Source: Acidobacteria bacterium RIFCSPLOWO2_12_FULL_54_10
GTDB lineage: Bacteria > Acidobacteriota > Terriglobia > 2-12-FULL-54-10
NCBI GenBank assembly: GCA_001767075.1
Contig: MEKX01000157.1
Span: forward strand, 59,249-104,618
Length of the DNA: 45,370 nt
Direction: 5' to 3'
Shown: positions 1 through 45,370 of the stretch, piece after piece
How positions within the stretch are numbered: position 1 is the stretch's first letter
How the letters are laid out: each line of letters begins with the position of its first letter
Position numbers and translations under genes: made by a program
The notes under the pieces: generated by a model
What the model saw: the letters and a program-made list of their open reading frames with translations, nothing else
Database searches by the model: none
Told to the model about the DNA's origin: nothing

Positions 1-105
1 TTCCGGGTACTCCCAAGGCTTCAGCAGAAGCGAATGTATGGGCTGATACGCGCTGCCATTGGCAGTTTCAGGCGGAACCGCAAAACCACAAGAGAGACTC
101 TCTGA
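1..105 (+). CDS. C-terminal end of an upstream protein (partial)
   Basis: An open frame runs from base 1 to a TGA at 103-105 and encodes the last 34 residues of a protein that begins outside the window. The fragment is basic (many Arg and Lys) and contains no recognisable motif, so no function is assigned. It lies on the same strand as the exopolysaccharide operon and ends 15 bases before the next start codon, so it is probably the preceding gene of that operon. The call rests only on the open frame and on its close spacing to the next gene. Confidence 0.5.
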   Translation, partial: FRVLPRLQQKRMYGLIRAAIGSFRRNRKTTRETL

Positions 106-120
106 AGAAGGCCGAACAGA

Positions 121-1272
121 ATGTACGTTCCTACTTGGCCCTGTCTTAATCCTTCCTATCTATTTTCGTCGGCGAATGGCTCCCATCTTCCGTTTCCGAT
201 GAACGCTTATACCCGGATGTGCTTCTTTTCGGCCCGCTACGGAATTTACCAACTGTTTCGTGCGCTCCGATTTCAGAAGGATGAAATAGTTCTCGTGCCA
301 GACTACCATCACGGCAACGAAGTGCGGGCCATCCGGGCTGCCGGCGCCTCGATCCGTTTTTATCGCATTGGCCGCAATCTGGAGCCGGATCTCGACCATT
401 TAGAGCAACTCTGCCGGCTGCATCCGCGAGCGCTTTATATCATTCATTATCTGGGCTGGCCACAACCCATGGGAGAACTCACCGCATTGTGCCGGAAGCA
501 TGGGATGCTGCTGATCGAGGATTGCGCTCTGTCATTGCTAAGCGAAAGTAACGGGCAGGCGTTGGGGAGATTCGGCGACTTCGCCATTTATTGTCTCTAC
601 AAGACATTACCTGTTCCGAACGGTGGCGTATTAGTTCAGAACCGAGGCATTCTCCCGGAGCTGGCGCGGTTGGAGCTGCTGCCATGCGATGGAGCCTCGG
701 TTGCCAGCCGCAGCCTGGAGTTGACGCTGGAATGGCTGCGGAGCCGCTCCAATGGCTTTGGAGGGGCCTTGTCCTGGTTCAAACGGGCCGCCGGGAAAGT
801 CGCCAACCAATTCGGCATTCACCGGCTCCCGGTCGGAAATACGGGATTCGATTTCGCGCATGTGAATATCGGAGCGGCGCCTCTTAGCCGCCGGCTGCTG
901 GGACAGTTTGACTACCAAAAGATCCGGGAGCAGAGAAGATTTAATTATCGGTACTTGGCGGAACGGCTGGCCGGCAAAGCAACCTTGTTGCGCACGGACC
1001 TTGCGGAAGGGGTATGCCCGCTGTTCCTTCCGCTTCTGGTTCCTGATAAGCATCTTGCGGCAGAGGCGTTGTGGAAGTGCGGCATTGGTGCAGTGGAATT
1101 CTGGAATGAGAGCGACCCGGAGGTGCCCGCAGAACAGTTCCCGGACTCGCATTTCCTGCGCAGGCACGTACTGGAGTTGCCGATTCATCAGGATGTTTCA
1201 CTCTCACACCTGGATTATATTGCCGGACAAATTGATCGGCTGAGACCCATATTCGAGGTCCAGAGTGATTGA
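121..1272 (+). CDS. DegT/DnrJ/EryC1-family PLP aminotransferase
   Basis: 383 residues. This is a pyridoxal-phosphate sugar aminotransferase of the DegT/DnrJ/EryC1/StrS type, the family that converts nucleotide-linked keto-sugars to amino sugars. The fold-typical cofactor residues are visible: an Asp in the strand LLIEDCALS (about residue 134) and the Schiff-base Lys in CLYKTLPVPNGG (about residue 161). Length is near the family norm. An AGAAGG sequence precedes the ATG. The stop overlaps the next gene by 8 bases. It is the first complete gene of the operon and probably supplies an amino sugar for the polysaccharide. The exact substrate cannot be read from sequence, and some relatives are non-catalytic regulators, although the Lys is kept here. 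Confidence 0.8.
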   Translation: MYVPTWPCLNPSYLFSSANGSHLPFPMNAYTRMCFFSARYGIYQLFRALRFQKDEIVLVPDYHHGNEVRAIRAAGASIRFYRIGRNLEPDLDHLEQLCRLHPRALYIIHYLGWPQPMGELTALCRKHGMLLIEDCALSLLSESNGQALGRFGDFAIYCLYKTLPVPNGGVLVQNRGILPELARLELLPCDGASVASRSLELTLEWLRSRSNGFGGALSWFKRAAGKVANQFGIHRLPVGNTGFDFAHVNIGAAPLSRRLLGQFDYQKIREQRRFNYRYLAERLAGKATLLRTDLAEGVCPLFLPLLVPDKHLAAEALWKCGIGAVEFWNESDPEVPAEQFPDSHFLRRHVLELPIHQDVSLSHLDYIAGQIDRLRPIFEVQSD

Positions 1273-2482
1273 GCTAATAGACAGTAACGCGGGATTTGCA
1301 AAGCTGCGCACAGAGTGGGATGAGGTTCTGCAGAAGAGCCAATCCAATTGTCTTTTCCTGACCTGGGAATGGGTTCATACCTGGTGGAAACATTTGTCGG
1401 GGAAACGAAGGCTCTTCCTGGTGACCATGCGCCACGGAGAGGAGCTGTCGGCCATTGCCCCTCTCGCCCGCAAGGCCCCCTCGGTTCTTTCCTGCTGGCC
1501 CCTTGAGACCCTGGAATTCCTCGGGGTGGGAAGCGTTGGTTCCGATTATCTGGATCTGATTAGCCGGCGCGAGCGGGAACAGGATGTCCTGCCGGAATTG
1601 TCCCACTACCTGACTCGCAAGAAGTCCCTCCTGGAACTAGCTCAAATTAACAAGCACTCCTGTCTGGCCCGAGAGTTCGCCGGGCATTGGCGAGAGGCAG
1701 GCGGGTCGCTGCGGGAGTCGGATAGCAATGTCTGTCCGATCATCAATTTATCCGGGCATACCTGGGAGTCATATCTTTCGACACTCGGCTCGGAACATCG
1801 CTATAACTTTCGGCGGAAGCTGAGATCCTTGTCAAACCGATTTGAGGTCCGGTTCGAACAGGCGCGCTCGGAAGAAGAGCGGAGAGAGGCTTTGACGACT
1901 TTGTTGGATTTGCATTCTGCGCGGTGGAAGAACCGCGGCGGGTCAGATGCTTTTTGCACCCCACAGATCATTTCCTTTCACGACGAGCTCAGCTCATTGG
2001 CTCTGCAACGAGGATGGTTGAGACTGTTTACGCTGCGGCTGGACGGAAAGCCGGCGGCATCTCTTTACGGTTTCCATTACAACCGTGTCTTCTATTTCTA
2101 TCAGTCAGGTTTCGACCCAAGCTATGCCAGATATAGCGTCGGGCTCATAGCCATGGGCCTGGCGATCCAAAATGCCATAACGGAAGGTGTTCAAGAGTAC
2201 GACCTGCTGCACGGCGATGAAGGCTACAAATTTCATTGGGCACTCGAATCACGGGCGCTGGCGCGGCTGGAACTCTACCCTCCAGGCTCTGTCGGACTGG
2301 CCTGCCGGCATGCCCGGGGATTTGGCAAAGCAATGCGGAGAATGGTCCGCGATATGCTTCCTCAATCGGTGGCGGCACGGTTAGCCAAGCATAAGAGAAA
2401 GAGAGCCGGTAGGAACCCTTATGTTGCGCCCGATTGTCAAGACAAGCATTTGCCGAGCTTCTCACTGGATAGGGATGGATAG
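1265..2482 (+). CDS. GNAT-like acyltransferase, CelD/BcsL (FemAB-related) type
   Basis: 405 residues, cytoplasmic, with no signal peptide. The N-terminus (FLTWEWVHTWWKHL, about residues 31-44) and the C-terminal half (RYNFRRKLR near residue 180, then FHYNRVFYFYQSGFDPSYARYS) are typical of the CelD/BcsL acetyltransferase family. This family is common in exopolysaccharide and exosortase-linked loci and resembles FemAB peptidyl/acyl transferases. I infer that it acylates a sugar or lipid-linked intermediate of the polysaccharide; the substrate is unknown. It overlaps the aminotransferase gene by 8 bases, and the following deacetylase gene begins inside its 3' end. Confidence 0.78.
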   Translation: MIELIDSNAGFAKLRTEWDEVLQKSQSNCLFLTWEWVHTWWKHLSGKRRLFLVTMRHGEELSAIAPLARKAPSVLSCWPLETLEFLGVGSVGSDYLDLISRREREQDVLPELSHYLTRKKSLLELAQINKHSCLAREFAGHWREAGGSLRESDSNVCPIINLSGHTWESYLSTLGSEHRYNFRRKLRSLSNRFEVRFEQARSEEERREALTTLLDLHSARWKNRGGSDAFCTPQIISFHDELSSLALQRGWLRLFTLRLDGKPAASLYGFHYNRVFYFYQSGFDPSYARYSVGLIAMGLAIQNAITEGVQEYDLLHGDEGYKFHWALESRALARLELYPPGSVGLACRHARGFGKAMRRMVRDMLPQSVAARLAKHKRKRAGRNPYVAPDCQDKHLPSFSLDRDG

Positions 2483-3551
2483 AGGTGCAGGCGGGAAGGC
2501 AGCCTTCCCGGTGGTAATCGGGTACCACAGAGTGGTAGAGGACTTCCCTTCAGAATCAAATCGTTCGATGCCTCCGATGCTGATCAGCACCAGGATGTTC
2601 GAGCAGCACCTGGACTGGATCGGGAAAAGATATCGGTTCGTTTCTCTGGACGAACTGGGATCGACGCTCGAGCAGCGAGGAAAATTCGACCGGCCAGTGG
2701 CTGCGGTCACGTTCGATGACGGTTACCGCGACATCTACGACAACGCTTTTCCGATCTTGAAGCGGAAGGGGATCCCGGCCGCAGTCTTTGTGGTCGCGGG
2801 AATGCTCGACGCTCCGCAACCTCTGATTCACGACAAGCTCTATGGTCTGCTGATTTGTGCGTTCTCCCGCTGGCCGGATGCGTCGCACGTTCTGGCCTGC
2901 TTATTTCGCGATCTCGGATTATTTTCCCTCTTTATTCCGCAAAGAACCGGTCGCAAAGACAATCCTTTTCGGATAGCACGGTCGTTGCTTTCCAGGTTAC
3001 CGCAGGACGACCTTTGCAGCATCCTGGGCTGTCTGCAGAACAAGCTCGAACCGTGGGGAGGCAATCTCGATGGATTCCAGCCATTGAGCCGGGAAATGCT
3101 CGCCGAGATGATTCAATCCGGAATCACCATCGGCTCCCATACGCAGTCTCACGTGCTCTTGACGAATGAATGCCAATGCAGAGCGCGGCAGGAATTAGAA
3201 CAGTCGCGCCTGGAGCTGGAAACGAAGCTGGGAATACCCATCTATCATTTTGCCTATCCGGACGGGCAGTTCAACCGCCAGGCGGTGCAGGCTGTTGCAG
3301 CTGCTGGTTACCGCTACGCATACACCACGTGCCGGCACCGCGATCCGAATTATTCCTTGCTCACCATCCCGCGCCGGATTCTGTGGGAAAACACCTGTCT
3401 GGATCATCGCGGATCTTTTTCGCCGGCAATCATGAACTGTCAAGTGAACGGATTGTTCGATCTCCTGGCTAACTGCGGTAAAGATCATGAGGCGAATCCC
3501 ATCGACAGCGCGTGTGTCGAAGAGCGCAGAAAAGTGGGATTAGCAATATGA
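2421..3551 (+). CDS. polysaccharide deacetylase family protein
   Basis: 376 residues from the first ATG. A carbohydrate esterase family 4 (NodB-like) domain is shown by the metal-binding motif TFDDGYRD (about residues 97-104), the second motif SHTQSH and the late motif YPDGQFN. Such enzymes remove N- or O-acetyl groups from polysaccharides such as poly-GlcNAc or chitin-like chains. Two starts are possible. ATG 2421 has AGGAA five bases upstream but overlaps the previous gene by 62 bases. ATG 2475 gives only 8 bases of overlap but has a weaker ribosome-binding site. No clear signal peptide is seen, so it may act in the cytoplasm or be membrane-associated. The 3' end overlaps wecB by ATGA. Confidence 0.88.
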   Translation: MLRPIVKTSICRASHWIGMDRGAGGKAAFPVVIGYHRVVEDFPSESNRSMPPMLISTRMFEQHLDWIGKRYRFVSLDELGSTLEQRGKFDRPVAAVTFDDGYRDIYDNAFPILKRKGIPAAVFVVAGMLDAPQPLIHDKLYGLLICAFSRWPDASHVLACLFRDLGLFSLFIPQRTGRKDNPFRIARSLLSRLPQDDLCSILGCLQNKLEPWGGNLDGFQPLSREMLAEMIQSGITIGSHTQSHVLLTNECQCRARQELEQSRLELETKLGIPIYHFAYPDGQFNRQAVQAVAAAGYRYAYTTCRHRDPNYSLLTIPRRILWENTCLDHRGSFSPAIMNCQVNGLFDLLANCGKDHEANPIDSACVEERRKVGLAI

Positions 3552-4717
3552 GTGTCCTCAAGATACTGAACGTCATCGGATGTCGGCCGAATTTTATCAA
3601 GATCGCGCCCTTGATAGCCGAGATGAACAAACACCCGGAGATCGACCCATTCCTTGTGCACACAGGCCAGCATTATGACGAAGCGATGTCCGATGTATTT
3701 TTTCGCGACCTGGAGATCCCTCAGCCGGATGTCTGCTTAAACGTCGGCTCGGGATCCAATCCGGGCCAGATGGCACGGATGATGCAAGGCTTGGAGGCGG
3801 TCTTGGCGGATATCAACCCAGACCTGGTGCTCGTGGTCGGGGATGTAAATTCCACCACTGCCAGCAGCCTGACCGCTGTCTCGCTTGGCTATCCTGTGGC
3901 CCATGTTGAAGCCGGGCTCCGCAGCTTCGACCGAGAAATGCCGGAGGAAATCAACCGTGTGGTGACCGATGCTCTCTCCGACTTCCTGTTCGCCACGGAG
4001 ACTAGCGCGGTGGAAAACCTCCTGCGCGAGGGAAAGCCACAGGAGCGGATATTCTTTGTCGGGAATGTGATGATTGATACGCTTGCGATGAATACCGAAA
4101 AGATTGCACGTTCCACCATACTTCAGGAGTTGGGACTGAGCCCCCATTCCTATGCAGTGGCGACGCTGCACAGGGCCTCAAACGTGGATGACCCCAACGC
4201 CCTGGCGCAGATTGCCGAAGCTCTGGGGGATTTGCAGCAACACATCCGGCTGGTTTTCCCGATCCATCCCCGAACGGCGCTTCGGCTGCACAGTCTTCGA
4301 AGCTGGCAGCAGCTTGCCTCCCTGCCCAACATCCTGGCCGTGAAACCTCTCGGTTATCTCGATTTCATCAAGCTGACGAAGGAATCCATGTTTGTACTGA
4401 CGGACTCCGGTGGCGTGCAGGAAGAATCCACCTGCCTCGGTGTCCCGTGCCTGACATTGCGGAAAAACACCGAGCGCCCTGTAACGATCACACAGGGCAC
4501 GAACCAACTGGTGGGAACCAAGCACGAAGAGATCCTCGAAAAGGGATTGCAAATTCTTAACGGAACGATTTGCCGCGGCCGGATTCCTGAGAAATGGGAC
4601 GGTCAGGCCTCGATGCGAATCGTTTCCGTGCTACTGCAAGAATCTGAAATGATCAAGCGAATGTACGGCGGTGTCCGCGAGAGGGGAATATGCCTGGATA
4701 TGCTGAGCCGGGGATAG
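3548..4717 (+). CDS. wecB: UDP-N-acetylglucosamine 2-epimerase (non-hydrolysing)
   Basis: 389 residues. It interconverts UDP-GlcNAc and UDP-ManNAc in the cytoplasm, supplying ManNAc-type residues to the polysaccharide. Family signatures are present throughout: HTGQHYD near the N-terminus, GDVNSTTAS, HVEAGLRSFDREMPEEINR, HRASNVDD, FPIHPRT and TDSGGVQEE. The usual N-terminal GTRPE is GCRPN here. The ATG at 3548 overlaps the deacetylase stop as ATGA and is preferred over an in-frame ATG at 3512, which would add 12 unrelated residues. It overlaps the next gene by 28 bases. Confidence 0.92.
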   Translation: MSVLKILNVIGCRPNFIKIAPLIAEMNKHPEIDPFLVHTGQHYDEAMSDVFFRDLEIPQPDVCLNVGSGSNPGQMARMMQGLEAVLADINPDLVLVVGDVNSTTASSLTAVSLGYPVAHVEAGLRSFDREMPEEINRVVTDALSDFLFATETSAVENLLREGKPQERIFFVGNVMIDTLAMNTEKIARSTILQELGLSPHSYAVATLHRASNVDDPNALAQIAEALGDLQQHIRLVFPIHPRTALRLHSLRSWQQLASLPNILAVKPLGYLDFIKLTKESMFVLTDSGGVQEESTCLGVPCLTLRKNTERPVTITQGTNQLVGTKHEEILEKGLQILNGTICRGRIPEKWDGQASMRIVSVLLQESEMIKRMYGGVRERGICLDMLSRG

Positions 4718-6000
4718 CCCCGGCCACCTTTTCTACCGCAGACATATATGTTGGGCGGAAGGACCGATTGGTGGGGCCCGTTCTTTCCTATAGTTTGTTG
4801 CTCTTATTCTTCTTCTTGTTGTATTCCCAATTGCCATTATTAATCCCCGCTTTGCAAGGGCTTCGGCTCGTATATGCGGTGGGCGGAGCCGCCATCGTTG
4901 CGGTGCTGGTCGAAAAAATGTTGTCGCACGGTGGCTGGGAACTTGTCTGGCCGGAGAGCTATCTGCTGCTGGGCTTGTTGGCAGCCGCGGCAATCTCCTG
5001 TTTCGGCGCGCTCTGGCCACGCTACGCTGTCGACAACACTTTGGATTTGGCCAAGGCAGTGGCCTTATCTCTAGTCCTGCTCAGTAGCGTGAACAGCACC
5101 AGACGCCTTCGCGTTTTGATCTGGTTCATGGTCCTCGGAGGACTTTTTCCCGCCTTGGGAACATTGAGAAATTACTTCCAAGGAAATCTGATGGAGGGAG
5201 GCCGCGCGGGTTGGGTCGGCATTTTTGCGAACCCGAATGAGCTGGCCTACAGCCTGGTCCTGCTGGTTCCGCTGGCTATCTCTCTTGCCGCGGGCGTTCC
5301 TCGTTGGGTGGTTGTTTTGTTGGGGGGAATTATTGCCACCTATATCGCAGCCATTTATGTTTCGTTTTCCCGTGGTGGGATGATCGGGTTGCTGGCGGTA
5401 TTGGCCGTGATTGGCTTGCGGGGGAGGAGTATTCCCGTCCGCGTATTGATGATTTTGCTTCTCGCCGCAAGCCTGGCTTTCATCGCACAGGGATGGTCCC
5501 GGGATGAGGGATTTACTCAACTCGGCACGGATGCAAATTTTCGGGAGCGGCTGGCCACCATGCAGGCTGGATTCGCGATGTTCGCGGATCACCCGATCTC
5601 CGGCGTGGGTCTAGGTTGTTCCGTGATCGCTTGGCCACTGTACGCGCCACCGGATGTACATGCCAGACGCTGGCTGGTGATCCACAACACCTTCCTACAG
5701 TCTCTCAGTGAGACGGGTATCGTAGGTTTCCTCTGCTTCACGTTGCTGCTCGGAGCGGCCCTCCACGACGCTCGGGAAATCACGCGCCGCGGTCCTGAAT
5801 CCGGATCGGGGGACTCGGCCCAGTTGGCCGATGGTCTCGGCAAGTCACTCTGGGGATTTGTGGTTTGCGGCTTATCTGGCGGATTCATTCTCAGCTGGTT
5901 TCCTTACATTCTTGTTGGAGCTGTTTCGTCCTTGAAGAAGATCACGAAGGAATCTTCGCCTGGAGCACCGGCAGGGCAACCACGAGGTCTCTATGACTAA
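4690..6000 (+). CDS. O-antigen ligase/polymerase family membrane protein (Wzy-like)
   Basis: 436 residues with about ten or more hydrophobic segments, starting with LLLLFFFLLYSQLPLLI near residue 35. The central IFANPNELAYSLVLL and the large periplasmic loop ending in HNTFLQSLSETGIVGF match the Wzy_C / O-antigen ligase superfamily. It is an inner-membrane protein expected to polymerise or ligate undecaprenyl-linked repeat units. A strong ribosome-binding site (GAGAGGGG) precedes the ATG. It lies next to a flippase gene, which favours a Wzx/Wzy pathway. Polymerase and ligase roles cannot be separated from sequence. Confidence 0.85.
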   Translation: MPGYAEPGIAPATFSTADIYVGRKDRLVGPVLSYSLLLLFFFLLYSQLPLLIPALQGLRLVYAVGGAAIVAVLVEKMLSHGGWELVWPESYLLLGLLAAAAISCFGALWPRYAVDNTLDLAKAVALSLVLLSSVNSTRRLRVLIWFMVLGGLFPALGTLRNYFQGNLMEGGRAGWVGIFANPNELAYSLVLLVPLAISLAAGVPRWVVVLLGGIIATYIAAIYVSFSRGGMIGLLAVLAVIGLRGRSIPVRVLMILLLAASLAFIAQGWSRDEGFTQLGTDANFRERLATMQAGFAMFADHPISGVGLGCSVIAWPLYAPPDVHARRWLVIHNTFLQSLSETGIVGFLCFTLLLGAALHDAREITRRGPESGSGDSAQLADGLGKSLWGFVVCGLSGGFILSWFPYILVGAVSSLKKITKESSPGAPAGQPRGLYD

Positions 6001-6190
6001 AGAAGAACGATTGTCCTACATGATTTTATTTTGCGGGCTGCTGCTGGTGAAACAGTCCAAAGCCGCGATCCATGAATTATCGGTACTTCTTCCTGCAAGG
6101 GGGAAGGCCATGAGTCTAGCCGCCAGGCTGGCGGCCGAAGTAGTGATTCACGACGGGTGTTCCTTCGATGAAGCTGGACGACAAAATTGA
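5993..6190 (+). CDS. small hypothetical protein between polymerase and flippase genes
   Basis: 65 residues. The ATG overlaps the end of the polymerase gene by 8 bases and the frame runs 23 bases into the flippase gene, so it fills an otherwise gene-free gap in a tightly packed operon. It has one short hydrophobic stretch (YMILFCGLLLV, about residues 9-19) and an Ala-rich segment near residue 41. I recognise no family. An internal ATG at 6110 has a better ribosome-binding site (AAGGGGGAAGG) but would leave only 26 residues. It may be a leader, a gene remnant or non-coding. Confidence 0.3.
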   Translation: MTKEERLSYMILFCGLLLVKQSKAAIHELSVLLPARGKAMSLAARLAAEVVIHDGCSFDEAGRQN

Positions 6191-7727
6191 AACAACGGAT
6201 TCCATGTTCCGGCCGACACTGGTGCTGATGTCAGGGCGCATGTTTTCCTTTGTAGCCACCTTTTTCATTCCCGTGGTCCTGGTGCGGATCTTCGCACCAG
6301 ATGAGTTTGGCACCTATAAGCAAGTGTTCTTGGTCTATATGACTGTGTATGCGATCGCCCAGATGGGAATGGCTGAAAGCCTGTTTTACTTTCTCCCGCG
6401 TGCTCCGCAAGAAGGCGGGCGATATGTCTTCAATTCACTACTCATGCTGCTGGTTGCCGCGGCGGTGTTCGCCGGAGCCTTGGTACAGGAAAAGGCAAAG
6501 ATTTCAGAATTGCTAAGCAACAGTGGCCTGGCACAACATTTTCCCCTGCTCGGGTTGTACCTCCTATTCATGACCGCTTCCGCGACGCTGGAAATCGTCA
6601 TGATCTCGCGGAAACAGTATTCCCGGGCGGCGCTGACTTACATCTCGTCGGACATGGTGCGCGCGGTCGTGTTCATTTTGCCGGCGCTGGTTCTGCATGA
6701 TCTCCGCGCGCTGTTCCTGGGCGCTGTGGCCTTCGCGATATTCCGGTTCGGTGTCACCGTGGTCTACTGCTGGCAAGAGTTCGGAAACGAATTCCGAGCG
6801 GATGCAGGGCTGCTCCGGCAGCAACTTGCCTATGCCTTACCGTTTGCAATGGCGGTCGTGGTAGAGACCTTGCAGGCGAACGTCCATCAATACGCCGTCT
6901 CCCATCACTTCGATGCTGCCACGTTCGCGATCTATTCGATCGGATGCCTGCAAATTCCCTTGGTGGAGTTCCTTGCTTCCCCGGCCGGCAACGTCATGAT
7001 GGTGCGCATGAGCGAGGAAATCCGGGATGGTCGCAGCGAATCGGTGATTTCGCTCTGGCATGAGACCACCCGCAAGCTTGCTCTGATCTTCTTCCCACTC
7101 TTCGGCCTGCTGCTGGCGACCGCAGGAGACCTGATTGTTGTTCTCTTCACCAGCACCTACGCTGCCAGCATTCCAATTTTTATGATCTGGTCCGCAACGA
7201 TTCTCTTGTCAGCGCTGCAGACTGACTCCGCGCTGCGGGTCTATGCACAAACGCGTTTTCTGTTTGTATTGAACGTCGTTCGGCTGCTGGTCATCGTCGC
7301 TCTCATTTACGCTTCCATGTCAGTGTTCGGACTGCTCGGCGCGGTACTTGTCACGCTGCTTTCGTCGGCCATCGCCAAAGGCTTATCGTTAGCCAAATTG
7401 AAACGGGATATGAACGTCCGGACGGCTCAGCTTCTGCCTTGGCGAAGCTTGGCAGTCATAGGAGCCATTTCCATCGCTGCCTACCTCATTGCCCTGGCAG
7501 GCAAATCCGCGCTGGATGTTTCAGCCTTGCCTCGTCTATTGATCGTTGGAATTGTTTACGTGGCTTCTTACACACTGTTGCTTCTGCGATCTGGCCTGCT
7601 GAGCGTCCGGGAGAGGCGCGCTCTTACGAATTGGCGGCACAGACTTGCCGGAGTTGGATTTCGTGGCGGAAGAGTTCAGAAGCAGTTAAAGGAAGAGAAA
7701 CCATGTGCGGCATTGTCGGAATTGTGA
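6168..7727 (+). CDS. Wzx-like polysaccharide flippase / lipopolysaccharide biosynthesis protein
   Basis: 519 residues with about 12 to 14 predicted membrane helices, for example MFSFVATFFIPVVLVRIF near the N-terminus followed by APDEFGTYKQVF. That pattern is typical of the polysaccharide biosynthesis (RfbX/Wzx, MOP superfamily) exporters. It should flip undecaprenyl-linked repeat units across the inner membrane. The start is uncertain: ATG 6168 lacks a good ribosome-binding site, and ATG 6204 just before the first helix is an alternative. The 3' end overlaps the first amidotransferase gene by 25 bases. Confidence 0.85.
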   Translation: MKLDDKIETTDSMFRPTLVLMSGRMFSFVATFFIPVVLVRIFAPDEFGTYKQVFLVYMTVYAIAQMGMAESLFYFLPRAPQEGGRYVFNSLLMLLVAAAVFAGALVQEKAKISELLSNSGLAQHFPLLGLYLLFMTASATLEIVMISRKQYSRAALTYISSDMVRAVVFILPALVLHDLRALFLGAVAFAIFRFGVTVVYCWQEFGNEFRADAGLLRQQLAYALPFAMAVVVETLQANVHQYAVSHHFDAATFAIYSIGCLQIPLVEFLASPAGNVMMVRMSEEIRDGRSESVISLWHETTRKLALIFFPLFGLLLATAGDLIVVLFTSTYAASIPIFMIWSATILLSALQTDSALRVYAQTRFLFVLNVVRLLVIVALIYASMSVFGLLGAVLVTLLSSAIAKGLSLAKLKRDMNVRTAQLLPWRSLAVIGAISIAAYLIALAGKSALDVSALPRLLIVGIVYVASYTLLLLRSGLLSVRERRALTNWRHRLAGVGFRGGRVQKQLKEEKPCAALSEL

Positions 7728-9664
7728 GTTTAGAAAACAAACCGGTGTTTTTGGAGGAGTTGCGCTGGATGTCGGCGGCCATAGCGCATCGGGGTCCCGA
7801 TGAAGATGGATTTTATCTGGGAACGGACGCAGGTATTGGGATGCGCCGTCTCAGCATCATCGACCTCAAGTCCGGGCGCCAGCCCATTGCAAACGAGGAC
7901 GGCACGATCCATGTCGTATTCAACGGCGAAATCTACAACTACCGGCAATTGCGCAAGCAACTGGAACAGAAAGGCCACTGCTTTTCTACCACCACGGATA
8001 CGGAGACCATCGTTCACCTCTACGAAGAATACGGGGACTGCTGCGTGCAAGAGATGCGAGGCATGTTCGCTTTTGCGATCTGGGACGAGCGGCGCCACAA
8101 ACTCCTGCTGGCTCGAGACCGGCTGGGAATCAAGCCTTTATATTACACGGAGGTCAACGGAAGACTGTTGTTCGCCTCCGAGCTGAAGGCCATCCTGCAA
8201 CTTCCCGATGTGGAGCGCAAACTAAACTGGAATGCGCTCAATCATTTATTTACATTTCTGAGCACGCCTGCCGCTGAAAGCATACTCGAAGGAATCCGCA
8301 AGCTGCAGCCTGGTCACATCCTCATTGCATCGCCAGGAAGGCCCCCGCGGGTGCAGCGCTACTGGGATTTACATTTCGAGCCCGACCGCAGCCTGACTGA
8401 GGAGGATTGCACGGAAAGGTTGCGCGAATTGCTGGACGAGTCGGTCGGGCTCCACCTGGCAAGCGATGTCCCGGTGGGAGCCTTTTTGAGCGGAGGCATC
8501 GATTCCAGCGCTGTTGTTGCAGCGATGTCTCGAATGAGTTCCGATCGCGTCAAGACATTTTCCATCGGGTTCAACGAGGAAGATTACGACGAACTTCAGT
8601 TCGCCCGTTTGGTCGCGAAGCAGTTTGGCACGGAGCATTACGAGCTGGTGCTGGAGTCGAATGTATTAGAGATGCTCAGCGATCTGGCATGGCACCTGGA
8701 TGAGCCGTTCGGGGATGCCTCGGCGATCCCCACTTACATGGTTTCCAAACTCGCTTCGCAGTACGTGAAGGTGGTGCTTTCCGGCGACGGTGGCGATGAG
8801 CTGTTCGCCGGGTACGACAAATATGCGGTCGAGGCAAGAGAGCGCAACTACAAGTTCCTGCCCTCCGTGGTTCGCAGAGTTTTGGGCGGCGTGGGAAACT
8901 TCCTTCCGGACGGGATCAGGGGACGAAATTTCTTGCGCCATATGTCTCTGACCGGGGCGGAACGGTATCTGGATGCTTCGACATTGTTCCGCCGTGACGA
9001 TAAGAGAAAGCTATTCCAGGGCGTTGCCTTTGAAAACCTATCTTCGTACGATCCGTCGCAGGCGCAGGTCGAATACTTGACTCACGATCATGGTGACTGG
9101 CTGTCAGCATTGCAGTCCCTGGATCTGAAGAGCTATCTGCCATTGGACATTCTTACCAAAGTCGACCGGATGAGCATGGCGCATTCCCTGGAGGTGCGCG
9201 TTCCCTTGCTCGATCACAAGCTCGTGGAGTTCGTTGCCACGATTCCCCCAGAAATGAAGATGCGGAATGGTACGAGAAAGTATGTTTTCAAAAGGGCGAT
9301 GACGGGCCTTCTACCGACGGAGATCATCCATAGACCGAAGCAGGGTTTTGCCATCCCGCTCGGGAGGTGGTTCAGGGGAAAACTGGACAACGTAGTCCGC
9401 GAGTTGCTGCTCTCTGAGGAAGCCCGGCGGCGAGGATTATTCCGCCCCACATACATCGAACGCCTGCTGGAACTTCAAAAAAGGGGAAGGGATCTCGATT
9501 TGCAACTCTGGACCCTGATTTCATTTGAGATGTGGTGCAAGACTTTTCTGGACGGCAGAGTCGGGAAGGTAAGCGAGCCGAGAGCCGAAAGCAACGTATC
9601 ACACTCCGTGCTGCAGCAATCGACGGGGGTAAGTCGAACGCTCGTAACGGGAGAGTCCGCATGA
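7703..9664 (+). CDS. asparagine synthase-type amidotransferase 1 (glutamine-hydrolysing)
   Basis: 653 residues. The N-terminal class II glutamine amidotransferase domain starts MCGIVGIV, with Cys2 as nucleophile, and includes HRGPDEDG, RLSIIDL and NGEIYN. The C-terminal asparagine-synthase domain has the ATP-binding loop SGGIDSS (residues 263-269) and SGDGGDELFAGY. The start at 7703 is fixed by the need for Cys at position 2 and by GGAAGAG upstream; a longer frame would bury the Cys. In exopolysaccharide loci such proteins are thought to amidate sugar carboxylates or related groups rather than make asparagine, which is inferred here from context. It overlaps the flippase gene by 25 bases and the next gene by ATGA. 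Confidence 0.9.
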   Translation: MCGIVGIVSLENKPVFLEELRWMSAAIAHRGPDEDGFYLGTDAGIGMRRLSIIDLKSGRQPIANEDGTIHVVFNGEIYNYRQLRKQLEQKGHCFSTTTDTETIVHLYEEYGDCCVQEMRGMFAFAIWDERRHKLLLARDRLGIKPLYYTEVNGRLLFASELKAILQLPDVERKLNWNALNHLFTFLSTPAAESILEGIRKLQPGHILIASPGRPPRVQRYWDLHFEPDRSLTEEDCTERLRELLDESVGLHLASDVPVGAFLSGGIDSSAVVAAMSRMSSDRVKTFSIGFNEEDYDELQFARLVAKQFGTEHYELVLESNVLEMLSDLAWHLDEPFGDASAIPTYMVSKLASQYVKVVLSGDGGDELFAGYDKYAVEARERNYKFLPSVVRRVLGGVGNFLPDGIRGRNFLRHMSLTGAERYLDASTLFRRDDKRKLFQGVAFENLSSYDPSQAQVEYLTHDHGDWLSALQSLDLKSYLPLDILTKVDRMSMAHSLEVRVPLLDHKLVEFVATIPPEMKMRNGTRKYVFKRAMTGLLPTEIIHRPKQGFAIPLGRWFRGKLDNVVRELLLSEEARRRGLFRPTYIERLLELQKRGRDLDLQLWTLISFEMWCKTFLDGRVGKVSEPRAESNVSHSVLQQSTGVSRTLVTGESA

Positions 9665-10956
9665 AGAGCAGACCGATGCAAGAGATAGGGATAGAGCAGT
9701 TCATGTTGCCGCTATCCAGCAGGCAGCATCGCGGGACTCGAGTGCCGCGGCGGCACTTCCGGAGTCATCCGGGCATCCCCTCAGACAGAGTCAGATTGCT
9801 GAAGTTTGTCGGCCTATTCGCAATTGGGGGGACTGAAAAACAAGTGATCAACATGGTGCGGTCCATCGACTCCTCCCGCTTCGATGTGCATTTAGCATGC
9901 TTCAATCGTTGGGGACAACTTTCAAAGGAGATCGAGACGCTCGGCATACCGATTTCCGAATACCGCATCAATTGTCTTTACAATTATCAAACGGTTCGCC
10001 AGCAAATCAGATTCGCGGGATTTCTCAAACGGAATCGCATTCAGGTCGTCCACGCCTATGGATTTTACTCCATGGTCTTTGCCGTTCCCGCGGCACGACT
10101 GGCGCGTGTGCCCGTTGTTGTCGCATCGATTCGTGACACGGGAGAGTTATTGACCCCCCTTCAGAAAAGGGCACAGAAAGCAGTGTGCCGATTGGCCGAC
10201 TCTGTCTTGGTCAATGCCGCAGCGGTGCGGGAATGGCTGGTCGGCCAAGGGTATAACGAGAGAAAAATCGAGGTCATCCACAATGGCATTGCTTCCGATC
10301 GCATTGATGGGGGTGGCGGCGGACAGAGGCTTCGTCGGGAGCTCGGACTCCCGCCTAACGTCCCTGTGGTAGCCATGCTCTCCAGGCTGAATCGCATGAA
10401 AGGGGGAGCGTTTTTCTTGGAGGCGGCAGCGGCGGTGGCTTCGCGTTTCCCGGAAGTACGATTTCTCGTTGTGGGCGATGTAGGTTGCGGGGAAAAGTCC
10501 TACAGGGAGGAATTGGAACACCAAGCGATTCGGCTGGGGCTCGGAGACCGCGTGCTCTTCACTGGCTTTCGTCTCGATATCCCTGACATATTGTCGGAAC
10601 TCTCTGTTTCAGTGCTGCCCTCTCTGAGCGAAGGACTGTCCAATGTTCTGCTCGAGTCCATGGCAGCCGGAGTGCCTGTGATCGCAACGAAGGTGGGCGG
10701 CAATCCAGAAGTAGTCGAAGACGGCGTGAACGGCCTGCTGGTCCCGCCGGGCGACCCCCAAGCCCTGGCCCAGGCTATGTGCCGGCTGCTCGAACGACCC
10801 GAATTAGCCCGCTACTATGGCCAGGCAGGAAAGCGGCGGATTGCTGAAGGCTTCTCGCTGGGGCGGATGGTTCGGCAGACCGAGCAGCATTACTTGAACT
10901 TGTTGCCGGGAGCCGGGCCGCGGCAGGCCAGCGCCGCCGGGGAGGTAGAGGCATGA
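9661..10956 (+). CDS. glycosyltransferase family 4 (GT-B)
   Basis: 431 residues. The N-terminal half has the acceptor-side motif FAIGGTEKQVINMVRS. The C-terminal half is a classic Glycos_transf_1 domain with VAMLSRLNRMKGG and the nucleotide-sugar binding region EGLSNVLLESMAAG (E-x7-E motif). It should be a cytoplasmic retaining glycosyltransferase that adds one sugar to the lipid-linked repeat. The first 45 or so residues are basic and poorly structured. ATG 9661 overlaps the previous stop as ATGA and is preferred over a longer frame that lies inside the amidotransferase gene. It ends with an ATGA overlap to the next glycosyltransferase. Confidence 0.88.
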   Translation: MKSRPMQEIGIEQFMLPLSSRQHRGTRVPRRHFRSHPGIPSDRVRLLKFVGLFAIGGTEKQVINMVRSIDSSRFDVHLACFNRWGQLSKEIETLGIPISEYRINCLYNYQTVRQQIRFAGFLKRNRIQVVHAYGFYSMVFAVPAARLARVPVVVASIRDTGELLTPLQKRAQKAVCRLADSVLVNAAAVREWLVGQGYNERKIEVIHNGIASDRIDGGGGGQRLRRELGLPPNVPVVAMLSRLNRMKGGAFFLEAAAAVASRFPEVRFLVVGDVGCGEKSYREELEHQAIRLGLGDRVLFTGFRLDIPDILSELSVSVLPSLSEGLSNVLLESMAAGVPVIATKVGGNPEVVEDGVNGLLVPPGDPQALAQAMCRLLERPELARYYGQAGKRRIAEGFSLGRMVRQTEQHYLNLLPGAGPRQASAAGEVEA

Positions 10957-12017
10957 AACTTCTGCTCATCGGCCCGTATCCTCCACCGCACGGGGGAATT
11001 TCTGTTCATGTGGCCGAGGCAAGAAGACACCTGGACCAGGCAGGAGTCTGGTGCCGGGTACTCAACCTAAGTCGGTCTGCTCCTGAAAGTGACCAGTACA
11101 TTCGCTGTCGCGGCGGCCTGAATTTGTTGTACGTGTTGATTTCTCATGCCAGGCGCGGCTGGACGCTGCATCTTCACACCAACGGTCATAACGGGAAGAG
11201 CTGGTTGCTGGCGTTTGTTTGCGGACTGGCGGGGCAGTTGGCTCCGGCCTGTCTGCTGACGGTGCATTCCGGAATGGCGCCCCATTATCTGCAGAAGGAG
11301 AACGTTTGGCGGCGTCAATTGGCTCGCATCACCTGCCTGCTTTACGATCGTATCCTCGTCGTAAACCGTGAGATTTGGCGAGTGATCCTGTCTTTGAAAG
11401 TCTCACCGGACCGACTGAAAGTGGTTCCGGCCTATCTCTCCATGTCTCGTCCCGCATCGCTTCCGGCCAGGTTTGAGGAACTGGTGCAAGGGTCCAGACC
11501 GTTGCTCACTACCGTTCTCTTTTTCCGCCCGGAATACGGGGTCGAGCTCCTAGCCCAAGCGCTGCGCAAATTGGGTTCCCGCTATCCAAACCTTCGCTGT
11601 TTGGTCATGGGCAGTGGCGAGCAGCGAGTGGACGCGGAACGGGTGTTCCGAGAAGCCGGGTTGGGGGAAACGGTGAAGCTGCTCGGAGATGTGCCACACG
11701 AGCTGTGTCTGGGATTAATTTCTGCTTCCGACCTTTTCGTTCGCGCCACTATGAAAGATGGCGACTCCATTTCGGTGCGCGAGGCTTTGTCGCTGGGGGT
11801 ACCTGCGGTGGTTAGCGACGTGGGGCATCGACCTTGGGGCGCCATCCTTTTCCGGAAGGGAGATCTCGACGATCTAGTCGCCAAGATGAAAACTGCCCTT
11901 GCCACTCCTCGCCGGACCCGCGCCCGTGTGGCGGTCCCGCCGACGCCTGCCAGCGCCCGCCGACTCCTCGAAATCTACAGCGGGGTTGCAGTCCAAGGAG
12001 CGCAGCCATGCGCCTAA
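10953..12017 (+). CDS. glycosyltransferase family 4 (second)
   Basis: 354 residues. It starts MKLLLIGPYPPPHGGISVH, the glycine-rich N-terminal loop of GT4 enzymes. A Glycos_transf_1 C-terminal domain contains LVMGSGEQ and SVREALSLGVPAVVSDVG, although the usual first Glu of the E-x7-E motif is Asp or Ser here (DGDSISVREA). It is expected to transfer a sugar to the growing lipid-linked repeat in the cytoplasm. GGAGG precedes the ATG, which overlaps the previous stop as ATGA. It overlaps the lyase gene by 10 bases. Donor and acceptor are unknown. Confidence 0.84.
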   Translation: MKLLLIGPYPPPHGGISVHVAEARRHLDQAGVWCRVLNLSRSAPESDQYIRCRGGLNLLYVLISHARRGWTLHLHTNGHNGKSWLLAFVCGLAGQLAPACLLTVHSGMAPHYLQKENVWRRQLARITCLLYDRILVVNREIWRVILSLKVSPDRLKVVPAYLSMSRPASLPARFEELVQGSRPLLTTVLFFRPEYGVELLAQALRKLGSRYPNLRCLVMGSGEQRVDAERVFREAGLGETVKLLGDVPHELCLGLISASDLFVRATMKDGDSISVREALSLGVPAVVSDVGHRPWGAILFRKGDLDDLVAKMKTALATPRRTRARVAVPPTPASARRLLEIYSGVAVQGAQPCA

Positions 12018-14485
12018 AGGCTCTCGGGAGGTTGAAACAGTTACGCCGAATGACGGTGGGGGAGATGGCCTATCGGTTCTGCGATAAGCTCCGATCCGAA
12101 ACGGATCGTATCCAGTACTATCGGCGAAAGCTCGAGAAGCCGGAAGAAGAATTATGGAGCTTCTTTAACGGCTCGATTTCCGCCGGCGTCCGGGCTAGGC
12201 TCTCCAACCGCAATGGATTTTCTTTTAAGGAATACCTCCGGGGAGGCCCCGCGCAGCGGTTTTACCTTCCGAGTGAACCGGCGGAACGGGCGAGACTGCG
12301 AGAATTCATAGAGGATTGCGTTCCGCTATGGAAGCACCAAGCCGTCGAGGAGGCCGAACGAATCTGCCAACACCGGGTGGAGCTTCTCGGCTACGGCGAA
12401 ATAGATATTGGCAGAGAGATCAATTGGCATCTGGACCCGATCACGGGGCGAAGCTGGCCGCGCCGCTTTTGGGCCGATTACGATTTGGTTCACGATGCCA
12501 CAGCAGGCGACCCCAAATCGGTTCACGAATTAAACCGGCATCAGCATCTTCCGAGATTAGCGAAGGCTTACTTTCTGACCGGCAAGGAAAAATATGCCCG
12601 AGAAGCTGTGGATCAAATCGAGAGTTGGATCGATCAGAATCCGGCGGATTTGGGCGTCAATTGGCATTCAAGCCTGGAGATCGGGCTGCGGGTCGTCTCC
12701 TGGCTGTGGACCCTCTTCTTCCTTCTGCCAGCCGAATCCTTCCACGAGCATGCGGCACGCCGTATGGGAAGTTCGTTATTGGCTCAGTTGGAACATGTCT
12801 ACCGCTACCCCTCGATCATTAGCAGTCCCAATACGCATGTCGTGGGAGAAGCTGCTGCACTTTTTATCGGCGGTTTGATCTTTGCAGAGTGCAATCGCGC
12901 CCGTGCGTGGCGAGATCGGGGTTCCTCCCTGTTGATCGATGCAATGGGAAAGCAGGTCTCTCCGGAAGGCATCCACCAGGAACTGTCTTCTTACTACCAT
13001 TGCTACACGGCGGACTTTTATCTGCAGACACTGGGCCTGGCGCACCGCAATCGCTTCCCGTTTCCGGATTGGCTCTGGAAAAGGCTGGTCTGCATGTTGG
13101 AGTTCCTGATGCATCTTACGAGGCCCGACGGCACGATTCCGCTGCTGGGCGACGACGATGGAGGCAGGGCCCTGGCGCTCCACCAGACCAGCTACCGTTC
13201 CTTTCGCGATGGTTTATGCACTGGAGCTGTAATGTTCCAGCGGCCGGAGTTTAAGAGTCAATCCGGGGAGTTTTTTGAGGAGAGCCTGTGGCTGCTGGGC
13301 GAGCAGGCCTGGAACACTTATGCCGGTCTGAAGAGCAATCCACCTCAGGGGTTGAGTGCTTCGTATCCGGCGGCTGGCTATTTCATCCAGCGCTCGGATT
13401 GGACTGCGCGAGCCCGCCACCTGGTATTTGACTGCGGAGGCATGGGGATGATCAATGGCGGTCATGGACATGCTGACTCTCTATCGCTGGTTCTGTTTGC
13501 TGGGGGCAGGGAGTTGTTGGTGGATCCGGGTACCTGCATCTACAACACTGCTCCGGCATGGCGTGACTTCTTCCGTTCCACTAAGGCTCACAACACGGCG
13601 GTGGTGGATGGCAGGGACCAATCCGAAATGGGTGCAACCTTTCGATGGAACCGTATTGCTCCATCGCGCGTGGTGAAACATATCACCTCAGACGGGATTG
13701 ACTACGTTGAAGGCGAACACACCGGATACAACCAACTTCCGCAGAGTGTTCTGCATCGGCGCCGAGTGCTCTATTGCAGGCCGGAATACTGGGCAGTGGT
13801 GGATGAATTCCGAGGAGAAGGCAAGCACAGCATCGATCTGTATTATCACTTCGATTCAGAGACAGAGATAACGTCGGGAGAGTCGGCTGGCTCAACATCG
13901 GACCTGACGCTTCTGGCCCGGGCTCCAGGCGCCGGCTTGATGGTATTTCTCCGCGCTTCCGCTCCCTTGAAGTTTGAAATCATTCGCGGACAAAGCACGC
14001 CCATCCAGGGGTGGGTATCGAGCCGTTATGGCGAGAAGAAGCCGGCCCTCACCCTGCGCGTTACCTTCTGTTCCCACGTCCCAGCCGCAATCGTTTCCAT
14101 CCTGGCGCCATTCGGTGCGGATTCCGACCAACTCGCAGCTCGGCAAAACCGGGAAGGCTGGGAGTGCTCCGGAGTAGCGGCAGGGCAGCAGGCCATTGCC
14201 TGTTCCGTGAAGCAGGGCAAGCGAGAAGATCTCATGATCTTTTCAATGCAGGATTGCAAACTGGATGTCAGGGATTACAAACTGCAGGGCGAATTGTTCT
14301 GGCTCCATAGCGAGCAGGCTGTCTTGGAGAAGCTGTTCGCTGTCAACGCGCGCAGTTTCCAGACTCTCGAGCGAACACTCTTTCAGAACATCGACTCGCA
14401 GAGTTACGTGTGGAAGCAGTATGACAAGGAGGATGGATCGGTCGAACCAAGCGAAGCAGGAGAAACGGCCTATGTGCGGGATTAG
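12008..14485 (+). CDS. heparinase II/III family protein
   Basis: 825 residues. The first half is an alpha-helical toroid-like region with the motif LNRHQHLPRLAKAYFLTG. The second half is a beta-rich heparinase II/III domain with GGHGHADSLSLVLFAGG (from about residue 481) and VDPGTCIYN. Members are uronate polysaccharide lyases, or hydrolase-like proteins in exopolysaccharide loci. Here it may trim or edit the polymer or act on a uronic-acid repeat. No clear signal peptide is visible from the ATG at 12008, which is unusual for a lyase of an exported polymer. That ATG is chosen because it follows the previous gene closely; the longer frame starting at 11834 lies inside that gene. Confidence 0.85.
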   Translation: MRLKALGRLKQLRRMTVGEMAYRFCDKLRSETDRIQYYRRKLEKPEEELWSFFNGSISAGVRARLSNRNGFSFKEYLRGGPAQRFYLPSEPAERARLREFIEDCVPLWKHQAVEEAERICQHRVELLGYGEIDIGREINWHLDPITGRSWPRRFWADYDLVHDATAGDPKSVHELNRHQHLPRLAKAYFLTGKEKYAREAVDQIESWIDQNPADLGVNWHSSLEIGLRVVSWLWTLFFLLPAESFHEHAARRMGSSLLAQLEHVYRYPSIISSPNTHVVGEAAALFIGGLIFAECNRARAWRDRGSSLLIDAMGKQVSPEGIHQELSSYYHCYTADFYLQTLGLAHRNRFPFPDWLWKRLVCMLEFLMHLTRPDGTIPLLGDDDGGRALALHQTSYRSFRDGLCTGAVMFQRPEFKSQSGEFFEESLWLLGEQAWNTYAGLKSNPPQGLSASYPAAGYFIQRSDWTARARHLVFDCGGMGMINGGHGHADSLSLVLFAGGRELLVDPGTCIYNTAPAWRDFFRSTKAHNTAVVDGRDQSEMGATFRWNRIAPSRVVKHITSDGIDYVEGEHTGYNQLPQSVLHRRRVLYCRPEYWAVVDEFRGEGKHSIDLYYHFDSETEITSGESAGSTSDLTLLARAPGAGLMVFLRASAPLKFEIIRGQSTPIQGWVSSRYGEKKPALTLRVTFCSHVPAAIVSILAPFGADSDQLAARQNREGWECSGVAAGQQAIACSVKQGKREDLMIFSMQDCKLDVRDYKLQGELFWLHSEQAVLEKLFAVNARSFQTLERTLFQNIDSQSYVWKQYDKEDGSVEPSEAGETAYVRD

Positions 14486-16397
14486 CGGAATTGTGAACTT
14501 CAACAGCGATGATCGGGTCGATGCCCATCTCCTCAGAAGGATGACGGACTCACTCGCTCACCGTGGTCCTGACGACAAGGGGTACTTCCTCGAAGACAAT
14601 GTGGGACTCGGCCATCGCCGCTTGAGTATCATCGACCTGAGCGGGGGCTCGCAACCCATCTATAACGAGGACGGCTCTGCGGTGATCGTCTTCAACGGAG
14701 AAATATACAATTACGCCGAGCTCACGAGCGAGCTTGTGGCCCAGGGGCACACCTTTCGAAGCCGCAGCGATACGGAGGCCATTCTCCATTCTTATGAGCA
14801 GTACGGCAGTCAATGCGTGCAGCGATTGCGCGGCATGTTCGCATTCGCCGTCTGGGACCGCCCGCAAAAGCGCCTCCTCCTAGCGCGAGATCGCCTCGGG
14901 ATCAAGCCGTTATATTTCCACGTGGGCCGAGATTGTTTTGCATTCGCATCAGAAATAAAGGCATTGCTGGAGCTGCCGGGCGTCCCGCGCGAACTCGACA
15001 GGGAAGCATTCGATCTGTATTTGTCTTTGCGGTACGTCCCCGGACCGCGGACCATGTTCCAGGAAATCTTTAAGCTCCAGCCGGGCCACATTCTGGTTTT
15101 CGAAAAGAACGGTGTGCGCATTCAAAAATACTGGGATGTCCCTTACCCACCTTCCCGCCGGCGTGCGTACTCGGACTATCTCGAAGAGTTCGAGCATCTG
15201 CTGGAGGAAAGCGTCCGCCTGCGATTGATTGCCGAGGTTCCTCTGGGGGTGTTCCTCAGCGGGGGGCTGGACTCCAGCGCGATCCTGGCTGTGATGAGCA
15301 AGCTGACCCGCGGCGAGAGGATCAAAACGTTCAGCGTGGGCTATGAGGAGGGAAACGCCGGGGAAGAGGAATCCAGCGAATTCCATTATGCCACCATGGC
15401 CGCAAAGACGTTTGGTGCAGAGCACCATGAGTTTCGTGTCAGCGCCCGAGAGTTTGGCGATTTCATTCCGGACTTAGTTTGGCATCTGGATGAACCCCTG
15501 GCCGATCCAAGCTGCATCCCGCTGTACTTTATTTCCAAGCTGGCTCGCAAATACATCACCGTCGTTTTGTCGGGCGAAGGAGCAGACGAGATTTTAGGCG
15601 GCTATGGCATTTATGGAAAGATGCTGGCGCTGGAGAGCGTGCAGCGCCTGCTGGCCCCCATTCCTGCCTGGTTTGCTCCTGGGCTGGCGCACCTGATCCC
15701 GGGGGAGGCTCGTCGCAGCCGCATGCGAATGGCTGGATTGCCCCTGGAGGCTCGCTACCGGGGGGTATCGAGGGGCTTTCGGCCCGAGATGAAAACGAGA
15801 CTTCTGCGCGATTGCCAACCCGGCGCGACCGACGCACGACTCAATGAACTCTTCCATCCCTATTTTCAGCAGGTCAAGAGTTGCTCGTCGTTGGACCAGA
15901 TGCTCTATGCGGATACCAAGATCTGGCTTCCGGACGACATCCTGCTCAAAGCCGACAAGATGACCATGGCCAATGCCCTCGAGTTACGAGTCCCGTTTCT
16001 GGATCACAAGCTTGTAGAGTTTTGCGCGGGGCTGCCGCCCAAACTCAAGCTCAACGGCCAAGGCAGTAAGTTCCTTTTGCGCCAAGCGATGAGTGAAGTG
16101 CTTCCAAGACCAATTCTGCAGCGGCCGAAGCAGGGATTCCCAGTACCGACGGAGGGATGGCTCCGAAAGCCTTTGAAAGAGTTGACGCATGACATGCTGC
16201 TCTCTCGCAGCTCGGCCTGCCGGCTCTACTTGCGCCCGGAAGTCCTGGAAGAGATTGTGTCGGAACACGAGCGTGGATTGATGAACCGGGACCAGGAAAT
16301 CTGGACCCTGCTGGTTTTCGAATACTGGCACCGGCTGTTCCTGGAAAGGCAGGTGCACCCAGGTTCGAGCAGAGAGCCGGCCATGGAGGTGGCGTGA
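14472..16397 (+). CDS. asparagine synthase-type amidotransferase 2 (glutamine-hydrolysing)
   Basis: 641 residues. Its layout is the same as the first amidotransferase: MCGISGIV with nucleophile Cys2, HRGPDDKG, NGEIYNYAEL, then the ATP loop SGGLDSS at residues 263-269 and SGEGADEILGGYG. It closely resembles the amidotransferases of exosortase/EPS loci. Both catalytic halves look intact, so it is a second active enzyme and not a remnant. The start at 14472 is set by Cys2 and overlaps the lyase gene by 14 bases. I infer amidation of a sugar acid or a similar modification; true asparagine synthesis cannot be excluded. Confidence 0.9.
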   Translation: MCGISGIVNFNSDDRVDAHLLRRMTDSLAHRGPDDKGYFLEDNVGLGHRRLSIIDLSGGSQPIYNEDGSAVIVFNGEIYNYAELTSELVAQGHTFRSRSDTEAILHSYEQYGSQCVQRLRGMFAFAVWDRPQKRLLLARDRLGIKPLYFHVGRDCFAFASEIKALLELPGVPRELDREAFDLYLSLRYVPGPRTMFQEIFKLQPGHILVFEKNGVRIQKYWDVPYPPSRRRAYSDYLEEFEHLLEESVRLRLIAEVPLGVFLSGGLDSSAILAVMSKLTRGERIKTFSVGYEEGNAGEEESSEFHYATMAAKTFGAEHHEFRVSAREFGDFIPDLVWHLDEPLADPSCIPLYFISKLARKYITVVLSGEGADEILGGYGIYGKMLALESVQRLLAPIPAWFAPGLAHLIPGEARRSRMRMAGLPLEARYRGVSRGFRPEMKTRLLRDCQPGATDARLNELFHPYFQQVKSCSSLDQMLYADTKIWLPDDILLKADKMTMANALELRVPFLDHKLVEFCAGLPPKLKLNGQGSKFLLRQAMSEVLPRPILQRPKQGFPVPTEGWLRKPLKELTHDMLLSRSSACRLYLRPEVLEEIVSEHERGLMNRDQEIWTLLVFEYWHRLFLERQVHPGSSREPAMEVA

Positions 16398-17638
16398 TGG
16401 GTCAGGATGCGGTCTATGACGGGATCGAAGGGCAGGACATCATCTGTTTCGCGAACGACTGGGATGGCGATCCACTGAGCAAGAAACACATCATGCTGCG
16501 GCTGGCGCAACGAAACCGCGTCCTATGGGTCAATTCCATCGGCACGCGCAATCCCCAGGCTTCGGTGCGGGATTTGCGGCGGTCGCTCGATAAATTAAGG
16601 CAGTTCTCCGGTGGATGCCAGCGACGCGCGGAAAATCTCTTCCTGTTCTCCCCTCTGGCGATTCCCTTTCACGGCAACCGGGCGGCGCGGTGGATTAATC
16701 GTCACTGGCTGGCTTGGAGTTTGCGCCGGGTCTGCCGCCGGTTGGGTTTTACTAATCCGATCATGTGGACCTTTCTTCCTACCTCAGCGGAGGTTGTGGG
16801 CGCTCTGGATGAGCAGTTCATCATCTATCAGTGCGTGGATGAGTTTTCCGAATTTACCGGAACCGACAAACCCGCCCTGCTCGAGATGGAGCGCCAGCTG
16901 ATTGAAAAAGCAGATATGGTAATTGCATCTTCCGGCCTGCTCTATGAGAGCAAGCGGCGTTATAACCCAAACACGTTTCTGGTACCGCATGGGGTCGATG
17001 TGCGGCATTTCCGGAAAGCCTGCGATCCTGAAACGGTTATTCCTCCAGAGGTCGCCGCTCTTAAAACCCCGGTCATCGGGTTCCATGGCTTGGTGGCCGA
17101 CTGGGTTGACTTAGAGCTGCTCAGATTCCTGGCAACCGCCAGGCCCGATTGGTCTTTCGTGCTTATCGGAAAGCAGGATACAAATACGGATCGCCTGCGC
17201 GGGCTCTCGAATGTACACTTGCTCGGAAGAAAAGACTATGCGCTGTTGCCGGCCTATTGCAAAGGCTTCCATGTAGCCATTCTGCCATTTGTTGTGAATG
17301 AACTTACGTTGGCAGCCAACCCTCTCAAACTGCGCGAGTACCTGGCAGCCGGCCTTCCCGTGGTGGCTACTGCCATTCCCGAGGCGGCAAGGCTGGGAGA
17401 TTGTGTGCGTATTGGAAATTCGTTTGAGCATTTCTTGGAACTAATCGAAGCACAACTCGCAGAAGGCGGAGTCGGTCCGAGCCTGGCGGTGTCAAAAGCC
17501 ATGGACTCCGAATCCTGGGAAGCAAAAGTAGCCGAAATCTCCCGGCTCATTATTCACAGGAAGCCCTGGATGGCAACGGAAGCAACCCATTTGCGGCTGC
17601 GGCCTGGGTTCGAGGAATCTGTATTGGGAGACTCGTGA
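16397..17638 (+). CDS. glycosyltransferase (GT4/GT1-like)
   Basis: 413 residues. The start region IICFANDWDGDPLSKKHIM resembles a group of EPS-locus glycosyltransferases that begin with a similar NDW motif. The middle has ADMVIASSGLLYESK and VPHGVDVRHF. The C-terminal domain has IGFHGLVADWVDLELL and LREYLAAGLPVVAT. It is probably a cytoplasmic GT-B enzyme. ATG 16397 shares one base with the previous stop (TGATG) and has GGAGG upstream; a GTG three bases earlier is the alternative. The next gene starts one base after its stop. Confidence 0.82.
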   Translation: MGQDAVYDGIEGQDIICFANDWDGDPLSKKHIMLRLAQRNRVLWVNSIGTRNPQASVRDLRRSLDKLRQFSGGCQRRAENLFLFSPLAIPFHGNRAARWINRHWLAWSLRRVCRRLGFTNPIMWTFLPTSAEVVGALDEQFIIYQCVDEFSEFTGTDKPALLEMERQLIEKADMVIASSGLLYESKRRYNPNTFLVPHGVDVRHFRKACDPETVIPPEVAALKTPVIGFHGLVADWVDLELLRFLATARPDWSFVLIGKQDTNTDRLRGLSNVHLLGRKDYALLPAYCKGFHVAILPFVVNELTLAANPLKLREYLAAGLPVVATAIPEAARLGDCVRIGNSFEHFLELIEAQLAEGGVGPSLAVSKAMDSESWEAKVAEISRLIIHRKPWMATEATHLRLRPGFEESVLGDS

Positions 17639-17639
17639 T

Positions 17640-19481
17640 ATGTCCATGCGGTTCCGGCAGCCATCGTCATTCTGCTTTCCGATCGCCGGAGTCCTTTTGC
17701 TTTTGGCATTGGCCGGAGGAATGGCCAGCGCTCAGGAGCTCACTTGGTGGACTACACATGCTTTGATCAAAGTAAGACCCAATGACACTGCTCCGGCTGG
17801 CAGCTCGCGGAGCGCGGAGCTTTTTGCCGGACGCAACGAATTCGAGCCTTTCCAGGTGGTCCTGCGAGTGGACCAGAGCGACCTGGAAGACGTGGACGTC
17901 CAGGTTTCCGATTTGTCTGGCCCTTCGGGGGGTTCCATCACCAGAGACAACATCACGATTTATCTGGAGGGCTACCTGAACTTAGAGTCCCCTTCATCGA
18001 TAGAGGGCGATGCGGGCGAATGGCCAGATCCCTTGTTTCCGAGAGTGGACCGTTATGCGGGCGAGAGACGGAATGCGTTTCCCTTTCGCCTGCGTCGCGG
18101 CCGCAATCAGCCAGTCTGGATCGAAATCTATGTGCCGCCCGGCACGTCGCCTGGAACTTACTCCGGTGCGGCGACAATCACGGCTCGCAACTCGGACGTG
18201 GTTTCGATTCCGATCACGATGCACGTATGGGATTTCGGACTTCCATCGACTTCCAGCCTGAAGACTTCATTCGGTCTGAGCGGCGTGGCTGCTCTGAAGC
18301 AACATCGCGGCCGTTACACCAGCGATGATGATTTGGACGTCATCACGTTCCTCTACGCGAAAGCCGCGCTCTGGCATCGCATCAGCATTCATGGCGGGAC
18401 TCACGCCCCGCCGCCGTTTTCAGGAAGAGGCCAGGCCTTGCGGCTCGATTGGACCCGGTACGACCGGGAAGTTGGGCCGTTCTTGGATGGCACCGTCTTC
18501 GGAAAGGGAGAGCCACTCGATGGCGCGCGCGCAACTTCGGTGGATTTGCGCACCCACAGAGCAGCAGACACCGATGAGAAGAAGATTTCCTACTGGCAGC
18601 GATGGGTAAATCATTTCGCAGATCATGGATGGCTGAGTCGGCTTTTCTACTATACCTGGGACGAACCGCCCTCTCAAATCAATCCTAAGGTTCAAGATCA
18701 AGCGGAACTGGCACATCGCGCTGATCCCAGAATCCGCAATCTGGTTACGACTTCCTTTGACCAGTCTTTGCAAGGGGCCGTCGATATCTGGGCTCCCCTG
18801 ATCAACTGCATCGACGGCAAGCCGGGGTTTCCGGATTTCTGCGAGCGTATGGCGACGCGGGAAGTTTACGATGCGGAAATCCAGCGAGGGAGAAGCCTGT
18901 GGTGGTATCAATCTTGCGCCAGCCACGGTTGCAAAGTCTCCCGGGGGGATTACTTCCGTGGCTGGCCGAGCTACGTAATCGACATTGCCGCCGTTGCCAA
19001 TCGCATTATGCCTTGGCTCTCCTGGAGATACAAAGTGGAAGGGGAGCTTTATTTCAGCATGAACGAAGCTTTTTCCCAGGATGTCGATGCTTGGGAAAAC
19101 ATTTACCTGTTTGGGGGCAACGGGGATGGGACCTTATTCTATCCCGGCCGGCCGGATCAGATCGGCGGGACCTCTGACATCCCCATCGAAAGCATTCGTC
19201 TGAAGCTGATTCGGGAAGGGCTGGAAGATTATGAATATCTTGTCCTTCTTTCGCGGCGGGGCCTTTCTGATTTTGCCGAGGAGGAAGTCTGCCAAATCAT
19301 AACCAAAGTTTATCAGTGGGACCGAGATCCGGAAAAGCTATACGCGGTCAGGCGAGCGCTGGGAGAGAGACTCAGCGCCAGCTCCAACCAAACCAAGAAC
19401 ACGGAAAATGGCGGAGAACAGGGAAATCGCCACGGGGCGGCGATGCCGCAAATTTCTCTACCCTGTCCCTTGGATGAATGA
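17640..19481 (+). CDS. secreted DUF4091 domain protein (glycoside hydrolase-like)
   Basis: 613 residues with a clear signal peptide: a basic N-terminus, the hydrophobic core GVLLLLALAGGM, and likely cleavage after ASA before QELTWW. A beta-rich N-terminal domain (about residues 40-200, with GRNEFEPFQVVLR) precedes a TIM-barrel-like centre. The C-terminus has the DUF4091 signature IRLKLIREGLEDYEYLVLL. DUF4091 proteins are glycoside-hydrolase-like, but the reaction is mostly uncharacterised. It follows the last glycosyltransferase by one base, so it is in the operon, and its export suggests work on the finished polymer outside the inner membrane. Confidence 0.8.
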   Translation: MSMRFRQPSSFCFPIAGVLLLLALAGGMASAQELTWWTTHALIKVRPNDTAPAGSSRSAELFAGRNEFEPFQVVLRVDQSDLEDVDVQVSDLSGPSGGSITRDNITIYLEGYLNLESPSSIEGDAGEWPDPLFPRVDRYAGERRNAFPFRLRRGRNQPVWIEIYVPPGTSPGTYSGAATITARNSDVVSIPITMHVWDFGLPSTSSLKTSFGLSGVAALKQHRGRYTSDDDLDVITFLYAKAALWHRISIHGGTHAPPPFSGRGQALRLDWTRYDREVGPFLDGTVFGKGEPLDGARATSVDLRTHRAADTDEKKISYWQRWVNHFADHGWLSRLFYYTWDEPPSQINPKVQDQAELAHRADPRIRNLVTTSFDQSLQGAVDIWAPLINCIDGKPGFPDFCERMATREVYDAEIQRGRSLWWYQSCASHGCKVSRGDYFRGWPSYVIDIAAVANRIMPWLSWRYKVEGELYFSMNEAFSQDVDAWENIYLFGGNGDGTLFYPGRPDQIGGTSDIPIESIRLKLIREGLEDYEYLVLLSRRGLSDFAEEEVCQIITKVYQWDRDPEKLYAVRRALGERLSASSNQTKNTENGGEQGNRHGAAMPQISLPCPLDE

Positions 19482-20551
19482 TGCGCATACGGCAACTACT
19501 TTCGGAGATCAGAGAACCGGTCCAGACGGCTATCAAACTCATCCGTCCGCATTTTGCGGCGATTCAGGCGGCGTGGCGGAAGAAGCTTGCCAGCGCGGGG
19601 ATTGGCGAGGACACCTCCGAGGTGCTTCTTCCCCTCACGCTGGAGGGGCAAGGCCGGAATCTGGAGCATGGCAATCTGGAGGCTTACCGGCAGGAACTCG
19701 AACGCCATGGCCAAGCTCTCGAAAGAAGCGGCGTGTCCCAAGCCTACAGTGCTGCGGCACTGGGCTTCTACCTAGAGTGCTGTCTACCCTACCTTCTCAG
19801 CACAGACAAGAAGGGAAAAGAGCCCGCCTTGGCTCTTGCACGGCTGGTTGCCGCGGCCCAATTTCTGACTCTTTCCAGTAGCGCCACTGAGGGGGCAGCG
19901 AACTGGCGCAGGTTGCAAGAACGGGAAAGGCTAAGCTTCTCGCGGGACCTTCACGACGACATCGGGCACAATCTGCTGGTCCTGAAGCTGTACCTGGAAA
20001 TGATGGCGACCGATTTGAAACGGGGCGATATCTCGCAGTTGCAGTCAAAAGTGGAAGAAGCTTTGGCGCTGGTCTCTTACGCCGTGGATTCGGTGCGGCG
20101 ACTGATGCTCGACATGGGACCGGCCATGCTGGCTCAATTCGGTTTCCTGCCAGCGCTGAAGATCTACGCCCGTCAGTTCACTCTGCGTACGGCAACCCAG
20201 GTCCATGTCGAGGAGGCAAACTTACCCGAGAATCTGCCATCGAGCTACGAAACCGCACTGTACCGGGTACTCCAGGGGGCTCTTTCCAATATCGTTCAAC
20301 ATTCCCGGGCTAAGCACGTCAAGGTGAGGCTCGGGAGTGTGAAGAAATCCGTTCTGATGATGAGCATCGAAGACGACGGCACCGGGTTTGATCTTGCTGG
20401 CACACTGCCCCAAAGGGCCTTTGGTCTGACCGCCATGCGCGAGAGAATAGAAAGAATAGGAGGCAAGTTTCACATCGAGTCCTGGCCTGCGCGGCCGGGA
20501 AGCCGGCGACATGGAACTCGCATTGAAGTGGATCTGCCATTGCGGCCATAG
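19478..20551 (+). CDS. cytoplasmic sensor histidine kinase, NarL/DegS type
   Basis: 357 residues with no membrane segment. The N-terminal helical region (about residues 1-145) is of unknown function. The HisKA_3 dimerisation domain has the phospho-acceptor His159 in RDLHDDIGHNLL. The HATPase domain has intact boxes: ALSNIVQHS (N), DDGTGF (G1) and FGLTAMRERIERIGG (G2). It should autophosphorylate and pass phosphate to the response regulator encoded nine bases downstream. The ATG overlaps the DUF4091 stop as ATGA, so the sensor is translationally coupled to the end of the polysaccharide operon. The signal sensed is unknown. Confidence 0.88.
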   Translation: MMRIRQLLSEIREPVQTAIKLIRPHFAAIQAAWRKKLASAGIGEDTSEVLLPLTLEGQGRNLEHGNLEAYRQELERHGQALERSGVSQAYSAAALGFYLECCLPYLLSTDKKGKEPALALARLVAAAQFLTLSSSATEGAANWRRLQERERLSFSRDLHDDIGHNLLVLKLYLEMMATDLKRGDISQLQSKVEEALALVSYAVDSVRRLMLDMGPAMLAQFGFLPALKIYARQFTLRTATQVHVEEANLPENLPSSYETALYRVLQGALSNIVQHSRAKHVKVRLGSVKKSVLMMSIEDDGTGFDLAGTLPQRAFGLTAMRERIERIGGKFHIESWPARPGSRRHGTRIEVDLPLRP

Positions 20552-20560
20552 GACCGACTC

Positions 20561-21298
20561 ATGAAACCTAGCAACGGAAAAAACTCGGTGGGCGGCAACC
20601 CCCGGCCGTTTGGAAGACCGGTTCCAGGAACGGTGCGGCTCCTGATTTGCGATGATCACACGCTGTTTCGTGAGGGAATCAAGTCCATCCTCCGAGTGGA
20701 CCCGTCCATCGAGGTTGTGGGCGAAGCGGCCGATGGCAGGCAGGCCGTGGAAAGCGCGCTCCGTTCTCGCCCGGATGTCGTACTGATGGATGTTTCCATG
20801 CCGGTGATGATCGGATATGAAGCCGTCCGTCGCATTTCAAAGGCTAACAAGAACATACGGATTCTGGTCCTCACCATGTATGAAGAAGAGGAGATTATAG
20901 GGCTCTGCCTGAATGCGGGAGCTTCCGGTTACATTCTGAAGGATGCGCCCGCCGCTCAATTGATCGAAGCAATCCACATCCTGCACGAAGGGGGCAAGTA
21001 TCTGAGCCCCCGGGCGATGCAAAAAGTAGTCGCACAATATGTCGAAGGATCTGCTCCGGCCGAAACGAGATATGACACGCTGAGCAACCGGGAGCGTGAA
21101 ATCCTCAAGTTGCTGGCCGACGGTCTCTCAGTGAAGGAAATCGCCACACTTCTGGACATCAGTCTGAAGACCGTGGATGCGCACAAGTACAACCTAATGC
21201 GCAAATTGGATCTCCATAGTCGGACCGACCTCATTAAGTACGCTCTTCGGAAGAAGCTAATCGAATTTCCCACCCTAAGTGGATCCGAAAAGCCCTAA
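20561..21298 (+). CDS. LuxR/NarL-family response regulator
   Basis: 245 residues. The receiver domain has the acidic pair DD (residues 31-32), phospho-acceptor Asp77 in VVLMDVSMP, and a conserved Lys in YILKDAP. The C-terminal LuxR-type helix-turn-helix has LSNREREILKLLADGLSVKEIA and the recognition helix around DISLKTVDAHKYNLMRKL. It is the cognate regulator of the upstream kinase. About 24 basic, flexible residues precede the receiver, and an AGGA sequence precedes the ATG. It is the last gene of the operon and may feed back on the polysaccharide genes; no binding site was identified. Confidence 0.9.
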   Translation: MKPSNGKNSVGGNPRPFGRPVPGTVRLLICDDHTLFREGIKSILRVDPSIEVVGEAADGRQAVESALRSRPDVVLMDVSMPVMIGYEAVRRISKANKNIRILVLTMYEEEEIIGLCLNAGASGYILKDAPAAQLIEAIHILHEGGKYLSPRAMQKVVAQYVEGSAPAETRYDTLSNREREILKLLADGLSVKEIATLLDISLKTVDAHKYNLMRKLDLHSRTDLIKYALRKKLIEFPTLSGSEKP

Positions 21299-21388
21299 GA
21301 GAATCGCGCCACTTGGTTCCTTTCGAAACGCATAGCTGCAATCAACACTCTCTCCGTGTTCGGCACTCGGTTCGACCGCCGGCAGAAA

Positions 21389-22348
21389 TCAGCGCGGGGC
21401 AGAGGAAAGTAGCTTCTCGCTGGTTCGATACCAATCCACTGTCCTTGCCAGCCCATCTTCGAATGAAACCTTGGGATCATATCCAAGAAGCTGTCTAGCT
21501 AGAGTGATGTCAGCTTGGGAGTGCAATATGTCTCCCGGTCGCGGGGCGGCGTAGACAGGATTCACATCTGATCCGATGATCCGGCGCAAGAGGGCAATGG
21601 TTTGGTTAATGGTATAGCGCTCGCCCGTGGCAACATTGCACACCTTACCTGCGGCGCCCGGTGCAGTGCATGCGAGAAGAGTTGCTTCTACCGCATTGTC
21701 CACAAACGTGAAGTCGCGAGATTGCTCGCCGGAGCCATAGATGGTTGGGGGGGTTCCGCGCAACAGCGCGGCGATGAACAAGGACAGCACACCAGAGTAT
21801 GGAGATGATGGATCCTGACGCGGACCGAAAACATTAAAGTACCGCACACGGACCGTCTCCAGGCCGTAGACCTCCACAAAAACCTTGGCATACAACTCGC
21901 CTGCAAACTTACTCACGGCATACGGGGAGATGGGATTGGCCGGCATCGTTTCGGTTTGCGGCAAGCTCGGCGCGTTTCCGTAGGCAGAGGAGGAAGCCGC
22001 GTACACCACCCGCTTCACTCCGGCATCTCGCGCTGCCAGCAGGACGTTGAGGGTTCCCTGCACATTCGTCCGGTCCGTTGAAATCGGGTCCTCTATGGAA
22101 CGCGGCACCGATGCAATCGCTGCGTGATGCAGGACGTAGTCCACTCCTACGAAGGCGGGGCGCAACTGCTCCAGATCCCGGATATCGGCTTCGAATAACT
22201 CGATCCGGGCGCTCACGTCGGTCAAATTGCGGCGATGGCCGGTCAGGAAATTGTCGACGACACGAACCCGCTCACCACGCTGCAACAACTCCCGCACCAG
22301 TGCGGAGCCTATAAATCCCGCTCCTCCGGTCACCAGGAATGAAGACAT
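21389..22348 (-). CDS. NAD-dependent nucleotide-sugar epimerase (extended SDR)
   Basis: 319 residues. The Rossmann loop TGGAGFIG (residues 7-14), the Ser cluster YAASSSAYG, and the catalytic Tyr143 and Lys147 in YAVSK identify an extended short-chain dehydrogenase of the UDP-glucose or UDP-GlcNAc 4-epimerase group. The segment SVPRSIEDP resembles WbpP/Gne-type UDP-GlcNAc 4-epimerases. It probably supplies a galacto-configured sugar for the polysaccharide encoded on the other strand. It is a single gene convergent with the response regulator gene, and a plausible sigma-70 promoter lies upstream. Substrate preference cannot be settled by eye. Confidence 0.87.
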   Translation of the reverse strand: MSSFLVTGGAGFIGSALVRELLQRGERVRVVDNFLTGHRRNLTDVSARIELFEADIRDLEQLRPAFVGVDYVLHHAAIASVPRSIEDPISTDRTNVQGTLNVLLAARDAGVKRVVYAASSSAYGNAPSLPQTETMPANPISPYAVSKFAGELYAKVFVEVYGLETVRVRYFNVFGPRQDPSSPYSGVLSLFIAALLRGTPPTIYGSGEQSRDFTFVDNAVEATLLACTAPGAAGKVCNVATGERYTINQTIALLRRIIGSDVNPVYAAPRPGDILHSQADITLARQLLGYDPKVSFEDGLARTVDWYRTSEKLLSSAPR

Positions 22349-22651
22349 TTGCCCGTCCCCAGTATTTCCGCCAGTACTTTAGTTCTGATACCTTTTCTGG
22401 CACCTAAAATACTACGTCATTCTGCCGGCTGCTTCAATCCCGCCGGCTGCATCAGCCCTAGGAGAGTGGCTGTATCGGGTTTGCCTGGCGAATCTCTCCA
22501 GCCTTGTTTCAGGGGGCTGAGGCAAAATACCCCAAAAACTAAGGTCGAATCCCAATTTCCAGTTTCACCTCCAAGATCGATGATCTGTATGGACAAGGCA
22601 GAAGAGACCATGTTGGTTGAGATCATCAGGTTGATCCAGTTAGGAGTGGCA
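22349..22651. other. divergent intergenic region with no recognised gene
   Basis: About 300 bases separate the epimerase gene (minus) from the receiver-like gene (plus). It contains a sigma-70-like promoter for the epimerase and two direct copies of GCCGGCTGC about 15 bases apart (near 22423 and 22442). In-frame ATGs for the plus gene occur at 22577 and 22652; the second has the better ribosome-binding site. No sigma-54 motif was found on either strand here. Confidence 0.5.
22409..22437 (-). promoter_or_regulatory. putative sigma-70 promoter of the epimerase gene
   Basis: Read on the minus strand, TTGAAG (22437-22432) and TAGTAT (22414-22409) are separated by 17 bases, about 60 bases before the epimerase ATG. 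Each hexamer matches the consensus at four of six positions. This is a weak, pattern-based call. Confidence 0.35.
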
Positions 22652-23137
22652 ATGACGAAGGTCGAAATCCTCGTTGCCGTTGAGCCAGCGCCCCTGTTGC
22701 GGGTTATTGAACACTTGTTTCAACGCCAGTCGGAATATCGGATCGTGGCGCGCCGCAGAGGAGGATCGGCCTTGGCGCGGCAAGCCAGCCATCTGCGACC
22801 GGAACTGATCATTGCCAACATGAGATTGTTGGGACCAGGTGCCGCCAAGATCATCCCTGAAGTCAAGCATGCCAGCCCCAGATCGAAACTGATCGTTACC
22901 GGTTTTCCTCAAGGTTTCGGAACACATGCCCGTAAGCTGGGCGCCGATGCCTACCTCGATGAAGAACACTTGGTTCGGCGGCTGGTCCCTACGGCACAAA
23001 AACTCTTGGGCAAGCAACAATTGCATCCCAAGAAGGGCGCCGCCCGAATTCCGCGACACACATCCACATCTACATATACAGCCCCAACTACCAGCCCCAT
23101 TTCTGCTCGTCCCGGCAAAGGTCACCACCTCTGCTGA
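22652..23137 (+). CDS. degenerate receiver-domain-like protein
   Basis: 161 residues. The first 120 residues follow the alternating beta/alpha pattern of a response-regulator receiver, with strand ILVAVEP, helix, PELIIANMRLL, KLIVTGFP and GADAYLDEEHL. The phospho-acceptor Asp is replaced by Asn (IIANM), the acidic pair is Glu-Pro, and the conserved Lys near the end is lost, so ordinary phosphorylation is unlikely. The last 40 residues are Thr/Pro/Ser-rich and probably disordered. The start at 22652 is chosen for AGGAG six bases upstream; ATG 22577 in the same frame would add a short helix. It precedes the large secreted protein gene by 98 bases. Its role is unknown. Confidence 0.6.
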   Translation: MTKVEILVAVEPAPLLRVIEHLFQRQSEYRIVARRRGGSALARQASHLRPELIIANMRLLGPGAAKIIPEVKHASPRSKLIVTGFPQGFGTHARKLGADAYLDEEHLVRRLVPTAQKLLGKQQLHPKKGAARIPRHTSTSTYTAPTTSPISARPGKGHHLC

Positions 23138-23235
23138 TTCTGGAACAGGTAATGGGGTCATCGCCGGAAGATTCCCCATCAGGAGGATCGAAGTATGGGA
23201 CCAGAGCCTGTCTCCAATCTTGAAGGGAAATTTCC

Positions 23236-25830
23236 ATGCGCAAATCCTTATTGGGGAGCCTCCTGGTTGGATTCTCTATCTGGCTGCTATTGCAGCCGGC
23301 AATTTCCGCAGCACCGGTGACCGACAGCAATGTTTATCCGCCTCCGGACTACTACACGTTCCAGCCGCCTGGGGCTGGCAGCGGCTTCACCGATCCGGTC
23401 TTTGGAACCAGCGTCAAACGCCTGAGCAATGCCTTGGGAACTCCCAATCTGGATGCCGGGGGGAATCTGATATTTATTACCGACGAATACTCCACTGCCA
23501 GTCCCTTCAACGCCGATAATTCCAGGATTCTGCTGGTCTACCAAAGTTATTTCGCACTTTACGATGGTTCCGGGAATTACCTGAAGACGCTCCCGTTTGA
23601 GATCAATTCATCGAGCGAGCCACGCTGGTCCCACACCAACGCGGATATCTTGTATTACCTTTTTGTCAATCAGCTCAAGCAATACAACATATCGACAGGC
23701 GCCATGTCGACCGTTCACACCTTCAGTGAGTATTCCTCCATTAGCGGCAAGGGCGAGTCGGACATTAGCTATGACGGAAACCATTTTGTCCTGGTGGGGG
23801 ACAACCGATACGTTTTCGTTTATGAAATTAGCACCAATACCAAGGGACCTTCATTGGACGCCAATGGCAAGGGTTTCGATAGTGTTTATATCACACCCAA
23901 CAACAATGTGACGGTGACCTGGCTGCAGGCTGGGACGAGCCGCTACAACGGGATCGAGCTGTTCGACCGCAATCTGAACTTCCTGCGCCAGGTGGCCCAT
24001 GCCGGCGGCCATATGGACGTAACGCTCGACACCGACGGCAGCGAGGTGCTGGTGTGGACCAACTCCAATGACGCGCTTCCGCTGGCCGGGTGCAACAACG
24101 GTTTTGTGAAGATCCGATTATCCACCGGGCAGCAAAGCTGTCTGCTCTCCATCGATTGGACTCTCGCCGTGCACATTTCCGGCACGGACAACAGCGGATG
24201 GGTGTTTGCGGAGACTTACGCTCCCAGCGATCCCAGTCCGCAGTCCTCCAACTGGGTTGCGTACACCAACGAGATTCTGCAAATCAAACTTGATGGCACC
24301 GAAGTCCGAAGATTGTTGCAGTACCGGAGCCGTCCATTCAACAGTTACAACTACATGCCCCGTGTTTCCGCCAGCCACGACGGCAGTCGATTTATTTACA
24401 GCAGCAACTACGGACTACAAGCCATCCTCGGCTATCCCAGCGAATATTCGGACGTTTACCTGGCGACTCTTTCCGGAACCCCAACTCCGGAACCGGGGGC
24501 TCCCTCGATAACAACCAGTTCCTTGCCTGACGGCACACAGAACACAACCTACAGCGCGACCGTCGCTGCGACGGGAGGGACGCCGGGCTACACTTGGTCC
24601 ATCTCAGCGGGGAACTTGCCCGCCGGACTGACAATCGGATCGAGCACCGGAGTGATTTCGGGCACGCCGACGGGATCCGGCACCAGCAGCTTCACCGTGC
24701 AAGCGAGGGATGCTGCGTCCCAGACCGCGTCCAAGACCCTCAGTCTGACGCTGAATTCGGCCGTGACTGTGAATCCGCCTTCGATCACGACCAGCTCACT
24801 GCCAGACGGCACACAGCACACGGCCTACAGTGCGGCGATGACCGCGACGGGTGGCACACCGGGCTACGCTTGGTCCATCTCAGCGGGGAGCTTGCCCGCC
24901 GGACTGACAATCGGATCGAGCACCGGAGTGATCTCGGGCACGCCGACGGGGACAGGCACCAGCAGCTTCACCGTGAAGGTTACCGATGCCGGAGCCATGA
25001 CCGCTACCCAGTCCCTCAATCTGACAGTCAACGGTGGGAGCACCAGTACCACCTCAACGACTCACGCGCAGGAAACCGACACGCCTGTCAGTTACACCGG
25101 CACATGGTATCCGATCAGCCGTTCTTTCTTTGACGGGGGCTCTGCCAAGGAGGCCATGGACGCCGGAGCGCGGGTCACCTTCACTTTCACAGGCACGGGG
25201 ATTCGCTGGATTGGTTATCGCGACGAGTGGTCGGGAAAAGCAAACATCTACCTGGACGGGCAGTTCAAAGCAGTCGTGGATACTTTTGCCTCCCCGGCCC
25301 AGGCGCAAGCTGTGATTTGGTCTGCCACGGGACTCACGGCAAGCACTCACACCTTAGCCATCGAGGCAACAGGCACCCACAGTGCATCTTCCGGCGGAGC
25401 GTGGATCTGGATTGATGCGTTTGATGTGGACACCGCCACGACCGGTACGGTCCCCCGGATCGAGCAGGACAACGCTGCCGTAAGCTACACCGGAACTTGG
25501 TTTCCAAATACTCTTCCAGTCTTCAGCGGCGGAAGCGCGACGCTGAGTGCAGACACTGGTTCCAAAGCCACCTTGCGGTTTACTGGGACTGGAGTCAGTT
25601 GGATCGGCTACCGCGCCCAATGGTGCGGCATCGCCCGCGTCTACCTAGATGGAAATATGGTGGGCAAGATCGACACGTACTCTGCCACGGAGACGGCCAA
25701 TGCGGTCCTTTACAAGGCGACGGGGTTGAGTCGGGGAAGTCACACTCTGACCATCCATGTTTCCGGGCAAAGGAGCAGGTCTTCCAGCGGTGCTTGGATT
25801 TGGGTGGACGGGTTTGATGTGACCCCTTAG
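23236..25830 (+). CDS. large secreted protein: propeller-like, two Ig-like (He_PIG) and two carbohydrate-binding-like domains
   Basis: 864 residues. A signal peptide ([19 protein letters not shown], cleavage near AISA) is followed by a beta-rich, propeller-like region (about residues 30-410) with repeated blocks such as [19 protein letters not shown]. Two He_PIG-type immunoglobulin-like domains start near residues 423 and 515, each with GTPGYxWSISAG and [16 protein letters not shown]. Two related C-terminal domains (about 605-735 and 740-864) share SYTGTW, FTGTGxxWIGYR and SGGAWIW or SSGAWIW; they look like galactose-binding-like jelly rolls. It is predicted to be extracellular or on the cell surface and to bind glycans. 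No sortase or PEP-CTERM signal ends the protein. GAAGGGAAA upstream supports the ATG. Confidence 0.82.
24505..25033 (+). repeat. tandem duplication encoding two He_PIG domains
   Basis: The coding repeats start at 24505 and 24781, a period of 276 bases (92 codons). Long stretches are nearly identical at DNA level, including the part encoding [16 protein letters not shown]. This high identity points to recent duplication or gene conversion within the gene. Confidence 0.8.
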
Positions 25831-25871
25831 CGCGGCTATCCGGCAAGCGGTTCGAAAGGAGACGGTGGAAA

Positions 25872-26264
25872 ATGCAACTGCAACAACAGAACATCCAGAC
25901 CTGGTCCTCTTTTCACCGGATGTACCTGGAAGCAAATCTCACATATGAAGTGACACAGGAAAGAGGGTATTGTGTCGCTCGACTCAGGTCTGTGGAGTAC
26001 CGGGAAGCTCCTCCGGTTCCCGTGGCGCCATTGAAACCGTGCAAGACTCTAGCGAAGGTCATTCCATTTAAGTCTGTGGAGTACTTAGAAGCTCCTCCTG
26101 TACCCATGACGGCCTTGGAACCGCGCAAGCAGCTAGCGAAGGTCATTCCATTTGATCAGCCTGAACGTCGCACCCGCGTTTCGATGGAAGAAGACGAAAT
26201 ACGGAAAGTGTTCGACCATCTCGCACAGCGGGAATTTCCTCCCTCTCGCACCACCGGAACCTGA
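25872..26264 (+). CDS. small protein with two 28-residue tandem repeats
   Basis: 130 residues, soluble, with no signal peptide. AAGGAG about 11 bases before the ATG supports translation. Residues 39-66 and 67-94 are two copies of a Pro-rich unit sharing SVEY, EAPPVP and LAKVIPF. The C-terminal tail is charged and probably helical (SMEEDEIRKVFDHLAQ). I recognise no family. It begins 41 bases after the large secreted protein gene and is probably in the same transcript. Beyond the repeat no function can be proposed; the Pro-rich units could be short binding linear motifs. Confidence 0.6.
   Translation: MQLQQQNIQTWSSFHRMYLEANLTYEVTQERGYCVARLRSVEYREAPPVPVAPLKPCKTLAKVIPFKSVEYLEAPPVPMTALEPRKQLAKVIPFDQPERRTRVSMEEDEIRKVFDHLAQREFPPSRTTGT
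25986..26153 (+). repeat. 84-bp tandem repeat, two copies
   Basis: Copy 1 is 25986-26069 and copy 2 is 26070-26153. They begin with AGGTCTGTGGAGTAC or AAGTCTGTGGAGTAC, and both end with the same CTAGCGAAGGTCATTCCATT. The copies encode the 28-residue protein repeat in frame and have diverged mostly in the middle. Confidence 0.85.
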
Positions 26265-26431
26265 AGATTTCCTAACTTCGGGAATCAGCGCAGAACATTT
26301 TCCGTGCGAGTTATAGGCCGAGATGGGCGGCCACCGGCTGCGAAGATGCTGGGGGCTTCATCGAATACAGAGGGATCGTCACATGCTCGGTGGGGGACAC
26401 ACCAGCAGCCAGTTGACAGCTTCCAGAATAC

Positions 26432-27835
26432 TTAGATCGAATTGGCGAGGGGAGGCGGCGTTCCGGAAGAAGGCTGTTTAATCTGCCATTTTTTTAGTTT
26501 GTTGAGCAAGGCTTTATAGCAGACGCCTAGCTCTCGAGCGGCTCGCTTGCGGTTCCAGTTGGTCTCCCCCAACATTCGAAGCACCATCTCCTTCTCTGCT
26601 TGTTCGGCGGCTTGGGCGGAGATATCCTTTAGCAAATGGCCCTTGGGCGGCGACGGACTGGGTGATGCGCCGGACCCATTCAATTCGGAGAGTACCAGGT
26701 GAAGGTCGGGCAAAATCAGATAGCGTTTGACGGTGTTCTCAAGTTGGCGGACATTGCCCGGCCAGTTATAGTGAATACACGCCTCTAGCAGTTCTGCGGG
26801 CAGTTGATCGAGTGAACTGCCGAATCGGGTGCGATATTTTTGAAAGAAATAATTGCAGAGAACGGGAATATCATCCCTTCTTTCGCGGAGGGGTGGAATC
26901 TCGATTTGAATTACATTGATTCGGTAATAAAGATCCTCCCGGAACTCCCCCTTGGCAACCGCCTCAGTGATCCTTCGGTTGGTCGAAGCCAGGATTCGGC
27001 AATCGACCCGGATAGAACGCTTTCCTCCCAGGCGGGTGAATTCCCCGTCCTGAAACACGTGCAGCAGCTTGGCCTGCAAATGCGGACTCATTTCCGCAAT
27101 TTCATCCAGCAGGATGCAGCCTTTACTGGCCAGCTCGAATTTCCCCGGCTTTTCCGAGAGCGCGCCGGTGAATGCGCCGCGTTCATAACCAAAAAGCTCG
27201 GATTCCAGCAAATCATTCGGCAAAGCGGCGCAGTTTACCTTGATAAAGGTCTTGTCTTTGCGCCGCGATTGATCATGGATATAGCGAGCCACGACCTCCT
27301 TCCCCACGCCGGATTCGCCTAGAATCAACACGGGCACATCGGCGTCGGCGACTTGTTTTGCGATTTCCTTGATCTGCAAAATCTTCGAGTTCGTGGAAAA
27401 GAAATCCGTGTCATCGCCCGACTGATCGAGTTGCTGGTGCAGGCTCTTGATCTCATTCTTGAGCTGCTGCTTCTCCAGCACGTTGCCGATAGCAAGCTCC
27501 AGTTCCTCTTCTTCAAAGGGTTTGACTAGATAATCGGCAGCGCCCATTTTCATCGCTTCCACGACCCTGCTGACTTGGCCCACCCCGGAAAGCATAATCG
27601 CGGAGATGGGAGAACCCTGGTTCCTGGCCTGCGCCAGAACTTCGATGCCGTCCATCCCGGATAACAGCAGATCGAGGATGACAATGTTCGGAGAGTATCC
27701 GCTCGCCAGCCGGGCGATTGCCTCCTCGCCGGAGCCGACGCCTTGAACAGTGTATCCGCGGGAGGAGAGGAACCGTATCAGATATGTGCGGGTACTTTCG
27801 TCATCCTCAACTACCAGAATCGTTCGTTTGTTCAT
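26432..27835 (-). CDS. NtrC-family sigma-54-dependent response regulator
   Basis: 467 residues with three domains. The receiver (1-120) has acidic residues 10-12, phospho-acceptor Asp55 and Lys105. The AAA+ sigma-54 activation domain (about 148-385) has the Walker A motif GESGVGKE (173-180), the sigma-54 contact loop GAFTGA (220-225) and Walker B LLDEI. The C-terminal Fis-type helix-turn-helix lies around NWNRKRAARELGVCYKALL (about residues 430-450). It should activate RpoN promoters by ATP hydrolysis after phosphorylation. Its ATG directly follows the kinase stop codon (TAGATG), so the pair is translationally coupled. Four strict -24/-12 motifs in nearby intergenic DNA are candidate targets. 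Confidence 0.93.
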   Translation of the reverse strand: MNKRTILVVEDDESTRTYLIRFLSSRGYTVQGVGSGEEAIARLASGYSPNIVILDLLLSGMDGIEVLAQARNQGSPISAIMLSGVGQVSRVVEAMKMGAADYLVKPFEEEELELAIGNVLEKQQLKNEIKSLHQQLDQSGDDTDFFSTNSKILQIKEIAKQVADADVPVLILGESGVGKEVVARYIHDQSRRKDKTFIKVNCAALPNDLLESELFGYERGAFTGALSEKPGKFELASKGCILLDEIAEMSPHLQAKLLHVFQDGEFTRLGGKRSIRVDCRILASTNRRITEAVAKGEFREDLYYRINVIQIEIPPLRERRDDIPVLCNYFFQKYRTRFGSSLDQLPAELLEACIHYNWPGNVRQLENTVKRYLILPDLHLVLSELNGSGASPSPSPPKGHLLKDISAQAAEQAEKEMVLRMLGETNWNRKRAARELGVCYKALLNKLKKWQIKQPSSGTPPPLANSI

Positions 27836-28987
27836 CTAGATTCTCTTCGCCTCAAGGGCGGGTAAACTGACAAAGAAACCGACACCCGATTCATCTTTAT
27901 TCGAAACCGAAATTCGACCTCCATGCGACTGGATGATTTCTCGGATCATGGAGAATTCGGTACCGAGGCCATCGCCAGCGCCTGGTCTCGATCTGCCGGA
28001 CAAGTTGGTGCGTCGTGAGACGGTATCCACGAACTTCGGGGGGATTTCTGCCCTCGCGTCAGAGATCCTGACGGTGATAGTCTCCTTGTCATGATTAGAT
28101 AACTCCACGAAAAGTTCCGCCCCCGGATCTGCAAACTTGATGGTATGGGAAAAGATCTCGGCCAAAACCTCCATCAGCATCTCCCTGTCTCCTGCGACCA
28201 GCAGGGGCTCTGGGGGTATCCGCTCCGTAATCCGTAGGGACTTCGCCTGGGCACGAGGCTTCAGTATTCCGCGAGCTTCCTGCCATAGGTCGCGCACATC
28301 CATCGTCTCCAAGCACAGCGACTGGCTCGTGGCCGCGGCCAGCAGGTCGTTGAGCAGGTGGATGGCGCGGGTGGTATTCTCCGCAACGATGGACAGGTAT
28401 TCGCGTTGTGTGCTATTGATGGGCCCGGCACGTTCTTCCAGGACCATCTTGGTGTAGCCTCGAATGGAAACGAACGGCGTACGCAGGTCATGAGCGAGAT
28501 CCGCAATCAGCTCAGCTTGACTCTTGTTGTGAGGCTCGGCGTTGCTCTCCGCCGGAATTGAGTTCAATGAGGCTGCTTCGCCCTCAGCGCCGCCTGGCTG
28601 GGATTCGATCCTCGCGATGTCGTGTGGCTCAACCGCCTTGTGCATCTTGGCCACCCCAACGAAAAAGGTTTGCGGAAGACCACCAAAGTCCCTGAATAAG
28701 AGGACCCGCCTGAAAAGAGTAGCACGGTTGCTTGTTCCATTCAATGCGGCGGATCGGGATCTGGCCACCACCACAGCTCTCCCAACTGCAAGACAGTGCC
28801 TAAGTTGTAGAAAACCCAAGCTCAGCTCCGAACGGTCCGCGGGAGTGTAGTCGCGGGACGATGCGCGTTGGATTGCCAAGGCAGCCCTCCTCACGGTCAG
28901 ATTCTTGGAGCCTTCGCCATACCATCGCATCTTTCTTGCATTGATCCGAGGCTTGATCTTGCCGGTCATCCTCGATGTTGTGATCAT
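27836..28987 (-). CDS. histidine kinase with degenerate ATP-binding motifs, partner of the NtrC-type regulator
   Basis: 383 residues. An unrecognised N-terminal region (1-155) precedes a HisKA domain with an intact H box, AHDLRTPFVSIRGY (His166). The HATPase-like domain is unusual. The N-box position reads EIFSHTIKF, without either usual Asn. The G1 box reads SDARAEIPP, without the usual DxGxG. The G2-like segment GDGLGTEFSMIREIIQSHGG is kept. It may be a weak kinase, a phosphatase or a docking partner. The ATG at 28987 overlaps the stop of the zinc-ribbon gene as ATGA and is preferred over longer starts (TTG 29092, ATG 29050) that would overlap that gene. No membrane segment is evident. Confidence 0.8.
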   Translation of the reverse strand: MITTSRMTGKIKPRINARKMRWYGEGSKNLTVRRAALAIQRASSRDYTPADRSELSLGFLQLRHCLAVGRAVVVARSRSAALNGTSNRATLFRRVLLFRDFGGLPQTFFVGVAKMHKAVEPHDIARIESQPGGAEGEAASLNSIPAESNAEPHNKSQAELIADLAHDLRTPFVSIRGYTKMVLEERAGPINSTQREYLSIVAENTTRAIHLLNDLLAAATSQSLCLETMDVRDLWQEARGILKPRAQAKSLRITERIPPEPLLVAGDREMLMEVLAEIFSHTIKFADPGAELFVELSNHDKETITVRISDARAEIPPKFVDTVSRRTNLSGRSRPGAGDGLGTEFSMIREIIQSHGGRISVSNKDESGVGFFVSLPALEAKRI

Positions 28988-29127
28988 CGTTTCCCGGTCA
29001 ACTCCATCTTTTCCGTATTTGCGCGCAACCGTTCTCCGCAATGAATGCATTTGCGCTTCCACGTGGGAGTGGCCAAGTGACAATGTTCGCAATAAATATG
29101 CTCGATAGCTTGTGCCGCAGCTTCCAT
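28984..29127 (-). CDS. 47-residue zinc-ribbon microprotein
   Basis: A short frame on the minus strand encodes 47 residues with two Cys pairs, YCEHC (13-16) and KCIHCGERL (27-30), giving a CxxC-x10-CxxC zinc-ribbon pattern followed by a basic tail. A strong Shine-Dalgarno run (GAGGAAGGGGG) lies upstream of the ATG, and its TGA overlaps the kinase ATG as ATGA. Those three facts make it a convincing gene despite its size. It is the first gene of the operon with the kinase and the sigma-54 activator. I infer a metal- or redox-sensing or protein-interaction role in that signalling pathway; nothing in the sequence proves it. Confidence 0.78.
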   Translation of the reverse strand: MEAAAQAIEHIYCEHCHLATPTWKRKCIHCGERLRANTEKMELTGKR

Positions 29128-29166
29128 CACTAATTTCCCCCTTCCTCAGCGACTTGCATAAGTTTA

Positions 29167-29183
29167 TGGCATCCCGAATGCCA
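29167..29183. promoter_or_regulatory. perfect inverted repeat / near -24/-12 element before the regulator operon
   Basis: TGGCAT and ATGCCA flank five bases, forming a perfect palindrome 40 bases before the zinc-ribbon ATG. Read on the minus strand it is also a near match to a sigma-54 promoter (GG and GC correctly spaced, but ATGC in place of TTGC). It may be an operator or a weak -24/-12 promoter for autoregulation. Confidence 0.4.
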
Positions 29184-29502
29184 AAACCACTGGATCGCCA
29201 GAGAAGAGCTAGCCTCTTTTTGTTTCAGTAAGTTATGGATAATTATTCATCCGATTTGACGTGCATGGCTCGGTTTGCGGGGAGAATAAGTGGTACTCAG
29301 TTACCTCCTCTGTGGTTTGTGAATTCCACTTCGAACCCCAGGGTTATCACGCGTCAAGGTATGCGGTCTCTTGCGGAAGCCACGAGGAGAAATTCCTGGT
29401 CATAGAATCATATGTCCTCATGAGAACGCGATGTGCATTCGAAAAAGCCTGCCATCGATAGGGAGCCATAGTGACATCATTATGTTACGGGCCCCAGGTT
29501 GC

Positions 29503-29518
29503 TGGTACTTTACTTGCA
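29503..29518 (+). promoter_or_regulatory. sigma-54 (-24/-12) promoter
   Basis: TGGTACTTTACTTGCA matches the RpoN consensus TGGYAY-N5-TTGCW at every specified position. Transcription would start near 29529, and the next ATG is at 29565 with AAGGAG before it. It lies on the opposite side of the intergenic region from the NtrC-type regulator operon, which is the obvious candidate activator. Confidence 0.78.
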
Positions 29519-29564
29519 TCACTCGTCTGGGTAGTACCAACCTCTATGGGAAAGGAGCCAGACC

Positions 29565-29957
29565 ATGCGAAAGTTTCTCGCAACGTTCGTAGTGTTGTTT
29601 GGGCTTCCGGGAATCGCCTGCAGCCAGCAACCCGATAGCTCGACGGCCCAACAGCAATCTCAACCCGCACAAGAGGAAGCTTATTCTCAATCAGCCCCCG
29701 CAGAACACGTGGCAGTCACAGAGATCGCCGAAGGCAAGCTTTCCAAAGTAGACACACAACAGCAGCAAATTTGGATCAAAACACAGGATGGCAAGGAAAT
29801 GCAGTTCAGTTTCGACAAGGACACCAAAGTGGAAGGCGCCGAAGGTACTGTGGAAGGGCTGGCCAAGATGAGCGGAAATGATTTGAAGGTACACTACCGG
29901 TCGGCCGCTGGAGTCAATACTGCAGTGAAGATCGAAGTTCTGCCCAGCACTGCCTAA
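29565..29957 (+). CDS. small secreted protein (Gln-rich N-terminus, DUF5666-like core)
   Basis: 130 residues. A signal peptide (MRKFLATFVVLFGLPGIACS) ends in a possible lipobox-like GIAC, although the -3 residue is not the usual Leu. A Gln/Ser-rich linker (about 21-50) leads to a small beta-rich domain with GKLSKVDTQQQQIWIKTQDG and LKVHYRS. That pattern resembles OB-fold-like DUF5666 proteins. It is expected in the periplasm or outer envelope; function is unknown. It is the only gene on this transcript, is preceded by a strict sigma-54 promoter and a good ribosome-binding site, and is followed by a GC-rich hairpin. Confidence 0.72.
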   Translation: MRKFLATFVVLFGLPGIACSQQPDSSTAQQQSQPAQEEAYSQSAPAEHVAVTEIAEGKLSKVDTQQQQIWIKTQDGKEMQFSFDKDTKVEGAEGTVEGLAKMSGNDLKVHYRSAAGVNTAVKIEVLPSTA

Positions 29958-29992
29958 GCAACTGCCTCTGGTTTGTTTGGTAACTGCATACA

Positions 29993-30018
29993 GGGGGCGG
30001 GCGCAGCAGCCCGTCCCT
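29993..30018 (+). terminator. GC-rich hairpin after the small secreted protein gene
   Basis: A ten-pair stem (GGGGGCGGGC with GCCCGTCCCT, two G-U pairs) encloses a six-base loop, 36 bases after the stop codon. There is no T tract, so it may act with Rho or only protect the 3' end. Confidence 0.5.
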
Positions 30019-30296
30019 CCTAACTTCTCATCAGTTCCGCTTCTGTCACCGGCAGGGCGATTCTCGTACAGGAACGATTGAATTCATTGGCTGAACTGCG
30101 GATAGCAGATTAGTCTCGGATGCCACACGCTGTTTCAACTTCGAAGTGATGGCGGCATCCGCCATTTGCGGGCCCGGGGGCTGCGCCGTCCCGCATGCCG
30201 CTGCAAGCCCGGCGGTGGTCAGCAGGACAGCGAGGTGTGTTGCGTTGACTACCGTCGTTTGGTGTTCCGCCCGGCTACAGGCGAAACCCCTGACAG

Positions 30297-30327
30297 GAAG
30301 CGTGCCGGCGCAGCGAGCTCACGCTTC
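30297..30327 (-). terminator. hairpin after the stress-type membrane protein gene
   Basis: Eight perfect pairs (GAAGCGTG/CACGCTTC) around a 15-base loop lie just past the minus-strand stop codon at 30334. No T tract follows on either strand. Confidence 0.35.
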
Positions 30328-30333
30328 GGTGGG

Positions 30334-31053
30334 TTAGACCGACGACTTTTCGTGTTCACGCACTTTCGCAATGTCCTTTGCCGCGTTGCTATCAGCTTCC
30401 GCGTGTTCTGTGTGCGTGTAAGGAGCCGCCGGTCGGTGCACCTCCGAACGGCTCTTTTCCTTCCGGAGTACCGGCATGGCTGATTCGTACCATTCTGTGC
30501 GCCGATTCATTGGGATATCGCTTACTGCGTAATCCGCTCTTTTCTCCGATCTCTCCCCGATATCTGCCGCGCCGCTTCGCGAGAGAGCCGCCTTAGCCCT
30601 TTCTACCCACGCGGAGTTGTCACAGTGTACCGACAGCAAGATCCCGCCCTTTCGAAGCCGGCCTTTATACCGTCTGGCTTGGTACTCCGGGATGTTCTTG
30701 CCGACCAGTGCGCCGATCGCCCCTCCCAATAGGCCTCCCGCGCCAATTCCCGCCAGCAAGCCCATCAGGGGCCCGGCGGCGATGACGGGCTCAAGCTGCG
30801 GGATCGACCACATCTCGATGCCTGCCAGCCAGCCCAATACAGCTCCGACAATCGCTCCGAAACATGCCCCGAGCGTAAATCCCTCCGGCGCCTTGGTGCC
30901 TTTTTCATGAGCCAGGTCCTTTGTCCCCCTGTTCTCCCCAACCATTACGGAGGTGTCGGCATCCCGAAATCCGGCCAATCGCAATTCGGCGATGGCTTCG
31001 TCTATGCTTTCCCGATTGGAGTAAATTCCAAAGACAGCTATGTTTTTTGACAT
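30334..31053 (-). CDS. general-stress-type membrane-associated protein (YflT-like N-terminus, glycine-rich hairpin)
   Basis: 239 residues. The first 45 residues (IAVFGIYSNRESIDEAIAELRLAGF) resemble the YflT/general stress protein 17M domain. A glycine- and alanine-rich hydrophobic part (about 60-125, including GLLAGIGAGGLLGGAIGALVG) looks like a glycine-zipper membrane hairpin. The C-terminus is charged and hydrophilic. AAGGAGGGG directly precedes the ATG. Such proteins are common in Acidobacteriota near stress genes, but their role is unknown. No sigma-54 motif was found upstream. Confidence 0.68.
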   Translation of the reverse strand: MSKNIAVFGIYSNRESIDEAIAELRLAGFRDADTSVMVGENRGTKDLAHEKGTKAPEGFTLGACFGAIVGAVLGWLAGIEMWSIPQLEPVIAAGPLMGLLAGIGAGGLLGGAIGALVGKNIPEYQARRYKGRLRKGGILLSVHCDNSAWVERAKAALSRSGAADIGERSEKRADYAVSDIPMNRRTEWYESAMPVLRKEKSRSEVHRPAAPYTHTEHAEADSNAAKDIAKVREHEKSSV

Positions 31054-31162
31054 CTTCCCCTCCTTACGGATTTATTGCCAAGGAGTGATTCTGCTCATCT
31101 CAATGCGAGGCTGTCCAGCCACGTCCGGATGTGTCCCGAGCTGCACAGCCATTCTCCTTCGG

Positions 31163-31819
31163 TTACGGAATCCCCTTCTTCTGACTCCCGCTTACATCGG
31201 AAGCGATCGACGCATGCGCGGAAGAAATCAAGAGGTCCGCAGTTTCCTTGATCACAACGTGGAGGGCATTTACAGTGATGTCCCCGGCGTTGTCAGCGAC
31301 TGAGCCCTGCTGCTCATTCAGAACTACGTGTCCGTTGGGCAAAGCTAGGCTCTGATTCGGCTCCCCTGAAACCACGACGGTCTCTCCGTTAATAATGAGG
31401 CCGACTATTTCTGACCCGCCGCTGATGACAGGATCTCCGGCGCCGCCTACTGCCGCAGCCCGTGCCACAAGATAATTGCTGGCGATGGTATTTCCTTCCA
31501 CGGTAATGCAGAAGTTTGTTACCGACGCTTCGGAATGGGTCCCCTCGTTTTCACCGACTGCGGCGGCGCGCAAGACGTCGGCCGTGAGCAATCCGGGCAC
31601 GGTCGCCTTCAGGGAAGAGGCTTCCTGGTTGCCACCGGAGCGGGGAAGTGGCCCGCTATCGGATAGCACGATCGCGACCCCTAGAACACTCGCTTTGATC
31701 GCTGTCCCCTGGCCACCATACGTGAACTGTCCCGGTTGATCGATGCCGCCTCCCCCAGCAACAGGAGACAAAAATAACCCTGCCAGCAATAAATTAGCTC
31801 GGATGAAACTGCTGTGCAT
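31163..31819 (-). CDS. choice-of-anchor P family secreted protein
   Basis: 218 residues with an N-terminal signal peptide (FIRANLLLAGLFLSPVAG). The body has the repeating beta-strand pattern of choice-of-anchor P proteins: ASVLGVAIVLSDSGPLP, VTNFCITVEGNTIASNYL, ISGGSEIVGLIINGETVVV and a late GDITVNALHVVI. No LPXTG or PEP-CTERM anchor is visible at the end (SQKKGIP). It is predicted to be an extracytoplasmic structural or adhesive protein. A strict sigma-54 promoter lies 62 bases upstream. The post-COAP-1 protein encoded at 42045 belongs to a related naming group and also has a sigma-54 promoter. Confidence 0.75.
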   Translation of the reverse strand: MHSSFIRANLLLAGLFLSPVAGGGGIDQPGQFTYGGQGTAIKASVLGVAIVLSDSGPLPRSGGNQEASSLKATVPGLLTADVLRAAAVGENEGTHSEASVTNFCITVEGNTIASNYLVARAAAVGGAGDPVISGGSEIVGLIINGETVVVSGEPNQSLALPNGHVVLNEQQGSVADNAGDITVNALHVVIKETADLLISSAHASIASDVSGSQKKGIP

Positions 31820-31880
31820 GGTTCTCGCGCTCCGTCACGAATCTCATGAAGCGACAAGGCTTCGATTGCCCAGAACCTGG

Positions 31881-31896
31881 CGCAATCGGGGTACCA
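31881..31896 (-). promoter_or_regulatory. sigma-54 (-24/-12) promoter of the choice-of-anchor P gene
   Basis: On the minus strand TGGTACCCCGATTGCG matches TGGYAY-N5-TTGC at all specified positions (the last base is G rather than A/T). A start near 31870 would give a leader of about 50 bases before the ATG at 31819. A GGAA-N9-TTCC inverted repeat lies about 110 bases further upstream (32002-32018). The rest of the gap 31820-32114 shows no gene. Confidence 0.7.
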
Positions 31897-32114
31897 TCGG
31901 TCTCCCGCTAGGAACACCAATTCCACCATTGTCGCGGGTGCCTTCAGCTCGGCCCGGGCAACGAAACTTAGTTTTCAACCACATACTCGCCACCTCGATT
32001 TGGAATGACACCGCTTCCTGTGTATTGCTTGCAATTATTTCGCCTTTCTTGTTGCCGCCTGCAAAGGAGAACGCTGTTGTTGGCAAACAATGCGCCCGGA
32101 TCCCTACCGCCCAT

Positions 32115-32750
32115 TCAATGCAAACCGGGATGCGCACCCGCCTTCTTCGCCGCAGCCAGATTGTCTCCGACTTCCGCCCAGTTGACGACGTTCCACCATG
32201 CTTCCATGTACTCAGCCCGGCGGTTCTGATACTGGAGATAGTAGGCATGCTCCCAAACATCCAAACCTAGAATCGGCTCACCCGCTCCATTCATCAAGGG
32301 GTTGTCCTGGTTGGGAGTGGTCTGGATGCCGAGTTCTCCATCCCGCCAGCAAAGCCATGTCCACCCGGAGCCAAATAGCTCCAGGCCCGCGCGAGAAAAG
32401 CGAGATTTGAATTCACTGAAGGGCCCAAAGGCAGAGCGAATTGCTTCCAACAATTCACCCCGAGGCTCTCCTCCTCCGGCCTTCTTCATCACCCTCCAAA
32501 AAAGAGAGTGGTTGAAATGACCGCCCCCGTTGTTGCGGACGGCAGTCCGTATGTCTTCAGGAACATCCTCCATGGCAGTGAGCAGTTCAGCAAGAGGTTT
32601 GGCCTGCAACTCCGCGTGTTTTTGCAATGCAGAGTTCAGCTTGTCAACATACGCCGCATGGTGTTTGCCGTGATGGATTTCCATTGTCTTCGCGTCAATG
32701 TAAGGTTCCAGAACATCGAGTTCATACGGTAATTGCGGTAGTTGATGCAT
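32115..32750 (-). CDS. sodA: superoxide dismutase, Mn-type
   Basis: 211 residues. The Fe/Mn superoxide dismutase fold is shown by YELDVLEPYIDAKTMEIHHGKHH (His26 is the first metal ligand), GGHFNHSLFW (second His) and DVWEHAYY (Asp and third His). The GGH and NQDNPLM positions are those usual in Mn enzymes. It converts superoxide to oxygen and hydrogen peroxide in the cytoplasm; no signal peptide is seen. The ATG at 32750 has AAAGGAG upstream and starts at the conserved N-terminus; a longer frame to 32879 adds unrelated residues. Confidence 0.92.
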   Translation of the reverse strand: MHQLPQLPYELDVLEPYIDAKTMEIHHGKHHAAYVDKLNSALQKHAELQAKPLAELLTAMEDVPEDIRTAVRNNGGGHFNHSLFWRVMKKAGGGEPRGELLEAIRSAFGPFSEFKSRFSRAGLELFGSGWTWLCWRDGELGIQTTPNQDNPLMNGAGEPILGLDVWEHAYYLQYQNRRAEYMEAWWNVVNWAEVGDNLAAAKKAGAHPGLH

Positions 32751-32952
32751 GTCCCTGCGCTCCTTTCTTGGATGCGAGCTGTTAGTTTCTATTGACGCTT
32801 GAAGGCCCGCATCCTGAGTTCCAGCACTCCTAGTTCCTTTAGATTCCGACCGGTAAATCTTGCGTTGCCCCTGTGTCAATCGCTGGATTAATAAGTGGTT
32901 TCTATAGGACTCGAACGGCCCTCAGGACCAAGCGAATCAGTCTTCCATTTGT

Positions 32953-32968
32953 GGGAATTCTAATTCCC
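32953..32968. promoter_or_regulatory. palindrome, candidate activator binding site
   Basis: GGGAATT and AATTCCC are separated by CT, a perfect 7-base inverted repeat. It is centred about 92 bases upstream of the -24 element at 33053, a usual distance for sigma-54 enhancer sites. Related GGAA/TTCC elements lie about 110 bases upstream of the three other sigma-54 promoters. The assignment is inference. Confidence 0.4.
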
Positions 32969-33052
32969 TCCAATTTTTCCCGCCCACCTTCATCAATGGC
33001 CGAATCCTCCGGGCACCCGGAAATATTTCGGAACATGGCTGCTTCGTGCCAT

Positions 33053-33068
33053 TGGCATCCCCCTTGCT
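33053..33068 (+). promoter_or_regulatory. sigma-54 (-24/-12) promoter upstream of the glycogen/trehalose operon
   Basis: TGGCATCCCCCTTGCT matches TGGYAY-N5-TTGCW at every specified position. Transcription would start near 33079, cross the cytochrome-oxidase remnant and reach glgX/treX at 33403. The roughly 320-base leader and the overlap with the start of an ancestral gene make this less certain than the site at 29503. Confidence 0.62.
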
Positions 33069-33406
33069 ATGGAGTTGTCGGAGTACAGCGTTACACGGGA
33101 GATTGTAACCGCAACAATTTCGGGCCATCATGTACCTGTGGCCAGACGTGACGATGACGCGGCGGTCCTATTCGATTTGATTGATGAGAATACTCTCAAT
33201 GTGCTCACTTGGGCCCGTGAAACATGGTGGTGGCGCTTGCCATTGCCTTCAGTAAAATCGCCCTAGTAGCGCTCTTCGTGATGCATGTCAGGTACAGCTT
33301 GCATTGCGTTCATTGGGCTCTCAATGCAGGTATTTTCTGGCTGGGTAGCATGATGCTACGGACGATGAGCAACGGTTTAACTCACGAGAAATGGCGGATT
33401 GAGTGA
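33069..33406 (+). pseudogene. frameshifted remnant of caa3-type cytochrome oxidase subunit IV
   Basis: Two adjacent frames each carry part of a caa3-type (prokaryotic) oxidase subunit IV. Frame 1 (from 33069) has GHHVPVARR and later AVLFDLIDENTLNVLTW, resembling the N-terminus and first helix. Frame 2 (33224-33406) encodes VVALAIAFSKIALVALFVMHVRYS and FWLGSMM, the conserved second and third helices, and ends in TGA. A frameshift or small deletion near 33210-33224 breaks the gene, and Asp-rich substitutions spoil the first helix. No other oxidase subunit gene is nearby, so it appears stranded. Its last codons overlap the GTG start of glgX as GTGA, so the second frame may still be translated. 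Confidence 0.6.
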
Positions 33407-35538
33407 AAGCGCTTCTCGGCGGTTCCTATCCGTTGGGTGCAACGTGGGATGGGGCGGGTGTGAACTTCGCGATATTCTCAGAGCACGCCACGAAAGTGGA
33501 ATTGTGCTTGTTCGATTCCGCCGGCGCACCCCGCGAATCAGCTTGCATTTTGCTTCCCGAGCAGACTGATCTGGTGTGGCATGGATATCTTCCTGGCATC
33601 CTCCCAGGCCAGCTATACGGCTATCGGGTCCATGGCCCCTACGAACCTGCGGCGGGACACCGATTCAATCCCAACAAGATTGTTCTCGATCCTTACGCCA
33701 GGGCGATTGGCCGCGCGCTGCGGTGGTCCGATGAAATGTTTGGTTACCGGATCGGAGACCCGGAGGAAGACTTGTCCCTGGATGAGCGTGATAACGCGGC
33801 CGGTGCGGCATTGGCAGCCGTGATTGATTCTGCATTTACCTGGGGGGACGATCACCCGCCGCGGACTCCCTGGCATAATACAGTCATTTACGAGATGCAT
33901 GTCAAGGGCTTCACCCAACTGCATCCTGCTGTCCCCGACAAGACGCGGGGAACATATGCGGGGCTTACTTCCCCAGGACCGATCCAGTACCTGAAACAAC
34001 TGGGAGTGACTGCCGTTGAGCTGCTGCCAGTGCATCACCATATCTCCGACAACCATTTGGTCCAGAGAGGTCTCAGCAATTATTGGGGGTATAACACGCT
34101 GGGTTTTTTCGCTCCCGAGCCTCGCTACGCGACGTCTTCAAGCCCAACCGGTTCCGTGCGCGAGTTCAAAACCTTAATTCGCACCCTCCATCTTGCCGGG
34201 TTGGAGGTCATTCTGGACGTTGTTTACAACCACACCGCCGAGGGAAATCATCTGGGTCCCACGCTGTTCCTGCGCGGGATTGACAATGCATCCTACTACC
34301 GGCTTGTACACGACAATCCCCGCTTCTACATGGACTACACTGGATGCGGCAATACGCTCAACATGCTCCATCCCCGCGCCCTGCAACTCATCATGGACAG
34401 TCTCCGTTACTGGGTGCAGGAAATGCATGTGGACGGATTCCGCTTCGACCTCGCCAGTGCTCTAGCACGAGAGCTTCACGAAGTCGACAAGCTGGGAGCC
34501 TTTTTCGACATCATCCACCAGGACCCAGTACTTTCCCAGGTGAAATTGATCGCCGAACCATGGGATTTGGGAGAAGGCGGCTACCAGGTCGGGAATTTCC
34601 CGGCCGGATGGACCGAATGGAATGGCCGATACCGCGACACGGTGCGGCGCTTCTGGAAAGGGGACGGAGGTGTCGTCTCGGAAATGGCGACGCGTCTGGC
34701 TGGCAGCAGCGACCTCTACGAACAGAGCGGCCGGCGACCCTACGCCAGCATCAACTTCGTAACTTCACATGACGGCTTCACGCTCCGCGATCTGGTTAGC
34801 CATAACGAGAAACACAATGAGGCCAATGGGGAAAATAACAGCGACGGCGAAAACAATAACTTGAGCTGGAACTGCGGAGCGGAGGGTCCCACCGAGGATC
34901 CCGCCATCCAGGCATTGCGAGAAACGCAACAACGGAATTTTATCGCGACGTTGATGCTCTCCCAAGGTGTTCCGATGATCAGTGGAGGCGATGAGATTGG
35001 ACGCACGCAATCGGGCAACAACAATGCGTACTGCCAGGACAACGAGTTGAGTTGGTTTCACTGGAGCCAGACACACGCTCAGAGAGATCTGGTGGCTTTC
35101 ACTCGCTATCTGATTCATCTCCGCCAGGAACAGCCGGTGCTGAGACGGCGGAAGTTCTTCCAGGGGCGCAGCATTCGGGGCGCGGAGGTAAAAGACATCG
35201 CCTGGTTCAAGCCGAATGGCAAGGAGATGGATGACAGCGATTGGAACGCCCCATTCGCCCAGTCCCTCGGTGTGTACTTGAACGGCACGGAAGGTGCCGA
35301 GATGGACGAGAAGGGAAATCCGCGCACCGGAGATACACTTTTTGTGACATTCAATGCGCACCACCGCACCATGCGGTTTGTCCTCCCCGTCTTGGAGCCT
35401 GGAACACAGTGGGAAAGAATCTTGGATACGGCGGATTCGGCATGGTCACGACGCTATGTGCTGAAACCTCAATCCTACAGGCTGCGCGGGCGTTCGGTGG
35501 CGGTGTTTCGACGGCGGAAAGCAGACGCCAGGGAGTAA
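33403..35538 (+). CDS. glgX: glycogen debranching enzyme (GlgX/TreX, isoamylase type)
   Basis: 711 residues, GH13. An N-terminal carbohydrate-binding module 48 region ([20 protein letters not shown]) precedes the catalytic barrel. The four GH13 regions are visible: DVVYNH (about residue 274), [10 protein letters not shown] (about 344), EPWDLG (about 384) and TSHDG (about 453). It hydrolyses alpha-1,6 branch linkages of glycogen or maltodextrin. With treZ and treY downstream it is probably TreX of the TreXYZ route from glycogen to trehalose. The start is GTG at 33403, overlapping the upstream remnant, with only a weak ribosome-binding site. The next gene begins 8 bases after its stop. Confidence 0.92.
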
Positions 35539-35546
35539 AGTGAGCG

Positions 35547-37508
35547 ATGCCACAGTGCCGTCCACCGGAAGATGTTTCCAACCACAGCACGAAGGATGCA
35601 TTGAGCATGATGTGGCAACCTACTTTGGGAGCATGGCGACAGGGAAACCTCACTCACTTTCGCGTTTGGGCTCCAGCGGTTGAAAAAGTCGAAGTAGTGC
35701 TGGAGATCAAGGCGCAGCAGGCTTCCGCATGCGCACTTCAAAAGTCAGCAGACGGGTATTTCGAAGGATCGTATGCGGATTTGCCTTCGGGCACTCTCTA
35801 TCGCTTCCGCATTGCTGGTCAGGCGACTTACCCCGACCCTGCCTCTCGATACCAGCCACAGGGCGTACACGGCCCTTCGCAGATCATCGATCCAACTGAA
35901 TTCTCCTGGACCGATCAGGATTGGACGGCGGTCGGACTTGAGGATCTGATCCTTTACGAATTGCATGTGGGAACGTTTACAGAGGAGGGCACTTTTGCCG
36001 CTGCCGCTGAACGTCTTCCGCTGCTGCGCGAATTGGGCATCACCGCGGTGGAGCTGATGCCCGTAGGGGACTTCGCTGGTGACCGCAATTGGGGTTACGA
36101 CGGCGTGGCGTTGTTTGCTCCAGCCCGCTGCTATGGAACGCCCGATGGCTTACGGCGATTTGTAGATGAAGCACACCGGTTAGGCTTGGCGGTTTTCATG
36201 GATGTGGTATACAACCACTTCGGCCCGGACGGTGCCTATGCAGGTGTCTTCAGCCCCTGGTACTTTTCCAAGCGCCATAAGAGTCCCTGGGGAGCAAGCA
36301 TTAACTTTGACGGGCCTCAGAGCGCTCCGGTGCGCCATTTTTTTATTGAAAACGCACTGCATTGGATTCACGAGTATCACTTGGATGGCCTGCGTCTCGA
36401 TGCCGCCCACGCCATCGTTGACGAGAGCCCGCGTCATTTTCTGGGGGAGCTCGCTGCCGCCGTCCGGAACTCCCTGCAGGATTCCCGCAGGCAGGTTCTG
36501 GTGATCGCCGAAGATGTCCGAAATTTGGCCCGAATGGTACAGCCAGAAGCACAAGGAGGCTGGGGATTGGATGGAGTTTGGTCCGACGATTTCCACCACC
36601 AGATGCGACGGTGCCTTACGGGAGATCGCGACGGGTATTTCCGGGACTTTGAAGGAACGACGCGTGATATTTCCGTGACTGCAGAGAAAGGCTGGTTTTA
36701 TTGCGGCCAATTCGCCGAATATTTCCGCCAGCCACGGGGCACCGATTCGGGAGGCATTGAGCCTTCACAGTTTGTCTTCTTCTTGCAAAATCATGACCAG
36801 GTGGGAAATCGTGCCTTTGGCGACAGACTACACCACCAGATCGACCTGCCGGCCTACAGGGCCGCCACGGCACTTCTGCTTCTCTTGCCTCAGACTCCGC
36901 TGCTGTTCATGGGGCAGGAATGGGCGGCTAGCACGCCCTTCCAGTATTTCACAGACCATCATCCAGAACTGGGCAGGCTGATCCGGGAGGGGAGGTGCAA
37001 CGAGTTCAGCGGCTTTGCAGCCTTCGCGGAACCAAATAGCCGTAAGTGCCTCCCGGATCCCCAGGACATACAAACATTCGCGGCCAGCCGCCTGAACTGG
37101 GCAGAGCGCGAAATGGAACCGCATCTTGCGACACTGCGTTTGTATGCAAGCATCCTGGCCCTCCGCCGCACGGAACCTGCGTTGTTCGCACGCGGCAGAG
37201 AGAACTTGGGAATCGAAGCCTTGGATGAAAGTGTGCTGTTATTACGGCGCCACGCGCCGGCGGCCGCGACGCTGCTGGCGGTCATTCGGCTGCGCGGTGA
37301 GGGGCCGGTCAGCCTGAATGGAAATCTCTTTGCTCAGGCCGGCGGAACGCGCCGTTGGAAGCTCTTGCTAACAACGGAAGACAGTTCCTTTGAGCCGAAT
37401 CCCATGCCCCCGCACATAGAATTATCCGGACCATTCATCGACTTCGACAGGCCCGGAGCCGTGATTCTGAAAACGGTCAGCGACGTATCGGAGAACCGCA
37501 AGGAATGA
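35547..37508 (+). CDS. treZ: malto-oligosyltrehalose trehalohydrolase
   Basis: 653 residues, GH13. A CBM48-like N-terminal module (FRVWAPAVEKVEVVLE) is followed by a barrel with DVVYNHFGPDG (about residue 217), GLRLDAAHAI (about 280), VIAEDVRN (about 317) and QNHDQVGN (about 413). GYDGVALFAP is characteristic of TreZ. It releases trehalose from maltooligosyl-trehalose, the second step of the TreY/TreZ pathway. The ATG at 35547 is assumed; ATG at 35607 or 35610, just before the conserved domain, is also possible. The 3' end overlaps treY as ATGA. Confidence 0.92.
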   Translation: MPQCRPPEDVSNHSTKDALSMMWQPTLGAWRQGNLTHFRVWAPAVEKVEVVLEIKAQQASACALQKSADGYFEGSYADLPSGTLYRFRIAGQATYPDPASRYQPQGVHGPSQIIDPTEFSWTDQDWTAVGLEDLILYELHVGTFTEEGTFAAAAERLPLLRELGITAVELMPVGDFAGDRNWGYDGVALFAPARCYGTPDGLRRFVDEAHRLGLAVFMDVVYNHFGPDGAYAGVFSPWYFSKRHKSPWGASINFDGPQSAPVRHFFIENALHWIHEYHLDGLRLDAAHAIVDESPRHFLGELAAAVRNSLQDSRRQVLVIAEDVRNLARMVQPEAQGGWGLDGVWSDDFHHQMRRCLTGDRDGYFRDFEGTTRDISVTAEKGWFYCGQFAEYFRQPRGTDSGGIEPSQFVFFLQNHDQVGNRAFGDRLHHQIDLPAYRAATALLLLLPQTPLLFMGQEWAASTPFQYFTDHHPELGRLIREGRCNEFSGFAAFAEPNSRKCLPDPQDIQTFAASRLNWAEREMEPHLATLRLYASILALRRTEPALFARGRENLGIEALDESVLLLRRHAPAAATLLAVIRLRGEGPVSLNGNLFAQAGGTRRWKLLLTTEDSSFEPNPMPPHIELSGPFIDFDRPGAVILKTVSDVSENRKE

Positions 37509-40441
37509 CTGCCCCCATCCCAGCACGGGCGCCTGTGAGCAGCTATCGGCTGCAATTCCATGCCGGCTTCACGTTTCAGGATGCCACAGCGCTTCTCCCG
37601 TATCTATCCCGGTTGGGAATTACGGAATGTTACTGCTCGCCTTTGCTAGCGGCCCGCTCGCACAGCCCGCACGGCTATGATATTTCTGATCACACACGGC
37701 TCAACCCGGAACTCGGTTCAGAGGCGGATTTTGAGGACTTCTCCGCCGCCCTCTCGGACCATAACTTGGGACTGATTCTGGACTTCGTGCCTAATCACAT
37801 GGCGGTCGATCCGGTTTCCAACCGTTGGTGGAGGGACGTTCTGGAGAACGGACCGTCTTCGCCTTACGCCCATTTCTTCGACATCGACTGGGATCCCGTG
37901 AAGCCCGAGCTGATGGGGAAAATTCTGCTTCCAATCCTGGGCGAACAGTATGGCGTCGCATTGGAAAATGGGCAGATTCAAATCCGATTTCAAGAAGGAG
38001 AGTTTTCGCTTTACTATTTCGAACTCAATCTGCCGCTCAACTTCAGAGCGACCCGCGTCCTGCTCCGACACAAGTTGGAAAGCCTCGAAGCAACATGCGG
38101 CCCGGAGGATCCGCATCTTCGAGAGTTCCTAAGTATTCTGTTTCAATTAGATCACATGCCTGGAGAGACCGAAACGGACCCGGCGCTGGTCCAGGAGTGC
38201 CGCCGGGAACGGCAGGTAGCGCAAGAGCGGTTGGCGAGACTGGTTCAAAACTCTCCCGTCATTCACGAACAGATTGAGCAGAATGTTCAAACTTTCAATG
38301 GGGTGCCAGGCAAGCCGGAGAGCTACGACTTGCTGCACGATCTGCTGGAGTTGCAGCCGTATCGGCTCTCTTATTGGCATACCGCACAGCACGAGATTAA
38401 TTATCGCCGATTTTTCGATATCAATGACCTGGCAGGAATCCGGATGGAGGACCCGGATGTTTTTGAGGCCGCTCACGGGCTTGTCTTGCGATTCATCCGG
38501 CGGGGCGTCGTGACAGGGCTGCGCCTGGATCATGTTGATGGCCTTTTCGATCCTGCTGAATACTTCAAACAATTGGCGGAAAACTGTGCGGGTGTTCCCC
38601 CAATTTATGCAGTCGCGGAAAAGATTCTCTCCACGGGAGAGCCCCTCCGGCAGGATTGGGCCATTCACGGGACCACCGGCTATGATTTTTTGAACGATCT
38701 GAACGGCCTATTTGTGGATTCCCAAAATGCGCAACGGTTCAAAAAACTGTATGCGCGGTTTGTGGAGAGCGACGAGCTGTTCTTCGACGTCGTATACGAA
38801 AGCAAAAAACTGATCATCATGACATCGATGGCGAGCGAATTGAATATGCTGGCGCGGGAATTGAATCGAATTTCCGAGGCGAATCGCCGCTACCGGGATT
38901 TTACATTGGATAGCTTGCAGGAAGCGCTGCGCGAAGTGGTGGCGTGCTTTCCCGTCTATCGAACCTATCTCAGTCCCCGGGGCTGGGACGAGTTCGACCA
39001 GAAGTCGATCGATACTGCCCTGGCAAGGGCATTGCGCCGCAACCCCGCCATGGAAGCATCGGTCTTCCGATTTATCCGGGAGATGCTGCTCCCAGACAAT
39101 ATCGCAGGCCTTCCGCCGAAGGAATATCAAGACCGCGTGCAATTTGCGATGAAGTTTCAGCAGTACACGGGGCCGCTGCAAGCCAAAGGTCTCGAGGATA
39201 CCGCCTTTTACCGCCACGGGCCGCTGATCTCGCTGAACGAGGTGGGCGGAGATCCGGCTCGATTTGGCCGCTCCCCGGCCGAGTTCCATCAAGCCAATCT
39301 GCAGCGGCGGGAGTTCTGGCCGCTGACCATGATGGCTACCACAACCCACGATACCAAACGGGGCGAAGACGGCCGGGCACGGGTGAATGTGCTCTCGGAA
39401 ATTCCCGACCTGTGGCGCGCAAACTTGGCGCGGTGGGCTCGAACGAATGCCGGCATGCGCACTCTGCTGGAGGGCAAGCCAGCCCCGGACCGCAGCGATG
39501 AATACCTCTTCTACCAGGCGCTGTTGAGTGCCTGGCCGGCTGATGCCGCAGAAGAGCCCGAACCGGAATTTGTGGAACGAACCCTCCAATTCATGCAGAA
39601 GGCCATCAAGGAAAAGAAGTTGTATACCAGTTGGATCCGTCCCTCTGAGGAATACGACAGCGCGATGGCGAGTTTCGTACGGCACGCCCTGACGGGTTCC
39701 GGCTCCAAACGTTTCCTTCGCCTATTCTTGCCGTTTCATCGACGGATCGCCTGGCTAGGCATGCTGAACTCCCTCGCCCAGGTGGTGCTGAAGCTTAGCT
39801 CCCCCGGCGTTCCGGATTTTTTCCAAGGCACGGAGTTATGGGATCTGAGCTTTGTCGATCCCGACAATCGGAGGCCGGTGGATTTTGGCCGTCGCCGATG
39901 CTTATTGGAAAAAATGGAACCCCTGCTAGGTTCGAGTTGTCCCGACGCTGCCACAGCAGCAGTCGAGGAAATGCTCGCGCGCTGGCAGGACGGCCGTATC
40001 AAGCTCTACCTGACTGCGGCGGGCTTGCGTCTCCGGAGGAAGATGGCAGCATTATTCCTGGAAGGCAACTATCTCCCCCTCTCCGTAGCAGGGCAGAACC
40101 AGGAGCACGTTGTGGCCTTTGCCCGAAATTTGGGCGCCCAAAGTATCATCGCCGTGGTTCCGAGACTAGTCGCTCGGCTAACAGGTGAGTCTTCCCTTCT
40201 GCCAGTGGGGCAGGAGGTATGGAAGGAGACGACGATTGCCCTTCCCGCAGAACTGACGGAGCATGTCTATCAAAACGTGTTGACTCACATTCCGGTGCTG
40301 CCCGCCGGTCCATCGCATCGATATCAAATTCCCGTGGCCGCGGCACTGAACGTCTGCCCCGTTGCGATCCTGCGAGGCGAACGAGAACCGAATTCGAAGC
40401 CAGCAAGCACACCGCCCGCGTTAACCATAGGAGAATCATGA
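37505..40441 (+). CDS. treY: malto-oligosyltrehalose synthase
   Basis: 978 residues, the usual large size of TreY. The N-terminus SSYRLQFHAGFTFQDATALLPYL is diagnostic. GH13 regions appear as LDFVPNHMAVD (about residue 92), GLRLDHVDGLFDP (about 337), AVAEKILSTGE (about 369) and TTHDTKRGED (about 612). It isomerises the terminal alpha-1,4 glucose linkage of maltodextrins to alpha-1,1, forming maltooligosyl-trehalose for TreZ. It is cytoplasmic. ATGA overlaps at both ends couple it to treZ and glgC. Confidence 0.94.
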   Translation: MTAPIPARAPVSSYRLQFHAGFTFQDATALLPYLSRLGITECYCSPLLAARSHSPHGYDISDHTRLNPELGSEADFEDFSAALSDHNLGLILDFVPNHMAVDPVSNRWWRDVLENGPSSPYAHFFDIDWDPVKPELMGKILLPILGEQYGVALENGQIQIRFQEGEFSLYYFELNLPLNFRATRVLLRHKLESLEATCGPEDPHLREFLSILFQLDHMPGETETDPALVQECRRERQVAQERLARLVQNSPVIHEQIEQNVQTFNGVPGKPESYDLLHDLLELQPYRLSYWHTAQHEINYRRFFDINDLAGIRMEDPDVFEAAHGLVLRFIRRGVVTGLRLDHVDGLFDPAEYFKQLAENCAGVPPIYAVAEKILSTGEPLRQDWAIHGTTGYDFLNDLNGLFVDSQNAQRFKKLYARFVESDELFFDVVYESKKLIIMTSMASELNMLARELNRISEANRRYRDFTLDSLQEALREVVACFPVYRTYLSPRGWDEFDQKSIDTALARALRRNPAMEASVFRFIREMLLPDNIAGLPPKEYQDRVQFAMKFQQYTGPLQAKGLEDTAFYRHGPLISLNEVGGDPARFGRSPAEFHQANLQRREFWPLTMMATTTHDTKRGEDGRARVNVLSEIPDLWRANLARWARTNAGMRTLLEGKPAPDRSDEYLFYQALLSAWPADAAEEPEPEFVERTLQFMQKAIKEKKLYTSWIRPSEEYDSAMASFVRHALTGSGSKRFLRLFLPFHRRIAWLGMLNSLAQVVLKLSSPGVPDFFQGTELWDLSFVDPDNRRPVDFGRRRCLLEKMEPLLGSSCPDAATAAVEEMLARWQDGRIKLYLTAAGLRLRRKMAALFLEGNYLPLSVAGQNQEHVVAFARNLGAQSIIAVVPRLVARLTGESSLLPVGQEVWKETTIALPAELTEHVYQNVLTHIPVLPAGPSHRYQIPVAAALNVCPVAILRGEREPNSKPASTPPALTIGES

Positions 40442-41724
40442 TGCCAAACGTTCCCAATGATGGGATATCCCCCTCGGCCCGTGTTCTCGCATTTATTATG
40501 GCGGGCGGCCAGGGAGAACGGCTCCAGCCGCTGACTCAATATCGCGCCAAACCCGCCGTTCCCTTTGGTGGCTGCTACCGCATCATCGATTTTGTCCTGA
40601 GCAACTTGGTTCACTCCGAGATTACTTCCATTTACGTTCTGACCCAATACAAAGCCCAACCGATCATCGATCATGTCCAGCGAGGCTGGGCGCATCGCGT
40701 CTCTGGACGGCACAACTTCATCCAAGTAGTGCCGGCGCAGATGCAGATCGGAGCGAAATGGTACCGGGGCACTGCCGACTCCATTTACCAGAACCTCAGC
40801 TTGATTGATCAACTGTCGCCGGATGTCGTGCTCATTTTTGGTGCGGATCATATTTACAAGATGAACATTCGCCAGATGGTGGAGTTTCATCTGGACTGCC
40901 GGGCGAAGGCAACGGTCGCTTGTCTGCCGGTGCCCCGGGCGGAGGGCTCCGGCTTCGGCATTATGGATGTGGACGAACATAGCCGAGTGAAGGAGTTTAT
41001 CGAGAAACCGAGCGACCCGCCCGGGATGCCCCTCAACCCCAGTCAATGCCTTGTTTCGATGGGCAACTACGCCTTTGAGCCGAAAACCCTAGCGGAAGCA
41101 TTGCACGCCACAGCCAGGACCCCCGATGCACGCCACGACTTCGGGCGAGATATCCTCCCGGCATTGACGCGGGCGGGGATGACCTACTCCTACAACTTCT
41201 CCCAAAACCGCATTCCTGGGACGGCGGCCGGCGAAGAGCAAGCTTACTGGAGAGATGTAGGCACCCTCGCGGCTTATTATGATGCGAATCTTGATTTGAA
41301 AAACGTCGCCCCTCGCTTGAATCTCTTCAATTGGAAGTGGCCCATATTGACCGTGAACTATAATGACCCGCCGGCGAAGTTTGCATTCGATGAATCGAAG
41401 CGTCGTGGCATTGCCATCGATTCCATCGTTTCGGCTGGGTGCATTCTGGCAGGCGGTTCCGCCAAAGATTCCGTGCTGGGACGCAATGTATTCTTGGACG
41501 CGGGCTCGGAAGTCTGTGAATCCATCGTGATGGATAACGTTTATGTCGGACCCGGAGCTCGTATCCGCCGCGCCATCATCGATAAAAACGTGCGCATCGC
41601 TGCCGAGCAATCTGTTGGATATGACCTGGAGGCCGACCGCCAGCGATACTACGTCTCTGACAATGGCATCGTGATCATCCCCAAATCCCCGGAGACGCCG
41701 GAGACGCGCGAACGCGATTTGTAG
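40438..41724 (+). CDS. glgC: glucose-1-phosphate adenylyltransferase
   Basis: 428 residues. The nucleotidyltransferase N-terminus has IMAGGQGERLQPLTQYRAKPAVPFGG (substrate and ATP binding), and GADHIYKMN carries the metal site. The C-terminal left-handed beta-helix (from about residue 320) has hexapeptide-like turns such as SAGCILAGGSAKDSVLG. It makes ADP-glucose, the committed step of glycogen synthesis. AGGAG precedes ATG 40438, which overlaps the treY stop as ATGA; a longer frame inside treY is rejected. Its placement with treXYZ puts glycogen synthesis and its conversion to trehalose in one transcript. Confidence 0.94.
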   Translation: MMPNVPNDGISPSARVLAFIMAGGQGERLQPLTQYRAKPAVPFGGCYRIIDFVLSNLVHSEITSIYVLTQYKAQPIIDHVQRGWAHRVSGRHNFIQVVPAQMQIGAKWYRGTADSIYQNLSLIDQLSPDVVLIFGADHIYKMNIRQMVEFHLDCRAKATVACLPVPRAEGSGFGIMDVDEHSRVKEFIEKPSDPPGMPLNPSQCLVSMGNYAFEPKTLAEALHATARTPDARHDFGRDILPALTRAGMTYSYNFSQNRIPGTAAGEEQAYWRDVGTLAAYYDANLDLKNVAPRLNLFNWKWPILTVNYNDPPAKFAFDESKRRGIAIDSIVSAGCILAGGSAKDSVLGRNVFLDAGSEVCESIVMDNVYVGPGARIRRAIIDKNVRIAAEQSVGYDLEADRQRYYVSDNGIVIIPKSPETPETRERDL

Positions 41725-42044
41725 AGTGAATCCTTCCGTAATGCTCCCTGATGGCGTGTCGGCTACCCAACGGAAGCGATGGGTGCCGCGTATTCAGACC
41801 GTAGGGAAATTCCGTTCTCCCAGATGAATGTTGGTTCTCTCCCGAATTACTCGCCCGCGCATCCTAAACTTGTAAAGCGAATCAATTGTGCAACCTAAAG
41901 TGGAGCACAGGCCCAGTGGTAATGGTATTCCTTTTGCTGCAAGTCATGTTGGCTACCTACCAATCGGCTTCCGCCACCTCGAAAAGGGGGGCGGTCGACT
42001 GGGTGGGTTGAAGAAGTCAAAATTTGTTACGGAGGATATGGGTA
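41725..42044. other. intergenic region upstream of the post-COAP-1 gene
   Basis: About 320 bases with no recognised gene. CTTCCGT and ACGGAAG form a loose inverted repeat just after glgC. GGGAAATTCC (41804-41813) is a candidate activator site about 114 bases before the sigma-54 promoter at 41923. Confidence 0.5.
41923..41938 (+). promoter_or_regulatory. sigma-54 (-24/-12) promoter of the post-COAP-1 gene
   Basis: TGGTATTCCTTTTGCT matches TGGYAY-N5-TTGCW at every specified position. A start near 41949 would leave a leader of about 95 bases before the ATG at 42045, which has GGAGG upstream. No other promoter-like sequence stands out in this gap. Confidence 0.73.
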
Positions 42045-42605
42045 ATGAATAGCAAGAGAAAGCTAGCCGTACTGGGATTGTCAATCCTGTCCATGAGTCT
42101 ATTCGTATTTGTTCCTAAGATTTGGGGATGGGAATCCGGCCGCATGACGGGTGGCGGGAGTATTTTTACTGGTGAGGACGACCACTATGTTCCAGCGGGC
42201 ACGCGGATCACGCATGGCTTCGAACTTCACTGTGGTCCAGCCCTCGACGAACCGAATAACCTTCAGATTGATATCCACCCGCCGGACGGAGGAACGGCTC
42301 GGTTCCATCTGGAGCAACTCGATTCGTCATCGTCACTTTGCTACAGCGATTTCGATCCCCGCCCTCCGCAGGCTCCGATTTCCTCGTTTGAGGGGAGTGG
42401 TCGGGGTCGATATAACGGCCAGCCTGGATATTGTGCAACTTGGAGATTCACAGATAAAGGGGAGCCCGGTACAGAGGACGAGATATATTCGTTATTGATT
42501 TGGAATTGCGACGGAGACGGATCTGGAGTCGTTCAGGTCGTCTCACCTGGTCATACGCTGACCTTTGGGAACCATCAGGCCCACAGCGCAGCAGGCCGAC
42601 CGTAA
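42045..42605 (+). CDS. secreted post-COAP-1 domain protein
   Basis: 186 residues. A signal peptide (KRKLAVLGLSILSMSLFVFV) leads to a beta-rich domain starting GRMTGGGSIFTGE. RITHGFELHC, NLQIDIH, FHLEQLDSS, GRYNGQPGYCATWRFTDKGEPG and a closing GHTLTFGNHQAH match the post-COAP-1 type, which often sits at the end of choice-of-anchor proteins. Here it is a stand-alone secreted protein. Cys residues (ELHC, LCYSD, GYCAT, WNCDGD) may form disulfides. GGAGG and a sigma-54 promoter precede it. ATG 42045 is chosen over an upstream TTG at 42024. Its function is unknown. Confidence 0.75.
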   Translation: MNSKRKLAVLGLSILSMSLFVFVPKIWGWESGRMTGGGSIFTGEDDHYVPAGTRITHGFELHCGPALDEPNNLQIDIHPPDGGTARFHLEQLDSSSSLCYSDFDPRPPQAPISSFEGSGRGRYNGQPGYCATWRFTDKGEPGTEDEIYSLLIWNCDGDGSGVVQVVSPGHTLTFGNHQAHSAAGRP

Positions 42606-42649
42606 GTGATAGAGGCAGTTCCAGCTCAGCTTTAGCGTCCGCAATCCTA

Positions 42650-42725
42650 CTGCCGGGAATCAGAGGCCGGGCGGCTGTCGGCGAGCACGGATTGATCAGG
42701 ATGGAGCGGTTGGGATTCCCGGCAG
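42650..42725. repeat. perfect 12-base inverted repeat between convergent genes
   Basis: CTGCCGGGAATC (42650-42661) and GATTCCCGGCAG (42714-42725) flank 52 bases. The repeat lies between the stop codons of the post-COAP-1 gene (plus) and the methyltransferase gene (minus), where it could form a bidirectional terminator or mark a small repeat element. No T tract is seen. Confidence 0.6.
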
Positions 42726-42739
42726 GCGTGATACGTTTT

Positions 42740-43549
42740 TCAGGGATTCTTGCAAAGAACGAAGCGGGCTACCGTATAGGCGTAGTGGCGGCACCCGGCG
42801 AGCCGGGGAGAACTACTGGCATCACACTGCTTCGTTACCGTCTCATAAAAGTGCCTTTTCGCCTGCTGATATGCTGCAGTGCCCAGCCGCAAATGAGACG
42901 CGGCGATCCACTGACGGAAAGAAACAAGCCGCCTCGCTGTGCTGCGGTGTTCCCATCGCAGCGGCAGGCCCGCGAACAATCGCACAAACTCACGAGCATC
43001 CCGGATGCGGGTGTAGCATCTCTCGCGAGAGCGTTCCAGCCGGTTCAGCAGATCCCGCTGCCGGCGGTTGTCCGGCGCCACCACATCAAGTATGGCGAGT
43101 AATCCACCCGAACGAAGCACTCGCAGCATCTCTTTGACAACGTTTTTCGGATTGGGAAAGTGGGCGAACGAAAAAGCGCAAAGGCAAATGTCGAACCTGG
43201 CGGAGGCAAATGGGAGACGCAAAACATCCCCCTGTACGAAAGCCAGGTTGGTAGAAGCTGCCAGCCGGTGGCCACGTCGCCGGGCAAAGTGCAGCATCGT
43301 CTCTGCGAGATCGAGACCGACTACTGTGGTCGCCTGGCGGGAAAGTTCTAACGAATACGTTCCCGGACCGCAGGCAACGTCAAGAATGTTCGCATTCCGT
43401 AGCCGCGGTACCCATGCCAAATCTTTCCAACGACGGCTGCGGCAACTGGCGACTCTCCGGGCGTACCGCTCGCTAATGCCATCAAATTCTTTTCGAACTA
43501 GATTTTGTTGGTTCTGGGGGGAGCCATCGGCCTTGTCGAGACTTTGCAT
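42740..43549 (-). CDS. SAM-dependent methyltransferase (class I, UbiE-like)
   Basis: 269 residues. Motif I is ILDVACGPGTYSLEL (about residues 55-69), followed by VVGLDLAETML, FVQGDVLRLPF and an FDICLCAFSFAHF segment, all typical of Methyltransf_11/UbiE-like enzymes. The C-terminal 70 residues are Arg-rich. It should methylate a small molecule or lipid in the cytoplasm; the substrate is unknown. ATG 43549 is preferred because GAGGAA precedes it; a TTG at 43636 would add 29 basic residues. It stands alone between unrelated genes. Confidence 0.82.
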   Translation of the reverse strand: MQSLDKADGSPQNQQNLVRKEFDGISERYARRVASCRSRRWKDLAWVPRLRNANILDVACGPGTYSLELSRQATTVVGLDLAETMLHFARRRGHRLAASTNLAFVQGDVLRLPFASARFDICLCAFSFAHFPNPKNVVKEMLRVLRSGGLLAILDVVAPDNRRQRDLLNRLERSRERCYTRIRDAREFVRLFAGLPLRWEHRSTARRLVSFRQWIAASHLRLGTAAYQQAKRHFYETVTKQCDASSSPRLAGCRHYAYTVARFVLCKNP

Positions 43550-43648
43550 CCGGGTGGTTCCTCGATCTCGGCGCCGCTCCGATTTCCGTTTCGTTGGTTG
43601 ATCCTGACCGCACTCCGAATCTGCTCCAGCAACCAATGTCGGGAGTCG

Positions 43649-43855
<207 letters not shown>

Positions 43856-44005
43856 TCAAACCGGCGACCGCCCCTGTATGATCCGGATCAAAACCACGGC
43901 AATCGCCAGCACCAGCAACAGATGGATAAAACCGCCCAGCGTGTAAGAACTAACCATGCCGAGCAGCCATAGGACGAGCAGAATCGCAAAAATCGTCATG
44001 AGCAT
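43856..44005 (-). CDS. Lmo0937-type small membrane protein
   Basis: 49 residues, almost all in two hydrophobic helices (MTIFAILLVLWLLGMVSSY and FIHLLLVLAIAVVLIRII) joined by the short turn TLGG. This is the standard form of the Lmo0937 (DUF5670) family of small membrane proteins linked to stress. GAGAGGAGG just upstream fixes the ATG at 44005; a longer frame to 44074 would overlap the BON gene. It lies 25 bases after the BON protein gene and should be co-transcribed. Confidence 0.85.
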   Translation of the reverse strand: MLMTIFAILLVLWLLGMVSSYTLGGFIHLLLVLAIAVVLIRIIQGRSPV

Positions 44006-44030
44006 GACATCCTCCTCTCCATGGGCGACA

Positions 44031-44393
44031 TTATCGTGGGGGCGGGCTGCCCTCAGTCTGGTTCTGCGCGCCAATCGGGGGCGCCTCGACTTGAAGATTG
44101 TTGTTGATACGCACTACGCCAGCCACGCTTTGGGCTACCTGTTCGGCCCGGTTCCTGACTTCTTCGCTCTCTACCTGGCCCGCCAGCGTGACGATGCCGT
44201 TGGTGGTATTGACTTCGATATTCGTCACAGTCGAAGGCACAACATCGGATGCCAGTTTCGCTTTCACCTGTGCAGTGATCGTAATATCGTCTACCTGTCG
44301 GCGTGGGGACTGTGCCGTCCCACACCCCGTCGCCAGGATGGCTGTCGCCACCAGTGCAACAAAGCAAACGGATTGAAAGATCATCGTTTTCAT
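44031..44393 (-). CDS. BON-domain lipoprotein
   Basis: 120 residues. The signal peptide ends in a good lipobox, ILATGC, with Cys24 the likely lipidated residue. The BON domain (about 38-108) has ITAQVKAKLASD, TNIEVNTTNGIVTLAGQV and a closing GVVRINNNLQV. BON proteins bind phospholipids or stabilise the envelope, as with OsmY. It is probably anchored in the outer membrane or periplasm. GAGG precedes the ATG at 44393; an in-frame GTG at 44405 is less likely. Confidence 0.87.
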   Translation of the reverse strand: MKTMIFQSVCFVALVATAILATGCGTAQSPRRQVDDITITAQVKAKLASDVVPSTVTNIEVNTTNGIVTLAGQVESEEVRNRAEQVAQSVAGVVRINNNLQVEAPPIGAQNQTEGSPPPR

Positions 44394-44401
44394 ATTCAAC
44401 C

Positions 44402-44629
44402 TCACATGTGCGTTTCTACCCTGGGTGGTTCATCAAGAGAAACCAGGAACTCTGCAATTTCACGTTCGGCTTCCTCACGGAGGATGCCATACTTCTCCTG
44501 AAGCCTGCCGACAAGTTGCTCACGTCTTCCTTTGATAACGTCGACGTCATCTTCGGTAAACCTTCCCCACCGTTCCCTGACTTCTCCCTTGAACTGCTTC
44601 CAATTCCCTTCGAGTTGATCCCAGTTCAT
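44402..44629 (-). CDS. CsbD-family stress protein
   Basis: 75 residues, soluble, strongly charged. NWDQLEGNWKQFKGEVRERWG and a central RREQLVGRLQEKYG are hallmarks of CsbD proteins, which accumulate in stationary phase or under stress. The molecular role is unknown. It lies 30 bases after the DUF5818-like gene and 8 bases before the BON start, so the cluster reads as one operon. Confidence 0.9.
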   Translation of the reverse strand: MNWDQLEGNWKQFKGEVRERWGRFTEDDVDVIKGRREQLVGRLQEKYGILREEAEREIAEFLVSLDEPPRVETHM

Positions 44630-44659
44630 AGTCGGTGTGTCCTTTCCATGCGAAACTCG

Positions 44660-45181
44660 TTAATAATTTTGTGCGGGTACTGGCGCGGTCTTTTCGGCAT
44701 CCTTGCCTTTGCCGACCGCGGAACCTAGCCCGCTTTTCTCCGCGCAGGAGTTGGCAACATGCTTGATTTGGGCGACCTTGAAGAATTCCTTGCCATCCTG
44801 CCGGTCCATAGTTCCGCTGAGCTGTACCATGTGATCCGTGTGTTTGGTCAACTCTGCTGGGCCCTGCACGGTGATTTCCTGTTTGGTTCCCTGCCGCCGC
44901 AGCAGGTACTCCGGAGAAGCTGCCTTGCTCACAATCCCTGTGAGAGCTCCTACCGTCGAATTTCCCTTCATCAGGCAACCCATTAGCGTCGCTTTCTTGC
45001 CCATGCTCCATTGCCAGTCCGTTGACTGTTTCTCTGCCTGGGCCGTCCGCGGCGACGTTGTAGTTTGTTCAGGCATTTGTTGCTTAGGCGTCTGTTGTCC
45101 AGGCGTTCCGTATTGCCCAAACAGCGCTGTCCCAAAGGGGAGAAGGATTGTGGCTGCGATCAAAGTAATGAGTCGTGTCAT
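44660..45181 (-). CDS. secreted DUF5818-like protein
   Basis: 173 residues. A signal peptide (MTRLITLIAATILLPFGTALFG) is followed by a Gln/Pro/Thr-rich linker (about 23-55) and a small beta-rich domain with ATLMGCLMKG, YLLRRQGTKQEITVQGPAELTKHTDHMVQLSGTM and FFKVAQIKHVANSC. That pattern fits DUF5818-type proteins frequent in Acidobacteriota. AGGAGG lies just before the ATG. It is the first gene of the minus-strand stress cluster. Periplasmic or surface location is likely; function is unknown. Confidence 0.72.
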   Translation of the reverse strand: MTRLITLIAATILLPFGTALFGQYGTPGQQTPKQQMPEQTTTSPRTAQAEKQSTDWQWSMGKKATLMGCLMKGNSTVGALTGIVSKAASPEYLLRRQGTKQEITVQGPAELTKHTDHMVQLSGTMDRQDGKEFFKVAQIKHVANSCAEKSGLGSAVGKGKDAEKTAPVPAQNY

Positions 45182-45370
45182 ACCACCCTCCTAATAATTT
45201 ATTCGATCAAGCGAACTCAATCCCACCTACCTCACACGCGGTTCACGGTCAGCGGCGCTTACAAGCTTCTCCGCCAGCGCCGGAGCTCATCAGCTGCTTG
45301 TCTCTAGTGTCCTGAGTCATTAATTCGTCGTATACATTTTCCGGGCGTCTGCGTCTAACATGGCAGGAGA

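Follow-up and report, generated by a model that had tools for sequence, protein, structure and literature searches.

Genes of the operon and their surroundings

The window analysed here, meaning the whole 45,370-nucleotide stretch of acidobacterial DNA, carries on its minus strand a microprotein gene followed directly 3' by a gene for a histidine kinase (HK) with HisKA and HATPase_c domains and then by a gene for a sigma-54 response regulator (RR). These genes and the features around them are:

26432..27835, minus strand: sigma-54 response regulator with receiver, AAA+ domain with GAFTGA and Fis-type HTH; begins directly after the kinase stop
27836..28987, minus strand: frame of the histidine kinase, 383 aa when counted from the overlapping ATG, with HisKA and HATPase_c at about residues 157-377 (from about 28519 down)
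28984..29127, minus strand: 47-aa zinc-ribbon microprotein gene, ATG at 29127 and TGA at 28986-28984, with Cys13, Cys16, Cys27 and Cys30
29137..29147, minus strand: Shine-Dalgarno region GAGGAAGGGGG
29167..29183, minus strand: TGGCATTCGGGATGCCA, inverted repeat TGGCAT-N5-ATGCCA with GG-N10-GC spacing, beginning 56 nt before the microprotein ATG
29503..29518, plus strand: good sigma-54-type promoter TGGTACTTTACTTGCA, 62 nt upstream of the divergent gene that starts at 29565
29565..29957, plus strand: divergent gene for a 130-aa secreted-looking protein of no recognised family

Read on the minus strand from 29127 to 28984 the microprotein frame translates to MEAAAQAIEHIYCEHCHLATPTWKRKCIHCGERLRANTEKMELTGKR, 47 codons and a TGA stop, with the cysteine spacing C13-x2-C16-x10-C27-x2-C30. 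The first-pass annotation had described a 47-residue CxxC-x10-CxxC frame at this place without giving a strand and the frame is indeed present on the minus strand; the plus strand of 28984-29127 holds neither a gene nor such a frame, and a plus-strand reading was rejected on that ground. The strong Shine-Dalgarno sequence that had also been claimed is borne out by gaggaagggggaaattagtgATG, the layout 5' of the frame being GAGGAAGGGGG-AAATTAGTG-ATG. The TGA of the microprotein overlaps the in-frame kinase ATG as ATGA at 28984-28987. The operon is flanked in the window by the divergent gene for the small secreted-looking protein and by a hypothetical ORF, and its upstream neighbourhood is a polysaccharide cluster. 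A plus-strand ORF of 130 aa at 25872-26264 has an internal repeat (SVEYREAPPVPVAPLKPCKTLAKVIPF / SVEYLEAPPVPMTALEPRKQLAKVIPF) and matches no family above cut-off.

The microprotein is conserved in a second genus and is under purifying selection

Two further family genomes encode homologues, G002 with two copies and G003 with one, at whole-genome E-values of 2e-10 to 2e-8, and a fifth member of the set that includes the window sequence came from one Solibacteraceae genome (L014). These five sequences, the window peptide, the G002 operon copy, the G002 paralogue (L007), the G003 copy (L006) and L014, align without gaps over the core and share the invariant residues C13, C16, L18, T20, P21, W23, C27, I28, H29 and C30, giving the signature C-x2-C-x-L-x-T-P-x-W-x3-C-I-H-C in which all four cysteines are kept. 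Over the 28-codon core pN is 0.27-0.50 against a pS of 0.61-1.08. When the window is compared with the G002 operon copy, the DNA similarity runs from two bases before the ATG to the last CxxC, so what has been conserved is the coding frame. A purine-rich, Shine-Dalgarno-like stretch lies before the ATG in four of the five homologues, the window included; the start of the G002 paralogue is less clear.

In order to judge how readily such a frame arises by chance, ORFs of 30-80 aa were searched for C-x2-C-x10-C-x2-C, and one was found in the window, which was the only real sequence on that side of the test, against none in 60 order-1 random sequences of the window's length. Loss of the cysteine pairs or of the frame in relatives with the same operon had been named beforehand as grounds for giving up the gene; both are conserved in the second genus and the frame therefore stands. 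The window microprotein is a genuine, easily overlooked gene under purifying selection.

Its distribution is narrow. In its own genome (2.95 Mb, 173 contigs, 88.6% complete) the microprotein is unique except for weak matches to unrelated zinc ribbons, one of which (E=0.0025) is a zinc ribbon on an RDD membrane protein; RadA was considered as the relative behind the second own-genome match and rejected, since that match is the zinc-ribbon/RDD membrane protein. Among class genomes outside the family a homologue was found in 1 of about 392, and in the Solibacteraceae-type family in 1 of 150 genomes, while the phylum search gave nothing but a large Ser/Thr kinase with a zinc ribbon. For class and phylum 16 candidates were scored per genome, a depth at which a rare and distant member could escape notice. 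The viral contigs searched contained no relative and a viral origin was rejected on this basis. The microproteins are thus of a known kind, and the family that they form is new, very small and seen in a few uncultured Acidobacteriota.

Fold and family relationships

No curated Pfam or NCBIfam family matched the peptide above cut-off, the best being DZR at 17.3 against 27.3 bits, and the other homologues also fell below. The best NCBIfam matches had E-values of 0.0057-0.1 and lay far under their cut-offs. The best sub-threshold matches to CxxC...CxxC ribbon families (PF12773 DZR, PF18912 DZR_2 and PF13240) had E-values of 0.003-0.06; however, the peptide has one ribbon only, and it scores under their gathering thresholds.

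The AlphaFold model has a pLDDT of 74.5 overall and 87-89 over residues 11-30, and its core can be fitted to RanBP/NZF knuckles with an rmsd of 0.7-0.9 A for 24-26 residues. The Foldseek matches are mostly such knuckles together with eL40 and combine a small rmsd with E-values that are all above 1. The C4 knuckle pair is alike in the zf-RanBP/NZF domains of Nup153, ZRANB2 and TRABID, at an identity of mostly 15-30%, although there the knuckle is part of a larger eukaryotic protein with several domains, whereas the window finger stands alone. Since knuckles of this kind bind either proteins or RNA, the ligand cannot be read from the fold. By fold and by phmmer archaeal ribosomal eL40 (47-51 aa) is weakly among the top matches, with all E-values above 0.1, and the tails are basic (Lys/Arg-rich) across the homologues, with a net charge of +2 to +8 and of +2 in the window peptide.

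The N-terminal C4 finger of RadA/Sms (TIGR00416) has identical spacing, C-x2-C-x4-P-x-W-x3-C-x2-C, and hhalign places the family profile exactly at this finger in E. coli RadA with a probability of 39% and an E-value of 3e-4 for the single comparison. RadA itself has a RecA-like ATPase and a Lon-protease-like domain, whereas the window peptide has neither, ends 17 residues after its last cysteine and scores 11.4 bits against a TIGR00416 cut-off of 403. As no RadA above cut-off was found in the family genomes, the likeness rests on E. coli RadA. The rubredoxin-type domain of LapB was also tried and was rejected at a probability of 1%. Our best reading of the sequence and model is that of a putative C4 zinc knuckle, RanBP/RadA-like, which stands by itself and has a basic tail.

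Linkage of the microprotein to the kinase and regulator genes

The order zinc peptide, kinase, regulator is repeated in G002, with 45% identity between the kinases over residues 143-379 and 72% between the regulators. Here the operon lies between ligA upstream and sixA/CHAD downstream (names given by eye from the translations), so that the three-gene unit has been kept despite different flanks, and this is the strongest sign of a functional linkage. In both of the family genomes with a close kinase (E<1e-30) the peptide gene lies immediately upstream of it; the other five family genomes gave no kinase match at that threshold. The description of a hidden zinc-ribbon microprotein heading a kinase/sigma-54-activator operon thus holds in a second genus for the frame, the cysteine pairs and the gene order, and two operon copies are known, in the window and in G002.

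The peptide had further been called dedicated and coupled to the kinase, which is not supported. Three copies are free of the kinase: the G002 paralogue (L007) sits alone between unrelated genes, the G003 copy (L006) precedes a VWA protein gene and then a receiver-like protein gene, and the Solibacteraceae copy (L014) precedes a sugar-isomerase-like gene away from any kinase. Conversely, beyond the family the peptide is absent beside the orthologous kinase/regulator pairs of L052, L055-L059 and others, and at the class-level loci L052 and L055-L060, with regulators of 57-65% identity and related kinases, no CxxC-CxxC frame lies upstream on the operon strand. Because there are both kinase-free homologues and kinase/regulator loci that lack it, the peptide does not go with the kinase alone, nor does the kinase require it, and the kinase-free homologues show that it has some kinase-independent use or other partners. 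None of the neighbour genes examined was recognised as metal-related.

At the G003 locus the VWA-domain and receiver-like proteins that follow the zinc peptide lie at about 970-2600 on the minus strand of L019 (G003:C33), and a close second copy of the receiver-like protein lies at 4625-5044 on the plus strand. The Solibacteraceae peptide is preceded by a 90-aa protein with DnaJ-type CxxCxGxG repeats (L014/L016).

The literature yielded no description of this arrangement of microprotein, kinase and regulator. The nearest system for the larger two genes is PrsK/PrsR (PEP-CTERM/EPS, PMC1569441), likewise a histidine kinase and sigma-54 regulator near polysaccharide genes; however, the window regulator scores 360.9 bits against the PrsR family TIGR02915, under the cut-off of 502.6, and the transmembrane sensor region of PrsK has no counterpart in the window kinase. 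For the pairing of a small protein with a kinase the closest likeness is to the DUF1127 proteins, which are often under 50 aa and bind and regulate PhoR (PMC12501420), a contact that was demonstrated experimentally whereas here the association is one of gene order.

The window kinase has no recognised sensor domain and a degenerate ATP site

The similarity of the window kinase to that of G002 starts only at about residue 143. The coding signal of the kinase frame is 0.03 bits per codon in residues 1-145, compared with 0.21 in the remainder, and is negative around 28830-28680, with about the first 110 codons not clearly coding. The peptide and kinase genes of G002 lie at least 147 nt apart, and in the window later in-frame starts exist, for example the ATG at 28645. 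Given the weak early signal, these later starts and the G002 gap, the ATGA may not be the kinase start, and the true start in the window may lie downstream at a codon such as ATG 28645. The overlap claimed at first is a feature of the window sequence that is absent from G002, and its role as the kinase start is doubtful.

The region between the peptide and HisKA could not be aligned between the window and G002 above shuffles. Neither kinase has a GAF domain or a recognised sensor domain. The kinases of the relatives without the zinc peptide carry about 200 aa N-terminal to HisKA, which at the orthologous locus L052 (kinase 42% and regulator 64% identical) give a weak GAF_2 match (E=0.0035). 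A GAF remnant between peptide and HisKA was sought by six-frame search with a profile of the relatives' N-termini, L052 included in part, and none was found; the idea that the peptide is itself a detached N-terminus of such a kinase was rejected since the relatives' N-termini have no CxxC pairs.

The description of the kinase as cytoplasmic calls for caution: no membrane domain was recognised in it by Pfam, but the N-box and G1 box of its ATP site are degenerate while the phospho-acceptor histidine is intact. The His box is intact in all kinases of the alignment. The ATP site is intact in G002 (NLLSNSIKF, DTGVGI, GLGVGL) and degenerate in the window (27836-28519, minus strand; EIFSHTIKF, DARAEI, GLGTEF), where the N-box Asn and G1 Gly are lost, and it is degenerate also in the relatives L055-L057 and L059. 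Judged from these motifs the window kinase may be inactive, and on account of the degenerate site it may act as a phosphatase, a scaffold or an acceptor.

Candidate sigma-54 sites

Upstream regions were scored with an approximate -24/-12 matrix of our own making, on which 150-nt shuffles reach 6.9 bits at their 95th percentile. The best site before the G003 peptide is TGGCACGCTATTTGCA, 79 nt from the ATG at 20.4 bits, a textbook sigma-54 promoter and one of 12 such strict sites in the G003 genome. The two operon copies have weak sites with the correct GG-N10-GC spacing, TGGCATTCGGGATGCC at -56 in the window (7.0 bits) and TGGTACTCAGCGTGCC at -67 in G002 (6.6 bits), and the G002 paralogue and the Solibacteraceae copy have none upstream. 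The pattern TGGYAY-N6-TGC occurs within 100 nt upstream of three of the five homologues (P about 6e-6 at its density in the sequences examined), an enrichment that is suggestive only because the pattern was picked after the sites were seen and the pooling with G003 was post hoc. The perfect inverted repeat in the window is a candidate that may serve as promoter or operator, and the divergent gene at 29565-29957 is likely a target of the adjacent sigma-54 regulator, judging by the promoter-like sequence before it. Taken as a group the upstream sites suggest that the peptide is made under the same or a similar sigma-54 activator.

Strict sigma-54-like sites are concentrated on the window's contig (G000 C157), which has 6 of the genome's 21 on 3.5% of the genome length (P=7e-5). 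Three lie in the window (29503, 33053 and 41923) and three at L107 (2116 minus, 2490 plus and 6883 minus), the latter preceding an MBL/PilZ-like gene, an M48-type peptidase and a glycosyltransferase-like membrane protein.

Possible roles of the microprotein

We favour, at a probability of about 0.38, a role for the peptide as a structural-zinc adaptor that would dock on the kinase (or the kinase-regulator pair) to tune its output, linked to sigma-54. The four cysteines would bind one Zn(II) structurally, and the small adaptor, working by protein contact, may in these lineages stand in partly for the GAF-like N-terminal domain of orthologous kinases elsewhere, and its production under the same or a similar sigma-54 activator would provide feedback. 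Supporting this are the homologues, the selection on them, the Shine-Dalgarno sequences, the random-sequence test, the linkage kept through changed flanks, the kinases without GAF, the knuckle fold, the sigma-54 sites and the DUF1127 precedent. Against it stand the restriction to two operon copies, the kinase-free homologues, the degenerate ATP site of the window kinase, the weak sigma-54 sites of the operon copies and the basic tail, which fits nucleic-acid binding equally well.

The main rival, which we consider somewhat unlikely, is a small zinc ribbon, like the stand-alone eL40 or ZRANB2 knuckles, that binds nucleic acid, the ribosome or RNA polymerase and belongs to the sigma-54 regulon, sharing the operon without touching the kinase. 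The charge of +2 to +8 on Lys/Arg-rich tails, the weak placing of eL40 among the top matches, the kinase-free contexts and the textbook promoter of the G003 copy would all be expected on such an account, although the window peptide is at the lowest of these charges, zinc-knuckle folds do not predict their ligand and no eL40 E-value was below 0.1. An improbable alternative is a metal or redox sensor, in which oxidation of the CxxC pairs or a change in the metal that they hold would switch the kinase directly. The two invariant CxxC pairs and a kinase that lacks a recognised sensor domain speak for it, but a C4 knuckle of such close spacing is as a rule a structural site, the invariance of T-P-x-W and of I-H suggests a fixed fold or interface, and both the kinase-free homologues and the lack of recognised metal-related genes among the neighbours examined argue against it. 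We give very little weight to an upstream leader peptide, of which the translation and not the product would control the kinase by coupling or Cys-dependent attenuation: the frame is short, directly upstream and overlaps as ATGA in the window, yet selection acts on its amino acids at non-Cys positions also with silent sites saturated, the overlap is replaced in G002 by the gap of at least 147 nt, and the paralogues have no kinase. A chance or artefactual ORF, for which its shortness might speak, is refuted by the conservation across genera, with selection and the random-sequence test also against it.

The structural-zinc adaptor can be carried one step further, into a version that we hold to be doubtful, in which the kinase of this acidobacterial family lost a fused GAF-like sensor and a separately encoded, sigma-54-controlled zinc knuckle would serve as a detachable input or feedback subunit even where, as in the window, the ATP site has decayed. 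If true, the small proteins that tune histidine kinases would gain a soluble zinc-knuckle class, and the sigma-54-type promoters make the idea testable. At present the microproteins are a small and narrowly distributed family with a putative role, and a clear case of a conserved protein of about 50 aa that lies before a two-component system and is matched by no curated model above cut-off.

A fused analogue of ribbon and kinase was seen in the phylum genome G404 (L073), where a zinc ribbon, CPRCGHMTPGGKGYCIHCG, is joined N-terminally to a Ser/Thr kinase with TPRs.
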